The notes under the pieces are model-generated. The model made no database searches, was not told where the DNA came from, and saw only the letters and a program-made list of their open reading frames with translations. From Cetobacterium somerae (lineage in GTDB: Bacteria; Fusobacteriota; Fusobacteriia; Fusobacteriales; Fusobacteriaceae), in assembly GCF_022430525.1 (NCBI RefSeq), contig NZ_CP092520.1:434001-498000 (forward strand): a stretch of DNA of 64,000 nucleotides. The letters run 5' to 3'. Made by a program: the position numbers and the translations under genes. This document shows positions 1 to 64,000 of the stretch, piece by piece; the first letter of the stretch is position 1; every line of letters begins with the position of its first letter.

Positions 1-128
1 GCTGTTCCTGATATAACACCAACTCCACCTTGATTTGCTACAGCTGAAGCTAATCTAGACATTGATGCTCTTATTCCCATTCCTCCTTGAATAATTGGTA
101 CCTCTATATTTAAATCTCCTATTTTCAC
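1..128 (-). CDS. FabK / nitronate monooxygenase-like flavin oxidoreductase (5' part only)
   Basis: Only the first 42 codons lie in the window; the gene runs off the left edge. The start is GTG at 128, nine bases after a GGAGG. The N-terminus contains IIQGGMGI, then SRLASAVANQGGVGVISGT, which is the FMN-binding start of the TIM-barrel family holding enoyl-ACP reductase II (FabK) and nitronate monooxygenase. These NAD(P)H/FMN enzymes are cytoplasmic. The fragment cannot separate a fatty-acid enzyme from a nitronate oxidase. Two adjacent palindromes just upstream suggest dedicated repressor control. Confidence 0.75.
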   Translation of the reverse strand, partial: MKIGDLNIEVPIIQGGMGIRASMSRLASAVANQGGVGVISGT

Positions 129-149
129 TTAAATTCACCTCCAAGTATA

Positions 150-178
150 ATAACACTTGTTATAATAACATATGTTAT
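150..178. promoter_or_regulatory. Paired palindromes, probable repressor operator of the leftward flavin oxidoreductase gene
   Basis: Two 14-base inverted repeats lie side by side: ATAACACTTGTTAT at 150-163 and the perfect ATAACATATGTTAT at 165-178. They share ATAACA-NN-TGTTAT and their centres are 15 bp apart. They sit 22-50 bases upstream of the GTG start at 128. Tandem identical half-sites suggest a dimeric MarR- or TetR-type regulator; the regulator is not in the window. Confidence 0.6.
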
Positions 179-214
179 CAAAAAATGGAAACTTTTTTTA
201 TTTAAATTTCACCC

Positions 215-243
215 TTGACTTTAAACAATATATGGAGTATATT
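215..243 (+). promoter_or_regulatory. Sigma-70 type promoter of the cobalamin riboswitch unit
   Basis: TTGACT at 215-220 and TATATT at 238-243 are separated by 17 bases. Transcription would start near 250, about 20 bases before the aptamer. The promoter shows that the downstream riboswitch is still likely transcribed even though no gene follows it. Confidence 0.7.
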
Positions 244-271
244 CATATTAATGTTAAATAATATAACATGA

Positions 272-410
272 CACTTAGATAAGGAAATGAGGTTTGATTC
301 CTCTACGGCCCCGCCACTGTAATTTGGACGAAAGTATTTTATACCACTGGATTTATTTCTGGGAAGGTTTACGAGTAGAATGAAAAGAGTCAGGATATTT
401 ATCTTTAGTG
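272..410 (+). ncRNA. Cobalamin (B12) riboswitch aptamer
   Basis: The aptamer shows the conserved cobalamin core in order: AAGGAAATGAGG, then CCCCGCCACTGTAA near 309-322, a CCACTGG, GGGAAGG at 361-367, and the B12 box GAGTCAGGATAT at 387-398. A closing stem pairs CACT and AGATAA (272-282) with TTATCT and AGTG (399-410). These elements bind adenosyl- or hydroxocobalamin and normally repress B12 uptake or synthesis genes. A good ribosome site (GAGGGAGG, from 421) and ATG follow, but only a ten-codon frame is open. The next rightward gene is cobD, 2.6 kb away. Confidence 0.93.
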
Positions 411-436
411 GATTATCTTCGAGGGAGGAACTAAAT

Positions 437-466
437 ATGATGAAATTCTTACATTTTTTTCCTTAA
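437..466 (+). pseudogene. Ten-codon open frame behind the cobalamin riboswitch, probable gene remnant or leader peptide
   Basis: ATG-ATG at 437-442 sits eight bases after GAGGGAGG, and the frame reads MMKFLHFFP before a TAA at 464. A hydrophobic start with lysine looks like the beginning of a signal peptide or membrane protein. No continuation in another frame is convincing. It may be the relic of a lost B12-regulated gene or a decoy leader; the alternative is that the RNA itself is the product. Confidence 0.4.
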
Positions 467-565
467 GTCTATATAAATATCTTTAATGATACCAATTTTT
501 TTGACTATAAGGAAAACAAACTAAAAAACTTTTATAAAAACAAACAAACTTTTAAACAAACTTTT

Positions 566-610
566 AAAAGCTCTCTAATCTAGAAATGTTGTCTAGAATA
601 GAGAGCTTTT
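566..610. terminator. Bidirectional intrinsic terminator
   Basis: AAAAGCTCTCTA on the left pairs with TAGAGAGCTTTT on the right, with a second inner TCTAGA pairing. It closes the riboswitch transcript from the left and the aminopeptidase gene from the right. Just before it, a 12-base unit AAACAAACTTTT recurs. Confidence 0.8.
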
Positions 611-617
611 CTATTTC

Positions 618-2009
618 TTAAATCATTTTTTCAAAAAATACTTTATACGTTCTATATGTTTCATATATATCTAATTTTGACGATACTTCAAATGGTGAGT
701 GCATTGCTAAAAGTGCTGGTCCCACATCTATCGTTTTTATTCCTACTTCAGCTAAAAACATAGCAACAGTTCCTCCTCCACCTTCATCAACTCTACCTAA
801 TTCACCAATTTGCCAAGTAATTCCATGAGTATTTAATAGGTTTCTTATACTCCATACATACTCTGCATCTGCATCATTTGTTCCGCTCTTACCTCTAGCT
901 CCTGTAAATTTAGTTACAACAATACCATAATTTAATTTTGCTGCATTTTGAGGTTCATGAACTCCTTTAAATATAGGATCCATTGCTGCATTTACATCTG
1001 ATGATAATGCATTTGAATTCCAAAGAGTTTTTCTTAAATCTAAATCATTATATGTCCCTTGAATTTTGTTGATTAAATCACTTGTAAAATATTCTAAATA
1101 ATTAGATTGTAATCCCGTTGATCCATGGGAACCTGTTTCTTCTTTATCTGCTAAAAAACAAACAGCTGTTTTTACTGGAACTTCATTTAAATCTAATATT
1201 GCTCTCAATGAAGTATAACCACAAACTCTATCATCTTGACCATAGGCTCCAATCAGAGATCTATCCAACCCTATGTCTTTAGCTTTAAAAGCTGGAACTA
1301 ATTGAAATTCTGCTGATATAAAATCCTCTTCTATCATATTATATGTTCTGTTTAACTCTTCTAAAATTTGATATTTTATTAATTCTTTAATTTCGCTATT
1401 TTTAACTTCAGTTGGTATAGATCCAACTATTATTTGTAATTCTTCACCTTTTATAACTTCAGAAGTTTGTCTATCTCCTTGATATTTCGCTGCTAAATGT
1501 GGTAATAAATCTGGTATTGTAAATACAGGATCATCCTCTTTTTCTCCTATTATAATATCTCTTCTTTCTCCATTACCTAAAATAACAACACCATGTAAAG
1601 ACAAAGGTATTGATGCCCATTGATATTTTTTTATTCCACCATAATAATGCGTTTTCATATACGCTAGTTCTAGCTCCTCATATAGTGGATTTTGCTTTAA
1701 ATCTATTCTTGGAGAATCAATATGAGAAACTACATAATTTATTCCTTTTTTTATATCTTCTTTTCCCACCACTACTAAAACCAAATTTTTCTCTCTGTTT
1801 ACATAATAAACTTTATCCCCTACTTCTAATCTTTCCTTTGAATTAGCACATACAAACCCATTTTTTTTAGCTAATTCTAAACCAAATCTTACATATTCTC
1901 TTTCTGTTTTTCCTAAATCTAAAGAAGTTTTATATTCTTGACAAAAATCAAATATTTTTTCCCTCTCCAAATCCTTATTTTTCCACCCATTCTCTTTTTT
2001 TAATAACAT
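618..2009 (-). CDS. M18 family aminopeptidase
   Basis: This 463-residue protein is a zinc-dependent aminopeptidase of family M18 (ApeA/ApeB, aspartyl aminopeptidase relatives), cytoplasmic and usually a dodecamer, removing N-terminal residues from peptides. The metal and catalytic motifs are in order: SHIDSPRIDLK, GQDDRVCGYTSL, DKEETGSHGSTG, GTNDADAEY and, close to the end, LLAMHSPFEVSS. The length matches the family. The start ATG follows AAGGAGGAG. It lies 12 bases after yvcK on the same strand, so the two are probably cotranscribed. The exact substrate preference cannot be told from sequence. Confidence 0.92.
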   Translation of the reverse strand: MLLKKENGWKNKDLEREKIFDFCQEYKTSLDLGKTEREYVRFGLELAKKNGFVCANSKERLEVGDKVYYVNREKNLVLVVVGKEDIKKGINYVVSHIDSPRIDLKQNPLYEELELAYMKTHYYGGIKKYQWASIPLSLHGVVILGNGERRDIIIGEKEDDPVFTIPDLLPHLAAKYQGDRQTSEVIKGEELQIIVGSIPTEVKNSEIKELIKYQILEELNRTYNMIEEDFISAEFQLVPAFKAKDIGLDRSLIGAYGQDDRVCGYTSLRAILDLNEVPVKTAVCFLADKEETGSHGSTGLQSNYLEYFTSDLINKIQGTYNDLDLRKTLWNSNALSSDVNAAMDPIFKGVHEPQNAAKLNYGIVVTKFTGARGKSGTNDADAEYVWSIRNLLNTHGITWQIGELGRVDEGGGGTVAMFLAEVGIKTIDVGPALLAMHSPFEVSSKLDIYETYRTYKVFFEKMI

Positions 2010-2021
2010 TTTCTCCTCCTT

Positions 2022-2993
2022 TTATTCATCATAAAAATTTTCAAGATTTTCTATTTGTGAATATATAACTGCAGCTAATTTGTGTGATAAATGCCTAACT
2101 CTTTTTTCTGAATCTATTTTTATCAAAGGTTCTTTTATTACTTTTACTCTCATTTTTTTTAATCTATTTATATCTAACTCAACTAGAGTACTTCCTTCTT
2201 CACTATATCTTTTAAGTATTTCTTCAGGTATCTCAACCGAATTAACAATTACTTTATCAATCATATCAAATCCTACATGCCTATTTATTGATTCTATATG
2301 ATCTGCAACACTATAATTTTCTGTTTCTCCCATTTGTCCCATAGCATTGCAAATATAAATTTTTTGCGCTTTTGATCTCTTTAAAGCCTCTTGCATATTC
2401 TCCAAAAGTAAATTTGGAATAATACTTGTATAAAGACTTCCTATTGAAAATACTATTAAATCTGCTTCTTCAATAGCTTTGATGTTTTCCTTCGGGCTAT
2501 TTACTTTTCCATCATAAAAAACTCTTTTTATTTTTTCTCCTAAAACTGGTATATCTGACTCCCCAAATACAAATCCACCACTTGTTTTTTCTGCTATTAA
2601 TTCTATTTTTTCTAAAGTTGCAGGAAGTATCTTTCCATTAATATTAAAAAGTTTTCTAAGTCTTCGAAGTGCAACTTGTACATCTCCGGTAATCTCAGTC
2701 ATTGCTGTTATCAATAAATTTCCTAATGGATGAGCTCCTATTGAAGAGTCCTCTCTAAATCTATACTGAAAAACTTCCTCTATCAAAGGCTCTACGTTAC
2801 TTAATGCTATCATTACATTTCTTAAATCACCTGGTGCCGGTATATTAAATTCTTTCTTTAAAATACCACTACTTCCACCACTATCTGCAACAGAAACAAT
2901 AGCTGTTACATCTATTGGAAAGTGTTTTAACCCTCTTAATACTACAGAAAGCCCACTTCCACCTCCTATTACGACTACTTTTGGATTTCTCAT
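2022..2993 (-). CDS. yvcK: YvcK/GlmR family UDP-GlcNAc-binding regulator of cell-wall metabolism
   Basis: The 323-residue protein has the Rossmann-like CofD/YvcK fold. It opens with VVVIGGGSGLSVVLRGLK, followed by SVADSGGSSG and PGDLRNVMIALS, then GAHPLGNLL, all hallmarks of the GlmR group. In Bacillus this protein binds UDP-GlcNAc and stimulates GlmS, and it is needed for gluconeogenic growth. In Firmicutes it usually sits between rapZ and whiA; here neither is next to it, which is expected outside that phylum. It is a cytoplasmic regulator, not a CofD transferase, since the F420 pathway is absent here. Confidence 0.92.
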   Translation of the reverse strand: MRNPKVVVIGGGSGLSVVLRGLKHFPIDVTAIVSVADSGGSSGILKKEFNIPAPGDLRNVMIALSNVEPLIEEVFQYRFREDSSIGAHPLGNLLITAMTEITGDVQVALRRLRKLFNINGKILPATLEKIELIAEKTSGGFVFGESDIPVLGEKIKRVFYDGKVNSPKENIKAIEEADLIVFSIGSLYTSIIPNLLLENMQEALKRSKAQKIYICNAMGQMGETENYSVADHIESINRHVGFDMIDKVIVNSVEIPEEILKRYSEEGSTLVELDINRLKKMRVKVIKEPLIKIDSEKRVRHLSHKLAAVIYSQIENLENFYDE

Positions 2994-3043
2994 TACTATT
3001 CCCCTTTTTATTTTTAATTATATCTATATTTTATAACATTCTT

Positions 3044-3072
3044 TTGCAAAAAAAAACTATATTTGTTAAAAT
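3044..3072 (+). promoter_or_regulatory. Promoter of the cobD operon
   Basis: TTGCAA at 3044-3049 and TAAAAT at 3067-3072 are spaced by 17 bases. The -35 is part of the self-complementary TTTTGCAAAA, so the divergent yvcK promoter may share it. Confidence 0.6.
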
Positions 3073-3103
3073 AGTTATATATTTTAAATAATGGAGGGGT
3101 TTT

Positions 3104-4186
3104 ATGAAAAATAATCATGGAGCAAATCTTCATCAACTATCAGAAACATTGGGTATTAATGAAAATCAAATTATTGATTTTAGTTCAAATATAAATCCTT
3201 TTGGACTTAGTCCTAAAGGATTAAAAAAACTAAAAGATAACTTACAACTTGCAAGTATTTATCCTGATCCTGATTATATAGAATTAAAGGCTAGTATTTC
3301 AAGCTACTGTAATTGTAATTCAGAAAATATTGTTTTAGGTAGTGGAGCTACAGAGCTTATATCTTCTACAATTAAAATTATTTCTCCAAAAGATACTTTA
3401 CTTTTATCACCTGCATATTCTGAATATGAAAATGAACTAATTAAGGTTGGGTCAAAAATTACTAAGTTTTTTTATGAAAAAGAAAATAACTTTCAAATCA
3501 ATATAGATCATTTAATCTCATTTATTTCTTCTAATTGCTTTGATATGATTATTATCTGCAATCCAAACAACCCTACAGGAACATTAATTTCTGTTGAAGA
3601 TCTTGAAAAAATTTATTTAAATTTTAAAAAGCCAATTATGATTGATGAAACATATATTGAATTTACAGATTCTTCTAAAACTTCTGCTATCAATTTAGTT
3701 AATAAGTATGATAAATTTATAGTTATTAGAGGAACATCTAAGTTCTTTTCTACTCCTGGAATTAGGCTTGGATATTCTATTGTTTCAAAAGGAGAGATTT
3801 TAGACTCTTTAAATATTATTCCTAATCTTTGGAATATAAATATTTTTGCTTCTCTAATGGGTGAAGCAATGTTTAGAGATTATGACTTTATAAATATGTG
3901 TCATAATAATTTTAACGAAAATTTCAATTTACTATTTAAAGGGTTAAAAAACTTTAAAGAGTTTAAAGTTTATAACTCAAATAGTAATTTTATTCTTTGT
4001 GAAATTTTAAGCTCTAGATTTGATGCCAATATTCTTTATAATTATCTATCTGAAAAAGGTATTATTATTAGAAAAGCTCAATCTTTTGATAAATTAAATG
4101 AAAAGTTTTTTAGAGTTTGCGTACTCACTAAAGAAAATATTAATCTTCTATTAATGGAGATTGAAAGCTTTATACGGGAATATTAA
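3104..4186 (+). CDS. cobD: Threonine-phosphate decarboxylase CobD
   Basis: A 360-residue PLP enzyme of the histidinol-phosphate aminotransferase fold. CobD decarboxylates L-threonine phosphate to (R)-1-amino-2-propanol phosphate, the linker joining the corrin ring to the nucleotide loop of cobalamin. The start HGANLHQLS followed by IDFSSNINPFG is diagnostic of CobD rather than HisC. NPNNPTG, DETYIEF and the PLP-lysine motif RGTSKFFSTPGIRLGY follow in order. The start ATG follows GGAGGGG. It is the only cobalamin synthesis gene in the window and heads an operon with an outer-membrane channel 12 bases downstream. Confidence 0.92.
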   Translation: MKNNHGANLHQLSETLGINENQIIDFSSNINPFGLSPKGLKKLKDNLQLASIYPDPDYIELKASISSYCNCNSENIVLGSGATELISSTIKIISPKDTLLLSPAYSEYENELIKVGSKITKFFYEKENNFQINIDHLISFISSNCFDMIIICNPNNPTGTLISVEDLEKIYLNFKKPIMIDETYIEFTDSSKTSAINLVNKYDKFIVIRGTSKFFSTPGIRLGYSIVSKGEILDSLNIIPNLWNINIFASLMGEAMFRDYDFINMCHNNFNENFNLLFKGLKNFKEFKVYNSNSNFILCEILSSRFDANILYNYLSEKGIIIRKAQSFDKLNEKFFRVCVLTKENINLLLMEIESFIREY

Positions 4187-4198
4187 CACGGAGGGATT

Positions 4199-5050
4199 AT
4201 GTTATTAAAGAAATTTTTACTTTTAGGTTCAGTTATACTTTCAACAGTAAGTTATGCTAAATATGAACCTTGGAATTTTACTGTTTTAGAAGGTAGCCTT
4301 ATTAAAGGTAATGCCTTGCCAAATGGTTGGGGAACTTCAGAAAAAGATGTTATATTAGAGGTACAAGGGACGACTAGATATAATCTTTTAGATTTATATT
4401 GGTTTGTGGATAGATCAAATATCTTTAAAAACTCTAAATTAAGTGACAAAAATGGTATTGATGCTAACTATACTTATGGTGAAATTTCACCTAGAATATC
4501 ACTAGATGGTTTAACTGGAACCAATCTATCTTTCGGACCTATATCAGAGTGGTTTATTGCAACTCAATTTGATTTTGATAATGTTCATGGCAAAAGTCAA
4601 TGGACTGGACAAAATGAAGGACTTAGAAAATATTATGTTGGTATTGGTAACTATATATCAATTCCAGAAATGAAGTATATGAAGTTTGATTATTTTAAAA
4701 CAAATTTATATGCTAGGTATGTAGAAAAGAATTATGGTCGAAACGAAGATCAATGGGATGGATATTTATTTAATATTGCTTATGGTGGTACTATTTATAA
4801 ATTTGAAAATGGTATGAAATTTGGATTTAGTGGTTGGCTTGATTATGATTTTGGTGCAAAAAATAGCTCTGAATTTAATAAGCAAACTCACGACTCTTTA
4901 CAATGGCAAAATCAAATTAGATTTTACCTAAATAATAATCTTTCTGTAAGCTACACTTATCAAATAAATAACCATTTTTCTCAAGTTGATCAAAATAGTT
5001 CAAATAAAAATAATGAATCTTTTGGTATTCATTATGCTATCATGTTTTAA
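4199..5050 (+). CDS. Tsx-like outer-membrane channel protein
   Basis: This 283-residue protein has an N-terminal signal peptide (Lys-Lys then a hydrophobic stretch ending SYA, about residues 1-20). The rest shows alternating amphipathic strands rich in Tyr, Trp, Asp and Asn, and a C-terminal aromatic residue (IMF), as in outer-membrane beta-barrels. The opening NWGTSEK-type segment and repeated strand pattern resemble the Tsx nucleoside-channel family (Channel_Tsx). Family members pass nucleosides. The spacing of 12 bases from cobD suggests translational coupling and perhaps uptake of a B12 precursor, which is my inference. Confidence 0.7.
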   Translation: MLLKKFLLLGSVILSTVSYAKYEPWNFTVLEGSLIKGNALPNGWGTSEKDVILEVQGTTRYNLLDLYWFVDRSNIFKNSKLSDKNGIDANYTYGEISPRISLDGLTGTNLSFGPISEWFIATQFDFDNVHGKSQWTGQNEGLRKYYVGIGNYISIPEMKYMKFDYFKTNLYARYVEKNYGRNEDQWDGYLFNIAYGGTIYKFENGMKFGFSGWLDYDFGAKNSSEFNKQTHDSLQWQNQIRFYLNNNLSVSYTYQINNHFSQVDQNSSNKNNESFGIHYAIMF

Positions 5051-5066
5051 TTTGTAGGAGGATTCT

Positions 5067-5318
5067 ATGTTAAAAAACGAACTTTCTTTAATTGGAAAAA
5101 AAATGACTTTTGAAGAATTAAATAATTTTATGATTGAAAATAATTATTATGATATACATAACGATTTAAGTGAAAAAGAAATTCAAGATTGCTTAAATGA
5201 AAATGTTATTGCTTTTGAAAACAAATTTCAAGACAGTATTGAAGACATTTATACTTATATAGAATTTGAAGTTTTTGAAAACAATATTTTAAAAATAAAT
5301 AATATATTTGAAATGTAA
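5067..5318 (+). CDS. Small acidic protein of unknown function
   Basis: 83 residues preceded by a strong GTAGGAGG, 16 bases after the Tsx-like gene and followed by a terminator, so it looks genuine and is the last gene of the cobD operon. It is acidic, rich in Glu, Asp, Asn and Ile, has no signal peptide or membrane segment, and would be mostly helical. I recognise no family. Confidence 0.7.
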   Translation: MLKNELSLIGKKMTFEELNNFMIENNYYDIHNDLSEKEIQDCLNENVIAFENKFQDSIEDIYTYIEFEVFENNILKINNIFEM

Positions 5319-5320
5319 AG

Positions 5321-5355
5321 AACTGCCTTCTGAAATTTCAGAGGGCAGTTCTTAT
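5321..5355 (+). terminator. Terminator of the cobD operon
   Basis: AACTGCC and GGGCAGTT form the base of a long hairpin (5321-5350) with a central CTGAAATTTCAG, followed by a U-rich stretch. Confidence 0.8.
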
Positions 5356-5363
5356 ATTTTGTA

Positions 5364-5476
5364 ATAAAAAAACTCCTTTTGGGGTAAAAGGAGTTTTTTA
5401 TAACACGGGGGAGTGTTAAAATAAAAAGATTTAAATAAATTTTTGGGGGGTATTAAATTTACTTAATCATCGGTTT
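5364..5476 (-). ncRNA. Candidate trans-acting small RNA with three exposed C-rich motifs
   Basis: On the minus strand a full small transcription unit is present. TTGACA (5506-5511) and TATTAT (5483-5488) are 17 bases apart, giving a start near 5476. A perfect 14-bp terminator hairpin with seven U follows at 5399-5366, so the RNA would be about 110 nt. No reading frame with a ribosome site lies inside. It has a single-stranded CCCCCC (5450-5445), a hairpin TAACAC/GTGTTA with loop TCCCCC (5418-5401), and a terminator loop ACCCC. C-rich loops of this sort are typical of bacterial sRNAs that mask Shine-Dalgarno sequences. No Rfam family is recognised. Confidence 0.65.
5366..5399 (-). terminator. 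Intrinsic terminator of the candidate small RNA
   Basis: A perfect inverted repeat with CTCCTTTT and AAAAGGAG at its core and loop ACCCC (minus strand), flanked by A6 and a U7 tract. Confidence 0.85.
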
Positions 5477-5482
5477 CAATTA

Positions 5483-5511
5483 ATAATACTATATCCGTAC
5501 TAAAATGTCAA
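5483..5511 (-). promoter_or_regulatory. Strong promoter driving the candidate small RNA
   Basis: Minus strand TTGACA, 17-base spacer, TATTAT. The next leftward gene is yvcK, over 2 kb away beyond a terminator and the oppositely oriented cobD operon, so the promoter has no protein-coding target. Confidence 0.75.
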
Positions 5512-5584
5512 CAATGTTTTTAAATAGTTTTTGTATTCTTTTATTTTTTTGTTTTTAGAACATTTTCGCTCTTTTTCAGAATGG

Positions 5585-6979
5585 TCAGATGTTGTTTTTT
5601 AAAATTTCTTCTATCTCATTAAAATATTTAGGCATTTTATCTCCTAATCTTCTATTTCCATTTTCCGTTATTAAAAAATCTCCTTCATATCTCATTCCGC
5701 CAAAATCTAAATATTTTTTTACCTCTTCGTAATTAATGTATTCTTCAAATTTACCTTCTTTTTTCCATCTTTCTATTAATTCAGGAATAAAATAAATACC
5801 TGGTTCAATTGTTAAAACATACCCTGGTTTTAGTTCTTTACCCATTCTTAAAGATTTTAATCCAAATTGAGTTTCTCTTTTTGTAGTCTCATCATAACCA
5901 ACATTATTTTCACCAAAATTTTCCATATCATGAACATCTAAGCCTATCATATGTCCTAATCCATGTGGAAAAAATAATGCATGTGCTCCTACATTAACTA
6001 TTTCATCTATATCGCCCTTCATAATACCTCTTTTAATCATTCCTTTGGCTAAAACTTTACAAACCTCTAAATGAACAAACTTATTTGTTACTCCAGGTTT
6101 TGTGCATTCTTCTGCTCTATCAAACATCTCAATTAATAATGAATATATATCCTTTTGTCTAGAATCAAATTTTCCTGAAACTGGAAAAACTGTCGTCATA
6201 TCACCACAATAACCATTCTCTAATCTAGCACCACAATCCAACAGAACTACATCTCCCTCTTTAAAAGTATTCCCATGAAAATGATTATGTAAAATTTGAC
6301 CATTCGTTGTGCAAATAGTATGAAAAGATGTTGTAGCATTATATTTTTTTGCTGCTGCTTCTAACAGCGCTACCAATTCATACCCCTTCATTCCTGGCTT
6401 TACATTTTTCATAGCTGTTAAGTGCATTTCTCTTGTAACATTTGTAGCTTTTTCTAATTCTATAATTTCATAGTCTTTTTTTGAATTTCTCATTTCTATT
6501 ATTCCAGCCACTAATTTTTTTGAAAACTTTTCATTTATATCATCCAAATCAAAGTCTAGTAATCTAGAGATTTTCAAACTATTTTCAGTACGATACTGAT
6601 TAGTAAAATGAATAATTTGTTTTTTTAACTTAGCCTTTTCTAATATATCTCTCAATTTTTCCAATTCTAGAAATTTTCCAATCCCTACTTCTGCAGCTCT
6701 TTCTTTAAAAGTTTTTTGTTGTCCCATCCAAATTATATCATCTATTGTAAATTCTTTTCCAAATATATATTCTTCATTATTTTCTATATCTATAACCCCA
6801 ATCAAATCTGGTGAATTTAATCCAAAATAATATAAAAATGTTGAATCTTGTATAAAATTATACGCATTATCCGCATAAGACATTGGTGATTCTGAATTTC
6901 CTATAATCAAGATTAATCCATCTCCCACCAATTCTTTTAATTTTTTTCTTCTTGAAATATAGATATTTTTATCAAACAT
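5585..6979 (-). CDS. Xaa-Pro aminopeptidase (M24B, aminopeptidase P family)
   Basis: The 464-residue protein has an N-terminal AMP_N domain (about 1-130) and a C-terminal pita-bread M24 domain. Dinuclear metal ligands are visible: VLLDCGA and GDMTTVFP (Asp), HGLGHMIGLDVHD (His), TIEPGIYF (Glu) and YEGDFLI (Glu). Aminopeptidase P removes an N-terminal residue that precedes proline, a cytosolic peptide-recycling step. The length equals that of E. coli PepP. The gene is monocistronic with the start after GGAGGGG; an extended -10 (TGCTATAGT) lies about 35 bases upstream. Confidence 0.93.
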   Translation of the reverse strand: MFDKNIYISRRKKLKELVGDGLILIIGNSESPMSYADNAYNFIQDSTFLYYFGLNSPDLIGVIDIENNEEYIFGKEFTIDDIIWMGQQKTFKERAAEVGIGKFLELEKLRDILEKAKLKKQIIHFTNQYRTENSLKISRLLDFDLDDINEKFSKKLVAGIIEMRNSKKDYEIIELEKATNVTREMHLTAMKNVKPGMKGYELVALLEAAAKKYNATTSFHTICTTNGQILHNHFHGNTFKEGDVVLLDCGARLENGYCGDMTTVFPVSGKFDSRQKDIYSLLIEMFDRAEECTKPGVTNKFVHLEVCKVLAKGMIKRGIMKGDIDEIVNVGAHALFFPHGLGHMIGLDVHDMENFGENNVGYDETTKRETQFGLKSLRMGKELKPGYVLTIEPGIYFIPELIERWKKEGKFEEYINYEEVKKYLDFGGMRYEGDFLITENGNRRLGDKMPKYFNEIEEILKNNI

Positions 6980-7078
6980 AAAACCCCTCCTTTTATATTA
7001 GTATTTCAAAATACTATAGCATATTTTTTTGATATTTTTTTATTTTTTTATATTTCAAAAAATAAAAAAATCATTCTA

Positions 7079-7126
7079 ACACAATATCTTGTGTTATTTT
7101 TTTAAACCAAACAATATATATTGTGT
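7079..7126. promoter_or_regulatory. Two NrdR boxes upstream of nrdDG
   Basis: ACACAATATCTTGTGT at 7079-7094 and ACAATATATATTGT at 7111-7124 both match the NrdR consensus (ACACWATATATWGTGT). Their centres are 31 bp apart, about three helical turns, as in known NrdR operators. NrdR is the nucleotide-sensing repressor of ribonucleotide reductase genes. The region 6980-7336 is otherwise extremely T-rich on this strand and holds no gene. Confidence 0.8.
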
Positions 7127-7273
7127 TTTTTTATTTTTTCTATGAATTTTTTTTGATCTATTTTTTTTATTTTGATTATTTTTTCAACTTCATTTTGCTT
7201 TAATAACTCTATATTTTTCTGTCAAATATTTTTTTTTAACCATTTTTTTAACCATTTTTACTTTTTTACACGT

Positions 7274-7302
7274 TTGTAGAATTATATAAAAATGTGTATA
7301 AT
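7274..7302 (+). promoter_or_regulatory. Promoter of nrdDG, overlapping the upstream ATG of the reading frame
   Basis: TTGTAG (7274-7279) and TATAAT (7297-7302) are spaced by 17. Transcription would start near 7309, downstream of the first in-frame ATG (7292), which rules that ATG out and supports the TTG start at 7337. Confidence 0.6.
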
Positions 7303-7336
7303 GATTGAAGAAAAAAATAAAAATGGGGTGATTTCT

Positions 7337-9526
7337 TTGAAAGAAGTTATTAAAAGAGATGGATCAACTGTAACCTTTGATAAAAGTAGAATTGTCAGAG
7401 CTATTACTATGGCTTTCAATCAAAAAGAAAAATTAGTTAATGCCGATCTTATTGAGAAAATAGCGTCTCAAATAGAAAATCTTGATACTCCTAAGATGCA
7501 TGTTGAGGAAATCCAAGATATTGTTGTTAAAAAACTTATGGGATCTTCTGAAAAAGATATTGCACTTTCTTATCAAGAATATCGTACTGTTAAAAATGAG
7601 TTAAGAAAAAAAGAACAAGTTATATATAAAAAAATTGGAGAATTAATTGATGCATCTAATGAAGATATGTTAAATGAAAATGCCAATAAAGATGGAAAAA
7701 CAATTTCTGTGCAAAGAGATTTATTAGCTGGTATTTCATCAAAAGATTATTATCTAAATAGAATTCTACCAAAGCATCTAAAAGAAGCTCATGAAAGCGG
7801 AAGAATACATATACATGATTTAGATTACCTTCTTTTTAGAGAGACAAATTGTGAATTAGTTAATATTGAACAAATGTTAAAAGGTGGATGCAATATCGGT
7901 AATGCTAAAATGTTAGAACCTAACTCTGTTGAAGTTGCAGTTGGACATATTGTACAAATTATCGCTTCTGTTTCTTCGAATACTTATGGTGGATGTTCTA
8001 TTCCTTACCTTGACAGAGCACTTGTTCCATATATTGTTAAAACATTTAAAAAACATTTTGCAAAAGGATTAAAGTATATAGAAAGATTAACTCAAAGTGA
8101 AATTGATTCAATTCTTTCTACAACTGATATCAACTACTCTAATGAATCTTTAAAAGCAAAATATCCAAATGCTTTTGATTATACTGTAGACATGACTGAG
8201 GAGTCTGTAAAACAGTCTATGCAAGGTTTAGAATATGAAATCAATAGTTTATCTACAGTTAATGGTCAAACTCCTTTTACTACTATAGGAATAGGAACTG
8301 AAACATCTTGGGAAGGTAAATTAGTTCAAAAATTTGTATTCAAAACTAGAATGGAAGGATTTGGAGCAAAAAAAGAGACTGCTATATTCCCTAAAATCGT
8401 TTATGCTGTTTGCGATGGATTAAACTTCAATCCTGAAGATCCAAACTGGGATATATCTCAACTTGCTTTTGAATGTATGACAAAATCTGTTTATCCTGAT
8501 ATCTTATTCGTTACACCAGAACAAGTTAAAAACGGTACTGTTGTTTATCCTATGGGATGTAGAGCGTTCCTATCTCCTTGGTGGGACGAAAATGGAAATG
8601 AAAAATACTCAGGTAGATTTAATATTGGAGCTACTACAATTAACTTACCTAAAATCGCTATAAAAAATAGAGGTAATGAAGCTGGATTCTATAAAGAATT
8701 AGATGAAATTTTAAACCTTTGTAAAGAAAATAGTATATTCAGAGCTAAATATTTAGAAAATACTCCTGCAGAAATTGCTCCAATTCTTTGGATGGCCGGT
8801 GCTCTTTCTGAGAAACAAGCTAAAGAAACAATCAAAGATTTAATCTGGGGCGGATATGCTACTGTATCTATTGGTTACATTGGTCTTAGCGAAGTTTCTG
8901 AACTTATATATGGTAAAAACTTTGCCTTAGATGAAGAATCATATGATAAAACATTTAAAATTTTAGAATATATTTCTAAAAAAGTTAAAGAATTTAAAGA
9001 TGAAACAAAATTAGGATTCGCTCTTTATTCTACACCTTCTGAATCTCTTTGCGATAGATTTGCCCAAATAGATTTAAAAGAGTTTGGTCCGATTGAAGGA
9101 ATCACTGATAAAGAATATTACGATAACTCTTTCCACGTTTCTTCTAAAATTAAAATAAATCCTTTTGAGAAATTGAGATTAGAGGCTCCTGGACATACTT
9201 TAGCAGCTGGTGGGCATATCAGTTATATTGAAACTGATTCTTTAAAGAAAAACCTTGAAGCTGTATATCAAGTTTTAAGATATGCTCAATCAATTGGAAT
9301 TCACTATATGGGAATTAATCAACCAGTTGATAAATGTCACATCTGTAACTTTAATGGAGAATTTTTAGCAACAGAAAGAGGATTTGAATGTCCACAATGT
9401 GGAAATCATGATTCTACTAAAATGAATGTTATAAGAAGAGTATGTGGTTACTTAGCTCAACCTGATTCTAGACCTTTCAATAAAGGAAAACAAAAAGAGG
9501 TTATAAATAGAGTTAAACATATGTAA
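7337..9526 (+). CDS. nrdD: Anaerobic (class III) ribonucleoside-triphosphate reductase
   Basis: I take TTG at 7337 as the start because GGGGTG lies six bases before it and the product then begins directly at the ATP-cone (KEVIKRDGSTVTFDKSRI). The 729-residue enzyme reduces ribonucleoside triphosphates to deoxy forms under anaerobic conditions using a glycyl radical. The ATP-cone (about 1-95) gives allosteric control. The C-terminus carries a zinc site (CHIC and CPQC) and the radical loop RVCGYL with Gly near residue 704. NrdG follows 18 bases later, and NrdR boxes lie upstream. Length and motifs are complete. Confidence 0.95.
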   Translation: MKEVIKRDGSTVTFDKSRIVRAITMAFNQKEKLVNADLIEKIASQIENLDTPKMHVEEIQDIVVKKLMGSSEKDIALSYQEYRTVKNELRKKEQVIYKKIGELIDASNEDMLNENANKDGKTISVQRDLLAGISSKDYYLNRILPKHLKEAHESGRIHIHDLDYLLFRETNCELVNIEQMLKGGCNIGNAKMLEPNSVEVAVGHIVQIIASVSSNTYGGCSIPYLDRALVPYIVKTFKKHFAKGLKYIERLTQSEIDSILSTTDINYSNESLKAKYPNAFDYTVDMTEESVKQSMQGLEYEINSLSTVNGQTPFTTIGIGTETSWEGKLVQKFVFKTRMEGFGAKKETAIFPKIVYAVCDGLNFNPEDPNWDISQLAFECMTKSVYPDILFVTPEQVKNGTVVYPMGCRAFLSPWWDENGNEKYSGRFNIGATTINLPKIAIKNRGNEAGFYKELDEILNLCKENSIFRAKYLENTPAEIAPILWMAGALSEKQAKETIKDLIWGGYATVSIGYIGLSEVSELIYGKNFALDEESYDKTFKILEYISKKVKEFKDETKLGFALYSTPSESLCDRFAQIDLKEFGPIEGITDKEYYDNSFHVSSKIKINPFEKLRLEAPGHTLAAGGHISYIETDSLKKNLEAVYQVLRYAQSIGIHYMGINQPVDKCHICNFNGEFLATERGFECPQCGNHDSTKMNVIRRVCGYLAQPDSRPFNKGKQKEVINRVKHM

Positions 9527-9544
9527 AATGATGGGAGATTGATT

Positions 9545-10054
9545 ATGAATTATTCTGGTATTAAATATACAGATATGATTAACGGGGAAGGTATTAGAGT
9601 TAGTCTTTTTGTAAGTGGTTGTTCACACTATTGTAAAGATTGTTTTAATTCTGATACTTGGGATCCAAATTATGGTTCTCTATTTACTGAAGAAATTGAA
9701 AATGATATTTTAAACTATTTTAAAAAATATGATAAAAGTATAAAAGGATTATCTTTATTAGGAGGAGATCCTACATATATCAGCAATATAGATCCTCTTG
9801 TGTCTTTTATAAAGAAATTTAAAAATCTTTTTCCTGAAAAAGATATCTGGATTTGGTCAGGTTTTACTTGGGAAGCTATTATTGAAAGCCCAAAGTTATT
9901 ATCTCTTATAGAATTATGTGATATTTTAGTCGATGGAAAGTTTCGAATAGAAGAAAAAGATTTAAATCTTAAATGGCGTGGTAGTAAAAATCAAAGAGTC
10001 ATTAATATAAAAAAAAGTTTAGAGTTAAAAGAAACCATCAAATATATAGATTAA
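9545..10054 (+). CDS. nrdG: Anaerobic ribonucleotide reductase activating protein
   Basis: A radical-SAM enzyme of 169 residues that installs the glycyl radical on NrdD with S-adenosylmethionine and a 4Fe-4S cluster. The cluster motif is C26-x3-C30-x2-C33 (GCSHYCKDCFN). The SAM-binding GGD(P) appears as LLGGDP near residue 78. The start ATG at 9545 follows GGGAGA by six bases; a TTG six bases upstream would have no spacing. The gene ends just before a bidirectional terminator. Confidence 0.93.
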   Translation: MNYSGIKYTDMINGEGIRVSLFVSGCSHYCKDCFNSDTWDPNYGSLFTEEIENDILNYFKKYDKSIKGLSLLGGDPTYISNIDPLVSFIKKFKNLFPEKDIWIWSGFTWEAIIESPKLLSLIELCDILVDGKFRIEEKDLNLKWRGSKNQRVINIKKSLELKETIKYID

Positions 10055-10092
10055 AAAAAGAATCTAGAGGAGTATACCTCTAGATTCTTTTT
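10055..10092. terminator. Bidirectional terminator between nrdG and mglC
   Basis: A 16-bp perfect stem centred on AATCTAGAGG / CCTCTAGATT with a six-base loop, flanked by A5 and T5. Confidence 0.9.
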
Positions 10093-10099
10093 ATTATTT

Positions 10100-11110
10100 C
10101 TATTTTTTCTTTACATATTTTAACGTATCTAATGCAACTGCCATAACTATTATTAATCCTTTTATTATATATTGCCAATATGGATTTACTCCTATAAAAG
10201 TTAATCCATAGTTTATTACAGTAAAAATTATAACCCCTATTAATACTCCTGGAACTGTTCCTACTCCTCCTGAAAATGAAACTCCTCCTACAACACAAGC
10301 TGCTATAGCATCCATCTCATACATATTTCCAAGGTTATTTGTAGCACTTCCTACTCTTCCAGCCTCCAGCATTCCACCAAAAGCATAGAATATTCCAGAT
10401 AATGTATAAACTAACACTAATGTCTTTTTTACATTTACTCCTGATACCTTAGCCGCTTCAGGATTTCCTCCTACTGCAAATAAATTTTTTCCAAAAGTTG
10501 TTTTATTCCATAAAATCCATATAAACAATACTGCTAATGCTGCATAAATAATCAGATAGTTAAATCTAAATCCTGCTATTGTGAAATAGCCTTGAGCAAA
10601 ATTAGTAAAACTCTTTGAAAATCCTGCTATTGGTGAAGCTCCAACATAATCATAATATAAAGAGTTTGCACCATAGATTATAATCATCGAACCTAGCGTT
10701 GCAACAAATGGAGTTACATTTAAGTATGCTACAACAAATCCATTTAAAAATCCAACAAATGCTCCAATAATTCCAATTATAACTATAACAGCTGGAATTG
10801 GTAATGTATCTAAATTAGGAAATACTTTATTTACATTAGTCATTGCCTGTAATAATGTCGCCGAAATTACTGCTGATAACCCTACTTGTCTTCCTACAGA
10901 TAAGTCTGTTCCTTGAGTAACTATTATTCCTGCTACTCCTAAAGCTAATATTGTTCTAACTGATGATTGAGTTAGTATATTTCTCATATTTCTAAAACTT
11001 AGAAAAGATGGTTCTTTTATAATTATTCCTGCTATAAGTATCAACAATACTAAATATAACCCTCCATCTAATAGAAGTTTTTTTGTATCTTTACCCTTAA
11101 AAAATTCCAT
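10100..11110 (-). CDS. mglC: Galactose/methyl-galactoside ABC transporter permease
   Basis: The 336-residue inner-membrane protein has about ten hydrophobic segments. Its first cytoplasmic part and TQGTDLSVG match the BPD_transp_2 family of sugar permeases, and TPFVATLGSMIIIYG is strongly MglC-like. It is the third gene of a leftward mglB-mglA-mglC operon, 16 bases after mglA. Together these import galactose and beta-methylgalactoside at the expense of ATP. Confidence 0.93.
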   Translation of the reverse strand: MEFFKGKDTKKLLLDGGLYLVLLILIAGIIIKEPSFLSFRNMRNILTQSSVRTILALGVAGIIVTQGTDLSVGRQVGLSAVISATLLQAMTNVNKVFPNLDTLPIPAVIVIIGIIGAFVGFLNGFVVAYLNVTPFVATLGSMIIIYGANSLYYDYVGASPIAGFSKSFTNFAQGYFTIAGFRFNYLIIYAALAVLFIWILWNKTTFGKNLFAVGGNPEAAKVSGVNVKKTLVLVYTLSGIFYAFGGMLEAGRVGSATNNLGNMYEMDAIAACVVGGVSFSGGVGTVPGVLIGVIIFTVINYGLTFIGVNPYWQYIIKGLIIVMAVALDTLKYVKKK

Positions 11111-11126
11111 TTCTTCCTCCTGTAAT

Positions 11127-12623
11127 TTATAAATATAATGATGCTAATTTTAAAATTTCTTCTTGGGTTGTATCTTTAGTATTAACAATCCCAGCTACTC
11201 TTCCATTACTCATAACAAGTATTCTATCTGTAACTCCTAAAAGCTCTGGCATTTCTGAAGATATCATTATTATTCCTTTTCCTTTATTTGCTAAATCTAA
11301 CATTAATTGATAAATTTCGTATTTAGCTCCTACATCTATACCTCTTGTTGGTTCATCTAGCATTAATATATCTGGACTCGTTAAAAGCCATCGTCCTATT
11401 ATTACTTTCTGTTGATTTCCACCAGATAAATTCCCTATCGGTGTTTTTTGAGTTGGTGTTTTTACTCTCATCGAGTCAATAACCCATTTTGTATCTCCAT
11501 ACATTTTAGATGAATTTAAAATTTTATTTTTACCTTCATAATTAGTCATATTAGATATTAATGAATTAAATTCAATATTAAGTTGAGGAAAAATTCCTGT
11601 AGCTCTTCTTTCTTCTGTTACAAGTGCGAATCCATTTTTTATAGCTTCTAAGCTAGTTTTGTTTTCTATCTCTTTTCCATTTATTATTACTTTCCCACTT
11701 TCTCTTTCTCTAATTCCAAATATAGTCTCAACTATATCTGTTCTTTTAGATCCAACTAATCCAGCTACTCCTAATATTTCTCCTTTTCTTAATTCGAAAC
11801 TTACATCTTTTATAGACGGTTGATTTTTAGCTGTTAAACTTTCTACTTGAAGCACAACCTCTTCTGGAATATTTGTTTTTTCAGGAAATCTTTGAGTTAA
11901 AGATCTTCCAACCATCATACTTATTATCTCGTCAGTAGATAGTCCCTCTAAACTCGTTGTAGTAACCCACTGTCCATCTCTTAGTATTGTTATATCATCA
12001 CAAATCTCTTTTATTTCTTCCATTTTATGAGATATATATACAACACCACAACCTCTATCTGTAAGCTTTTTGATAATCTTAAAAAGATGTCCAACTTCCT
12101 TTTCTGTTAGAGAGGATGTAGGCTCATCCATTACTATTATTTTAGAATTATATGAAAAGGCCTTTGCTATCTCAACCATTTGCATCTGTGATACAGATAA
12201 TGTTGAAACTTTCGCTTTTGGATCTACATCAATTTCCAACTCTTTAAATATTTTCTTTGTATCTTCATACATCTTTTTATGATCTACAAATATTCCTTTT
12301 AAAGGATACCTCCCTAACCAAACATTGTCCATTACAGTTCTTTGTAAAACTTGATTTAGTTCTTGGTGAACCATTGATACACCATTTTCTAAAGCATCTT
12401 TAGCTGAAATAAAATTAACTTCTTTTCCATCTAAGAAAACTTTCCCCTCATCTCTTGAATAAATTCCAAATAAACATTTCATTAAAGTTGACTTCCCAGC
12501 TCCATTTTCTCCCATTAAAGCATGAACTGTATGAGGTCTTATTTTTAAATTTACCTTATCTAGAGCTTTTACTCCGGGAAAAGACTTTGATACTTCTGTC
12601 ATTTCTAGTAAATATTTTTCCAT
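11127..12623 (-). CDS. mglA: Galactose/methyl-galactoside ABC transporter ATP-binding protein
   Basis: The protein (498 residues from ATG at 12623) carries two ABC modules, as usual for monosaccharide transporters. The first has Walker [10 protein letters not shown], signature [14 protein letters not shown] and Walker [10 protein letters not shown]. The second is degenerate at Walker A (GLVGSKRTD) but retains LSGGNQQK and [14 protein letters not shown] prefer this ATG because AGGAG lies five bases before it; the GTG two codons upstream overlaps that site. A small hairpin separates the gene from mglB. Confidence 0.95.
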
Positions 12624-12659
12624 ACCCACTCCTTAAAATCTAAATATTTTATAAAGAAA

Positions 12660-12677
12660 GGGAGGCTCATACCTCCC
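12660..12677 (-). other. Intercistronic hairpin between mglB and mglA
   Basis: GGGAGG and CCTCCC pair around a six-base loop, followed on the minus strand by a broken U tract. Such hairpins after the binding-protein gene can protect or partly terminate mRNA, giving excess binding protein over ATPase. Confidence 0.6.
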
Positions 12678-12684
12678 CTACACA

Positions 12685-13668
12685 CTACTTTTTAAAATCT
12701 TTTAAATTGTCTTTATCTACTCCTACATAAGGTACTCTTAATACTTTATCTTTTAATTCCCATTTTGTTCCTTCTGTAGGTTTTTTTCCTTCAGCTAAAT
12801 TTTTTGCAATTTCGTATGTTGCTTGACCTTGGTTCATTCCATCATTAAGTACTGTTCCTGCAACATCTCCGTTTTCAACCATAACTAAAACTTCAGCTAA
12901 AGCATCTACTCCAAATACAGGAGTTTTTGCTTTTCCATTAGCTTTTAATGCCTCAACAGCTCCCATTGCCATTCCATCATTATTTGCAATTACAACCTCT
13001 ATTTTTTCACCATTTGGACCTGATAACCATGCTTCCATCTTATCTTTTGCCATAGCAGCATCCCACATTCCAGTATCCATATGTAATTCTTGTGTTTTTA
13101 TTCCTTTTTCATTTAAAGTTTGTGTTACATATGTTGTTCTAGCTTCTGCGTCTGGATGTCCAGGCTCTCCTTTTAAAAGAACATATTGTAATACTCCATC
13201 TTTGTTTAAATCCCAAGCTGGATTCGCTGCCCAATGCTTAGCTATTACTTCCCCTTGAATAACTCCTGATTCTTTTGAATCTGTTCCTACATAATAAGCT
13301 TTGTCATAGCTCTCCATATCTGCTTTAGATGGTTCTTTATTATAGAATACAACCGGAATATCCTCAGCTTTAGCTTTTTGAATTATTGTTGATGCGGCTG
13401 CTGGATCAACTAAGTTAATTGCTAATGCATCTACCCCTTTAGCAATTAATACATCTACTTGGTCATTTTGTTTAGATTGGTCATTTTGTGAATCGTTCAT
13501 TAAAACTTCAACATTCTTATCGTTCTTTGCTACTTCTTCAATTCTTTGTCTAACTGTTGACATAAAATTATCATCATAACGATAAACTGTTACTCCAATT
13601 TTTGTTGGTGCTGCTGATGCCATTGTCGTAAGAGCTAATGCTCCTAATAAAACCGAAACTCTTTTCAT
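12685..13668 (-). CDS. mglB: Periplasmic galactose/glucose-binding protein
   Basis: The 327-residue precursor has a signal peptide ending ASA (about residue 19). The mature part starts with [13 protein letters not shown], as in galactose-binding proteins, and contains the calcium loop [16 protein letters not shown] and [12 protein letters not shown]. It delivers galactose or glucose to MglA/MglC. In Fusobacterium the homologous protein is abundant. A promoter TTGACA-18-TATAAT with an overlapping inverted repeat lies upstream. Confidence 0.95.
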
Positions 13669-13706
13669 AAAACCCCTCCAAAATTGTAATTATATGAAAC
13701 ATATTG

Positions 13707-13739
13707 TTAATTATACTTTATAATTAAACCCATTGTCAA
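13707..13739 (-). promoter_or_regulatory. mgl promoter with overlapping 21-bp palindrome
   Basis: On the minus strand TTGACA (13739-13734) and TATAAT (13715-13710) are 18 bases apart. A perfect 9-3-9 inverted repeat, TTAATTATA and TATAATTAA (13707-13727), covers the -10 and is a good operator candidate. The regulator is unknown. Confidence 0.7.
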
Positions 13740-13754
13740 GCATATGAAAAAACT

Positions 13755-13795
13755 AAAAAAGAAGTTTTTTTCCTAAGTAAAAAAACTTCTTTTTT
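13755..13795. terminator. Bidirectional terminator upstream of the mgl promoter
   Basis: A perfect 17-bp stem with core GAAG/CTTC, bounded by A and T runs, loop of seven. It can end leftward transcripts that pass the homocysteine methyltransferase gene. Confidence 0.75.
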
Positions 13796-13811
13796 ATCAC
13801 TATTTTTTATC

Positions 13812-13840
13812 TTGACTTTTATTTTTTTATATGTTACATT
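13812..13840 (+). promoter_or_regulatory. Promoter of tRNA-Arg
   Basis: TTGACT (13812-13817) and TACATT (13835-13840), spacer 17, with transcription starting a few bases before the mature 5' end. Confidence 0.75.
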
Positions 13841-13853
13841 CAAAATATAAAGT

Positions 13854-13930
13854 GTATCTGTAGCTCAGTTGGATAGAGCAACTCCCTCCTAAGGAGTAGG
13901 TCATGAGTTCAACTCTCGTCAGGTACACCA
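13854..13930 (+). tRNA. tRNA-Arg (anticodon CCU)
   Basis: A full 77-base cloverleaf with encoded CCA. Acceptor GTATCTG pairs with CAGGTAC, the D arm is GCTC/GAGC, the anticodon stem ACTCC/GGAGT encloses the loop CTCCTAA, and the T arm ATGAG/CTCGT has loop TTCAACT. The anticodon CCU reads the codon AGG, which is rare in this AT-rich sequence. The 3' end lies three bases from the stop codon of the convergent gene. Confidence 0.95.
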
Positions 13931-13933
13931 CTT

Positions 13934-14707
13934 TTATAATTTCTCTTCAAAACTCATTTTCAACATTTTTATATGATCAAAATCTGTACCACAACATCCA
14001 CCAACTATATCAACTACTTTTATTTTTAATAATCTATTTATATCTTTTACAAATTTTTTTATATTTCCATCAGAATTTGGATGAAATGACACTTTCAAAT
14101 TTGTTTCTTTTTTTATTTTTTTTAATGCTTCAATAACCCCTTCTGTTAATTCACTACAATTAATTCCTATTGAAACAATATAATCATCTATAAAATTTTC
14201 ATATATATCCACAAGCTTTTCCCCAGAATAAAGTTTTCCGTCTTTATTAACTGCAAATGAAATCATTAAAGGTTTTTTTAGTTTTTTCTTTTTCATTCTT
14301 TCTTTTACTAAATTTAGACTCTGTAGACCTTTGTTTAAATTATAAATGGTTTCAATCATAATTATGTCCACATTACCATCCAAAATTCCATCTATTTGAT
14401 CTTTATCTGGCAAACAGAAAGTACCAATACTTTTTTTATTATATTTTTTAGCAACTTTTCTACAAATTTCTGCTCCTAAAAATGCATATTCATAAGCTTT
14501 TTCTTCGTTTTCACCATAATTTCTCAAGGCTTCTTTAGAACAATTAAAAGTGTTTGCTTTTAAACAATCTACTCCTGACGCTATATATTTTTCATGTATT
14601 TCATTTATCAATTCAGGTTTTGTATAATTTAATTTTTCCCTACACTTGTCCTCTATTTTATATATATTTGAAATTGTTGTTCCCATAGCTCCATCTAATA
14701 AAATCAT
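13934..14707 (-). CDS. Homocysteine S-methyltransferase domain protein (short MmuM/MetH-N type)
   Basis: The 257-residue protein opens with ILLDGAMGTTI, the start of the homocysteine methyltransferase barrel. The zinc cysteines are GINCSE and GGCCGT near the end. The fold transfers a methyl group to homocysteine from S-methylmethionine, or from methylcobalamin partners when it is the N-domain of MetH. It is about 50 residues shorter than E. coli MmuM, missing part of the middle barrel. A stand-alone methyltransferase needing a separate corrinoid partner is possible. Confidence 0.8.
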   Translation of the reverse strand: MILLDGAMGTTISNIYKIEDKCREKLNYTKPELINEIHEKYIASGVDCLKANTFNCSKEALRNYGENEEKAYEYAFLGAEICRKVAKKYNKKSIGTFCLPDKDQIDGILDGNVDIIMIETIYNLNKGLQSLNLVKERMKKKKLKKPLMISFAVNKDGKLYSGEKLVDIYENFIDDYIVSIGINCSELTEGVIEALKKIKKETNLKVSFHPNSDGNIKKFVKDINRLLKIKVVDIVGGCCGTDFDHIKMLKMSFEEKL

Positions 14708-14747
14708 ATCTAAAATACCTCCTTCTAAATTTCTCTTCTATTATATC

Positions 14748-15731
14748 TCAAGAAAATTCAAAAGTAAAAAGAGTATTTGGTTTAGAAGTTAAAATTTTAA
14801 TTAAATTTATATCAGAATAGGAACTTATAAATGTAACTTTAGATATATTTTTCATATTAAATATAGTTTGATTTATTTTTATATTTCTAATATAAACTCT
14901 CTTTTTTTCAGAAAAAGCTACTTTCAAAGTCGTCACAGTTCCACCTTTTTTTCCTGTTTCTAAGATTAATAATTCTTCTGTTAAATAAGCTTGGATTCTA
15001 TTTCTTTGAAGAAGATATATCCCTTTTACTTTTAAACTTGGAGGTATTTCAGAGATAATCGTTCCACCTTTATTTAATATTTCATTTGCTAAATTTAAAT
15101 GTTCTTTTGGATAAATTTCACTCCCTAATCCTTGACCTAATATAGCTATATTTTTTATATTATATTTTAAACTAACTTTATGTCCAATACAATCACACCC
15201 AACAGCTAATCCACTTATGTTGTATTTCAAATCTCCCTTCATATTTTTTATAATTTCTTCTGTAAACTCCTCTATATTTTTTCCTTCTGGTTTTCTTGTT
15301 CCTACTATACAAATAGAATTATCTAGATTTTTTTCATCTATTTCTTCTCCTTTATAATACAACACAAATGGAGGTATTTTGGATGCTCTTAATTTTTGGG
15401 GATAATTATAACAAAAGTATGTAATAAACTTTATATCATTTTTAGCCATTATTTTCTTCTCTTCATCTATTTGCTTTCTTAAATTTTTTAACATCTTAAA
15501 ATCACTAAAAAAAATTTTAATTTTTTCTTTTTCAGTCCCATCTTTTAATATATTTATAACTTCTAATACTTCTTTATAATTACCCTTTAATATATTTATA
15601 CCTAATTCACTAGATTTTTTAAAAATTCGAAATAAGTATTCAGGTGAAAAAGCCAAAATTTCTATTTTGCCAATATTTACAACCATAGAACTTATCATCG
15701 ACCATAAAATCATATCATCTTTTGAATACAT
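14748..15731 (-). CDS. dprA: Divergent DprA-like DNA-processing protein
   Basis: The 327-residue protein has the Rossmann-type core of DprA/Smf, which loads RecA on incoming single-stranded DNA. Recognisable motifs are IVGTRKPEG, SGLAVGCDCIGHK, ILGQGLGSEIYPKEH, GGTIISEIPP and LQRNRIQAYLTE. The arginine and phosphate-binding residues are kept, but the usual FPxRNR block is changed and there is no C-terminal winged helix. A divergent DprA or a DprA-like protein in another role are both possible; no other competence gene is in the window. Confidence 0.8.
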   Translation of the reverse strand: MYSKDDMILWSMISSMVVNIGKIEILAFSPEYLFRIFKKSSELGINILKGNYKEVLEVINILKDGTEKEKIKIFFSDFKMLKNLRKQIDEEKKIMAKNDIKFITYFCYNYPQKLRASKIPPFVLYYKGEEIDEKNLDNSICIVGTRKPEGKNIEEFTEEIIKNMKGDLKYNISGLAVGCDCIGHKVSLKYNIKNIAILGQGLGSEIYPKEHLNLANEILNKGGTIISEIPPSLKVKGIYLLQRNRIQAYLTEELLILETGKKGGTVTTLKVAFSEKKRVYIRNIKINQTIFNMKNISKVTFISSYSDINLIKILTSKPNTLFTFEFS

Positions 15732-15815
15732 AACCTCTTCGCCTCCACATTTTATATTTATAAAGATAACTACTTAAAATTCTATTTTAACCTTTTTATT
15801 TATTTTATTTTTTTC

Positions 15816-15844
15816 TTTACATTCTCTTTTATTTCATGTATACT
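15816..15844 (+). promoter_or_regulatory. Promoter of the yjiH leader
   Basis: TTTACA (15816-15821) and TATACT (15839-15844) with a 17-base spacer; transcription would start near 15851, giving a 200-base leader. Confidence 0.75.
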
Positions 15845-15859
15845 TAACTGACAATTTAA

Positions 15860-15976
15860 ACAGAGGTTAGTTCACTTATATGTTTTGAGCCTAAGGCCGA
15901 TGGCGATGACGACATGTTCCTGTGAATTAAGTATTACGAAGCTGCCATAGTAATACGCTTAATAACATAAGTTCTC
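15860..15976 (+). ncRNA. Structured leader RNA, candidate riboswitch of unassigned class
   Basis: About 115 bases that are far less AT-rich than the surroundings. TTAGTTCAC (15867-15875) pairs with GTGAATTAA (15922-15930). ATGT (15880-15883) pairs with ACAT (15912-15915) inside it. GTATTAC (15931-15937) pairs with GTAATAC (15950-15956). The loops could kiss: ATGGC (15900-15904) with GCCAT (15944-15948). An alternative pairing ACTTATATGTT with AACATAAGT competes with the first stem. A terminator follows directly. I see no lysine, SAM, FMN, purine, M-box, Mn, T-box or c-di-GMP signature. Confidence 0.55.
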
Positions 15977-15984
15977 AATTCAGG

Positions 15985-16012
15985 CATACTTTTATTTAAA
16001 GTATGTTTTTTT
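15985..16012 (+). terminator. Conditional terminator in the yjiH leader
   Basis: CATACTTT and AAAGTATG (15985-16005) form an 8-bp stem with loop TATTT, followed by seven T. It lies 40 bases before the start codon, so transcription must read through it to express the gene. Confidence 0.85.
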
Positions 16013-16051
16013 ATTTGGCAGAAATTTTATAATTTCTGGAGGTTTTTTATA

Positions 16052-17374
16052 ATGGCAATACTAAAATTTGGTATTTATTCTTTCATAGGGCTTTTAGCAT
16101 TCTTAGCTCCTATTACAATTGGTGGTGAATCATCTATTATTATGGGTCACCTTAAAAACTTTGTTCTAAATAATTTTTCAAGTTGGGTTAATTTCTTAAT
16201 AATGTTTTGTTCTGTTATTACTATTACTGGAACAACTCTTGGATTTATCAAAAAGAATTTTAAAGAACAATACTTAAATGATTTATTCGTTACAGATAAA
16301 TTAAGTGGAATTTTAAGAATTGGTGGTTCTTTTATGTTCATTTTAATCTCACTTGGACTTGCCCCTGAATTTTTAAGTAATGAGAACACTGGTGGATTAA
16401 TGGCTGGAGATATGATTCCTCCTCTTATGGTTACTTTTTTCATAGGAGTTATGCTTATGCCACTTCTTACATCTTTTGGATTAGTTGAATTTATTGGAAC
16501 TTTAATCGCTCCAATTATGAGAAAAATATTTAAAGTTCCAGGATATGCCGCTATCGATGCTCTTGCGTCATTTCTTGGAGATGGAACTATTGGAATTGTA
16601 GTTACTGATCAACAATATCAAAAAGGATATTATACTCAAAGAGAAGCTGCAATTATTGCTACATCATTCTCAATAGTAGGAATATCTTTTGCTGCTGTTG
16701 TTGCTGATTTATTAAAATTTTCTAAAATATTTTGGATATTTTATGGAACTATTGCTTTTTCAACTATAATTGCTGGTTTTATAATTGCTAGATTACCTTT
16801 AAAAAAATTTAAAAACGAGTATTACGAAGGTAATAAAGTTGATGATAGTGGAGCTAGAAGTTTTGCTGAAGCTCTTCACTTAGCAACTACTACAGCTGGT
16901 AAAGCATCTGAAAAAGAGATTGTTGTGGATTCTCTTTTTAAAGTTTTAGTTATCTATGTAACTTTTATTCCTGTTATTATGTGTGTTGGATCTATTGGTT
17001 TAGTTATTGCAGAAAATACTAGCTTCTTCAATATTCTATCTATGCCTTTAATGCCTATTTTAAGAGGATTAGGCTTTACTCATGAAGTAGCATCACAAAT
17101 GGCTCCTGCTATGATTGTTGGTTTTTCTGATATGTATCTACCTGCTTTATTTATTGAAAATACAACAAGTGAAGTAGCTAGATTTATAGTTGGAACGCTT
17201 TCTTTCGCACAATTGATATTCTTAAGTGAAACTGGTATGATTCTTGTTAATTCAAAAATGGGATTCTCTATATTAGATGTAGCTAAATTCTTTATTTTAA
17301 GAACTGCTATTACATTTCCTGTTATTTATTCTATCGCTATGATACTTGTTAAATTTGGAATTTTAAGTTATTAA
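16052..17374 (+). CDS. YjiH family membrane protein (nucleoside-recognition/Gate domain)
   Basis: A 440-residue integral membrane protein with roughly ten hydrophobic segments. FIYS-like starts, the LAPEFLS loop, the central SFLGDGTIGIVVTDQQY and the C-terminal MIVGFSDMYLPALF match YjiH proteins, which carry the Gate (nucleoside recognition) domain and are thought to be transporters of unknown substrate. The start ATG follows CTGGAGG. It is a single gene between a leader terminator and a following terminator, so the leader RNA is its only visible control. Confidence 0.85.
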   Translation: MAILKFGIYSFIGLLAFLAPITIGGESSIIMGHLKNFVLNNFSSWVNFLIMFCSVITITGTTLGFIKKNFKEQYLNDLFVTDKLSGILRIGGSFMFILISLGLAPEFLSNENTGGLMAGDMIPPLMVTFFIGVMLMPLLTSFGLVEFIGTLIAPIMRKIFKVPGYAAIDALASFLGDGTIGIVVTDQQYQKGYYTQREAAIIATSFSIVGISFAAVVADLLKFSKIFWIFYGTIAFSTIIAGFIIARLPLKKFKNEYYEGNKVDDSGARSFAEALHLATTTAGKASEKEIVVDSLFKVLVIYVTFIPVIMCVGSIGLVIAENTSFFNILSMPLMPILRGLGFTHEVASQMAPAMIVGFSDMYLPALFIENTTSEVARFIVGTLSFAQLIFLSETGMILVNSKMGFSILDVAKFFILRTAITFPVIYSIAMILVKFGILSY

Positions 17375-17382
17375 TTTAAATA

Positions 17383-17412
17383 AAAAAAACGGATTTAAAA
17401 ATCCGTTTTTTT
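17383..17412. terminator. Bidirectional terminator
   Basis: AACGGATTT and AAATCCGTT form the hairpin, with A and T runs on the outside; it ends yjiH and the convergent MATE gene. Confidence 0.9.
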
Positions 17413-17416
17413 ATTT

Positions 17417-18742
17417 CTATACAAATCCTTTAGCCATCCATTTTTTTGTTTTCCAACGCCATAACATTGCAAAACCTCTTATCCACTCATCTGTTCCGTT
17501 AGCTATCCATACTCCAACTAATGCCCATTCCATTCTTATTCCCAATAACCACGATAACGGTGCCGCTACTCCTAGCATAACAATGCATCCCATTATCATT
17601 GGGAACTTTATATCTCCTGCTGCATGAAGTGCATTTATAACTACAATATTAAACGTTCTTCCAGTTTCTATAAAAATCAACCATGGAAAAACTTTTGCCG
17701 TTGCTTTCACAACTTCCATATCTTTAGTAAATAACTCCATTATTTGGAATCTTAAAAAATAAACTATAACTGAAACTAACGCTGCTGCTATAAAAGATAA
17801 AGTTAAACTTTTCATACATTGATTATATGCTCTATCTTTATCTCCGGCTCCCACAAGTTGTCCTACTTGTATTGCTGTTCCATGTCCTAAAGCAATTGAA
17901 AAAATCATAATAAATGAAGATATAAGTGCTAAATACGTTCTTGCTGTTATCTCAATTGTTCCCATCGTATTTACCATAGCTAAAATTATAACTTGTGTCA
18001 AACTCCATGTTAAATGTTCTCCTGCTGTAGGAATTCCAATCGATAAAATTTGCTTAACTTTTTCACGAGTAAATCTCTTCAAATCTTCTACAATTTTAAA
18101 TTTACAATAATTTGTCATTACAAGTAATGAAATTATCGCACCTATAAATCTTGAAAAAACTGTAGATAGTCCAACACCTGTTACTCCTAAAATTGGTGCT
18201 CCTAACCATCCAAAAATAAACATTCCATTCCCTAAGATATTTAATAAATTAACTCCAACATTTATAAATAGCATAGGCTTTGTATTTCCATAGCTTTTTA
18301 ATATTGCTCCATTTGTAAGAGATATTGCTTGAAATATACAAAGTCCACCTACTAATTTAAAGTAGTTCATACCAATCTCTCTAAGACTCAATGGTAATTT
18401 TATCTTTATCAAAATCCATTCCCATGCAACTAAATATATTAATCCTAAAACTGCACCAATAACCACATTCATTACTAAGGATGCCGCTATAACTTCTTTT
18501 GTAGATTTATGATTTTTTGCACCAACATACTGAGACATAAGAATTGTTGTCCCCAAACAAATAAAACTTAGAATTGTGTTTTGGATTAATAAAACTTGGC
18601 TCATTCCCCCTACTGCTCCTACAGCTTTATCACTAAATCTACCTAACATTATAGTATCAATATTTCCAACTACAGTTACTAATAATAGCTCTAAAAATAT
18701 TGGAATCGTTATTGAAAATAATGATTTTTTTTGCTCTAACAT
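17417..18742 (-). CDS. MATE family multidrug/Na+ antiporter
   Basis: The 441-residue protein has about twelve membrane segments and the MATE pattern of two homologous halves. IPIFLELLLVTVVGNIDTIMLGRF opens the first half and GIPTAGEHLTWSLTQ the second. MATE proteins expel cationic drugs in exchange for Na+ or H+ across the inner membrane. It has its own promoter, TTTACA-17-TATAAT (18814-18786 on the minus strand). The substrate is unknown. Confidence 0.9.
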   Translation of the reverse strand: MLEQKKSLFSITIPIFLELLLVTVVGNIDTIMLGRFSDKAVGAVGGMSQVLLIQNTILSFICLGTTILMSQYVGAKNHKSTKEVIAASLVMNVVIGAVLGLIYLVAWEWILIKIKLPLSLREIGMNYFKLVGGLCIFQAISLTNGAILKSYGNTKPMLFINVGVNLLNILGNGMFIFGWLGAPILGVTGVGLSTVFSRFIGAIISLLVMTNYCKFKIVEDLKRFTREKVKQILSIGIPTAGEHLTWSLTQVIILAMVNTMGTIEITARTYLALISSFIMIFSIALGHGTAIQVGQLVGAGDKDRAYNQCMKSLTLSFIAAALVSVIVYFLRFQIMELFTKDMEVVKATAKVFPWLIFIETGRTFNIVVINALHAAGDIKFPMIMGCIVMLGVAAPLSWLLGIRMEWALVGVWIANGTDEWIRGFAMLWRWKTKKWMAKGFV

Positions 18743-18785
18743 TTATTGCCCTCTCCTACCATAATTTAATATTTTATATCGTTTC

Positions 18786-18850
18786 ATTATACTATACCTT
18801 TAGCTCCGTGTAAATTTTTTATTGATTTTTAATATATCATAATGTATAAT
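18786..18850. promoter_or_regulatory. Divergent promoters for the MATE pump and the Bax-like gene
   Basis: Leftward: TTTACA (18814-18809), 17 bases, TATAAT (18791-18786). Rightward: TTGATT (18822-18827), 17 bases, TATAAT (18845-18850). The -35 elements are seven bases apart. Confidence 0.75.
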
Positions 18851-18891
18851 TTAACGTATATTAAAAATATTATATTGATAAAGGAGAAGCT

Positions 18892-19641
18892 ATGTTAAAA
18901 AAATTAATTATTAGTATGCTCATTTTCTTCCTTTATTCATCTTTTTCATTCTCTATTGATGGGGATTTCCATATCCCACACGAAATTAACTATAAAACTA
19001 TCGAAGTAAAAACATTAAAAGATTTAGAGAATAAACCTACTGGAAATCATGTTTACTCTTTAGATGGATTGGATTTGAAAAAATTAAGCATACGTAATAG
19101 AAAAGAAGTTTTTATTTCAATGCTCCTGCCTAGTATTGAAATCGTAAACAAAGAAATTGATAGAGATATTTCTATAATAGAAATATTATCTAAAAAAAAT
19201 TCTCATACTCCTGAGGAAAAAAAAGAATTAGATAGAATTTTTAAATCTTATAAGGTCTCAGCATATAATTGGTCTGAACTAAAAAAAAGAATGATTAAAT
19301 ATCCCACGTCACTTATTCTTTCGCAAGCTGCTATTGAAAGTGGTTGGGGAACATCAAAAGTTTTTAAAGAAAAAAATAATCTTTTTGGTATGAATGCTTT
19401 CAAGCATACAAATCGTACTTATAAAGAGTATGATTCTATTAAAGACTCTGTTAAAGATTTTGTTCTAACTCTTTCTAGAGTTAATGCTTACAAATCTCTT
19501 AGAACTAAAGTTCATGCAGGTGAACCACCTGAAAAAATTGCACATGGTTTAACTAATTACTCTGAATTGAAGGATGCTTACATAAAAAAGGTGCAAACAA
19601 TGTTAAAACATAATGATTTTGAAAAGTATGATGATGTATAA
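18892..19641 (+). CDS. Bax-like glucosaminidase domain protein (exported)
   Basis: The 249-residue protein starts with a signal peptide (Lys-Lys, then hydrophobic to about residue 22). The C-terminal half carries the glucosaminidase/Bax signature: catalytic Glu in QAAIESGWGTS, then KNNLFGMN and the YKEYDSIKDSVKDFVLTL strand-helix. The family cleaves N-acetylglucosamine links of peptidoglycan in the periplasm. The N-terminal third has no recognisable domain. It is monocistronic with its own promoter and terminator. Confidence 0.88.
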   Translation: MLKKLIISMLIFFLYSSFSFSIDGDFHIPHEINYKTIEVKTLKDLENKPTGNHVYSLDGLDLKKLSIRNRKEVFISMLLPSIEIVNKEIDRDISIIEILSKKNSHTPEEKKELDRIFKSYKVSAYNWSELKKRMIKYPTSLILSQAAIESGWGTSKVFKEKNNLFGMNAFKHTNRTYKEYDSIKDSVKDFVLTLSRVNAYKSLRTKVHAGEPPEKIAHGLTNYSELKDAYIKKVQTMLKHNDFEKYDDV

Positions 19642-19669
19642 AAAGTCTGCAATTAAGCAGACTTTTTTT
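19641..19669. terminator. Bidirectional terminator
   Basis: AAAAGTCTGC and GCAGACTTTT around a six-base loop, at the 3' ends of two convergent genes. Confidence 0.85.
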
Positions 19670-20897
19670 AATTCAATAAACAATCTAAATGAATAATAAC
19701 ATTCTTTACCAATGGAAAATCCTCTTTGATAGAATTTTCTAAGTCATCTGATATTTTATGTGCATTATAAACACTCATGTCTTTTGGCACTCTTATGTGT
19801 AATTCTAAAAATATCTTATCACCTGATTTTCTCATCATAATATCATGAACATTTTTTATATCTGTATTTTCATATATATATTTTTTTATTTCTTCAATGA
19901 ATTCCATATCTTGTTTATCTAAGATAGTATCTGTTGTTTCTAGTATTACACTAACTCCTTCTTTAAATATCAATACAGCAACTAATATACTTATTATTAA
20001 ATCGAATATTGGATTTACATAAATAGACAATAAAATTCCTAATACCACACCAAGAGATGCAAATATATCATTTCTACTATCTTTAGCATCTGCTATCAGA
20101 GCACTATTTTCTGTTTCTAATCCTACTCTTATTTTCTGTTTATACATAAAATATTTTACAACTGATGAAAATAGGGCAAAATAAACTGTTAGCATTTCAG
20201 GAACTTCTCTTTTTTCTCCTGAAAAAAGAATTTCTACTCCTCCCTTTCCTAACTCAAAAGCTGTAAGTATCATAAAAATTCCCATTATTACTCCAATTAC
20301 ACTTTCTATCTTTTCATGCCCAAAAGGGTGCGATTCATCCTCTGGTATATTACTAAAATGAATTCCTAATAAAATCCCACTAGAAGTTACAACATCTGAA
20401 AGCGAATTAAATCCATCTGCTAATAATGCTCTTGATTTACCTATATATCCAAATCCTATTTTTGTAGCAGCCAAAATTATATTCCAAAATATTGATGCTA
20501 TTACTGTTTTTTGTCCCTCCTTTTTTCTAAAATCTTTATTTTCTACATCTTCTATTATAAACTCTCCATCTTCTTTCTTTTTAAAACCTATCTTTATTAA
20601 AAAATCTGAAATTGAATTATCTTTACCTACAATTAAATTTCCTTTTTTTATTTTTTTATTAATAATAAAAAGTAAAAGTTTTGTTCCGTAAGATTTAAAT
20701 CTTTCATCCTTTCTTACAAAAATTCTTTTTAACTCATAATCATTTTCATTTTTTTCTAATAAAATATATGCTATAATTTCATTTTTATTTTCTATAGTAT
20801 AATACATACCCTCTTTATCTAAAAAAAAGTTCTTATCTAATTCTTGAAACTCTTCAAGTTTATTTTCTATATCCTCATATATATAACTTTTATACAT
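19668..20897 (-). CDS. GNAT acetyltransferase-cation diffusion facilitator fusion, probable Mn2+ exporter
   Basis: 409 residues from ATG at 20897 (GGAGGAG just before it; an ATG six codons upstream would put that ribosome site inside the gene). Residues 1-118 form a GNAT-like fold with the acetyl-CoA loop ERFKSYGTKLL (65-75) and a final IKIGFKKKED strand. Residues 125-409 are a six-helix CDF transporter with cytoplasmic C-terminal domain. The membrane metal site reads N164-x3-D168 and D273-x3-D277, the ND-DD set known for MntE-type manganese exporters rather than the HD-HD of zinc exporters. Confidence 0.85.
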   Translation of the reverse strand: MYKSYIYEDIENKLEEFQELDKNFFLDKEGMYYTIENKNEIIAYILLEKNENDYELKRIFVRKDERFKSYGTKLLLFIINKKIKKGNLIVGKDNSISDFLIKIGFKKKEDGEFIIEDVENKDFRKKEGQKTVIASIFWNIILAATKIGFGYIGKSRALLADGFNSLSDVVTSSGILLGIHFSNIPEDESHPFGHEKIESVIGVIMGIFMILTAFELGKGGVEILFSGEKREVPEMLTVYFALFSSVVKYFMYKQKIRVGLETENSALIADAKDSRNDIFASLGVVLGILLSIYVNPIFDLIISILVAVLIFKEGVSVILETTDTILDKQDMEFIEEIKKYIYENTDIKNVHDIMMRKSGDKIFLELHIRVPKDMSVYNAHKISDDLENSIKEDFPLVKNVIIHLDCLLN

Positions 20898-20933
20898 CTC
20901 TCCTCCGCAAAACAATGATTAGAATATTATATA

Positions 20934-20970
20934 AAAAAAACTCTCCTTTTACAAGTCTGGAGAGTTTTTT
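20934..20970 (-). terminator. Terminator of the symporter gene
   Basis: ACTCTCC and GGAGAGT pair with A and T runs outside; it stands between the symporter and GNAT-CDF genes on the same strand. Confidence 0.75.
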
Positions 20971-20976
20971 ATTTTT

Positions 20977-22152
20977 TTAATTTTGCAGACTTTTATCTTT
21001 TTTAAAAATCCCATTTAATATAAGTGCCAAAGCTCCATCTCCAACAACATTACAAGCCGTTCCAAAGCTATCTTGTAAAGCAAATATTGTCAACATAAGA
21101 GCTATTCCAGTATCATCAAAACCTAATACTGATGATATTATTCCAAGTGATGCCATTACTGTTCCTCCAGGAACACCTGGAGCACCTATTGCAAATATAC
21201 CTAATAAAACTACAAATAATACCATTGTCCCTACTGAAGGAAGTGTTCCATAAAGCACTTGAGAAACTGTCATCACAAAGAAAACTTCTGTTAAAACTGA
21301 TCCACATAGATGAACTGTAGCTCCTAGAGGAATTGCAAAATTTGCTATATCATCATCTAAACTTTTTGATTTTTTAGCACAAGCTAAAGCTACTGGCAAA
21401 GTTGCTGCTGAAGACATTGTTCCTACAGCAGTCAAATATGCAGGTCCATAAGATTTTAATAAATTTAATGGATTTTGCTTTGATACCGCTCCACCTATTG
21501 TATATAAAATAGATAACCATATAAAATGTCCTACTAAAACAATTACAACGACTTTTAAAAATATTGGTAATTGTTTTGTTATACTACCTTCATATGCAAG
21601 TGTTGCAAAAGTTGTTGTTATAAAAAGTGGTAGTATTGGAATTATTATCTTGTAAACTATCGATAAAATAACATTGTTAAACTCATCTAAAGCTGCTTCT
21701 AACTTTTTAGAATCTGTCCATACTATTGCTAACCCTAAAAATAAAGCTAAAACTAAAGCTGACATAACAGAAAGCACCGGTGGTATATTTAACTTAAATA
21801 TCATTGGTGGTAGTGTTTTTAAGCCATCAACCACTGTCAATATATTTAACATCGGAATAATCATATACCCTGAAAGCATTGAAAATATAGCTGCTCCTAG
21901 TGATGATAGATAGGCTAATATTAACATAGCAACCAACATTTTGCTCGCATTAGCTTTCATTTTTGTTATAGCAGGTGCTATAAATCCTAAAATAATCAAT
22001 GGAACTGTAAATGAAATAATTTGACCTAATATAAATTTAATAGTTTGAATTACTCCAATTACTGATTCATTAGAAAACAATCCAATAATTAATCCTGCGA
22101 TAACTCCAATAACTAACTTCAGTATCAGATTATCTTTTTTTTCTTTTGACAT
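20977..22152 (-). CDS. Dicarboxylate/amino acid:cation symporter (DAACS/SDF family)
   Basis: The 391-residue protein has eight or more membrane segments with the family's re-entrant loops: the serine-rich TAVGTMSSAATLPV (HP1-like) and the GVPGGTVMASLG (HP2-like). FTVPLIILGF sits in the third helix. Such carriers take up glutamate, aspartate, serine/threonine or C4-dicarboxylates with Na+ or H+. DSFGTACNVVGDGALA replaces the NMDGT... block, so the substrate is unclear. The promoter TTGACA-17-TAAACT lies at 22228-22200. Confidence 0.88.
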   Translation of the reverse strand: MSKEKKDNLILKLVIGVIAGLIIGLFSNESVIGVIQTIKFILGQIISFTVPLIILGFIAPAITKMKANASKMLVAMLILAYLSSLGAAIFSMLSGYMIIPMLNILTVVDGLKTLPPMIFKLNIPPVLSVMSALVLALFLGLAIVWTDSKKLEAALDEFNNVILSIVYKIIIPILPLFITTTFATLAYEGSITKQLPIFLKVVVIVLVGHFIWLSILYTIGGAVSKQNPLNLLKSYGPAYLTAVGTMSSAATLPVALACAKKSKSLDDDIANFAIPLGATVHLCGSVLTEVFFVMTVSQVLYGTLPSVGTMVLFVVLLGIFAIGAPGVPGGTVMASLGIISSVLGFDDTGIALMLTIFALQDSFGTACNVVGDGALALILNGIFKKDKSLQN

Positions 22153-22316
22153 TTGTTCTCCCCCTTTAAATTAATTTATTAATATCTTTCTACTTTTCAA
22201 GTTTATTACTCTTTGTTCTAATTGTCAAATATTTCTTCTATAATTTTTAAAGGAAATTGAAAATCTTTCAGTAAATTTTGTTATAGAAAATATTTTTTTG
22301 GAGGATACTTAAAATT

Positions 22317-23264
22317 ATGATAAATTATAAAGATTTTTTCTTAAGACTATTAAATAATATCAAAAGTATTAAGAATATCAAAAGTATAAATGATTTAAAA
22401 AAGGAACAAATACGAACTTTTTCTTTAATAATTTCGATTTTATTTACAGCTTGGGAACTTTATACTTCAAACACAATAAATTCCTCCCGAGAATTTATTA
22501 CTAGTAGCTTTATAATGATAATATCTATGTTTTTTATTATATATCCATTTGTTTATTTTTTCAGACCAAAACTAAAAAGATTTTTAAGAAATCATGTGAT
22601 TTTTTCTATTTTTCTAATTTTATATTTTATTTTATTAATTCCAATTTTAGGTGGAGTTGATTATATATTTTTAAATATATTCTTAGATAGTTTTATTATT
22701 AAATTTCTACATATTATCTCCATCTTGGTTTCAATGTCTTTAATAATTATTATTGTATCTAAACAATTTATTATGCTTATAAATAAAAAAAGACAAATTA
22801 AAGGATTAGATATTCTTACTACCTTTTTAACATACATTACTTTAGGATTGGCTTTTGGTTCTTTCTATTATATTTTAAATCTAATGGCACAAGACAATCT
22901 TTTTATAGGTGTTGATAAACCCTCTACATTTAATTTGGAAAATTTCCTTAATCATCTTTATATTAGTTTAGGAAGTCTTACCACTGTAGGTTCTGGAAGT
23001 ATTTCTCCTTTAAATGCATATATACGATTACTTTGCGTTCTAGAAACTATCTCAGGAATATTTTTAACAAGTTTTTCTCTTGGATTTATTTTTTCAGCTC
23101 TTGGCGCTACACTGCCTCCTCCTTCTCAAGAAGATAATGCAACAGATGTCCAAGTAGCTACTGATATTCCTACAAAAAAATTTCCTCTATTTTGGGGAAC
23201 AGTAGATTTCTTAAAAAAAATAAAATCAGATTTAGATGATGTTGAAAATACTTCAACAAACTAA
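22317..23264 (+). CDS. Six-helix ion-channel-like membrane protein with unusual filter TVGSGS
   Basis: The 315-residue protein has four hydrophobic segments in the first half (about 35-150), a fifth near 165-190, a pore loop and a sixth at 235-262. The pore loop LGSLTTVGSGSISP (about 218-231) is the K+-channel filter signature with Ser in place of the Tyr of TVGYG. The segment before S5 contains few arginines, so it may not sense voltage. A 50-residue polar tail follows. Family is best described as Ion_trans_2-like. K+ selectivity is doubtful. Confidence 0.75.
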   Translation: MINYKDFFLRLLNNIKSIKNIKSINDLKKEQIRTFSLIISILFTAWELYTSNTINSSREFITSSFIMIISMFFIIYPFVYFFRPKLKRFLRNHVIFSIFLILYFILLIPILGGVDYIFLNIFLDSFIIKFLHIISILVSMSLIIIIVSKQFIMLINKKRQIKGLDILTTFLTYITLGLAFGSFYYILNLMAQDNLFIGVDKPSTFNLENFLNHLYISLGSLTTVGSGSISPLNAYIRLLCVLETISGIFLTSFSLGFIFSALGATLPPPSQEDNATDVQVATDIPTKKFPLFWGTVDFLKKIKSDLDDVENTSTN

Positions 23265-23274
23265 ATAAAATATT

Positions 23275-23315
23275 ATAGGCATAAGAATTCTTACATTCTT
23301 ATGCCTATTTTTTTA
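23275..23315. terminator. Bidirectional terminator
   Basis: ATAGGCATAAGAAT and ATTCTTATGCCTAT form a 14-bp stem (23275-23308) with T-rich flanks, between convergent genes. Confidence 0.88.
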
Positions 23316-24560
23316 TAATTTATTTTCAAGATATTTTTCAACTAAGAGTGCAGATATATTATTTCCCCAAAATATTCCTTTCTTTGTATATCTATAAAAA
23401 TTTTTTTCTCTATCTATAGATATATACCCAGTTTTTTCTAACTCTTTTAAAACCTCATATATTTCATTATATTTTTCCTTCACTATATTACTTAGCTTTT
23501 CTAGTTGAACATCTTCATATTGAGTGATACCTGAGATTTTCTTTAATTTCATTATTTCTTCCGTATCTAAGGAATAAAAAGAAACTAATCTATTTAAATG
23601 ATACAACTCTATATTTTGAACTCTTCCTCCTGCTCCTATTCCAATTGGAATTAAATCTTTTAATTTATGGACATTTCTGATGTACTTATATGAATCTGTT
23701 CCTTTTGTTAATTTGGTATGCTCTAAAACTTTGTACCCACTCTCCAATAAAAAGTCTAAAAATGCATCATGTAATTCTTTATCTCGTTCAGTTTTATAAT
23801 CAAAGTTTTTCTCTCCAGAATTTAAATCTTTTGATATTTCAGATCCATCATGAATCATTAAAGAATAATAACTTACACTATCAGGAGATATTTCTGATAC
23901 GATTCTAGCATCCTCTTTAACTTCTTCGATACTTTGGTCTAAATAATTATATATAATATCTAGACAAACTAATCCTCGAAACTTTACTTGAATTTCTTTT
24001 AATCTTTTTTTTACGAAATCTTGATCATAGGTTCTATTCAGCAATTTTCTACCTCTATTTGAAAAAGTCTGTATACCTATACTCAATCTATTAACTCCAT
24101 ACTTTTTCATAACTTCCAACTTTTCCCAAGTCAAATTATGAAGTGTCGTTTCAAATGTAAATTCATAATCTTCTCTCAAAGGAAATACCTCTCTTAAAGT
24201 TGATAAAACTACTTCAAGCTGATGAGGCTTCAATATCGTAGGTGTTCCTCCTCCAAAAAATATTACTGAAAATTTCTTTTTCTGTATATAAATTTTATTT
24301 CTATACTTATTTATTTCTTTCACTAAAAATTTTGTATAATCCTCTAAATCATTATCTAACTGCTTCCTATTCATATTGCAAAATGAACAAATTTTATCAC
24401 AAAAAGGCACATGTACATATATTCCACCATCTAAATCTTCTGGTTCTTTTTCCATCAATCTCCAATATGACTGCGGTAACTTTAATTTTCTTCTATTTTT
24501 AGATAAAATTATATCCTTAACATCATGATGTGATTTATATCTTATTTTAAACACTCTCAT
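23313..24560 (-). CDS. HemW/HutW-like radical SAM protein
   Basis: The 415-residue protein has the HemN-class radical SAM core. The cluster motif is C54-x3-C58-x2-C61 within HVPFCDKICSFCNM, followed by FFGGGTPT and the SIGIQTFS strand. Near the C-terminus PIGIGAGG fits the HutW/ChuW group, which opens haem anaerobically, better than HemW (GiGpGA). It could also be a coproporphyrinogen dehydrogenase relative. The promoter TTGACA-17-TATAAT is followed by an ATTTGAT-T-ATCAAAT palindrome, so iron or haem control is plausible. Confidence 0.8.
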   Translation of the reverse strand: MRVFKIRYKSHHDVKDIILSKNRRKLKLPQSYWRLMEKEPEDLDGGIYVHVPFCDKICSFCNMNRKQLDNDLEDYTKFLVKEINKYRNKIYIQKKKFSVIFFGGGTPTILKPHQLEVVLSTLREVFPLREDYEFTFETTLHNLTWEKLEVMKKYGVNRLSIGIQTFSNRGRKLLNRTYDQDFVKKRLKEIQVKFRGLVCLDIIYNYLDQSIEEVKEDARIVSEISPDSVSYYSLMIHDGSEISKDLNSGEKNFDYKTERDKELHDAFLDFLLESGYKVLEHTKLTKGTDSYKYIRNVHKLKDLIPIGIGAGGRVQNIELYHLNRLVSFYSLDTEEIMKLKKISGITQYEDVQLEKLSNIVKEKYNEIYEVLKELEKTGYISIDREKNFYRYTKKGIFWGNNISALLVEKYLENKL

Positions 24561-24590
24561 CTCCCTCCAATTATTATATATTTTTAAAAT

Positions 24591-24648
24591 ATTTGATTAT
24601 CAAATTAAAAGATGATTTAATTATAATGTTTTATTCTAATTTTGTCAA
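24591..24648 (-). promoter_or_regulatory. Promoter with a 7-1-7 palindromic operator
   Basis: TTGACA (24648-24643), 17 bases, TATAAT (24625-24620) on the minus strand. The perfect palindrome ATTTGATTATCAAAT (24591-24605) sits just after the start point. Geometry is that of Fur-family boxes; the sequence also resembles FabT (MarR family) boxes. Confidence 0.7.
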
Positions 24649-24663
24649 TTTAATTAATCCAAA

Positions 24664-24690
24664 TAAAAAATGGAGGAACAAATCCTCCAT
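24664..24690 (-). terminator. Terminator of the RpiR regulator gene
   Basis: ATGGAGGA and TCCTCCAT with a five-base loop, followed by a T-rich tract on the minus strand. Confidence 0.8.
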
Positions 24691-24692
24691 CA

Positions 24693-25403
24693 TTATTTTA
24701 AATATTCTTCTACTAATTCTTCAAAAAACAATATAGCATTTCCAAAAAAATCATTTTTTTCTAAATTTCTATCATCTAGTAAATTACTGTTTTTTATTAC
24801 AAAACTTAGTTCAGCGAGCTCTTCCATACTACTATTTTTAATCCCAGTCAAAACTATTATAGGTACTTCTTTTGCTTTAGCTTTTTGACATAAATTTAAA
24901 ATTGCTGCTGTTTCTCCTGATTTTGAAACTACTATTAATACAGGTCTTTCTTCATAATCTCTTTCTACATTCTCCATATATTCTGACATCATAGAAAAAT
25001 AACCAATTACCATTAGTTTATCCGAGATATATTTTGCAATGGGATTTGAAAAACCTACTCCATGAACAAAAATTGGCTTATTTTTTTTTCGCTTCAAAAG
25101 ATTCTTAAACTTCATTCCTTTTTGTAAAGAAAAATCTAAACAATAATTTTCTGTAACACTCTTTTTTTCTACATTTGATTTTAAAGTCAATTCTAATCTA
25201 TAAACCATATCTATAAATCCTTTATACCCCAATTTTTTAGATAAATTCATAACTACTGAAGTTGATGCAAAGCATTCTTTCGCTACTCCCCTAACACCAA
25301 TTTCCAAAGCCTTATCTATATTATTTACTATATAACTTAATGCTAACTCTTCTGATTCTGTTAAATTATATCTTTCCCCTAATTTATATATATCTATCTC
25401 CAT
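24693..25403 (-). CDS. RpiR/MurR family transcriptional regulator (HTH-SIS)
   Basis: 236 residues. The N-terminal HTH_6 domain (about 1-75) contains GVRGVAKECFASTSVVMNLSKKLGYKG, the typical recognition helix of RpiR proteins. The SIS sugar-phosphate-binding domain follows (about 105-210) with VSKSGETAAIL. Such proteins respond to phosphosugars and control sugar or amino-sugar catabolism. No sugar gene is adjacent, so the target lies elsewhere. Confidence 0.88.
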   Translation of the reverse strand: MEIDIYKLGERYNLTESEELALSYIVNNIDKALEIGVRGVAKECFASTSVVMNLSKKLGYKGFIDMVYRLELTLKSNVEKKSVTENYCLDFSLQKGMKFKNLLKRKKNKPIFVHGVGFSNPIAKYISDKLMVIGYFSMMSEYMENVERDYEERPVLIVVSKSGETAAILNLCQKAKAKEVPIIVLTGIKNSSMEELAELSFVIKNSNLLDDRNLEKNDFFGNAILFFEELVEEYLK

Positions 25404-25523
25404 ATTTTACTCCCCTAGTTTTTATTATATTATATCATAATTTTTAAATACTTTTTTTCCATATTTTATGTTATATTATTAAAAAGAAATTATTTAATTA
25501 AATTTATGCGAGGTGTTATTGAT

Positions 25524-26738
25524 ATGGAGCAAATTAGCTTAGAGTGCGCCCTTGAAACTCTATTAAAACAAATACAACCCTTAAACACTGTTGAAGAAAA
25601 ATATATTTTAGATAGTTTAGGCTTTGTCTTAGCCGAAGATATTTTATCTCCTTTGAACAATCCTCCATTTAATCGTTCTCCTTTAGATGGTTTTACTTTT
25701 AATAGTAACGATAGTAACGGTGCTAGTGTCGAAAATCCTATAGCATTTAATGTTATTTCTGAAATTTTTGCAGGAGATTTTTCTAATAAAAAGATTTCTT
25801 CTAAAGAAGCTTTTAGAATAATGACTGGGGCACCGATTCCTGAAGGATGTAATTGTGTTATTAAACAAGAAGATGTAGTTTTTAACGAAGAAACTAAAGT
25901 TTTATATATAACTAAAGAACTTAAACCCTTTGAAAATTTTTGTTTCTTAGGTGAAGATTTAAAAGTTAATGATCTTGTGGTAAAAAAAGGTGAAATCATT
26001 ACATATAATCATATTGGAGTATTTGCTTCTTTAGGAATTAATACTATTAAAGTTTTAAAAAAACCTAAAGTTGGTATTTTAAGTTTAGGAAGCGAATTAA
26101 CTATGCCAGGAGAAACTCTAGAAAAAGGTAAAATTTATAACAGTAATCTTTTCACTCTTATCAGTAAATTAAAACATTTAGGAATTGAAGGCGTTATGTA
26201 TCCTCCAATGAGCGATGACTCAATATTGGTTTCAAACTTTATATCCAAAGAACTTAAAAATATAGATTTATTAATAACTACAGGTGGGGTATCTGTTGGA
26301 AAAAAAGATATTATGCACGATGTAATAAAAGAACTTAATGCCAACAGACTTTTTTGGAAAATTAATATCCAACCTGGAACTCCTGTTTTAGCATCTGAAA
26401 AGGATGGAAAATTAATACTTTCTCTTTCAGGAAATCCTTTTGCATCTTTAGTTAATTTTGAACTTTTAGGGAGACCAATTTTATCTAAACTTAGTTCTAA
26501 CAGTATAAAAAATACAGCAATTGTCGAAGGAATAGTTAAAGGTAGTTTCAATAAAAAATCTTCTAAAAGACGTTTTATTAGAGGATACTTTAAAAACGGT
26601 TATATTTGTTTAAACGATCAAAAACATTCTTCAGGAACTATATCATCTCTTATTGGAAAAAATGCTATTGTTGAAATTTCACCAGGAACACCATGTTTAA
26701 ACGAAGGAGATAAGGTTACGGTGATTTTAATTGATTAA
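25524..26738 (+). CDS. moeA: Molybdopterin molybdenumtransferase
   Basis: 404 residues from ATG at 25524 (GAGGTG eight bases before; the ATG six codons upstream has no ribosome site). MoeA inserts molybdate into adenylylated molybdopterin. Motifs are TGAPIPEGCNCVIKQED, GILSLGSELTMPGE (usually TGDEL), TTGGVSVGKKD, QPGTPVLA and LSLSGNPFASLVNFE. The N-terminal RSPLDGF stands in for SAMDGYA. It overlaps mobAB by eight bases. The module serves the molybdoenzyme on the opposite strand downstream. Confidence 0.93.
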   Translation: MEQISLECALETLLKQIQPLNTVEEKYILDSLGFVLAEDILSPLNNPPFNRSPLDGFTFNSNDSNGASVENPIAFNVISEIFAGDFSNKKISSKEAFRIMTGAPIPEGCNCVIKQEDVVFNEETKVLYITKELKPFENFCFLGEDLKVNDLVVKKGEIITYNHIGVFASLGINTIKVLKKPKVGILSLGSELTMPGETLEKGKIYNSNLFTLISKLKHLGIEGVMYPPMSDDSILVSNFISKELKNIDLLITTGGVSVGKKDIMHDVIKELNANRLFWKINIQPGTPVLASEKDGKLILSLSGNPFASLVNFELLGRPILSKLSSNSIKNTAIVEGIVKGSFNKKSSKRRFIRGYFKNGYICLNDQKHSSGTISSLIGKNAIVEISPGTPCLNEGDKVTVILID

Positions 26739-27825
26739 AATTAAAGATATTAATGTTTTAATTTTAGCAGGTGGAAAAGGCAGTCGAATGAATTACTGTA
26801 ATAAGGCTTTATTGGAATATAACAACGAAACTTTTTTAAATCGACTAAACCATCTTTTTTGCGATTTTAGTAAAATTTATCTATCCTTAAATAGTGAACA
26901 GGATATTTCTACAGATAATTTTATTAGAATTGATGATGATTATAAAGAAATTGGTCCTATATCTGGTTTATATAAAGGTATTTTAGAAAGTGACTTAGAT
27001 TATATTTTTACTGTTCCATGTGATGTTCCTAACTTAACTAAAGATTTTATTGAATATATAGCTAGTTTCGTTTCACCTTATCATGACGCTTTTATAGTTA
27101 GAGATAAAGATGGATTTATTCATCCTTTACTTGGGATTTATACTAAAAAATCGCTTTCTATAATTAAAGATGCTATTGATAATGACGATTTTAAAGTTTT
27201 AAACCTAATGAACAAACTTGATATTAAATTTATTGATTTAAAATATACTATTTTTGATGATAAAAACATCTTAAAAAATATTAATACTCTAGAAGATTAT
27301 AATTCCTTAACTAAAAGTAAAAAAACTAATTTTTTTGCAATTTCTGGAGTTAAAAATTCCGGAAAAACAACTTTGATTACAAAACTTATAAAAAAATTTG
27401 TAGAAAATGGTTTTAAAGTTGGAACTATAAAACATGATGGTCATGATTTTCAAATGGATAATCTTGATTCAGATACTGATAAACATATAAAATCAGGTGC
27501 ATTAGGAACACTTATTTTTTCAAAAAGTAAATATATGTTCTTAGAAAATTCTATTGAAAAAGATTTGAATTTCTACTTAGACTTCTTCAAAAATTATGAT
27601 TTCATAATTCTAGAAGGTTTTAAAAATAGTTCTTATCCTAAAATAGAAGTTATTCGAAAAGAAGTATCTAATATTAGCCAATCTAATAAAAATAATTTAA
27701 AATTTTTAGTAAGTGATTTAGATTTTATTGAGAATGGAGAAAGTTTAGATATTATCGATATTAATGACATTGATAATATTTTTGAAAAGTTGATCAATAT
27801 GATGAGAGAGGATGACCTAATATAA
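26731..27825 (+). CDS. mobAB: MobA-MobB fusion, molybdopterin guanylyltransferase and accessory GTPase
   Basis: The 364-residue protein starts at TTG (26731) inside the end of moeA. Residues 1-190 are MobA: LILAGGKGSRM, then ALLEY, PISGLYKGI and TVPCDVP, which attach GMP to molybdopterin. Residues about 195-364 are MobB with P-loop GVKNSGKTTLI and GTIKHDGHDF. Fusions of the two are known in several anaerobes. The bis-MGD made here is the cofactor of the NasA-like protein encoded convergently. The last codons form the left arm of the terminator. Confidence 0.92.
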   Translation: MIKIKDINVLILAGGKGSRMNYCNKALLEYNNETFLNRLNHLFCDFSKIYLSLNSEQDISTDNFIRIDDDYKEIGPISGLYKGILESDLDYIFTVPCDVPNLTKDFIEYIASFVSPYHDAFIVRDKDGFIHPLLGIYTKKSLSIIKDAIDNDDFKVLNLMNKLDIKFIDLKYTIFDDKNILKNINTLEDYNSLTKSKKTNFFAISGVKNSGKTTLITKLIKKFVENGFKVGTIKHDGHDFQMDNLDSDTDKHIKSGALGTLIFSKSKYMFLENSIEKDLNFYLDFFKNYDFIILEGFKNSSYPKIEVIRKEVSNISQSNKNNLKFLVSDLDFIENGESLDIIDINDIDNIFEKLINMMREDDLI

Positions 27826-27842
27826 TTTAGGTCATCCTCTCT
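27805..27842. terminator. Bidirectional terminator overlapping both gene ends
   Basis: AGAGAGGATGACCTAA and TTAGGTCATCCTCTCT form a 16-bp perfect stem with a six-base loop. The left arm lies inside mobAB and the right arm reaches the stop of the channel gene. Confidence 0.9.
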
Positions 27843-28765
27843 TAATCTTTCTTAAAAAAATAAAATTCTGAAAATCTATAAATTGTATATAAAACAGAGA
27901 TTGTTGTTATAACAATTTCAATCCAAGCTATAAAAGAAAAACTAGGGTATAATTTTCCAAATCTAGTTGCTGCAGTAACGCTTATTGTTAAAGGGAATGT
28001 AAAAGCCGCAAATGTTGGTGCAAAAGGTAATACTTTAGCTCGAAGAACACCTACCCATGCTGTAAAAGTTCCTGTAAAAGCTGCTATTGCCAACAAACAA
28101 GCAACTGTTTGATTAACTTCAAATATTCCACTTAAATATCCTGCTAATAAAAGATTTACTGGAGCAGCCACTACAGGAATAGTAATTTTATATTTATTTT
28201 CAAACCCTAATCTTATTCCTCGTATTATTATAATTGGTAACAATACTATCACTGAAATGAGTCCTATCCACCAAAATGATTTAGCCCAAGGATCAAATCC
28301 CATATTTTTTGCGGTTACAGCTACTGTTATTATTCCTCCGTAAGTTACAAACCATCCAAAATGAAACTCTAGAAGTTTTCCTAATTTAATTCTATAATAT
28401 GTAAATGTAAACCAAAGAGTAAGGTGAACTAAAGAAGCTATAAACCAAATCAATCTTCCTATTTCTGGATTATATCGATATATATATGTTGATATTATTA
28501 AAATTGCCATATCCAATGACGTAATGACAGCACCTCTCATTGTGTCCTGTATGTCATCTAGAAATGAACTATAACAAAATATAATTTTTGAAATATAAGT
28601 AATAACTAAAACTAAAGAGATTAAAATTGTACCTAAAAATATAACTTCTCCATACTTATAACCTATCCCTTCCCATGCTGAACCTAATCCAACTATACCC
28701 AGTCCTAAAGCCGAGGCTCCCGAAGGATATTTTTTTAATTTTTCTATTAAACTACTTTCTGCCAT
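27842..28765 (-). CDS. SLAC1/TehA (TDT) family anion channel or carrier
   Basis: The 307-residue protein has about ten hydrophobic segments. GLGIVGLGSAWEG near the start and the repeated five-by-two helix pattern fit the voltage-dependent anion channel / tellurite-resistance TehA family. Plant SLAC1 conducts nitrate and chloride. Lying 13 bases after a nitrate reductase-like gene, it is a natural candidate for nitrate or nitrite passage; this is inference. The family also includes dicarboxylate carriers. Confidence 0.8.
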   Translation of the reverse strand: MAESSLIEKLKKYPSGASALGLGIVGLGSAWEGIGYKYGEVIFLGTILISLVLVITYISKIIFCYSSFLDDIQDTMRGAVITSLDMAILIISTYIYRYNPEIGRLIWFIASLVHLTLWFTFTYYRIKLGKLLEFHFGWFVTYGGIITVAVTAKNMGFDPWAKSFWWIGLISVIVLLPIIIIRGIRLGFENKYKITIPVVAAPVNLLLAGYLSGIFEVNQTVACLLAIAAFTGTFTAWVGVLRAKVLPFAPTFAAFTFPLTISVTAATRFGKLYPSFSFIAWIEIVITTISVLYTIYRFSEFYFFKKD

Positions 28766-28778
28766 AAAGCCTCCTAAT

Positions 28779-30854
28779 TTAAATTTTCTTTATAGATACT
28801 GTTGCATACTTATAAGATGGCTCTTTTGAATATGGATCATATAGAGAATCTGTTAGTCTATTTGCCACATTATAATGCATAGATATGAAAACTTGTCCTA
28901 CTACTACTTCGTCGCTTATTTTAACTTTTATATTACAATTTCCATTTTTAGATGATACCAAAACTAGATCCTCATCCTTTATTTTTAAAGCATCCGCATC
29001 TTGCTGATTTATTAGTAAATAGTCTTCCTTTGGATATGTATGTTGTACTATTGGCATATTCCTTGTTCTTGTTAACGTATGCCAAAGACCTACTCCTCCT
29101 CTTCCTGTAATTAAATAAAACGGATACTGCTCATTTGGAATTTCTGGATATTCTTGTGGAGCTTCAAATATAAATTTTCCTTTTTTATTTTCTGTATAAA
29201 AATTATAATCTTCAAACAATATTCTATAATCATTCTCTAAATTTTCTTTATATCTTAAAGGCCATTGAACTCCATTACTATTTTTTAAATTGTCATATTC
29301 AACTCCTGTTATATCACAAGGCATCCCTTCAGATATAGCTTTCATCAAATTAAAAGCATCTTTAGGAGTCTTCCATTTATCTAATTTTAATTTATCATTT
29401 AACCCTAAAGCTTTTCCAATTTCTAGTATTATTTCATAATCACTTTTTATTCCTTCTGGAGGTTCAACTACTTTTTGAACTGCCCCAAGTCTTCTCTCAG
29501 TATTTATAAAAGTTCCTTCTTTTTCTAGAGATGTCGCTGTCGGTAAAAATAAATCTGCCTCTTTTGCTGTTTCTGTATCATAATATATGTCTTGTACTAC
29601 TAGAAAATCAATTTTTGAATTAAAATTTTCCATAAGTGTATTGTGTGGATAAGATACCATTGGATTAGTTGCTATTATCCAAAGTCCTTTAATATCTTTT
29701 GTTTCTACCTTTTCAATAATTTCATTAAATGCCAATGTTGCTCTTGTTGGAATTATCTCATCTTGTATTTCTAAAATATCTCTTATTATTTTTCTATCAT
29801 TTTCTGAATTAAATTTCCTTCCAGCAAAAAGACAAGTTTCTGCACTATAAAGTCTAGAACCCATAGCATTACATTGCCCGGTTAAGGAGTTGGGCCCACA
29901 CCCTTCTTTTCCAATAGCTTTTATTAAAAAACAAATATTTATTATTGCTTCTGCTGTTCTTGTGGCTTCATAACTTTGATTTACACCCATAGTCCACCAA
30001 AACGACACCTTTTTTTTATTATGTATTTTTTCTGCTAATTCTATTAATACATTATCTTTTATTCCACAACTATCTTCTAATTTATCTAAAGTGTATTCCG
30101 ATACAAATTTTTTAAATTCATCAAAATTCTCTATTTTGTTTCTAGCAAACTCTTCATCTATGTAATTTTTTTCAATTAAATGATTAGCTAAAGTATAAAG
30201 TAAAGATAAATCTCCTTTTAATTTTATAGGTATCCACATGTTAGCCATTTTTGCTGTTTCTGTTTTTCTAGGATCAATCACTACTATCTCTGCATCCTTA
30301 TTCTCTTTTCTTAATCTCCACCATGGAACTGGATGACTAATAGCTGGATTTGATCCTATAAAAATAGCTAACTCTGTTGTCATTAAATCATTCCAAGAGT
30401 ATGGAGGTGCATCAAATCCAAAAGATTGATTATAAGAAACTGCTGCTGTTGCCATACATAGCCTTGTATTTCCATCACCTTCCATTCCTAATCCAAATCT
30501 TCCTACATAACCTAAAATCGCCATTTCTTCTAAAGGTATCTGACCTGTACTTAAAAAAGCTAAAGATCCTCTTCCATATTTATTATTTATATCAATAAAT
30601 TTTTCTGCAATAATTTCATATGCTTTTTCCCAAGAAATTGGATTCATTTTTCCTGTTTCATCTCTCAATAATGGTGTAGTAACTCTATGCTCCATTGAAT
30701 TTTGATAAGCTATGTTTCTTCCTTTTATACAAGCTAAACCTTTATTAACTGGATGTGTTATTGCTGGTTTACAAGACAATATATTATTATTTTCCACTTC
30801 AAACTCTAAATTACATCCAGTAGCACAAAAACTACATGTTGTTTGTATCCTCAT
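28779..30854 (-). CDS. Molybdopterin oxidoreductase, NasA/NarB-type nitrate reductase-like
   Basis: 691 residues. The N-terminal 4Fe-4S site is C7-x2-C10-x3-C14 and C42. NTRLCMATAAVSY (C133) supplies a cysteine as molybdenum ligand, as in Nap/Nas enzymes. FIGSNPAISHPVPWWRLR matches assimilatory nitrate reductases, and the C-terminal molybdopterin-dinucleotide-binding block includes TGRGGVGLWHTLTRTRN. There is no Tat signal, so it acts in the cytoplasm. No electron-transfer subunit is nearby. A formate dehydrogenase-like role is possible; NasA/NarB is preferred by motif and length. Confidence 0.82.
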   Translation of the reverse strand: MRIQTTCSFCATGCNLEFEVENNNILSCKPAITHPVNKGLACIKGRNIAYQNSMEHRVTTPLLRDETGKMNPISWEKAYEIIAEKFIDINNKYGRGSLAFLSTGQIPLEEMAILGYVGRFGLGMEGDGNTRLCMATAAVSYNQSFGFDAPPYSWNDLMTTELAIFIGSNPAISHPVPWWRLRKENKDAEIVVIDPRKTETAKMANMWIPIKLKGDLSLLYTLANHLIEKNYIDEEFARNKIENFDEFKKFVSEYTLDKLEDSCGIKDNVLIELAEKIHNKKKVSFWWTMGVNQSYEATRTAEAIINICFLIKAIGKEGCGPNSLTGQCNAMGSRLYSAETCLFAGRKFNSENDRKIIRDILEIQDEIIPTRATLAFNEIIEKVETKDIKGLWIIATNPMVSYPHNTLMENFNSKIDFLVVQDIYYDTETAKEADLFLPTATSLEKEGTFINTERRLGAVQKVVEPPEGIKSDYEIILEIGKALGLNDKLKLDKWKTPKDAFNLMKAISEGMPCDITGVEYDNLKNSNGVQWPLRYKENLENDYRILFEDYNFYTENKKGKFIFEAPQEYPEIPNEQYPFYLITGRGGVGLWHTLTRTRNMPIVQHTYPKEDYLLINQQDADALKIKDEDLVLVSSKNGNCNIKVKISDEVVVGQVFISMHYNVANRLTDSLYDPYSKEPSYKYATVSIKKI

Positions 30855-30991
30855 TCCTTTACCTCCGCTTTTTATTTATATTTTTTTATTCTTTTTTTTA
30901 TTTTTTTTCCTTTAATTTAAATTTATAAAAGGAGAGTAGAGTATTATCTTGTAGAATACTTTTAAATATATAAGGAGAGTGAAGAAATATT

Positions 30992-31924
30992 ATGATAAAA
31001 ATTTTTAATCTTAAATTATCCATAGCTTTTTTTCTACTTACATTATTTTCATTTTCTAAATCAGCTATCATTGAAAAAGAACTTTTATACGATAAGTATA
31101 CTTTACCTGATGCCTACATAATAAAAATAGGAGACAACTATACTCAACATAGAGGTTACGACTGGACAAAAATATCTAATATATTAGATGATGTTGATAA
31201 CTTTACTCACGATCAATATAATTTAGGATCTTTAAAAAATTATAAAAATGTAAATGGAAAACCTGGACCAGCTATAAAAATGAAATCTCCTCCAGAATCT
31301 GATATATATGGCGTTCGAAGAAATCAAGGAATACCTTTATATTCTGAAAATAATTTAAATCAACCTGAAAGATATGCTTGGGACGGTAGTTTAGTAAAAA
31401 TTTTATCACGAAATGGAAATTTTTCTAAGGTTCAAGCTAAGGATATTGATGGTATTTGGTATATCCCAAATAGGTATATAGAAACTCTTCCAACTAAAAG
31501 ATTTAATAAAATAATTGTTATAAATAGAAGTTTTCAAAACGTTGTTACTCTTGAAAGAGTGGGAGGTATTTGGAAAATAAGAAGTAAAAATCCTATTACT
31601 ACTGGAAAAGATAAGTTACCCTATAGTTATGCTACTCCGTTAGGAGTTTTTGTAACTCAAAACAAATTGAAAAGAATGGATTATATGAAATTTGGAAATG
31701 AATCTGAACCTGGTGGTTATTCTCCTTATGCTACAAGATTCTCTGGTGGTGGTTATTTCCATGGATTTCCTGTAGACCTTCCAAGAACAAGCATCATCGA
31801 ATATAGCAATTCTTTAGGATCTCTTCCTATTTCACATATGTGTGTTAGATCTTCTGCTTCTCATGCTCAATTTGTATATAATTGGGCTGAAGTTGATAAG
31901 TCTTTATTTATAGTTATTGATTAA
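30992..31924 (+). CDS. L,D-transpeptidase (YkuD) family exported protein
   Basis: The 310-residue protein has a signal peptide (about residues 1-24). A middle region (about 110-165) resembles an SH3-like domain. The C-terminus holds the YkuD catalytic segment: HGFP, then SHMCVR with nucleophile C284; Met replaces the second-position Gly of SHGC. The family links meso-diaminopimelate residues, or attaches lipoprotein, in the periplasm. The start ATG follows AAGGAGAGTG. The gene is divergent from the nasA-like gene and monocistronic. Confidence 0.85.
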   Translation: MIKIFNLKLSIAFFLLTLFSFSKSAIIEKELLYDKYTLPDAYIIKIGDNYTQHRGYDWTKISNILDDVDNFTHDQYNLGSLKNYKNVNGKPGPAIKMKSPPESDIYGVRRNQGIPLYSENNLNQPERYAWDGSLVKILSRNGNFSKVQAKDIDGIWYIPNRYIETLPTKRFNKIIVINRSFQNVVTLERVGGIWKIRSKNPITTGKDKLPYSYATPLGVFVTQNKLKRMDYMKFGNESEPGGYSPYATRFSGGGYFHGFPVDLPRTSIIEYSNSLGSLPISHMCVRSSASHAQFVYNWAEVDKSLFIVID

Positions 31925-31931
31925 TGTATAT

Positions 31932-31961
31932 AAAAAGGGAACTTAAAAAAGTTCCCTTTTT
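31932..31961. terminator. Bidirectional terminator
   Basis: AAAAAGGGAAC and GTTCCCTTTTT with an eight-base loop, between convergent genes. Confidence 0.88.
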
Positions 31962-33648
31962 ATACTAATGTTCCATAGTAATCTATAAATGTATACTGTT
32001 CCCATTTTCCTTTTACAACATTTAAGACTCTACTATTATTGTACTGAATTAAAATCTCTCTATTTTTTATTAATTTCTCTATATCTTCTTTAAATTTTTT
32101 ATTAATTTCTTCTAAAGTTTTTATATTTAAAAACTTTATATATTCTTTAAGCCGATAGATAGTTTCATAATTTTGTGTTCCTCCATAATCTTTTAAAGAC
32201 CAATAGTTTTCTAACTCCTTGTCTAAATTATAATTTAACTTTATATTTTTACTTAGAGTAAAATCTCCTATTTTATATTCCTCTTTATTCACTATATTTT
32301 TTTCTATAAACTCTCTTAAATTATCTAATCCTCCATATCTCGTATAATAAAGATAACTTTGACTTATTTTTAAATATTGCTTATTTCTATTTTTTTCAAG
32401 TTCATTCTCTTGAAACATAATAAAAATAGGTAAATATATATCTAAAATATAGCTATAAATAAGTTCTTTTTTCGTTAATAATTTACCTTCTTTTTTTCTA
32501 TAATATCTAGAATATCTTATACAATCTTCAACTATCTCTTCTAAATTTAAGCCATCTAAAGTTAAATTTAATTGTTTAGATTTTAATATAATTTCTTCTT
32601 TATAGAAATTATATACTTGCTCAAACCATCTTTGCATTCCAACAATAAATCCTGGAATATCATTAACTAGATTAAATAGAGCAATTTCTCCTATTATTAA
32701 TGTTTCTCTTCTAAACTGCTTTTTAGAATATTCTCTAATAGCTTTTATTTTTCCTTTTGTATCATCAGTATAAAATATAATTTTATCAATATAATAGAGT
32801 TTTCTAAAATCATCTATTAAAAAACTATCTAAATTAATATCTGTTTTTAAATCTTTTACTAATAAAATTTTATTTCTATTTAAATAATCAATTAATGTAT
32901 TTGTATAGCCTCTTTGATATTTATTTCCTAGCCTATACGTATTTTTATATTTTAAATACTCTACAAAAATATCTCCATTATTTTCATTTTCTAAATTTTT
33001 AAAATTAGAAATTAATATATTTACAATGGGAGTAAAAACTCTTTGATACCACACAATTGCTTTCTCTAAATTTTCTTCTCCTAAAAAGTAAAGATTTAAA
33101 AACTTTCTAACCTCTTCTCTTAATTCCTTGTAATTCTCTACTCTTGAACATTCTATATTACTTAAGCCACTTTCCTTTTCAAAACTAAATCTTTCTCTTG
33201 AGAGTTTATCAATCTCTTCATTATTTTGAGAAAAAAACTCATAGACTTCTGCTTCTATTGAATGAAAATTTAAATTTTTAGCTACTGAAATTCTATGATT
33301 TCCATCGTATACATAATATTCCTCTCTAAATTTATATAAAATAACTGGTGGCAAACTTCCACTTTCTAAATATTTTATATATACTGAACTCCATCTTCCT
33401 TTGGACTCTTCTCTTAATGGATTAAAATCTTTATCAAAATCCTGAGCTTTTTCAACAGTTCCAATAATTTTTCCAATGGGGACTTCTTTTACACCTAAAT
33501 AAATTCTATTAGATAGTTGATTCTCTTTTTCTACGACACTAAATTCCTTTATTTTTCTATTTTCTCTATCAAAAAAATTAAATCTAGTTTTTCTCAAAGC
33601 CTTTTTAAAGGCTAGTTCAGCTTCTTCTTTATCTATGTCAAATTTCAT
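31960..33648 (-). CDS. Large protein with ParB/sulfiredoxin-like N-terminal domain
   Basis: The 562-residue protein has no recognised full-length family. The first 135 residues look like a ParB/Srx nuclease-fold domain: KEVPIGKIIGTV, PPVILYK and YDGNHRISVAK with D115, H118 and R119. The rest is charged, rich in Tyr, Lys and Glu, predicted alpha-helical and without a membrane segment. It is encoded eight bases after a metallophosphoesterase, so the two are cotranscribed. The fold can act in CTP hydrolysis or in DNA binding; which applies here is not known. Confidence 0.7.
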   Translation of the reverse strand: MKFDIDKEEAELAFKKALRKTRFNFFDRENRKIKEFSVVEKENQLSNRIYLGVKEVPIGKIIGTVEKAQDFDKDFNPLREESKGRWSSVYIKYLESGSLPPVILYKFREEYYVYDGNHRISVAKNLNFHSIEAEVYEFFSQNNEEIDKLSRERFSFEKESGLSNIECSRVENYKELREEVRKFLNLYFLGEENLEKAIVWYQRVFTPIVNILISNFKNLENENNGDIFVEYLKYKNTYRLGNKYQRGYTNTLIDYLNRNKILLVKDLKTDINLDSFLIDDFRKLYYIDKIIFYTDDTKGKIKAIREYSKKQFRRETLIIGEIALFNLVNDIPGFIVGMQRWFEQVYNFYKEEIILKSKQLNLTLDGLNLEEIVEDCIRYSRYYRKKEGKLLTKKELIYSYILDIYLPIFIMFQENELEKNRNKQYLKISQSYLYYTRYGGLDNLREFIEKNIVNKEEYKIGDFTLSKNIKLNYNLDKELENYWSLKDYGGTQNYETIYRLKEYIKFLNIKTLEEINKKFKEDIEKLIKNREILIQYNNSRVLNVVKGKWEQYTFIDYYGTLV

Positions 33649-33656
33649 TTTCCCTC

Positions 33657-34253
33657 CTAAGAGAAATCCAAATCTAAGACCTTATATCCAAATACATTTA
33701 TTATTTTTGTATTTTCAAATTGGCCCTCTTGAATCTCATGGTGACTTTTTAAATGGATATGTCCATGTAACCAATATTTTGGTTTTAAAAGATCAATCGC
33801 TTTTCTATAACTATTAAAACCTTTATGTATTGGATCATCACCTTCATTTATTCCTCCAATAGGTGAATGACTAATAACTAAATCAACTGTTTTAAACATT
33901 GTTTTAACATAACTTTTCATAACCATAAAAAAAACATCTTTTTCGCTGTATTGATGTGCTCCCATTGAGTACCTTTGACTTCCATCAAATCCAACAATTT
34001 TTACCCCTTTTACCGTACAATTCTCTCCACCATCTATATTTTTACAAAAACTTATATCATGATCACCTGCATATATATGATTTCCATTAACATAAACTAG
34101 CTCTTTATTTAAAACAGTAAAAAGGTAATCTAAATATTTATTACTAACATCTCCACAAGATACTATCAATTCTATATCTTTAAACATCTCTTTTAAAATT
34201 TCAGGAGAATATCTCTCCAATGTTGCTTCATCACTAACTGCAAGTATCTTCAT
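33657..34253 (-). CDS. Calcineurin-like metallophosphoesterase
   Basis: The 198-residue protein has the metallophosphoesterase motifs SDEA (residues 7-10; Glu stands where DxH usually has His), GDVS (34-37), GNH (57-59), HSP (129-131) and HGHIH (163-167). Members cleave phosphoesters with two metals in the active site. Size and motifs match a cytosolic YfcE/ICC-like protein. The gene is first in a pair with the ParB-like gene. The substrate is unknown. Confidence 0.85.
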   Translation of the reverse strand: MKILAVSDEATLERYSPEILKEMFKDIELIVSCGDVSNKYLDYLFTVLNKELVYVNGNHIYAGDHDISFCKNIDGGENCTVKGVKIVGFDGSQRYSMGAHQYSEKDVFFMVMKSYVKTMFKTVDLVISHSPIGGINEGDDPIHKGFNSYRKAIDLLKPKYWLHGHIHLKSHHEIQEGQFENTKIINVFGYKVLDLDFS

Positions 34254-34279
34254 TTCTCAACTCCTAATTTTTAATAGAC

Positions 34280-34309
34280 AAAAACTACCATAAATATATG
34301 GTAGTTTTT
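34280..34309 (-). terminator. Terminator of the mal-glgP operon
   Basis: AAAACTACCAT and ATGGTAGTTTT around a short loop, just after glgP on the minus strand. Confidence 0.82.
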
Positions 34310-34316
34310 ATTTATA

Positions 34317-36698
34317 TTAAATTCTTTGAGGGGCGATTTTCCAAATTTCTTTTGCATATTCATCTATTGTTCTATCTGATGAAAACTTACCACCATTTGA
34401 AATATTTATCCAAGCTTTCTTTCCCCAATTCTCTCTATTAGAAAACTCTTTATTTATTCTCCCTTGTGTTTCTCTAAATGCTTCAAAATCTTGTAGCACA
34501 AAATATTGATCTGGTTTGTGCCAAGAAGCTCCTTTTAATAATGAATCGTATAACTCTTTATAAAGTCCTGTTCCTTCATCATTTAATGTCCCATCTATTA
34601 AAGCATCTACAACTCTTTTTAATCCAATTGTATTTTTATAAGGAATACTTGGATTGTATCCCTCTTTTTTAAACTTTTCTATATCTTCAACTTTCAATCC
34701 AAAAATATAGTTGTTCTCTATTCCAGCCTCTTCAACAATTTCAACATTAGCTCCATCTAAAGTTCCAAAAGTTAAAGCTCCATTTATCATAAATTTCATA
34801 TTCCCAGTTCCTGAAGCTTCTTTTCCAGCTGTTGATATTTGTTCTGATATATCCGCTGCTGGGAATAAAAGTTGTGCAACTGAAACATTATAATTTTCTA
34901 TAAATATAACTTTTATCATATCTTTAATATCTTTATCATTATTTATAAGATTTGCTACCTCATTGATTAATCTAATTGTCCCTTTAGCTCTCATATATCC
35001 TGGAGCAGATTTTGCTCCGAATATATATGTTACAGGATGAATTTCTAAATTTGAATTCTCTTTTAATCTATAATATAAATCTAAAATATGAAGTATATTT
35101 AGAAGTTGTCTCTTATATTCATGTAATCTTTTTATCTGAATATCAAAAATTGAATCTGGATTAATTTTTATTCCTTGAGTTTCTTCAATATATTTTGCTA
35201 ATTGCTTTTTCTTTTCTAATTTTATATTTAAGAAGTTTTCAATAATCGATTTATCTGCTGAATATTTTTCTAAATTTTTCATTTGAGAAAAATCTGTAAC
35301 CCATCTATCTCCAATTAATTCAGTTATTAAATTAGATAATTCTGGATTACATTGAAGTAGCCACCTTCTTTGAGTTATTCCATTTGTTTTATTTAAAAAT
35401 CTTTCTGGAAACAGCTCATACCACTCTTTTAACTCTATATGCTTTAAAATATCTGTATGCAGTGCTGCAACTCCATTAGTCGCAAATGATCCATATATAG
35501 CAAGCCATGCCATGTGTATTAAATCCCCTTGGATTATTGACATTCTTTCTCTTCTAGCTTTATCATCGGGATATTTTTCTTCTAAAAAATTTAAAAATTG
35601 AAAGTGTATTCTTTCTGTTATCTGAAATATTCTAGGAACTACCTCTTCATAAAGGCCAATCCACCATTTTTCCAATGCTTCTGATAATATTGTATGGTTT
35701 GTATATGCAAATGTTTTTTCTACAATTTTCCATGCATCTTTCCATAATAGTCCCTCTATATCACATAAAATTCTCATAAGTTCTGGTATTGCAATTACTG
35801 GATGAGTATCATTTAGTTGAATTGATACAAATTCTGGTAATTTTCTAAAATCAGTTCCATGTAATCTCTTAAATTTTCTCACTATATCTTGTAATGATGC
35901 AGATGTAAAGAAATACTGTTGTTTTAATCTAAGTTTTTTACCCTCATTTGTTGAATCATTAGGGTATAAAATTCTAGATATATCTTCTGCTTCATTAACT
36001 TCCTTTAAAGCTTTATCATAATTTTGATCATTAAAAGCCTTTAAATCTAACTCATTTATAGATTTAGCTTCCCATAATCTAAGAGTGTTCACATTCTCAG
36101 TTCCATACCCTATTATTGGCATATCATAAGGAACTGCTCTAACTTTACTATCACCAAATTCAACTATAACTTCATCGAATGGTCTACATATTGTCCAAAC
36201 ATCACCATATTTTAACCAAGTTTCTGGAGTTTCAATTTGGAATCCATCAACTATTTTTTGCTTAAAAATTCCATTTTTATATTTAATCCCATATCCCTGT
36301 CCTGGTAGATCTAAAGTTACTAAAGAGTCCATAAAACATGCAGCTAGTCTTCCAAGTCCACCATTTCCTAAACCTGCGTCTTCTTCGGCGTCTTCAACTA
36401 TGTTTATGTCAAATCCAATCTCTTTTAATATCTCTTTTACTTCTTTTTCAATTCCTAAATTTATCAAATTATTTCCTAGAGCTCTTCCCATTAAAAATTC
36501 TGCTGAGAAATAAAATGCTTGTTTACCACTTTCATATTTTTTTCTAGTTTCTAACCAATTTTTAGAAATACTTTCGATTAAAGCTTTACTTAATCCTTGG
36601 TAAATTTCAAAAGAGTTTGCTTCATTTATACTTTTATTAAATAAAATTTCTACCTGTTTTTCTATTCTACCTTTTAAAAGATTTTTCTCAATTAGCAT
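34317..36698 (-). CDS. glgP: Glycogen/maltodextrin phosphorylase
   Basis: 793 residues of the GT35 family, using PLP to cleave alpha-1,4-glucans with phosphate to glucose-1-phosphate. GNGGLGRLAACF (binding), RRWLLQCNP, EYKRQLLN and the PLP-lysine motif EASGTGNMKFMINGA are present. It is the last gene of the leftward malE-F-G operon, which implies degradation of imported maltodextrins; MalP may be the more exact name. The start ATG follows TGAGGAGA. Confidence 0.95.
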   Translation of the reverse strand: MLIEKNLLKGRIEKQVEILFNKSINEANSFEIYQGLSKALIESISKNWLETRKKYESGKQAFYFSAEFLMGRALGNNLINLGIEKEVKEILKEIGFDINIVEDAEEDAGLGNGGLGRLAACFMDSLVTLDLPGQGYGIKYKNGIFKQKIVDGFQIETPETWLKYGDVWTICRPFDEVIVEFGDSKVRAVPYDMPIIGYGTENVNTLRLWEAKSINELDLKAFNDQNYDKALKEVNEAEDISRILYPNDSTNEGKKLRLKQQYFFTSASLQDIVRKFKRLHGTDFRKLPEFVSIQLNDTHPVIAIPELMRILCDIEGLLWKDAWKIVEKTFAYTNHTILSEALEKWWIGLYEEVVPRIFQITERIHFQFLNFLEEKYPDDKARRERMSIIQGDLIHMAWLAIYGSFATNGVAALHTDILKHIELKEWYELFPERFLNKTNGITQRRWLLQCNPELSNLITELIGDRWVTDFSQMKNLEKYSADKSIIENFLNIKLEKKKQLAKYIEETQGIKINPDSIFDIQIKRLHEYKRQLLNILHILDLYYRLKENSNLEIHPVTYIFGAKSAPGYMRAKGTIRLINEVANLINNDKDIKDMIKVIFIENYNVSVAQLLFPAADISEQISTAGKEASGTGNMKFMINGALTFGTLDGANVEIVEEAGIENNYIFGLKVEDIEKFKKEGYNPSIPYKNTIGLKRVVDALIDGTLNDEGTGLYKELYDSLLKGASWHKPDQYFVLQDFEAFRETQGRINKEFSNRENWGKKAWINISNGGKFSSDRTIDEYAKEIWKIAPQRI

Positions 36699-36717
36699 AT
36701 TCTATTCTCCTCACTTA

Positions 36718-37548
36718 TTATTTTTCATTTAATTTTTTCATAAGTTCTTGAATCTCTAACTCTTTTTTCTCTAATTCAGCCTTTAACCTAGCTTTCTCTT
36801 TTAATTGCTTAATTATCTCATCTTTATTGTTTATCTCATTGCTTAGTTTATTATTTTCAGCCTTTATATTGTTTAATTCTGATGCTTCTTGTGTATTAGA
36901 TTTAACTATTTTTTTATTCACTTTAGTTTGTAATAATTGATGTACCTCTTTAGAATTAGCACTATTTCCAAAATATATATTTGGTGTTATTATTGGACCT
37001 TTTTTAGAATCAAGATTTATAGGGATAATCATTTGTGCATAATCTCTTGTTAATTTTTCTCCTTCAAATAAAGATTTATCAATAAAGATATCTTGAGAAC
37101 TTGCTGAACTTCCAAATAAAACTTTTAAATTGTCAACAGGAACTAATTTTGCTGATGTAGATTCTCCTGGTCTTAAACCAAAGTCTAAAGCTTTTGTATA
37201 GAATCCTTTAGATTTTTCATTCATATCAAAAAGTCTTTGCTCTTTTCCATTAAATCCAATATATTTTGTATCTGACCAATTTATAAAAATAACATCTTTA
37301 GATATATTTTTTATTGAAACATCAATACTATCTTTATTAAATGAAATATTCATAAAAAATTTGTCTGTTGATATTTCATTATTTTTTAATATTAATGGAT
37401 AATCCCTTGAAGTAGTATCTTTCACACCATATATTTTAACTCCTTGTTCTTTTACTATAGAAGTATTTTCTTTTATTGGTGTTGTTGGTGTACAACCTGT
37501 TATTACAACTGTTGATAATAAAGCTCCTAAAAAAAATAGATTTTTCAT
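36718..37548 (-). CDS. Lipoprotein of unknown function in the maltodextrin operon
   Basis: The 276-residue protein carries a lipobox, VITGC, with the acylated Cys at about residue 19. A long beta-rich central region (about 30-205) is followed by a C-terminal coiled coil (about 220-276, with heptads of Leu, Ile, Lys and Glu). No family is recognised. It lies 18 bases downstream of trmB, between the regulator and glgP. Confidence 0.75.
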   Translation of the reverse strand: MKNLFFLGALLSTVVITGCTPTTPIKENTSIVKEQGVKIYGVKDTTSRDYPLILKNNEISTDKFFMNISFNKDSIDVSIKNISKDVIFINWSDTKYIGFNGKEQRLFDMNEKSKGFYTKALDFGLRPGESTSAKLVPVDNLKVLFGSSASSQDIFIDKSLFEGEKLTRDYAQMIIPINLDSKKGPIITPNIYFGNSANSKEVHQLLQTKVNKKIVKSNTQEASELNNIKAENNKLSNEINNKDEIIKQLKEKARLKAELEKKELEIQELMKKLNEK

Positions 37549-37566
37549 CTAACTCCCCTCTCTTTT

Positions 37567-38340
37567 CTAAAAATCTAATGTTATTATTTTATTGACATCC
37601 TTCCCAAATCTATTTTCCAATTTCATTAAGTGAATATCATTTTTTATATGTTCTGTTACAATATTAACTAAAAGCTTATTTTCTGAATATGTTCCACAAA
37701 ACTCACCTTCGTAGTTACTTGCAATTATTGCTGCAAATAAATCAACTGCTACCATTATTCTTTTTTCTGAATCAGTTACATTAAAATTGAAGCTATCTCT
37801 TATATATGTTTCAACACCAAGACTCATATAATCTATTTTATTAAAACTAAACAATATAACTCTAATACCTTTTTCTTTTAACCTTTTAAAATCTTTTTCA
37901 AATTCAAATAAATCTAAATTAGTATTTATATATACAATTTTTTCTGCTCTTTTTAATATATTTCTAAATCTATCTTTCACATCATCAAAAGAATTCAAAT
38001 TATAAAATTGCTTTTGTTTTCCATTTACTTCTACTTTATTTAATTCATCCTTTAAAAATTTTGTTGCACTATTTACTTCTTTTTTATAATTTTCAAAAAG
38101 TTCATTTAAATCAATCGCTTCATACAAAGTTATTTCTTTATCTAAATATGAATTAATATATCCTTTTTTTTGTAAAATATCTAAATTTTGGTAAACTGTT
38201 GTTCTTGGATATCCAAGCGCTTTTGCAATTTGAGAGCCGTTAGCTCCTGGATTTTTAACTAACTCTAAAAAAACCTCCGCTTCTTTTCTTCCAAAACCAA
38301 TTTTCTCTAAATTTTCTAAAATTTTTTCATTTTCTATCAA
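37567..38340 (-). CDS. TrmB family sugar-responsive transcriptional regulator
   Basis: 257 residues. An N-terminal winged helix (about 1-75, EAEVFLELVKNPGANGSQIAKALGYPRTTVYQNLD) is followed by a PLD-like TrmB sensor domain. The family, best known from Archaea, represses maltose and trehalose transport genes in response to sugar. Its place nine bases after malG supports control of the surrounding operon, and two palindromes before malE and lamB are likely its binding sites. Confidence 0.88.
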   Translation of the reverse strand: MIENEKILENLEKIGFGRKEAEVFLELVKNPGANGSQIAKALGYPRTTVYQNLDILQKKGYINSYLDKEITLYEAIDLNELFENYKKEVNSATKFLKDELNKVEVNGKQKQFYNLNSFDDVKDRFRNILKRAEKIVYINTNLDLFEFEKDFKRLKEKGIRVILFSFNKIDYMSLGVETYIRDSFNFNVTDSEKRIMVAVDLFAAIIASNYEGEFCGTYSENKLLVNIVTEHIKNDIHLMKLENRFGKDVNKIITLDF

Positions 38341-38349
38341 AATATCCTC

Positions 38350-39207
38350 CTACTCTTTAACTCCTCCAACAGTTAATCCTCCTACAAGATATCTTGATAA
38401 ACTAATAAATAGTATAACAACTGGTACACTTGTTATTAGTGCTGCGGCTGAATATGTCCCCCATTCTGCACTAAAAGAACCTTGAAGATTAACTAATCCC
38501 ACTGGTAAAGTTAATTTCTCTGCTGATGTTAAAATTATTCTTGCTATTACAAACTCAGACCAAGCTGTCATAAATGAAAATAATGCTGTTATTGCAAGGG
38601 CTGGAGTTGTAACTGGTAACACTATTTTATACATAACTTGCCAAACTTTGCAACCATCAATATATGCACTTTCTTCCAATGACTTTGGAATTGTATCAAA
38701 GTATCCTTTCAACATCCAGACTGAGAAAGGAACTGATACAGCCACATAAGGTATTAATAACCCTAAAAAACTATTCATTAATTTTAATTTTACCAATATT
38801 ATAAACATTGGTAACAATAACATTGGTGCTGGAAACATCTGTGTTACCAAAAATGTCATCATACCAACTTTTCTTCCCCAAAATGAAAACCTAGAAAATG
38901 CATATCCTGCAGTTATTGAGATAAATACTCCTATTATAGCTGTTAATGTTGAGATAATAAGAGAGTTTTTTAACCAAATTAAAAGATCCGTTTCAAATAT
39001 GGCTTTCCTGAAATTATCTAAGGTAGCATCTTCGGGTATTATTCTTAAACTTGTTGAAAATAATTGATCCCCCGGTCTTAAGGCTACAGATAAAACATTT
39101 AATAATGGATATAATGTTATCAAACAAAATATTATTAATATTGTGTAAATTCCAATTATTTTCTTCCAACTGTCATTTTTCTCAAAATGAATGTTCTTTT
39201 CAATCAT
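38350..39207 (-). CDS. malG: Maltose/maltodextrin ABC transporter permease
   Basis: 285 residues with six membrane segments. The EAA loop reads EESAYIDGCKVWQVMYKIVLP, which contacts the ATPase. It overlaps malF by four bases (ATGA). It is one half of the inner-membrane pore for maltodextrins. Confidence 0.94.
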   Translation of the reverse strand: MIEKNIHFEKNDSWKKIIGIYTILIIFCLITLYPLLNVLSVALRPGDQLFSTSLRIIPEDATLDNFRKAIFETDLLIWLKNSLIISTLTAIIGVFISITAGYAFSRFSFWGRKVGMMTFLVTQMFPAPMLLLPMFIILVKLKLMNSFLGLLIPYVAVSVPFSVWMLKGYFDTIPKSLEESAYIDGCKVWQVMYKIVLPVTTPALAITALFSFMTAWSEFVIARIILTSAEKLTLPVGLVNLQGSFSAEWGTYSAAALITSVPVVILFISLSRYLVGGLTVGGVKE

Positions 39208-40094
39208 CTTGACTCCTCCTTAAAAATATTGCTCTTTCTCACATATATTACAGAGAATACAAGTAAAAATAGGAATATTAATACTGAATACGCTGCTGCA
39301 AATCCATATCTATAGAAATTAAATGCCAATCTATAAACATCTGTTACCAATATCTGTGTTTCTTTGTTTCCATATCCACCAGCTAAGATGATTATGATGT
39401 TTAACATATTAAACGTCCAAATTGTTCCTAATATAATTGCAGGTGTTAAAGTTGGCTTTAATAGAGGTAATGTTATATCTTTAAATTTGCTCCAAGGACT
39501 AGCACCATCTATATCAGCTGCTTCATATAATTCTGCTGGAATTGATTGTAATCCTCCTAACGTTATCATCATCATAAATGGAAATCCTAACCAAATATTC
39601 GTTATTATTGCCGCATAAAAAGTTAGCTTTGGATCACTTAACCAAGGTAGATTTTGTATTCCAAACCAACCTAGCATTAAATTTATAGCTCCAAAATTTT
39701 GATTAAACATACCTTTCCAAGTAAGAGCTGCTATATATTGAGGCATTGCCCAAGGAATTATAAGAAAAACTCTCAAAATAGATTTTCCTGGTAGTTTTCT
39801 ATTCAGTAATATTGCTAAAAATAATCCAATAGTTACATGAAAAAATACGTTTACAAAAGTCCAAATTATAGTTCTGATAAAAGTTGCTAATACTTCTGGA
39901 TCTTGAAATACTCTAATATAATTTTGCAATCCTACAAAACCAGGATTTTTAAATGTTCTTAAACTCATATTTGTTAAAGATAACCAAAATCCATAGCCTA
40001 AAGGATAAAATACCATTATTGCCATCACTATAAAAGCTGGTGCTATAAATAAATATGGTGTATTTTTACCTACTAGTCTTCCTTTTCCACTCAT
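39204..40094 (-). CDS. malF: Maltose/maltodextrin ABC transporter permease
   Basis: The 296-residue permease has six membrane segments and the EAA loop YEAADIDGASPWSKFKDITLPLL. It lacks the extra N-terminal helices and large periplasmic P2 domain of E. coli MalF (514 residues), as usual for Gram-positive-type and Thermotoga transporters. It pairs with MalG. A short hairpin separates it from malE. Confidence 0.93.
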   Translation of the reverse strand: MSGKGRLVGKNTPYLFIAPAFIVMAIMVFYPLGYGFWLSLTNMSLRTFKNPGFVGLQNYIRVFQDPEVLATFIRTIIWTFVNVFFHVTIGLFLAILLNRKLPGKSILRVFLIIPWAMPQYIAALTWKGMFNQNFGAINLMLGWFGIQNLPWLSDPKLTFYAAIITNIWLGFPFMMMITLGGLQSIPAELYEAADIDGASPWSKFKDITLPLLKPTLTPAIILGTIWTFNMLNIIIILAGGYGNKETQILVTDVYRLAFNFYRYGFAAAYSVLIFLFLLVFSVIYVRKSNIFKEESR

Positions 40095-40114
40095 AATCGT
40101 CTCCTTTTAATTTT

Positions 40115-40143
40115 AGAGGTTGGATGGATAAAATCCAACCTCT
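40115..40143 (-). other. Intercistronic hairpin between malE and malF
   Basis: AGAGGTTGGAT pairs with ATCCAACCTCT (11 bp, loop of seven). No T tract follows on the minus strand, so it probably stabilises malE mRNA rather than ending transcription. Confidence 0.65.
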
Positions 40144-40151
40144 CAATTTTA

Positions 40152-41390
40152 TTACTCACCTTTAATAATTTTAATTCCATCTACTGCATCTTTTTGCATC
40201 TTTTTAGCTGCATCTTCTGGAGTCATTTTTCCATTTAAAACAGCTTCTAAATTTGGTCTCACTGCATCCCAGATAGCTCTCATCTCTGGTACAACTGGCA
40301 TAGGAACAGTATACTTAATTGTCTCAATTGAATCTTGCATTAATTTATCATTTTTAACTTGTGATAATTCTCTAGCTGCCTCTATTCCTGGAGCTTGCGA
40401 TTGATTTAAAGAAATTTCTGCATTTATCTCTGGAGAGAAAATATAATCGAAGAACTTATTTAAAGCTTCTGTTTTCTTATCTGATGTATTTTCTGACAAT
40501 GAATATCCTTTAGATGCATTTGTAAATAATGCATAACCGTTTTTTGAAGGAATTGGCATAGGAGCTACTCCTAAATTTATTCCTGCATCCTCATATTCTT
40601 TCCAAGACCATGCTCCATTTAATATCATAGCAGCTTTATTTTGTTTAAACAGTTGAGAAGCAATATCATAATCCATTCCTGCTTCTCCCAAGTTATACTT
40701 TGCTCTAATATCTCTTACAAAAGTTAAAGCATCTATCATAGCTTGATTATCTAAAGTCGGATTATTTTTACTATCAAAAATTTCTCCTCCAAATCCGTTA
40801 TAGAATCCTACAAACCAAAATGGTTCTTTTTCATTATATAGGAATCCGTATTTAGAATTAGCCTTATCTTTTGCATCTACAGTTCTGTTTGCCTGTGCTA
40901 TTTTTAAAAATTCTTCCCAATTTTTTGGTGCATTAGCTACTATATCTTTATTGTATAAAAGAGCTATTTGATTTCCTAAGAACTCCGGTAGTAAATATAA
41001 TTGATTATCATACATACCACTTTTTAACGCTCCTTCATTAAATTTTTGAATTAAATCTTTAGATACAACTTTATCAATTGGCTTAATTAAATCTGAAACC
41101 ATAAAAATTCCTATATTATCATTTGGACCATAAACTATATCTGGACCCTGACCTGCTAAAGATGCATTTTGAAACTGAGTTCTTAAATCTTCATTGGAAT
41201 AATGAACTACATTTACCTTAACATCTGGATTCTTCTTCATAAATTCATCAACTATTTTTATATAAGTAGGTCTTACTGCTGGTTCCATCTGTTCCCATAA
41301 AGTTATTTCAGTGGCTTTTCCTAAAGCTATTGTTGAAAATAATGTTCCTGCTGCTAATACTAATAGCGGTTTTTTTAAAATGTTTCTCAT
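40152..41390 (-). CDS. malE: Maltose/maltodextrin-binding periplasmic protein
   Basis: The 412-residue protein has a signal peptide ending ALG (about residue 24). The mature start EITLWEQMEP and the QNASLAGQGPDIVYGPND block belong to the MalE type of SBP family 1. It collects maltodextrin passing the LamB porin and hands it to MalFG. The start ATG follows GGAGGGG; that ribosome site is complementary to part of the candidate small RNA. Confidence 0.93.
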   Translation of the reverse strand: MRNILKKPLLVLAAGTLFSTIALGKATEITLWEQMEPAVRPTYIKIVDEFMKKNPDVKVNVVHYSNEDLRTQFQNASLAGQGPDIVYGPNDNIGIFMVSDLIKPIDKVVSKDLIQKFNEGALKSGMYDNQLYLLPEFLGNQIALLYNKDIVANAPKNWEEFLKIAQANRTVDAKDKANSKYGFLYNEKEPFWFVGFYNGFGGEIFDSKNNPTLDNQAMIDALTFVRDIRAKYNLGEAGMDYDIASQLFKQNKAAMILNGAWSWKEYEDAGINLGVAPMPIPSKNGYALFTNASKGYSLSENTSDKKTEALNKFFDYIFSPEINAEISLNQSQAPGIEAARELSQVKNDKLMQDSIETIKYTVPMPVVPEMRAIWDAVRPNLEAVLNGKMTPEDAAKKMQKDAVDGIKIIKGE

Positions 41391-41410
41391 TTTACCCCTC
41401 CTTGATTTTT

Positions 41411-41462
41411 GTTGTACTTTAAATACAACAATATTATTACCTCATTTTTTTTAAATAGTCAA
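41411..41462 (-). promoter_or_regulatory. malE promoter and maltodextrin operator
   Basis: TTGACT (41462-41457), 17 bases, TAATAA (41439-41434) on the minus strand. The palindrome GTTGTA-N7-TACAAC at 41411-41429 covers the start point. The same sequence lies at the lamB promoter. Confidence 0.78.
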
Positions 41463-41561
41463 TAGTTTTTTAAAAAAATATGTACATTTTTTTATTTTTT
41501 TGTTTTTTTTAAGAAATTTTAGTTTTATTATTGACAAATTAAAAAAATGTTATAAATATAT

Positions 41562-41593
41562 TGGTATAAATTGTTGTATCTCTTTTACAACAA
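41562..41593 (+). promoter_or_regulatory. lamB promoter and maltodextrin operator
   Basis: An extended -10, TGGTATAAA (TATAAA at 41565-41570), is followed at once by the perfect 8-7-8 palindrome TTGTTGTA-N7-TACAACAA (41571-41593). Bound repressor would block the start point. TrmB is the likely ligand-sensing factor. Confidence 0.75.
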
Positions 41594-41626
41594 ATAAAAA
41601 AATAAAATACAGGGGGAGTCAAATTT

Positions 41627-43078
41627 ATGAAAATTAACAAAATTCTTACACTTTTATCTTGTATCATCCTTGCTGGAACAGTTGGAGAAAAAACTTTAGC
41701 CAAAGAGGTAGTTCAAACTCCTGAAGTTGTAACAACGTCTTATGATGTGTCAGCATTAGAGGATAGAATTGCTAAGTTAGAGTATAATCAAGAGCATCCA
41801 AGTTTTGAATTTCATGGATATGGTAGATCTGGACTTCTTTTAAATGCAAATAATGATTTAAAAAAAGGGAAAGTATTTAATAAAAACGGAGTTGGAAGAC
41901 TTGGTAACGAAAGCGATACTTATATTGAAGCTGAATTAGTTAAAAATTTCTACCTAGACAATGGTTCTTGGTCTAAATGGCATATCATGTTTGCTAAGGG
42001 AACTGATGATTATAACGATTGGAATGAAAATGTAGCTCTTAGACAAGCTTATGCTGAAATGGGAAATCTTCCAGTATTTTCAGGAGCTTTCAAGGAATCT
42101 GTAATCTGGGCTGGTAAAAGATTTTATAATAGAAGAGATATTCATATAACAGACTTTTATTTTACTGATTACTCAGGAACTGGAGCTGGAATAGATAATA
42201 TAAAAATTGGAAATGGAATGTTAGATTTAGGAGTTATAGCTAGAGATTATGATAGTTATGATTCTGTTGGTCCTGTTACTAATTCTTCTAAAGAAGATGG
42301 TTTAAATGTTGTAAACTTACTTGCTAGATATGATATTGGATCTTGGGAGTTTGACTTAGGAGCTGCTTTTTCTAAAGATAATGAAAATAGAACTATAAAT
42401 AACGAAAACGGAGATTATAATACATATAGTGCCGCTGATTACGGATTACAACTGGGAGTATTCTATAATACACCTGGATATTACTGGAGTGGTAAAGGTT
42501 TCTCGAAAATTTTTGCACAAGTTGGTTATGGACTTAATGCAGGAGATGGTTTAGGAACTGCTGGTAGGGGAGCAGAGAAAAATTTAGATGATGCTCTATC
42601 TGCTAGACTTGGTACTTTTGGAGTTTTACCTATCAATGAAAAGTGGGATTTATTTACAACAGTTGTTGCTCAACATAATAAAAATAGTAAATTTAATTAC
42701 AATGCAACTCTTTTAGATCCTCAAGGAGACTCTTATTCTGTTGATGTTGATGGTCTTAAATCAACTTGGGTTAGCGTTGTTGCTAGACCAGTTTATAAAA
42801 TCAATGAAAACTTTGAACTTCAATTTGAAGCTGGTTACTACTATGTGACAGAAGAAAAAGATAACGGTAATGATGTAGATGGAAATCTTTACAAGCTTAC
42901 ATTTGCACCAACATTTAAGTTAAATTCAAATGACTTCTGGGCTAGACCTGAAATTAGAGCATTTGTTACTTGGGCTGGATGGGATAATGACTATCAAAAA
43001 GCTTTCCAATCTGATTTAAACTCTTACAGTGGAAAAAATGGAGTAAATGTTGGAGTTCAAGCAGAAGTTTGGTTCTAA
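41627..43078 (+). CDS. lamB: Maltoporin-like outer-membrane carbohydrate porin
   Basis: 483 residues with a signal peptide (about 1-25). A short coiled-coil-like segment (about 41-54) precedes the barrel, as in fusobacterial porins. FEFHGYGRSGLLL, VGRLGNESDTYIEAEL and VIWAGKRFYNRRDIHITDFYF match LamB. The C-terminal VWF closes the 18-stranded barrel. It admits maltodextrins. The leader ribosome site CAGGGGGAGTC matches the loop of the candidate small RNA. Confidence 0.92.
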   Translation: MKINKILTLLSCIILAGTVGEKTLAKEVVQTPEVVTTSYDVSALEDRIAKLEYNQEHPSFEFHGYGRSGLLLNANNDLKKGKVFNKNGVGRLGNESDTYIEAELVKNFYLDNGSWSKWHIMFAKGTDDYNDWNENVALRQAYAEMGNLPVFSGAFKESVIWAGKRFYNRRDIHITDFYFTDYSGTGAGIDNIKIGNGMLDLGVIARDYDSYDSVGPVTNSSKEDGLNVVNLLARYDIGSWEFDLGAAFSKDNENRTINNENGDYNTYSAADYGLQLGVFYNTPGYYWSGKGFSKIFAQVGYGLNAGDGLGTAGRGAEKNLDDALSARLGTFGVLPINEKWDLFTTVVAQHNKNSKFNYNATLLDPQGDSYSVDVDGLKSTWVSVVARPVYKINENFELQFEAGYYYVTEEKDNGNDVDGNLYKLTFAPTFKLNSNDFWARPEIRAFVTWAGWDNDYQKAFQSDLNSYSGKNGVNVGVQAEVWF

Positions 43079-43108
43079 TATAATATATTTTATATAATAA
43101 TTCCCTTT

Positions 43109-43140
43109 TGAGGCACCTTCCTCCCGTTGGTGCCTCATTT
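43109..43140 (+). terminator. Weak terminator or attenuator between lamB and malQ
   Basis: TGAGGCACC and GGTGCCTCA form a stable 9-bp stem with a short T stretch (ATTTAC). Partial termination would keep LamB in excess of MalQ. Confidence 0.6.
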
Positions 43141-43167
43141 ACAATAAATTAAAAGTGAGGTATTTTC

Positions 43168-44667
43168 ATGAAAGATAGATCAAGTGGTATTCTTTTACAT
43201 ATAACATCACTACCTGGCGACTATGGAATTGGTGATTTTGGAAAATGTGCCTATGAGTTTGTTGATTTTTTAGAAAAAAGTCATCAAAAATATTGGCAAA
43301 TTCTTCCAATGGGAATAACTGGCTACGGTGATTCTCCTTATCAATCTTTCTCTGCTTTTGCAGGTAATCCATATTTTATAGATTTAAATTCTTTAATCAA
43401 ATTAGATATCTTAACTAAAGATGATCTTAAATCCTTATCTGAATTAAACACCATATCAAATATACAGTATGATAAATTATATATATATCGATATAAAGTT
43501 TTAAAAAGAGCCTTCTTAAACTTTAAAAATAAAAATTTATTATACACTTTAAATAATTTTAAAAATAAAAATATTTGGTGGCTTGAGAACTATGCCCTTT
43601 ACATGGCTATTAAAGATAAATTCAACGATAAATCTTGGTTAGAATGGCCTAGAGATTATAAATTTAGAGATAAGAAAACTTTAAAAAAAGCTAAACTTGA
43701 GCTTGAAGATGAAATTAACTTCCATATTTTTTTACAATATCTATTTTATAAACAATGGAATGAATTAAAATCATATGCTAACAATAAAGGAATAAAAATT
43801 ATTGGAGATATTCCTATTTTTATAGCTACTGATAGTGCTGATACTTGGGAAAATCCTAATATGTTTTGCTTTGATAAAAAGTTACAGCCTACAAAAGTTG
43901 CTGGATGTCCTCCAGATGCTTTTAGTGCTGATGGTCAATTTTGGGGAAATGTATTATACAATTGGAAATATATTGAAGAAAATAATTTTAAATGGTGGAT
44001 TAAAAGAATCAAAAGTTGTTTTAAACTTTACGATACAGTTAGAATCGATCACTTCCGAGGCTTTGAATCTTTTTGGTCAATTCCTGCTAAAGCAAAAACT
44101 GCTAGATTTGGAAAGTGGGAAAAAGGTCCTGGAATGAAATTGTTTAATGCTATTAAAAATTCTTTAGGTAATTTAGATATTATCGCAGAAGATTTAGGAT
44201 TTTTAACTCCTAAAGTTCATAAACTTTTAAAAGATTCAGGTTTTCCTGGAATGAAGATATTAGAATTTGCTTTTGATTCAAGGGAAGAAAGTGATTATCT
44301 ACCACATAAATATCCTAAAAAAAGTATTGCTTATACTGGTACTCATGACAACCAAACTGTTGTTGGATGGTATGAAACTGTGAACAAAAAAGATAAGGTA
44401 TTTTGCGATGATTATCTTAATAATTTTTTAAAAAATCAAAATATCCAAGATAGTTCTATTAATTGGAAGTTTATTGAGGCTCTTTGGAGCTCTAATTCAC
44501 AACTTGTTATAGCTCCTATGCAAGATTTTTTAGGTTTAGATGATTCTAGTAGAATGAATACACCTGCTACCTTAGGAAATAACTGGATTTGGAGAGTTGA
44601 TACCTCTTTTTTAGATAACAAACTTTCTCAAAAAATATCTATTTTAACAAAAAAATATAATCGATAA
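43168..44667 (+). CDS. malQ: 4-alpha-glucanotransferase (amylomaltase)
   Basis: 499 residues of GH77. It disproportionates maltodextrins, feeding GlgP. SSGILLHITSLPGDYGIGDFG opens the enzyme, and the active-site motifs are TVRIDHFRGFESFW (nucleophile Asp), IIAEDLG (acid/base) and TGTHDNQT. It lies downstream of lamB in the same direction and is cytoplasmic. Confidence 0.95.
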   Translation: MKDRSSGILLHITSLPGDYGIGDFGKCAYEFVDFLEKSHQKYWQILPMGITGYGDSPYQSFSAFAGNPYFIDLNSLIKLDILTKDDLKSLSELNTISNIQYDKLYIYRYKVLKRAFLNFKNKNLLYTLNNFKNKNIWWLENYALYMAIKDKFNDKSWLEWPRDYKFRDKKTLKKAKLELEDEINFHIFLQYLFYKQWNELKSYANNKGIKIIGDIPIFIATDSADTWENPNMFCFDKKLQPTKVAGCPPDAFSADGQFWGNVLYNWKYIEENNFKWWIKRIKSCFKLYDTVRIDHFRGFESFWSIPAKAKTARFGKWEKGPGMKLFNAIKNSLGNLDIIAEDLGFLTPKVHKLLKDSGFPGMKILEFAFDSREESDYLPHKYPKKSIAYTGTHDNQTVVGWYETVNKKDKVFCDDYLNNFLKNQNIQDSSINWKFIEALWSSNSQLVIAPMQDFLGLDDSSRMNTPATLGNNWIWRVDTSFLDNKLSQKISILTKKYNR

Positions 44668-44697
44668 AAAAAGTGAGACTAAAATCCTCACTTTTTT
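44666..44697. terminator. Bidirectional terminator
   Basis: AAAAAGTGAG and CTCACTTTTT pair with a short loop, at the ends of convergent genes. Confidence 0.82.
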
Positions 44698-45194
44698 AAT
44701 ATTACATTAATATAATCCTCTTGATTGCTTATTTCTAAAATATCAAAATCAGTAAATCCAACTAAATCCATTAACTCTTTTTCTGTAAAACAAGTATTCC
44801 ATCTTCCCTCTTTAAAATAATCTTTTTCCCCAAATCTAAAAGAAAGATAAAGTAATCCTTTTTCAACTAAAACCTGATAAAATTTATTTAAAACATAATA
44901 TAAATCTAATCGATCTAAATGCAAAAGAGTATCCAAAGCCCAAATACCTATAAAGCGTTCTTTATCTTTTAAACCTCTCATAGTTTTTATAATGCTTTCT
45001 TTTGCCGTAGCTTCATAAATTTCACCATTACTATGAGAATCTAGTTTTAAGTGTTCAACATTATGCCCTCTTTCAAGAAAAAAGCTATTTATACTATCTT
45101 CTTTAGGTTTTAAAGTCAAAATTTTTCCATGTTTTAGTAATTTTTGTTCAAAATTATTAACCTCTTCTAATTTGATACTCGTCCCGTCATACAA
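44688..45194 (-). CDS. Short class I SAM-dependent methyltransferase-like protein
   Basis: 168 residues with the C-terminal part of a class I methyltransferase: IGIWALDTLLHLDRLDLYYVLNKF, then GLLYLSFRFGEKDYFKEGR and the FTEKEL helix. The glycine-rich SAM loop is degenerate (TLKPKEDSINSFFLERG), unlike typical TehB-like proteins. Substrate unknown. Start ATG follows AGGAGG. It may have reduced cofactor binding. Confidence 0.72.
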   Translation of the reverse strand: MYDGTSIKLEEVNNFEQKLLKHGKILTLKPKEDSINSFFLERGHNVEHLKLDSHSNGEIYEATAKESIIKTMRGLKDKERFIGIWALDTLLHLDRLDLYYVLNKFYQVLVEKGLLYLSFRFGEKDYFKEGRWNTCFTEKELMDLVGFTDFDILEISNQEDYINVILKK

Positions 45195-45298
45195 ACAACC
45201 TCCTTATTTTTAAACTCTCCCTGATAATATATACAATTTTTTTATAGTCTTTCCTTGCTTTATATGCTAAAATCCCTATAAAGTTTTATGGAGGGAAT

Positions 45299-45910
45299 AT
45301 GATTAACTTTAAAAATATAAGTATAAAATTTAATAATAAAATAGTTTTACATAATTTTAATTTAGTTGTAAACACTGGAGAAAAAATATTAATCTCTGGA
45401 GTTTCTGGAAAAGGAAAAACTACACTACTTAAACTTTTACTTGGTTTTAATACTCCTAATTCTGGAAGTATTTTAGTAGATAATTTAGAATTAAATGAAC
45501 AAAATATTAATATTATTCGAAATAAAATTGGATATATGCCTCAATCCACTCCTTTTTTGAATATCAATGTTGAAAAATTAATACACACTATTTTTAATTA
45601 TAAAGAGAATTTAAAAACCAAACTAGATATGAATCTTTTTATAAAAACTTTAAAAGAATTCAATTTAGATTCTAGTATTTTATCTAAAGATATAAATCAA
45701 CTTTCAGGTGGTGAAAAACAAAGATTAGCTTTCGTTATAATAATTTTATTAGATCGAAAAATTTGGGTTCTAGATGAAATAACCTCTTCTTTAGATCAAG
45801 ATATGAAAGAAAAAGTTATAAATTATATTTTAAATACAAATAAAACAGTTATTTTAGTTTCTCATGATAAAATAGAATCTTTAAATAATTTTAGGACGGT
45901 GATTCTTTAA
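45299..45910 (+). CDS. fetA: FetA-like ABC transporter ATP-binding protein
   Basis: 203 residues with Walker A GVSGKGKTT, signature LSGGEKQRLA and Walker B IWVLDE. In E. coli FetA and FetB export iron and protect against peroxide. The last base overlaps the fetB start (TAATG), so the two are coupled. The small size is normal. Confidence 0.88.
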   Translation: MINFKNISIKFNNKIVLHNFNLVVNTGEKILISGVSGKGKTTLLKLLLGFNTPNSGSILVDNLELNEQNINIIRNKIGYMPQSTPFLNINVEKLIHTIFNYKENLKTKLDMNLFIKTLKEFNLDSSILSKDINQLSGGEKQRLAFVIIILLDRKIWVLDEITSSLDQDMKEKVINYILNTNKTVILVSHDKIESLNNFRTVIL

Positions 45911-46692
45911 TGGCGCAAGATATATTTTTACCTAATCTACTTTATTTTGCTATTTTTTTAATTCCTATCTTTTATATTATGAATTATCTTGAAATAAATA
46001 TGATTTCTAATGTTATAAAATCTATTCTTAGAATGTTTATCCAACTTATGTTAGTTGGTGTTTATCTACATTATATTTTAACACTAAATAATTCATGGAT
46101 TAATTTAGCTTATTTAACTCTTATGACTTTCGCATGTACTTTTACAATTGTGAGAGACGTTAAAATAAGAGATAGTAAATTTTATGTAATTGTTGCGGTA
46201 TCTACTGTCATTCCTTTAATCCTTAATATGTTTATATTTTCAGAGCTTTTGCTACATTTAAAAGATCCTCTTGATGCCCTATATTTAATACCAATCTCTG
46301 GTATGATTTTAGGAAATACTCTAAATGGAATGATTGTAACTATAAATGATTTTTTAAATAATTTAAAACTTAATGAAGAAAGCTATCTTCTATCTTTATC
46401 ATTTGGAGCTACTAAATTTGAAGCACTCAAACCATTTATAGCAAACGCCATAACTTTAGCTTTTAAGCCTTCTGTCGCTACCATGGCAAACGTTGGATTA
46501 GTTTCTCTTCCTGGCATGATGACTGGTCAAATTTTAGGAGGTTCTCTTCCTATTGTTGCTATAAAATATCAAATTGCTATAATGATTGCTCTTTTTGTCT
46601 GTAGATTTTTATCTTCTTTTATTTTACTTTATTTTTGCTCATTATATTTTTTTAATAAATACTCAATATTTACACTAAAAATTAAAGAATAG
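45910..46692 (+). CDS. fetB: FetB-like iron exporter permease (UPF0014)
   Basis: 260 residues with about seven membrane segments. RMFIQLMLVGVYL, GMILGNTLNGM and GLVSLPGMMTGQILGGS are characteristic of UPF0014 proteins. It pairs with the ATPase just upstream. Confidence 0.9.
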   Translation: MAQDIFLPNLLYFAIFLIPIFYIMNYLEINMISNVIKSILRMFIQLMLVGVYLHYILTLNNSWINLAYLTLMTFACTFTIVRDVKIRDSKFYVIVAVSTVIPLILNMFIFSELLLHLKDPLDALYLIPISGMILGNTLNGMIVTINDFLNNLKLNEESYLLSLSFGATKFEALKPFIANAITLAFKPSVATMANVGLVSLPGMMTGQILGGSLPIVAIKYQIAIMIALFVCRFLSSFILLYFCSLYFFNKYSIFTLKIKE

Positions 46693-46701
46693 GTGATATT
46701 T

Positions 46702-48006
46702 ATGGCTGAGAAAAAAGAATTTGGTTTATTTGGACTCATTGGTGTAGTGATTGGCTCTGTTATCGGCGGTGGAATTTTTAATATCTCAAAAGAGATTGCA
46801 AAGACCTCTTCTATTAGTGCAGCTTTAATTGGCTGGAGCATATCTGCATTAGGTGTATTTTTCATAATAAAAATTTACCAAAGACTTCTTTTAAAAAAAT
46901 CGGATTTAAATAATGGTATATATGAATATGCTCGTATTGGCTTTGGACCTCTAGCTGGATTTTTTTCTGCCTGGGGATATTGGTTGGCTTGCGTTGTTAG
47001 TAACGCTAGTTACCCTGTTCTTATTGTTCAAACATTAAGTTATTTTTTTCCATCTATCGTGGGAGTGAAAACACCCCAAGGATTTATTTTAGGTACATTT
47101 CTTCTTTGGTTAGTTTCCTATATTATTATGAAGGGAATTAAAACTTATAATTTTTTTAATTTTTTAGCTACTTTTGGAAAAGTTTCAGCAATTATTATGT
47201 CTATTTGTTTTATGTTTATTTTTTTTAAATATAAGATATTTTCTTTTGATTTTTGGGGAACTTTAACCTATAAAAATAATATTTTTACACAAGTTAAAGG
47301 TTGTATGCTCCAGACATTATGGGCTTTGATTGGAGTAGAGGGTGCAGTTGTCATCTCAGGAAGAGCAAAAAATAAAAATGATGTTAGTCAAGCTACTTTT
47401 ATCGGTTATTTCATAGCACTTTTCTTATATATTTTTATAGTTGTACTAAGTTATGGAATTCTTCCTGCTGAGAAACTTCAAAACTTAAAAGATCCTGCTT
47501 TAGCTTATATTCTAGAAGCTATCGTTGGAAAGTGGGGTGCAATTTTTATTAATATTTCTGTTTTAATTTCTATATTTGGTGCTTGGATTACATGGACTAT
47601 TATAGCCGCTGAAATTCCATATAATATATCTATGGATAATTTATTTCCAAGTTTTTTAAAAAAATTAAATATTAATGGAGCTGCTAGTAACGCTTTAATT
47701 TTTAATGCTTTTATTAAACAGTTTACTTTTATGATATCTCTTTTTTCAAGCAATGTATATCTTATAATTACAAATTCTGCCGCCGCATTAATGCTTCTAC
47801 CATATATCCTCTCTATCTTATTTTTATTAAAAATTTCATCATTTAAAAATGAGAAAAAGTATATTCTATATGGATTTTTTGGTTTATTTTATTGTTTTTG
47901 GATGGTGTATGCTGCTGGTGAAAACTATATTATTCAAACGCTCCTTATATATTTAACTGGTTTACCATTTTATATATATAAAAAGTATAAATCCTCTACT
48001 AAATAG
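46702..48006 (+). CDS. Basic amino acid antiporter (APC family, ArcD-like)
   Basis: The 434-residue protein has about twelve membrane segments. GLFGLIGVVIGSVIGGGIFN is the APC helix-1 substrate motif, and LWALIGVEGAVVISGRAK is typical of the arginine/ornithine and related antiporters. I take ATG at 46702 (AGGTGA five bases before); the earlier GTG would directly abut the fetB stop. Exchange of arginine, ornithine, lysine or a decarboxylation product is expected. It follows fetAB closely, without a known functional link. Confidence 0.82.
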   Translation: MAEKKEFGLFGLIGVVIGSVIGGGIFNISKEIAKTSSISAALIGWSISALGVFFIIKIYQRLLLKKSDLNNGIYEYARIGFGPLAGFFSAWGYWLACVVSNASYPVLIVQTLSYFFPSIVGVKTPQGFILGTFLLWLVSYIIMKGIKTYNFFNFLATFGKVSAIIMSICFMFIFFKYKIFSFDFWGTLTYKNNIFTQVKGCMLQTLWALIGVEGAVVISGRAKNKNDVSQATFIGYFIALFLYIFIVVLSYGILPAEKLQNLKDPALAYILEAIVGKWGAIFINISVLISIFGAWITWTIIAAEIPYNISMDNLFPSFLKKLNINGAASNALIFNAFIKQFTFMISLFSSNVYLIITNSAAALMLLPYILSILFLLKISSFKNEKKYILYGFFGLFYCFWMVYAAGENYIIQTLLIYLTGLPFYIYKKYKSSTK

Positions 48007-48835
48007 TAGAGGATATTTTTTCATTTTTTCTTATTATTTTTTCTGCTAAGTTAGATATGTTATCAATTATATCAACTTTTAAACTTCCAGTTCCTATAAA
48101 TTTTTTTTCTGCTAGTTCTCCGGCTATTCCCATTGATACCACTCCACTCAATGCACTTATTAAAGGATTATTTCCTCCACCTAAATACGCTCCTATTAAA
48201 GATGAAATCATACACCCTGTTCCTGTAACTAGTCCCATTATTTTATGACCATTCATTATTTTAAAAACTAACTCTTGATTTCCAACATAATCAATCTCTC
48301 CTGTTATTGCTACAATTGAATTAAATTTTTCAGCCGCAAGCTTTACTAACTTTTCCCCACTATCATCTTTCTCTAAGGAATCTACTCCTCTGCTTAAAGA
48401 ATCTAGGTTTAAAAGTGACTTTATTTCAGCAGTATTCCCCTTTATCACCGTAAATCTCACTTCTTTTAATAATAAATTTACAAGATTTTTTCTAGCCTTC
48501 GTAGCACCTACTCCAACAGGGTCTAAAATAATTGGTTTTTTCAATTTATTGGCAATTTTTCCAACTTCTACTGCCATTGTCTCCATACTTTTATCCATAG
48601 TTCCTATATTTAAAACTACACTTGATGAAAACCCAATTATCTCCTCAATTTCTTCCATACAAAATGACATTAATGGTGATCCCCCAATAGCTAATGTTAT
48701 ATTGGCACAATCATTTATAGTCACTGTATTCGTTAAATGATAAACTAAAGGTGTTTTCTCTTTAATATTTTTTAAAGCTAGTATAATTTCATCAACTACC
48801 TCTTCTTTTTTTATATCCTTATTCAAAATCAACAC
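47999..48835 (-). CDS. thiM: Hydroxyethylthiazole kinase
   Basis: 278 residues of the ribokinase fold. ThiM phosphorylates 4-methyl-5-hydroxyethylthiazole for thiamine salvage. Motifs include LVYHLTNTVTINDCAN, GGSPLM, ILDPVGVGATK and GHKIMGLVTGTGCM. It overlaps thiD by 17 bases, and both are downstream of the TPP riboswitch. thiE is not in the window. Confidence 0.95.
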   Translation of the reverse strand: MLILNKDIKKEEVVDEIILALKNIKEKTPLVYHLTNTVTINDCANITLAIGGSPLMSFCMEEIEEIIGFSSSVVLNIGTMDKSMETMAVEVGKIANKLKKPIILDPVGVGATKARKNLVNLLLKEVRFTVIKGNTAEIKSLLNLDSLSRGVDSLEKDDSGEKLVKLAAEKFNSIVAITGEIDYVGNQELVFKIMNGHKIMGLVTGTGCMISSLIGAYLGGGNNPLISALSGVVSMGIAGELAEKKFIGTGSLKVDIIDNISNLAEKIIRKNEKISSTI

Positions 48836-49625
48836 CAGCCTTTTTATAAAGATCTACAAAATGACCTACTGGCCCTACTCCCTCTCCTATAGAAAAAGAA
48901 TTTTTTATTGCATCTGTTATATAACTTTTTCCAATTTTTACTGACTCTTCTATGGAATAACCTTTTCCTATATAAGAGGCTATCGTTGAAGATAATGTAC
49001 ATCCTGTTCCATGTGTATTTTTTGTTTTAAATCTCTCACCTAAAAACTTAATAATCTCATTTTCTTCTGTTAAAAGTATATCCGTACAATTGTCCTCTCT
49101 ATGCCCACCTTTTATTAAAATATTTTTAGCACCCATATTTTTTATTTTTTTAGCTGCTAAAATCATATCTTCTTCAGATTCTATTTTCATATCTGCTAAA
49201 ATTTCAGCTTCTGGAATATTTGGTGTTACAAGAGTTCCAATTTTTAAAAATTCCTTTAAAGCTTCAATTGCCTCCTCTTTTAAAAGATAATAACCACTTT
49301 TAGAAACCATAACTGGATCAATAACTATATTTTTTCCATTGACATTTTTTAAAGTTTCATAAACAACTTTTATAATTTCACTACTTGATAACATCCCTAC
49401 TTTTACTGAACTTATCTCTATATCTTCATACAAAACTTCTATTTGTTTTTTTATTATATCTATATCTATTTCTTGGACTGCAAAAACACCCATACTATTT
49501 TGTGCCGTAATTGCAGTTATAACACTCATACCATATACACCTTGAGCACTCATAGCTTTTAAATCAGCTTGTATTCCAGCTCCACCACATGAATCAGATC
49601 CTGCTATAGTCAAAATTTTTTTCAT
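48819..49625 (-). CDS. thiD: Hydroxymethylpyrimidine/phosphomethylpyrimidine kinase
   Basis: 268 residues. IAGSDSCGGAGIQADLKAM opens the kinase, and NTHGTGCTLSS closes the active site. It phosphorylates HMP and HMP-P for thiamine synthesis. Both thiazole and pyrimidine salvage thus occur here. The start follows GGAGGTAAAA. Controlled by the TPP riboswitch and terminator upstream. Confidence 0.95.
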   Translation of the reverse strand: MKKILTIAGSDSCGGAGIQADLKAMSAQGVYGMSVITAITAQNSMGVFAVQEIDIDIIKKQIEVLYEDIEISSVKVGMLSSSEIIKVVYETLKNVNGKNIVIDPVMVSKSGYYLLKEEAIEALKEFLKIGTLVTPNIPEAEILADMKIESEEDMILAAKKIKNMGAKNILIKGGHREDNCTDILLTEENEIIKFLGERFKTKNTHGTGCTLSSTIASYIGKGYSIEESVKIGKSYITDAIKNSFSIGEGVGPVGHFVDLYKKAGVDFE

Positions 49626-49650
49626 TTTTTACCTCCTAGAATTTTGTATA

Positions 49651-49679
49651 AAAAAAGCTATCCCTAAATAGGGATAGCT
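49651..49679 (-). terminator. TPP-riboswitch terminator
   Basis: AGCTATCCC and GGGATAGCT with a six-base loop and T7 on the minus strand, about 40 bases before the thiD ribosome site. Confidence 0.9.
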
Positions 49680-49721
49680 AAGTCATAATTTATAGTTAAT
49701 ACATCTATAAATATTATATCT

Positions 49722-49805
49722 TGCTACTTCCCTACGCTAGAATTAACTAGATCAGGTTCAAAGGGTCAGTTCAAAACTTCTCAGCCTAATGGCTCCCCTA
49801 GTAAA
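49722..49805 (-). ncRNA. TPP riboswitch (THI element)
   Basis: Read leftward, TACTAGGGGAGCC, GCTGAGA, GACCCTTTGAACCTGATCTAG and the closing GCGTAGGGAAGTA give the full thiamine-pyrophosphate aptamer. With excess TPP the terminator forms and thiDM are switched off. Confidence 0.97.
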
Positions 49806-49827
49806 CTTTTTTTATTCTCTTGAAAAC

Positions 49828-49856
49828 AATATACTATATTCTATTATTAATGTCAA
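49828..49856 (-). promoter_or_regulatory. thiDM promoter, embedded in the end of the muramidase gene
   Basis: TTGACA (49856-49851), 17 bases, TATATT (49833-49828) on the minus strand. The -35 and spacer lie within the last codons of the upstream gene. Confidence 0.75.
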
Positions 49857-50448
49857 CCATAGCCATCTCTTTTAACTTGGTTCTATAAGAAAGGATTCTT
49901 TTCTCCCAGCCCTTTCCATATAGCTCCCAACTAGTTAAACTTTTATAATAATTTATTCTTTCTTCTGTTATAAGATCTATAAACTTTTCATGATCTTGAA
50001 CTGAATTTATAACAGCTATTGTTTTACTTCCTAAAACTCCATCTACAACCACATTTTCCGAAGGTTTATATCTTTTCAAAGCTCTTTGAGTTATAACAGC
50101 TCCTGCATTATATCCACCATTAAAAAATATATCAAATATCATCATCTGTGAATATGAGTGCTTAATCTCATTCAATCGATACTCTGTTAAAAGATGCTCA
50201 GCTATTTCTCTAGCTTGATCCTCTGTAAGAGATTTTATTTCATAATTTTTATTAAATTTTTTATTGTACTCAATTAATAAAAAATTTCTTATTCCATATT
50301 TAGAAAGTTCCTTTTGTGTTTTTACAAGTTTATCCCCCTCATGAGACAACACTTCACTTATTATAATCTCTCTAATTTTTGTATCCTCATATCCAAAAGT
50401 GACTGTAGAATACAATAACGTAATTATAATTACAAATTTTTCTAGCAT
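49834..50448 (-). CDS. GH108-like secreted muramidase with peptidoglycan-binding region
   Basis: 204 residues with a short signal peptide ending TFG (about residue 19). The catalytic Glu lies in SHEG near residue 37. NGGYNAGAVITQRALKR and VDGVLGSKTIAVIN match the second half of GH108 and the PG_binding_3 region of phage-type endolysins. It would cleave glycan strands of the cell wall in the periplasm. No holin or phage genes are near, so I regard it as a cellular enzyme. Confidence 0.78.
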   Translation of the reverse strand: MLEKFVIIITLLYSTVTFGYEDTKIREIIISEVLSHEGDKLVKTQKELSKYGIRNFLLIEYNKKFNKNYEIKSLTEDQAREIAEHLLTEYRLNEIKHSYSQMMIFDIFFNGGYNAGAVITQRALKRYKPSENVVVDGVLGSKTIAVINSVQDHEKFIDLITEERINYYKSLTSWELYGKGWEKRILSYRTKLKEMAMVDINNRI

Positions 50449-50534
50449 ACTCTGATTAGTTTCCTCCCTGTATATTTAAATAGTTTAATAACTTTTTAAA
50501 AACAGGATATATTATATCATAATTTTGACTAATT

Positions 50535-51929
50535 TTATAGAGTTTCTGCAACTTTTTGAACTTTTTCCTTAAAATCAGTTATATCTTTTATTACTTTTTT
50601 AGAGTCTACAGTTTTAATTTGCTTATCTTCTACTATTAGCTTTCCATTTACTATAACAGTATCTACATTGCTAGCATTAGCTGAATAAACTAAAGCTGAA
50701 TATGGATCATATATTGGGTTCATGTTTACTGACTTTGTTTCTACTATTACTATATCAGCTAATTTACCAACTTCTAAACTTCCTAATTCATTTTCTCTAT
50801 GTATAGCTCTTGCTCCACCTATCGTTGCCATTTCAACAGCTTTTTTTGGTGGTAGTGCTGATCTATCTTTTGTATCTAGTTTGTGTAACTTGGCAACATA
50901 CCCCATTTGACCAATTATATCTAAAGTGTTTCCACTCATAGGACCATCTGTTCCTAAACCTACTCTCATCCCTTTATCATGCATTTTTAAAGCTGGTGAG
51001 ATTCCTTTTGCTGACTTAATATTAGCAACCATATTATGAGCTATCCCAACATCTCTTTTTTTCATTAATTCTATATCACTATCTGTTATAAAGATATTAT
51101 GAGCTGCAATAAATCTTTCATTTAATAAACCAACTGAATCTAAATACTCAACAGGTGTCATTTTATATTCTTTTTTGATTCTATCAAACTCTCCATCAGT
51201 TTCTGCTACGTGCATTGAAACAGGCACGTTATATTTTTTTGAAAGTTCTTTGATTTTTAATAACTCCTCTTTTGTTACTGTATGAGGTCCATGAGGTCCG
51301 AATCCTGGAGTTATTAATTCATCATTTTTATATTTTTCTACAAAAGCAACAGCTCTATTTAATGTTTCTCCTTTTTCTTTTCCATCTGCTGTTGGATATT
51401 TAATTATATTTTGTGTCATAACTCCTCTTAATCCAACCTCTTTAACAGCTTGAGCAGCACTCTCTTCAAACAGATACATATCTACCATCGTAGTTACTCC
51501 ACCTAAAGCCATCTCCATAGCCCCATGCTTTGCTCCTATATATGACATCTCTGGGCTTACCATTTGATTTTCTAAAGGAAAAATATATCTATTTAGTCTA
51601 TCAGGAACATCGTCTGCTAAAGATCTAAATACTGTCATTGATACATGAGTATGAGTATTTATCATTCCAGGCATTATAATTCCATCGTCTGCATCTATAA
51701 CCTTAGTAGCACTATATTTTTTTAATAAATCTTCATTTCCCACAGAAATTATTTTATTATTTTTTATAACTATAACTCCATTTTCTATAATCTCTCTTTT
51801 TTCATTCATTGTTAAAAGAGTTCCATTTTTTATTATTATATTAGCTTGTTCTTTTTTTTCAACTAAAGAACTACACCCCACTATAAACAAACTTCCTAAT
51901 AATAATACACCTTTTAAATAATTTTTCAT
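50535..51929 (-). CDS. Lipoprotein amidohydrolase (TRZ/ATZ, MtaD-like), predicted purine deaminase
   Basis: The 464-residue protein has a lipobox, IVGC (Cys about residue 19), so the enzyme faces the periplasm. The amidohydrolase barrel follows: THTHVSM (metal His-x-His), HVAET (His), AHN (His) and GTDGP (Asp). MtaD/SsnA/guanine deaminase relatives share this fold and convert amino- to oxo-bases. Its control by a guanine riboswitch points to a guanine-type substrate. Exported forms are unusual. Confidence 0.85.
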   Translation of the reverse strand: MKNYLKGVLLLGSLFIVGCSSLVEKKEQANIIIKNGTLLTMNEKREIIENGVIVIKNNKIISVGNEDLLKKYSATKVIDADDGIIMPGMINTHTHVSMTVFRSLADDVPDRLNRYIFPLENQMVSPEMSYIGAKHGAMEMALGGVTTMVDMYLFEESAAQAVKEVGLRGVMTQNIIKYPTADGKEKGETLNRAVAFVEKYKNDELITPGFGPHGPHTVTKEELLKIKELSKKYNVPVSMHVAETDGEFDRIKKEYKMTPVEYLDSVGLLNERFIAAHNIFITDSDIELMKKRDVGIAHNMVANIKSAKGISPALKMHDKGMRVGLGTDGPMSGNTLDIIGQMGYVAKLHKLDTKDRSALPPKKAVEMATIGGARAIHRENELGSLEVGKLADIVIVETKSVNMNPIYDPYSALVYSANASNVDTVIVNGKLIVEDKQIKTVDSKKVIKDITDFKEKVQKVAETL

Positions 51930-51947
51930 TAAATAATCCTCCCAAAT

Positions 51948-51979
51948 AAAAAAATCCCAGCAAGCAAAAGCTTCCTGGG
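51948..51979 (-). terminator. Guanine-riboswitch terminator
   Basis: CCCAG-GA-AGC and GCT-TG-CTGGG form a hairpin on the minus strand followed by ATTTTTTT, about 20 bases before the ribosome site of the amidohydrolase gene. Confidence 0.88.
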
Positions 51980-52004
51980 TTGATTAACTCCCAATTTACT
52001 TTTA

Positions 52005-52067
52005 CTTATAGTACCAAATTTAAGGTTTGGTGTAGAAACTTTTGGCCATATCCCAAATATATATAAG
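52005..52067 (-). ncRNA. Purine riboswitch, guanine class
   Basis: Read leftward: P1 CTTATA pairs with TATAAG. P2 TTTGG/CCAAA carries loop GATATGG. J2/3 is GTTTCTAC. P3 ACCAAA/TTTGGT has loop CCTTAAA. The specificity position in TACTAT is C (equivalent to C74), which pairs with guanine; adenine riboswitches have U there. The downstream terminator makes it an OFF switch. Confidence 0.93.
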
Positions 52068-52092
52068 CTTTAAATAAATATTTCACAAAATA

Positions 52093-52120
52093 ATTCTAAC
52101 ATATTTGAATATAAAATCAA
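52093..52120 (-). promoter_or_regulatory. Promoter of the guanine-riboswitch transcript
   Basis: TTGATT (52120-52115), 16 bases, TAGAAT (52098-52093) on the minus strand. Confidence 0.6.
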
Positions 52121-52210
52121 AGTTTTTTTATTTTATTGATTTTATATATGGAATTCTACACATTAATAGTATATAATTTAAATATCATATAATTTGCAGG
52201 AGGTAGTTTA

Positions 52211-53455
52211 ATGTTAAAATTTTTAAAAGATACAGATATTGATGTTTATAACGCTATTGAAAAAGAGTTAGATAGACAAGAAAATGGTTTAGAACTTATT
52301 GCCTCGGAAAATTTTGTTTCAAAAAGTGTAATGGAAGCTGTTGGTTCAGCTATGACAAATAAATATGCCGAAGGGTATCCCAATAAACGTTATTATGGAG
52401 GGTGTGAATTTGTAGATATAGTTGAAACTTTAGCTATTGAAAGAGCAAAAGAACTTTTTGGCGCAAAATTTGCTAATGTTCAAGCGCATTCTGGTTCTCA
52501 AGCTAATATGGCAGCTTATAGAAGTTTGATAGATTTAGGTGATTGCATTTTAGGAATGAGACTAGATCACGGTGGACATTTAACTCATGGTAAAAATGTT
52601 AATTTTTCTGGAAATGATTATAAAGTTATATCATACAGTGTAAAAAAAGACGATGAAAGAATTGACTATGATGAAATTAGAAAATTAGCTTTAGAAAATC
52701 AACCTAAACTTATTATCGCTGGAGCAAGCGCTTATCCTAGAACTATTGACTTTAAAAAATTTAGAGAAATAGCTGATGAAGTTGGTGCTTACTTAGTTGT
52801 CGATATGGCTCATATTGCTGGACTTGTTGCAACTGGATTACATCCATCTCCAATTCCATATGCTCATATTACTACTAGCACAACACATAAGACTCTTAGA
52901 GGCCCAAGAGGCGGGCTTATTTTAACAAATGATGAGGAGATTGCTAAAAAAATCGATAAGATTATATTTCCTGGTATTCAAGGTGGTCCTTTAATGCATA
53001 TTATAGCAGGTAAAGCTGTAGCCTTTAAAGAAGCACTTTCACCAGAATTTAAAAAATATCAAGAACAAGTTATAAAAAATGCTAAAGTTTTAGCGGATAC
53101 ATTAACTCAAAAGGGAGTTAGAGTTGTTAGTGGAGGTACTGATAACCATCTTATTCTTGTTGATCTTACAAATTTAGATATAACTGGAAAAGATGCTGAA
53201 AAAATATTAGAAAAAGTAAATATAACAGTTAATAAAAATGGAATTCCTTATGATACTAAAAGTCCTTTTGTTACAAGTGGAATCAGACTTGGTACTCCTG
53301 CTTTAACAACAAGAGGTATGAAAGAGAATGAGATGATTTTAATTGGAAATTTAATTGTTACAGCCTTACAAAATAGTAATAGTGATGAAATTCTTAAAAA
53401 TATTATTGAAGATATTAAAATTCTTTGTAAAAAATTCCCTTTATATAAGGATTAA
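52211..53455 (+). CDS. glyA: Serine hydroxymethyltransferase
   Basis: 414 residues, a cytosolic PLP enzyme that moves the hydroxymethyl carbon of serine to tetrahydrofolate, feeding purine and thymidylate synthesis. [35 protein letters not shown] and the PLP-lysine segment [14 protein letters not shown] are complete. It is divergent from the guanine-riboswitch gene; whether both serve purine balance is speculation. Confidence 0.97.
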
Positions 53456-53487
53456 AAATTAAATAACACTAATAAAATTTTGTTTCC

Positions 53488-53516
53488 TTGAATTTTTTTC
53501 AAATTTGTTTTATAAT
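53488..53516 (+). promoter_or_regulatory. Promoter of the PhnA-like gene
   Basis: TTGAAT (53488-53493), 17 bases, TATAAT (53511-53516). Confidence 0.7.
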
Positions 53517-53550
53517 ATAAGTAATTATTTATAGAATGGAGAAAAATATT

Positions 53551-53892
53551 ATGACAAAATTACCTAATTGTCCTAAGTGTAATTCAGAATACACTTATGA
53601 AGATGGAAACCTATTTGTTTGCCCAGAATGTGCGTACGAATGGTCAATGGAAACTACTGAGGATGATTCAGATGACTCTCTTATAGTTAAGGATGCTAAT
53701 GGAACTCTTTTAGCTGATGGTGATACAATCACTGTTATTAAAGATTTAAAAATCAAAGGAAGTTCTTCTGTTGTTAAAATTGGAACAAAAGTAAAAAACA
53801 TAAGATTAGTAGAAGGAGACCATAACATCGATTGTAGAATTGATGGTATTGGAGCTATGAAACTTAAATCTGAATTTGTAAAAAAAATCTAA
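53551..53892 (+). CDS. PhnA/YjdM family zinc-ribbon protein
   Basis: 113 residues from ATG at 53551; GGAG lies about ten bases before it, and the ATG at 53536 contains this site. The N-terminal zinc ribbon [13 protein letters not shown]...CPECAYEW and the small beta-barrel [17 protein letters not shown] match YjdM (formerly PhnA). The family is misnamed for phosphonoacetate hydrolase; its role is unknown. Confidence 0.92.
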
Positions 53893-53918
53893 GGTCGTAT
53901 TTCTACGACCTTATTTTT
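53891..53918. terminator. Terminator after the PhnA-like gene
   Basis: AAGGTCGTA and TACGACCTT with a four-base loop, then ATTTTT. Confidence 0.85.
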
Positions 53919-53925
53919 ATCTCTA

Positions 53926-55317
53926 TTATTTTTTTATTAAAATAACATACTCTTTATTTGAATAAATTTCTTCTAAATTTTTATCTGAAATATCTTTTTT
54001 ATATTTCTTTTTAACTAAAAGTAATTCACCTTCATTCATTTTACTTAAATCCTCTAAAGTTATATTTTCTATTGAATTTTTATTTATTTCATTAGAAATA
54101 TTTTTAGCATCTTCAAATCTATAACTATAAACCTTTTCACTATTTTCTTTCAAAATCTCTATACTCTCTTTTATTGTAAAATTTTTATTATAATACGGTA
54201 ATAATCCCACACAAACACTTAATATTATACAATTAATATATAATAAAGTTCTATAGAATTTCTCTTTTGATCCACTCCAAATTCTTTCAATAGCTCTTAA
54301 TGAAATTATAACTATCCCATAATAAAGTGGAAGTAGATAAATATCTAATTTACCACTTATCAAACTAAAAAATACTAAATTCGGAATAAATAAACTAAAT
54401 GCAATTTTATCAATTTTTTTCCACTTTTTTCTATTTTTAAGATTTCTTAGATTTCTATAAAGTCCTATTATAAAAAATGGAGCTATTGGTAAAGTTGTTA
54501 ATGGTAGAAGTTTTAAATAGTAATATATAGGTCTAGTATGTGTTTTTGCTTTAACAACTCTTCCTAAAGTTTCTTGTCCTAATATTAATCCTATATAAGT
54601 TTTACCCTCTGGAAAACTTAACATCATTAGAAACCAAATTCCTAAAATAGTTACTATTATTCCTACTCCTAATAATAATCTCATTTTTTTTAGATAACTT
54701 AAATTATTATCTAAATATAAATAAAATAATACAGTTAATATAGGAATAATAAAAGCAGCCCCTCCTTTTACTAAAACTCCCAAAGCTATACAGCTATAAA
54801 AATAAATACTCTTATTTAATGATATCTCTTTTTTATCTAAATAAGATGAGAAAAAAAGATAAATACTTCCCATTATAAATGCTGTCATTAAAGTATCCAT
54901 TCTAAGTACTAGTGATACTCCAAATATGTATGGTAATGTTATAAAAATAGCGGTAGATATATATGCCATTTTTTCATTCCAATATAGCTTAGATAGTTTA
55001 AAACTTAAAAAAGCAGTTATTCCTGCTGGTATAATATTTGCTATAATTAGAGAGATTGGATAGAAATTATCTTTACTAATATATCTAACCAAACCTAATA
55101 TCCAAAAATATATTGGTGGTTTATCTGGATAAAGCTCTGTAAAATATTTAAGAATTATAAAGTTTTTAGTTTCTACCATTTGTTCTGTTATTACAAAATA
55201 TTTTAACTCATTTCTTATATCTGGAAATCTTAAAAAAGTTATTCCTATAGTTAAAGCAAAATAGCCTATGAAAAATAATTTGTATCTCTCTTTGTATGCA
55301 TCATCTTTAAATCTCAT
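53926..55317 (-). CDS. ArnT/PMT-like lipid-linked-sugar glycosyltransferase (GT39/83)
   Basis: 463 residues, about eleven hydrophobic segments. An acidic first periplasmic loop and YPDKPPIYFW (the substrate Asp region) match ArnT and protein mannosyltransferases. RMDTLMTAF and GVLVKGGAAFIIP follow, then a long soluble tail (about 385-463). The family moves a sugar from polyprenyl phosphate to lipid A, LPS core or protein in the periplasm. It is the last gene of the GT2-LAB_N-epimerase-Ugd operon. Confidence 0.85.
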   Translation of the reverse strand: MRFKDDAYKERYKLFFIGYFALTIGITFLRFPDIRNELKYFVITEQMVETKNFIILKYFTELYPDKPPIYFWILGLVRYISKDNFYPISLIIANIIPAGITAFLSFKLSKLYWNEKMAYISTAIFITLPYIFGVSLVLRMDTLMTAFIMGSIYLFFSSYLDKKEISLNKSIYFYSCIALGVLVKGGAAFIIPILTVLFYLYLDNNLSYLKKMRLLLGVGIIVTILGIWFLMMLSFPEGKTYIGLILGQETLGRVVKAKTHTRPIYYYLKLLPLTTLPIAPFFIIGLYRNLRNLKNRKKWKKIDKIAFSLFIPNLVFFSLISGKLDIYLLPLYYGIVIISLRAIERIWSGSKEKFYRTLLYINCIILSVCVGLLPYYNKNFTIKESIEILKENSEKVYSYRFEDAKNISNEINKNSIENITLEDLSKMNEGELLLVKKKYKKDISDKNLEEIYSNKEYVILIKK

Positions 55318-55333
55318 ATCATCTCCTTAATTT

Positions 55334-56656
55334 TTATATCTGTCCTACTGGATAGTATTTAAATAAAGATCTCACTTTACAGTTTTTAGTATGAACATTT
55401 CTAAGGTCAAAATAAAATTCACCTTTCATTCTCCCTTTCAACTCTTCTAAGTTAATTCCTCTAAACTGATTCCATTCAGTTACTAAAACTACAGCATCTG
55501 CCTTTTCACTAGCTTCATCTTCGTCTTTACAATACTGTATCTTATTTTTATATTTTTCTAATCTCCATTTTGTTTCCTCTATGCCTTTAGGACAATAAGC
55601 TTTTATTTTTGCACCATTTTTTATTAATCCCTTTATTATATCTAAACTTGGAGCATCTCTAACATCATCTGTATCTGGTTTAAAGGATAATCCTAATATA
55701 CAAATAGTTTTCTCTTCCACACCATTCATTTCTCTAACTATCTTATCTATCATTTTTTTCTTTTGCTTTTCATTTGCAGATATTGCTGCTGAAACAACGC
55801 TCATATCCTCACCGTATTCTTTTCCTATTTCAACAATTGCCCTTGTATCTTTTGGAAAGCAAGATCCACCATATCCTGGTCCACAGTGTAAAAATTTTGG
55901 TGATATTCTTCCATCCATTCCCATTGCCTGAGCTATTTCCTGCGTATTTGCTCCAACTTTTTCAGCTAATAGAGCCATCTCGTTTATAAACGATATTTTA
56001 ACAGCTAAAAATGCATTTGATGCATATTTTATCATCTCTGATGTTCTTCTATTTGTAAAAACAAAAGGAGTTTTATTAATATATAAAACATCATATATTT
56101 TCTTCATTATTTCTAGTGCTTTTTTACTCTCAGTTCCTATAACAACTCTATCAGGTCTTAAACAATCATTTACAGCCTTTCCTTCTCTTAAAAATTCAGG
56201 GTTTGAAACTACATCAAATTTTATCTCTATTTTTCTTTTGATCAATTCATTCTTAATAGTTTCTTCTACAAAATCTCCTGTTCCAACTGGTACAGTTGAT
56301 TTATTAACAATTACTGCATACTTACTTATATTTTGACCAATATCCTTTGCACACTGTAATACATAAGTTAAATCTGCTGATCCATCATCTCCAGGAGGAG
56401 TTCCAACAGCTATAAATATTATCTCTGCCTCTCCTAGTGCATATTCTTTATTCGTTGTAAACTTTAATCTTCCTTCTAAAACATTTCTATCTAAAATCTC
56501 TTTTAATCCTGGTTCGTATATCGGGAGTATCCCATTTTTTAGATTTTCAATTTTCTTTTCATCTATATCTAAACATATAACTTTATGACCAAATTCACTT
56601 AAAATTACACCTTGTACAAGTCCAACATATCCTGTTCCTATTACAGTTATTTTCAT
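55334..56656 (-). CDS. ugd: UDP-glucose 6-dehydrogenase
   Basis: 440 residues. GTGYVGLVQGVILSEFGH binds NAD. The catalytic cysteine lies in GPGYGGSCFPKDTRA. It oxidises UDP-glucose to UDP-glucuronate in the cytoplasm. It is one base from the epimerase gene, so both steps are coupled: UDP-GlcA formation and its epimerisation. Confidence 0.95.
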   Translation of the reverse strand: MKITVIGTGYVGLVQGVILSEFGHKVICLDIDEKKIENLKNGILPIYEPGLKEILDRNVLEGRLKFTTNKEYALGEAEIIFIAVGTPPGDDGSADLTYVLQCAKDIGQNISKYAVIVNKSTVPVGTGDFVEETIKNELIKRKIEIKFDVVSNPEFLREGKAVNDCLRPDRVVIGTESKKALEIMKKIYDVLYINKTPFVFTNRRTSEMIKYASNAFLAVKISFINEMALLAEKVGANTQEIAQAMGMDGRISPKFLHCGPGYGGSCFPKDTRAIVEIGKEYGEDMSVVSAAISANEKQKKKMIDKIVREMNGVEEKTICILGLSFKPDTDDVRDAPSLDIIKGLIKNGAKIKAYCPKGIEETKWRLEKYKNKIQYCKDEDEASEKADAVVLVTEWNQFRGINLEELKGRMKGEFYFDLRNVHTKNCKVRSLFKYYPVGQI

Positions 56657-56657
56657 T

Positions 56658-57695
56658 CTACTTCCCTCCTAAATACCACTTTACAAATTTATCAATTCCA
56701 TCATCAAATTTTGTAGTTGGCTTATATCCTAAAAGTTCTTTAGCTTTATCTATATTTGCATAGGTTCTTTTTACATCTCCAGGTTGCATTGGTAATCTTT
56801 CTATTATAGCTTCTTTACCTAAACATTTTTCAATTGTTTGTACCATTTTATTTAACGAAATTGCATCTGATTCACCTAAATTAATAACTTCATAAACATT
56901 TTTATGCTTCTCTAAATACTTTACTCCTTTTATAACACCATCAATTATATCATCAATATAAGTATAGTCTCTATATGTTTCTCCATCTCCAAAGAATGGA
57001 ATACCCTCATTTTTTAAAATTTTATCAACAAACTTATGAATAGCTAAATCAGGCCTTTGTCTTGGCCCATAAACTGTAAAAAATCTAAATTGTAATGTAT
57101 CTATATTATATAAATTAAAATAAACATGTCCAAATACTTCACAAGATTTTTTTGTTGCAGCATATGGTGAAATTGCAAAATCAACTACATCTACCTCTCT
57201 AAAAGGAACCACTTTATTATTACCATAAACCGAACTAGAAGAAGCTTGTATAAATTTTTTAACTCCATATTTTTTACAACACTCCAACAGATTTAAATAT
57301 CCACCTACATTTACCTTTTCATATTCTAAAGGATTTTCTAAAGATGGTCTTACTCCAGCTAATCCTGCTAAATTTACAACCATATCTATTTTATTTTCAT
57401 TAAATATCTTGTCTAAACTTTCAATATTTTTTAAATCACAGTACTCTAAAGAATAGTTGTCTGTATCTACTTTTTTTGCTAGCATTTCTATTTTTTCTTC
57501 TTTTGTATCTCTTGATAAAATCTCTACAAGATATTCAATTTTATTTAAACTTTCTAAAATATTTTTTATTTTTATATCTTCTGAGTAAAAATTATGAAAA
57601 TTATCTATTCCAATTACGCTATGTCCCAAACTTAATAATTTTTCTACCAAATGTGATCCTATAAACCCAGCTGCTCCTGTTACAATAATTTTCAT
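56658..57695 (-). CDS. NAD-dependent UDP-glucuronate 4-epimerase-like protein
   Basis: 345 residues, short-chain dehydrogenase fold. GAAGFIGSHLVEKLL binds NAD; SSSSVYG and YAATKKS contain the Ser, Tyr and Lys of the active site. GVRPSLENPLEYEKVNVGG and RQRPDLAI are typical of UDP-glucuronate 4-epimerases (Gae, Cap1J-type). With Ugd it would supply UDP-galacturonate. The stop abuts the start of the LAB_N gene product on the same strand. Confidence 0.88.
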   Translation of the reverse strand: MKIIVTGAAGFIGSHLVEKLLSLGHSVIGIDNFHNFYSEDIKIKNILESLNKIEYLVEILSRDTKEEKIEMLAKKVDTDNYSLEYCDLKNIESLDKIFNENKIDMVVNLAGLAGVRPSLENPLEYEKVNVGGYLNLLECCKKYGVKKFIQASSSSVYGNNKVVPFREVDVVDFAISPYAATKKSCEVFGHVYFNLYNIDTLQFRFFTVYGPRQRPDLAIHKFVDKILKNEGIPFFGDGETYRDYTYIDDIIDGVIKGVKYLEKHKNVYEVINLGESDAISLNKMVQTIEKCLGKEAIIERLPMQPGDVKRTYANIDKAKELLGYKPTTKFDDGIDKFVKWYLGGK

Positions 57696-57977
57696 TTATC
57701 TTTCAACTCCTCTATTTTTTTTTATTAGATATATATTTCTTGAATAAATAAGCACATTTGGTGCTTGCCCCAATATAAATACAGGGTCTTTTTTATATAT
57801 TGCATAAATTAATAAAAAAATACTACCTGATAGACTAAATATCCAAAACGAAAACGGTATAACACTCTTTTTAGCTTTCTCACTAGCTAACCATTGAATA
57901 ATAAATCTCATTGAAAAAAGTCCTTGTCCAATAAAGCCTATAATTAAAAAAATATTCCAATTCTCTATACTTACCAT
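57696..57977 (-). CDS. LAB_N domain small membrane protein
   Basis: 93 residues from ATG at 57977 (GAGGAA just before, inside the end of the GT2 gene). Three membrane segments and GLFSMRFIIQWLASEKAKKSV match the LAB_N (lipid-A-disaccharide synthase N-terminal) family found alone in some bacteria. Stand-alone members accompany DPM-like transferases and ArnT-like enzymes and are thought to help load or flip a polyprenyl-linked sugar. Context here is exactly that. Confidence 0.85.
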   Translation of the reverse strand: MVSIENWNIFLIIGFIGQGLFSMRFIIQWLASEKAKKSVIPFSFWIFSLSGSIFLLIYAIYKKDPVFILGQAPNVLIYSRNIYLIKKNRGVER

Positions 57978-57979
57978 AA

Positions 57980-58681
57980 CTATTCCTCTATTTTCCAATT
58001 TAGCATTCTATTTTTCATCCATCTTACTGCAAAAACATCTTTAAAAGCTTTAAAACCTCTTCCAAAAACTTTATATTTTGACTCTCCATGTAATCGATCA
58101 TAATGTCTTACTGGTACCTCTATAACTTTATACCCCATATACTTTGCTAATGTCGGCAAAAATCTATGCATTCCATTAAATAATTTATATGATTTAACAA
58201 CTTCTTTTTTAAATAGTTTTAATGGACATCCTGTATCTTGAATATTATCACCTGTTACAAAATTTCTAAATCCATTTCCAATTTTTGATGCTAACTTTCT
58301 TTTAAAACCATCTTCTCTAGTTGCTCTTCTTCCGTTAACTACATCATACTCTGGAATATGCTCTAAAAGTTTATAAACATCCTCAGGATCAGTTTGTAAA
58401 TCTCCATCCATCATTAAAACTAATTTTCCTTGAGATTTTTGAAATCCAGTATCTATTGCTGCACTTTGACCATTATTTTTTGTAAAATGATAAACTTTTA
58501 CATTTTTATTTTGTTCTCTTAATTGATTTAGTAGCTCATAACTCCCATCAGTACTTCCATCATTTATAAAAATAATTTCATACTCCTTAAATTCCTTTTT
58601 AAAAGCTGCTTCGATTCTTTCTGTCATAGGAATAATATTGTCCTTTTCATTGTAAACTGGTATTACTGCTGATATCTCCAT
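57980..58681 (-). CDS. DPM1-like family 2 glycosyltransferase (polyprenyl-phosphate sugar transferase)
   Basis: 233 residues from ATG at 58681, which follows AAGGAGG by five bases; the frame stays open further upstream but without a ribosome site. SAVIPVYNEKDNI, FINDGSTDGS, MDGDLQTDPEDVY and the DTGCPLKLF block are of the GT2 DPM1/ArnC/GtrB type, which load a sugar on undecaprenyl phosphate on the cytoplasmic face. There are no C-terminal membrane helices, unlike ArnC; LAB_N may provide the anchor. First gene of its operon. Confidence 0.9.
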   Translation of the reverse strand: MEISAVIPVYNEKDNIIPMTERIEAAFKKEFKEYEIIFINDGSTDGSYELLNQLREQNKNVKVYHFTKNNGQSAAIDTGFQKSQGKLVLMMDGDLQTDPEDVYKLLEHIPEYDVVNGRRATREDGFKRKLASKIGNGFRNFVTGDNIQDTGCPLKLFKKEVVKSYKLFNGMHRFLPTLAKYMGYKVIEVPVRHYDRLHGESKYKVFGRGFKAFKDVFAVRWMKNRMLNWKIEE

Positions 58682-58827
58682 TGTTGCCTCCTTTTGTTTG
58701 TTTTTTTTTATTATAATGTTAAAAAGTAAATTTTTAGTAAATTTTTTAAAATAAAACAAATGCTGCTACAATATATACCTCATAATTATTATACATACAA
58801 GTTTTTTAAATAAATTTTTACCATTTT

Positions 58828-58857
58828 TTTACTTTTTTGTTTTATAATACATATAAT
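58828..58857 (+). promoter_or_regulatory. Promoter of the two-component system
   Basis: TTTACT (58828-58833), 18 bases, TATAAT (58852-58857). It overlaps the ATG at 58856 and so supports the GTG start at 58880. Confidence 0.6.
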
Positions 58858-58879
58858 GTTAATTAAATGGAGGAAAGCT

Positions 58880-59557
58880 GTGTTAAAAAAAAATATACTT
58901 ATCATTGAAGATGACCCTAAAATTAGAAGATATTTAGAATTAGAATTAGTTCATGAAGGATATAATATTGATTTAGCTGTAGATGGAAGCGATGGTTTAA
59001 AGCTATTTAGAGAAAATAACTATGCTCTTATTCTTCTTGATTTAATGCTTCCTCATATGAGTGGTGAAGAAGTTTGTAAAACTATTAGAAATGAATCTAA
59101 TATACCAATCATAGTATTAACTGCTAAAGATGAAATTTTTAGCAAAATAGCACTTTTAGATTTAGGAGCTGACGACTATATTACCAAACCATTTGTTATT
59201 GGCGAACTTTTAGCTAGAATGAGAGTTATTTTCAGAAATAAACAAGCTTTCACAGATAAAAAAATTTTAAAATTTGAAAATATATCACTTAACTTAAATA
59301 CAAAAGAAGTTCTTTTAGATGAAACTTTAATAACTTTAACTAAAACAGAATACAACCTGCTTCACTACTTAATGATTAATAAAAATTTAGTTTTAAGTAG
59401 AGAAAATATTCTAGAAAATGTTTGGGGATATGATTATTTTGGAGATGGTAAAATTATTGATATGTATATAAAAGCTCTTAGAAAAAAGCTTGATCCTGAT
59501 AGTAAATATATTAAAACTATTCGTGGATTTGGTTATTCTTTAAAAAAGGAGGACTAA
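58880..59557 (+). CDS. OmpR-family response regulator
   Basis: 225 residues from GTG at 58880, six bases after GGAGG. Receiver domain: acidic pair E10 D11 D12, phospho-acceptor D54 in LILLDLMLP, switch Thr in VLTAKD and Lys in YITKPF. C-terminal winged helix: LTKTEYNLLHYL and GDGKIIDMYIKALRKKL. It is next to the sensor kinase and ArnT-like genes and so resembles PmrA/BasR in context; the regulon is inference. Confidence 0.93.
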   Translation: MLKKNILIIEDDPKIRRYLELELVHEGYNIDLAVDGSDGLKLFRENNYALILLDLMLPHMSGEEVCKTIRNESNIPIIVLTAKDEIFSKIALLDLGADDYITKPFVIGELLARMRVIFRNKQAFTDKKILKFENISLNLNTKEVLLDETLITLTKTEYNLLHYLMINKNLVLSRENILENVWGYDYFGDGKIIDMYIKALRKKLDPDSKYIKTIRGFGYSLKKED

Positions 59558-59558
59558 T

Positions 59559-60905
59559 TTGAAAACCCTTTCAGGTACTTTAAAAAAAAGTTATTTTCAA
59601 CTTATATGTTTATTTTCTATTGTTTTACTTTTATCTCTATCTATTACTGGAAAATATTTAATTAATTCATCTAAACAATATTTAAGAAATGCTATGGGGT
59701 TTCTTAAATTTGAAATTTTAGAAGAAGTAAATTCTAAATCTATGGAAATTTTTACTGGTGATTTAGTTAATAGACTTTTTAAAGTGGAAAATCCTGCTCT
59801 TGACGATTTAGAAATAACAATAAAATATAAGGATTTAGTTTATACAGAAAATACAAATAAACGTCTTTTAGATGCTGCTGTTGAAGACAAAGTAAAAAAT
59901 GTACATTGGTATGATTACATGGTTTTAAAAAATGAGTTAATTAACAAAGATGGTGAAATCTATACAGTTATTCTTGTAAAAAATTTAAAAGAAGAGAAAG
60001 ATTTTTTCTTTGATATGATCTATATATTTTTATCTGGACTATCTATTTGTATTCTTATATCTGTATTTGCTTTTACAAGATTATTAAAAAAAATAAATAA
60101 ACAACTTTCTTTATTAGAAAATATTAATTCGAACATAACTTTAGAAAATTTAAAAGTTATAAAACCTACAAATTACTTTAAAGAATTTGATAATATCTTA
60201 GACTCATATGAAGATATGCTACTAAGACTTGACACACAAAATAAGAAACAAATTGAATTTGTTCATAATTCATCACATGAACTAAAAACTCCTCTTTTTA
60301 TAATAGGAGGGTATATTGATATGATTAAACGTTGGGGGAAAAAAAATCCAGAAATATTTAATGAAGCTTTAATTTCTATTGAAGATGAAACTAAGAGTAT
60401 GAATTTACTTATTGAAAAACTTTTATTTATTGCAAAAGAATCTGAAATAAAAAGTGAAAAAAATGAAGTTGAACTATCTGAAATTATTTTAGGGTGTATT
60501 TCTAGCTTAAAACATCAATATCCTAAATCTAATATTAATTTTACTCCTGAATATACAATTATCAAGTCTGATGAGGGGTTAATTAAGCTATTAATAAAAA
60601 ATATCTTGGAAAATTCCATTAAATATGGTAAAAATAACCCAATTGATATAAGTATTATAAATAATGATGAACAAAAACAAGCTATTTTAACTATTAAAGA
60701 TTATGGTATTGGAATGACTTCTGAAGAACTTCATCATATTTATGATCGCTTCTTTAGAGCGAATAAATCTCGTAGTAAAGAGATTCACGGTCATGGTCTT
60801 GGTATGTCTATTGTTAAAAGAATTCTAACTCTTTTAAATTTAGATATAAAAATTTCTAGTACTCCTAACATTGGAACAACTGTTCAAATATTTTTTAATC
60901 TATAA
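59559..60905 (+). CDS. Membrane sensor histidine kinase
   Basis: 448 residues from TTG at 59559 (AAGGAGG precedes it, one base after the regulator stop). Two membrane helices (about 13-36 and 152-174) enclose a 115-residue periplasmic sensor. The H box is FVHNSSHELKTP (H240), and the ATP domain holds NILENSIKYG, DYGIGM and HGHGLGMSIVKRI. The periplasmic domain is not rich in acidic clusters, so the signal cannot be guessed. The ArnT-like gene follows 41 bases later. Confidence 0.93.
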   Translation: MKTLSGTLKKSYFQLICLFSIVLLLSLSITGKYLINSSKQYLRNAMGFLKFEILEEVNSKSMEIFTGDLVNRLFKVENPALDDLEITIKYKDLVYTENTNKRLLDAAVEDKVKNVHWYDYMVLKNELINKDGEIYTVILVKNLKEEKDFFFDMIYIFLSGLSICILISVFAFTRLLKKINKQLSLLENINSNITLENLKVIKPTNYFKEFDNILDSYEDMLLRLDTQNKKQIEFVHNSSHELKTPLFIIGGYIDMIKRWGKKNPEIFNEALISIEDETKSMNLLIEKLLFIAKESEIKSEKNEVELSEIILGCISSLKHQYPKSNINFTPEYTIIKSDEGLIKLLIKNILENSIKYGKNNPIDISIINNDEQKQAILTIKDYGIGMTSEELHHIYDRFFRANKSRSKEIHGHGLGMSIVKRILTLLNLDIKISSTPNIGTTVQIFFNL

Positions 60906-60946
60906 AATTTCTACTATATTTATAAAACTTTAAGGAGGATTTTCTT

Positions 60947-62509
60947 ATGTTTAAAGATAAAAAACTTTTATCTATTTTAGGGTTAAGTTTTATCTCATTT
61001 TTTAGTACTATTTGGATTCGTAAAGCAGACTTGATGGAATCTAGAAATTTTATTACAGCTAGAGAGATTATATTTAATAATGAGTGGCTCGTTACTACTT
61101 TAAATGGACAATATCGTTTTGAAAAACCTCCATTACCAACTTGGCTTACTGCCGTTGTCATGAAACTTTCTAATAATTTTTCTGATGAGTGGATACTTCG
61201 ATTACCTGTGGCATTAGTTTCTGTATTGTTAATATTTTTTATATACCGATTTGTTCAAGAATTATCAAATAATAAAAACCTACCATTTTTAGTATCATTT
61301 GTTGCGACAACTACATTTATGATAACAAAAGTTGGTGGAGAAAATGCTTGGGATGCATATCCATATATTTTTATGTTTGGGTCTATCACCTATCTTTTAA
61401 AAAGTATAAACTCTAAAAGTTTTTTAAATCTTTTATTTGCTTCTGTACTTTTAGCAGCCTCTTTATTAAGTAAAGGTCCTGTGGCTATTTATGGGATGTT
61501 CTTACCTTTTATTATCTCTTATATTTGGATTTATAAATTTAAAAAAATCCAGGAGAATCATAGACAAATTATTTTATATGTTTTAATTGGTTTAATTCTA
61601 GCCTCTATTTGGCCTATTGCCATGATTTTAGAGAATAAAGAACTATTTTTCTCTGTTATGAATAAAGAAAAAAATACATGGACAAGTAAACATGTTAAAA
61701 GTTTTTTCTTTTACTTTAACTATTTTTATTTCATGGGAATTTGGATATTCTTTTCCATTATTACTTTTTTTAAAAAGTGGAATTTAAAAAACAGTGAAGA
61801 TAATAAATTTTTTAAATTCGGAATTCTTTGGTCTATTTTAACTTTTTTACTTTTATCATTTGTAAAAATGAAAAAAGAGAGATACGGCTTTCCTATATAT
61901 GTAGTTTCGTCTATTCCGATTGGAGTTATCTTAAATTACTATCTAAATAGCGATTGGAATCTTTTGAAAAAATCAGATAAAATTTTATTTTACATGCAAG
62001 CTACTCTTATAACAGTTTTATCTATTGGAAGTATTGGACTTATATTCTGGAAAAAACCAATTTTTTACTATTTAACCATTCCATTTTTTATCTTATTAGT
62101 CTACCTTTTTAAAGATAGATTAATTGATAAAAAAAATTTCAAAAAAAAAGTTATTTATTTAAGTGGTTTTTTACTACTAATAGTTAATTGTAATTTAACA
62201 TGGATTATCGAAAATGAAGTTCGTAACAAGAATAATTCTAATTTAGTTCCCTTAGAAATTTTGCAAAAGAATAATAAGCTATTTCATATATATTCAAATG
62301 ATTTTACTATTGAAGATGTTTGGAGTGTAGGACAAGATATTCATTTCTTAGATGACAATACCATTCTTCCTGAAAAATTTTATATTTTATCTAAAAATTC
62401 AAAATTTGATTTAGAAAATAATTATAATATAGAATATAAAGAAACTTATAGTCGATTTAAAGATGATGATGACTTAATATATATTTATAAAATTACTAAT
62501 AATAAATGA
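60947..62509 (+). CDS. Second ArnT-like lipid-linked-sugar glycosyltransferase
   Basis: 520 residues with about twelve hydrophobic segments. MESRNFITAREII and FEKPPLPTWLTAV are the ArnT/PMT signature (acidic loop and KPP). ASLLSKGPVAIYG lies in a later loop. A C-terminal soluble tail (about 420-520) follows. It starts after AAGGAGG, 41 bases behind the kinase, so it is probably part of the two-component operon. Differs in sequence from the leftward paralogue, suggesting different acceptor sites. Confidence 0.88.
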   Translation: MFKDKKLLSILGLSFISFFSTIWIRKADLMESRNFITAREIIFNNEWLVTTLNGQYRFEKPPLPTWLTAVVMKLSNNFSDEWILRLPVALVSVLLIFFIYRFVQELSNNKNLPFLVSFVATTTFMITKVGGENAWDAYPYIFMFGSITYLLKSINSKSFLNLLFASVLLAASLLSKGPVAIYGMFLPFIISYIWIYKFKKIQENHRQIILYVLIGLILASIWPIAMILENKELFFSVMNKEKNTWTSKHVKSFFFYFNYFYFMGIWIFFSIITFFKKWNLKNSEDNKFFKFGILWSILTFLLLSFVKMKKERYGFPIYVVSSIPIGVILNYYLNSDWNLLKKSDKILFYMQATLITVLSIGSIGLIFWKKPIFYYLTIPFFILLVYLFKDRLIDKKNFKKKVIYLSGFLLLIVNCNLTWIIENEVRNKNNSNLVPLEILQKNNKLFHIYSNDFTIEDVWSVGQDIHFLDDNTILPEKFYILSKNSKFDLENNYNIEYKETYSRFKDDDDLIYIYKITNNK

Positions 62510-62513
62510 TCTT

Positions 62514-62550
62514 AATTCAAAGAGATAATACTATCTCTTTGAATTTTATT
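62514..62550. terminator. Bidirectional terminator
   Basis: AATTCAAAGAGATA and TATCTCTTTGAATT form a 14-bp stem with a loop of four and T-rich flank. Confidence 0.88.
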
Positions 62551-63142
62551 TTTCAGCTATAATTAATCTAACTACATCACTTAACATAATATTCTTACTT
62601 GTAACTTTTGAAAATCCTGCTTCTCTAATAGTCTTTTCCGTTTCTCTTAATAAAGATGTTCCTAAAATTAATTTTGTAAAAATATTCAAAACTCTTAATC
62701 CTATGTTAATTATAAAGTTCTTACTTTTCATGTGCTCTATAAAAACTGCTTTTCCACCTTTTTTCAAAACTCGATACACTTCATTTATTCCCTTCTTAGG
62801 ATTAGGTATAGTACAAAAAACACAAGAAGAAAATACTGAATCAAATGTTTCATCTGAAAAGCTCATATTTTCAATATCCATTTCTAATAATTTTACATTC
62901 TCTAATCCCAATAACTTTGCTTTTTTCTTTGCTATATTTAACATTCCAACAGAGAAATCTATACCTGTTACATCCGATTTTTTTTCATAATACTTTAAAC
63001 ATGCACCACTTCCTATTCCAATTTCAAGAATTTTACCTTTTAATATTTGAACAGCTTCTTTTTTTATTTCATTCATAGGCATTCTTTCTTCTAATTTATC
63101 AAAAATATTTGCAATTCTACTATATTTATCTTTAGTTTCCAT
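62546..63142 (-). CDS. UbiE/Coq5-like class I SAM methyltransferase
   Basis: 198 residues. The SAM loop is LEIGIGSGACLKYY, followed by TGIDFSVGML and the motif II/III strand SVFSSCVFCTIPN. Members methylate small lipids, quinones or arsenic compounds. No neighbour indicates the substrate. The start ATG is preceded by AGGAGAA. Confidence 0.85.
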   Translation of the reverse strand: METKDKYSRIANIFDKLEERMPMNEIKKEAVQILKGKILEIGIGSGACLKYYEKKSDVTGIDFSVGMLNIAKKKAKLLGLENVKLLEMDIENMSFSDETFDSVFSSCVFCTIPNPKKGINEVYRVLKKGGKAVFIEHMKSKNFIINIGLRVLNIFTKLILGTSLLRETEKTIREAGFSKVTSKNIMLSDVVRLIIAEK

Positions 63143-63229
63143 TTTAATTCTCCTATTTTTTATTTTTATTAAAGGAACTCTATTTCTTAATAGTATATAT
63201 TATCTAAACCCTATATACAAGGAGGCAAC

Positions 63230-64000
63230 ATGGAAAATCTTTTAAATAGAAAATTAAGATTGGGAATCGCAGCGTGTCAATTTGGTTCTAAAGTTAGATA
63301 TAACGGAAAAGGAATAGATTTGACTCAAGCTTTAGGAAGAGACCGTGGACAATTCATTTGGACTCCTGTTTGTCCTGAAATTATGAGTGGAATGGGAGTT
63401 CCTAGACCAAGTATTAAACTTTCAGGAGGAAATGGATTTGATTTTTGGAATGGAAAAGCAAATATAAAAAATAAAGAGGGAGAAAACCGAAATGAGATGG
63501 TTCGAAAAGGTGCTATCGCTTGTCTTGAAACTTTAGAAAGAGCAAATATTGATGCTTATATATTTATGGAGGGAAGTCCTTCTTGCGGAGTTTATAGAAC
63601 AAGTTTAAAAAATCAGCGTCTTGGAAATCCACCAGGAGTCTTTGGTGCATTACTTTTAGAAAGAAATATTTTTTTAATTAGTTCAATTGATTTACAAAGT
63701 CCTATCAGATGGTGGGATTGGAAAAGACGATTGGTTGCTTTTGTTTGGATTAAAGAGCAAAATATCAACTCAATTGACATTTTAAAAGAAATTTGGGACA
63801 AAGTTAAATATGTTTTATATGAATTACACGAAGAAGAAGCAACTAAAATAAGAGATCAAATAAGATTAATTACAAATGAAAATAAGGATGTACCTGATGA
63901 AACATTTACTTTTCTTAAAAACACTATTTTAGACCTTTTAAGAAAACCTGCCGAATTAGAAAATATAAAAAAATGCTTATGGACTAATTATGTTAACTTA
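63230..64000 (+). CDS. DUF523 family protein, C-terminus outside the window
   Basis: At least 257 residues, open to the right edge. The start ATG at 63230 follows AAGGAGG. LRLGIAACQFGSKVRYNGKG, TPVCPEIMSGMGVPRPSIKL and EGSPSCGVYR give the conserved cysteine motifs of DUF523 (about 1-150). A further 100 helical residues with charged repeats follow, more than the usual family length and unlike DUF1722. Function unknown; the paired cysteines suggest metal or Fe-S binding. Confidence 0.82.
   Translation, partial: MENLLNRKLRLGIAACQFGSKVRYNGKGIDLTQALGRDRGQFIWTPVCPEIMSGMGVPRPSIKLSGGNGFDFWNGKANIKNKEGENRNEMVRKGAIACLETLERANIDAYIFMEGSPSCGVYRTSLKNQRLGNPPGVFGALLLERNIFLISSIDLQSPIRWWDWKRRLVAFVWIKEQNINSIDILKEIWDKVKYVLYELHEEEATKIRDQIRLITNENKDVPDETFTFLKNTILDLLRKPAELENIKKCLWTNYVNL

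Follow-up and report, generated by a model that had tools for sequence, protein, structure and literature searches.

The presence of a purine riboswitch ahead of a gene for a putative envelope enzyme in Cetobacterium somerae raises the question of what such an enzyme would do under the control of a base sensed in the cytosol. Cytosolic salvage, permeases and biosynthesis are the textbook targets of purine riboswitches. The locus lies in a 64,000-nucleotide stretch of the genome that was analyzed as a whole (the window). Divergent from a glyA-like gene, its minus strand carries, in order, a promoter-like site, the aptamer, a terminator, a GGGAGG ribosome-binding site, and an ORF that starts with ATG (Table 1). 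The promoter-like site is a weak call: six such sites occur in the region versus 3.4 expected by chance. Elsewhere in the window, a TPP riboswitch (49712-49809, minus strand) precedes ORFs resembling thiD/thiM (48819-49625 and 47999-48835), and positions 238-417 (plus strand) hold a cobalamin riboswitch.

Table 1. Features of the locus in window coordinates, with the other riboswitch-led, predicted exported enzymes of the genome below them in locus coordinates.
Feature	Position	Strand	Basis
glyA-like gene, divergent neighbor	starts 52211	+	
Promoter-like site TTGATT-16-TAGAAT, TG ahead of the -10	52093..52120	-	consensus scan, 9/12
Purine riboswitch aptamer, guanine type (C74)	51989..52086	-	RF00167 match and covariation
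Antiterminator 5' half AAGUAAAAGU, overlapping P1 3' strand	51998..52007	-	folding of truncated leaders
Antiterminator 3' half GCUUUUGCUU, within terminator hairpin	51962..51971	-	folding of truncated leaders
Intrinsic terminator hairpin and U-run	51948..51979	-	folding energy
Shine-Dalgarno GGGAGG	51938..51943	-	sequence
Amidohydrolase ORF, 464 aa, predicted exported adenosine-type nucleoside deaminase (ATG at 51929)	50535..51929	-	profiles, motifs, fold
Lipobox IVGC, residues 16-19, lipidation cysteine C19	51873..51884	-	sequence; conserved in close orthologues
Second lipoprotein amidohydrolase	L023:2982-4433 (G000:C4), also L058		52% identical to the 464-aa enzyme
Signal-peptide PNP-superfamily nucleosidase	L025:2278-3024		above MTA/SAH nucleosidase cut-offs
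Signal-peptide PNP-superfamily nucleosidase	L022:5026-5808		

The aptamer scores 65.6 bits with the RF00167 model, whose gathering threshold is 37, and its E-value over the entire window is 3.1e-9. It is full-length: all model positions, 1-102, are matched and the junctions are conserved. Among 20 aptamers from the source and related genomes, 92% of the cells of the P1, P2 and P3 helices are paired, as compared to 33-46% when the partner is slid as a control, and changes on both sides are found in 14 of the 17 helix pairs. In this riboswitch class, a C at position 74 defines the guanine subclass and a U the adenine subclass. The query aptamer (UUUGGUACUAUAAG) has a C at this position, and in the 20-aptamer alignment its J2/3 segment reads GUUUCUAC, unlike that of the 2'-deoxyguanosine variants. 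An adenine or a 2'-deoxyguanosine aptamer is ruled out by C74 and the J2/3 sequence, and the element is, as judged from its sequence, a guanine-class purine riboswitch, expected to bind the ligand of its class. Hypoxanthine has been termed a biological effector of the xpt-type guanine riboswitch, with a KD of 240 nM (PMC7287874). The xpt-pbuX riboswitch of B. subtilis (RF00167) displays the same three-helix aptamer, GUUUCUAC junction, C74 and terminator-based OFF platform. Whereas switches of the xpt-pbuX type precede a cytosolic salvage enzyme, a permease or a biosynthetic operon, that of Cetobacterium precedes a predicted exported enzyme.

Between aptamer and gene, the terminator is formed by CCCAGGAAGC-UUUU-GCUUGCUGGG followed by U7, with an energy of -16.2 kcal/mol. 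It was missing from the output of a simple pattern scan, probably owing to a mismatch in its stem. Leaders were folded at successive truncations, as polymerase would expose them. Just short of the full terminator, AAGUAAAAGU (the P1 3' strand and the following bases) pairs with GCUUUUGCUU, with a small internal hairpin in between; once the terminator arm is complete, P1 and the terminator coexist. Since the terminator and antiterminator states are mutually exclusive in these foldings, a P1 held by its ligand would mean termination, and the design implies that the leader is a transcriptional OFF switch. With little guanine or hypoxanthine in the cytosol, P1 would not be held, and its freed 3' strand, together with the following bases, would pair with part of the terminator, forming the antiterminator and allowing transcription; imported hypoxanthine or guanine would turn the gene off. 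The same design, with sequence changes, is found in a paralogue described below and in most of the orthologous leaders examined. A terminator is present in nearly all the related leaders examined, a count outside which falls leader L035, where the script halted at an earlier U-run.

The encoded protein matches PF01979 with 262 bits (cut-off 25) and possesses all the metal ligands of the family, HxH, H, H and D, at H93, H95, H240, H277 and D328. Its N-terminus, MKNYLKGVLLLGSLFIVGC-SS, harbors a lipobox, FIVGC, in which C19 is followed by a serine, as identified by eye and by pattern. The N-terminal signal, the lipobox and the invariant cysteine are those of bacterial lipoproteins and are kept in close orthologues. 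We infer that the enzyme is lipidated and anchored in the envelope, the signal being judged by eye rather than by a dedicated predictor. According to the +2 rule established for enterobacteria, a serine after the lipidation cysteine denotes the outer-membrane type, the type that would be predicted here. The initial annotation had proposed a complete guanine-type aptamer, a terminator ahead of the gene, an amidohydrolase with all its metal ligands and a lipoprotein signal, and the analysis agrees with it on each of these.

What does this enzyme act upon? NCBIfam profiles yield 406 bits for PRK06038 (DadD-like), 390 for PRK09045 and 318 for PRK07228 (5'-deoxyadenosine deaminase), with equivalog cut-offs of 609, 540 and 522, respectively. 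As no NCBIfam equivalog cut-off is reached, the enzyme is placed in a broad group instead of a named equivalog. By sequence, the closest relatives of known structure are 4f0r (an MTA/SAH deaminase by name), 3lnp, 4dzh, 4dyk and 4gbd. The predicted structure (mean pLDDT 83) matches 4f0r/4f0s (adenosine deaminase homologue; inosine is bound in 4f0s) with a Z of 53 over 430 residues, and 4dyk, 4dzh and 4gbd with a Z of about 52, 4gbd being a methylthio-coformycin complex. The Chromobacterium violaceum (4f0r/4f0s) and Pseudomonas aeruginosa (4gbd/4dyk) deaminases share with the Cetobacterium enzyme its fold, metal ligands, and PHxPxT and GTDG motifs, but only about 30% identity; their PDB chains begin near the first aligned strand, while the lipoprotein signal and the riboswitch are on the Cetobacterium side. 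The purine-contact position is H213, within PHGPHT (PHxPHT), matching H173 of TM0936, the Thermotoga MTA/SAH deaminase. The sequence that we take to be TM0936 has 406 residues, like 1p1m, and aligns over the same range. DadD from Methanocaldococcus and TM0936 display the same catalytic layout (31% identity to TM0936), whereas the Cetobacterium enzyme is predicted to be exported. E120, the counterpart of TM0936 E84, was dropped as a marker of nucleoside binding because guanine deaminases share a glutamate there. Together with the profiles, the PHxPxT histidine, the HxxE and GTDG motifs and the closest fold match, as found in MTA, adenosine and 5'-deoxyadenosine deaminases, point to an adenosine-type nucleoside as predicted substrate, without singling one out. 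Methylthioadenosine is a good candidate.

The genomic context was explored through the other purine riboswitches. The 2.97-Mb source genome (G000) contains 15 of them and a related genome (G014) contains 17; the searched genomes of genus g17, from the same order, yielded none. Position 74 is a C in 13 of the 15 aptamers and a U in the other two, which precede a cytosolic adenosine deaminase and one permease. The regulon was assigned from the ORFs following each riboswitch and from profiles, the permease, pur, guaA and xanthine dehydrogenase names being read from N-termini only. It comprises an NCS2-type permease, a purE-purK operon, an adenine deaminase and a signal-less DadD-like aminohydrolase (each with a permease), additional AzgA-like permeases, xanthine dehydrogenase-like genes together with a xanthine-type permease, guaA, the adenosine deaminase, a binding protein of the Bmp/PnrA type, two PNP-superfamily nucleosidases with signal peptides, and two lipoprotein amidohydrolases. 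The second of the latter has its own purine riboswitch and terminator, and its orthologues have, by coordinates, an adjacent riboswitch in three related genomes (G002, G006 and G009). The exported deaminases follow guanine-type switches, while the cytosolic adenosine deaminase follows an adenine-type switch (U74). Of the two nucleosidases, the L025 one passes the MTA/SAH nucleosidase cut-offs.

Riboswitch control of exported MTAN-type enzymes seems unusual. Downstream of the L025 nucleosidase, in the same apparent riboswitch operon, lies a gene (L025:3051-4052) for a 334-residue signal-peptide protein with no Pfam or NCBIfam match. To note, the 3' end of the adenine-type (U74) aptamer of locus L027 (G000:C2:271896-271993) extends into the ribosome-binding site and the start codon of a gene for an AzgA-like permease, whose control is probably translational rather than transcriptional.

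The riboswitch accompanies an orthologue of the enzyme in 11 Fusobacteriaceae genomes from three genera (nine from the same genus and one from each of two others), and these riboswitch-linked orthologues are lipoproteins or plain signal-peptide forms. Four more distant Fusobacteriales orthologues (L039-L041 and L044) keep a signal sequence, with no riboswitch found in the available flanks; two distant fusobacterial ones (L045 and L046) have neither. Relatives with 51-74% identity occur outside Fusobacteriota, in Vibrio, Photobacterium, Aliivibrio, Proteus, Providencia, Moritella, Marinomonas, Opitutae and others. A hydrophobic N-terminal signal is encoded at nearly all the 80 loci, the Firmicutes loci L094 and L112 having none. 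No riboswitch was matched at these non-fusobacterial orthologues within flanks of up to 4 kb, using a model built mostly from source-genome aptamers that could miss diverged ones. The riboswitch link is seen only in Fusobacteriaceae. The arrangement, described at first as unusual for purine salvage, is less singular than it seemed, as Gammaproteobacteria and Verrucomicrobiota commonly have exported relatives; those relatives come without a riboswitch match.

Gene neighborhoods in these relatives bear on the substrate. Twelve Opitutae loci have, upstream and in the same orientation, a gene for a nucleoside hydrolase of the inosine-uridine family (PF01156), and a nucleoside:H+ symporter is encoded nearby in the Woeseiaceae locus L085; because of these neighbors, a nucleoside substrate is favored. 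No consistent purine neighbor was recognized by eye in the Vibrio, Proteus and related loci examined. In Opitutae loci, including L093, L101 and L109, the gene for the exported deaminase is often followed by a large TonB-receptor-like ORF, and it is possible that hydrolase, deaminase and TonB-like genes form an outer-membrane nucleoside uptake locus.

A narrower specificity may be considered, in which the enzyme would process MTA, 5'-deoxyadenosine or SAH, by-products of polyamine and radical-SAM metabolism, instead of nutritional adenosine, the exported MTAN-like nucleosidases sharing this role. The name of 4f0r, the methylthio-coformycin complex of 4gbd, the PRK07228 and PRK06038 scores and the L025 nucleosidase all argue in this direction. 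However, extracytoplasmic processing of such compounds under guanine control has no clear reason, and the nucleoside hydrolase partner of the Opitutae loci suits ribonucleosides better. Moreover, arginines R136 and R148 of TM0936, presumably the binders of the SAH carboxylate, are not kept in the alignment: Q173 stands at one position and the other has no clear equivalent. This specificity is possible but rather unlikely.

It is improbable that the exported enzyme acts in the periplasm on free guanine, yielding xanthine, or deaminates 8-oxoguanine or isoguanine there, as might be thought from the guanine-type aptamer and from a superfamily that includes guanine and 8-oxoguanine deaminases (the 8-oxoguanine deaminase profile scores 248 bits). 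GuaD shares the superfamily and the metal site, but the Cetobacterium enzyme reaches only 155 bits with the guanine deaminase profile TIGR02967, against a cut-off of 375. In three guanine-deaminase-family proteins above this cut-off, from the same bacterial family, an arginine within a PRF motif occupies the position of H213; this motif is absent here, and TDGPMSGN stands where guanine deaminases have SDISGG. Guanine deaminase structures also match far less well (Z about 41) than nucleoside deaminases. Finally, the source genome encodes a separate guanine deaminase (G000:C2:563597-564793, 383 bits), which is not behind any of the 15 purine riboswitches. Profile, motif, fold and this separate GuaD lead us to reject a guanine deaminase identity. 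The link to purine salvage made in the initial annotation is upheld; its choice of guanine as substrate is not. Least probable of all is a drift to a cytosine-like or triazine-like substrate, with the riboswitch as a relic or as a general control under starvation: some drift is possible given the closeness in fold of isocytosine deaminase (Z 49.5) and triazine hydrolases (Z 46), but the riboswitch is kept in 11 genomes, the paralogue has its own, and the other riboswitch-led genes identified are purine genes or consistent with purine uptake.

We consider it likely that the gene, governed by a guanine-class OFF switch, encodes an exported deaminase of adenosine-type nucleosides, a broad claim that overlaps the MTA/5'-deoxyadenosine alternative. 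The best reading is an envelope step in purine nucleoside salvage, off when cytosolic guanine or hypoxanthine is ample. The envelope enzyme would convert adenosine-type nucleosides to their inosine-type counterparts, and the product or its released base would be imported, partly via permeases behind the same riboswitch class. In a cytosol short of guanine or hypoxanthine, exported deaminase and nucleosidases would be made together with base permeases. Conversion of adenosine to inosine would feed hypoxanthine, the branch point to AMP and GMP; that hypoxanthine feeds both would explain a guanine-type rather than an adenine-type switch. The chances are about even that these parts form an extracytoplasmic module converting scavenged adenosine-type nucleosides before import, with two lipoprotein deaminases, two MTAN-type nucleosidases that have signal peptides, and a protein binding nucleosides, and with a separate guanine-class riboswitch for each unit.

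The riboswitch class and the enzyme superfamily are already known. Searches on purine riboswitches with amidohydrolases, Fusobacterium or Cetobacterium, periplasmic deaminases and exported nucleosidases returned nothing specific, and no report of purine-riboswitch control of exported nucleoside-processing enzymes was found in the open literature searched, of which coverage is incomplete; within it, such control appears to be unreported. If the proposal is true, a cytosolic base sensor would set the extent of nucleoside processing outside the cytoplasm. The exported amidohydrolases of this branch, widespread in Vibrio, Proteus, Providencia and Opitutae, would also gain a substrate and a role. 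Cetobacterium is a gut genus, in which this regulatory idea would be directly testable.
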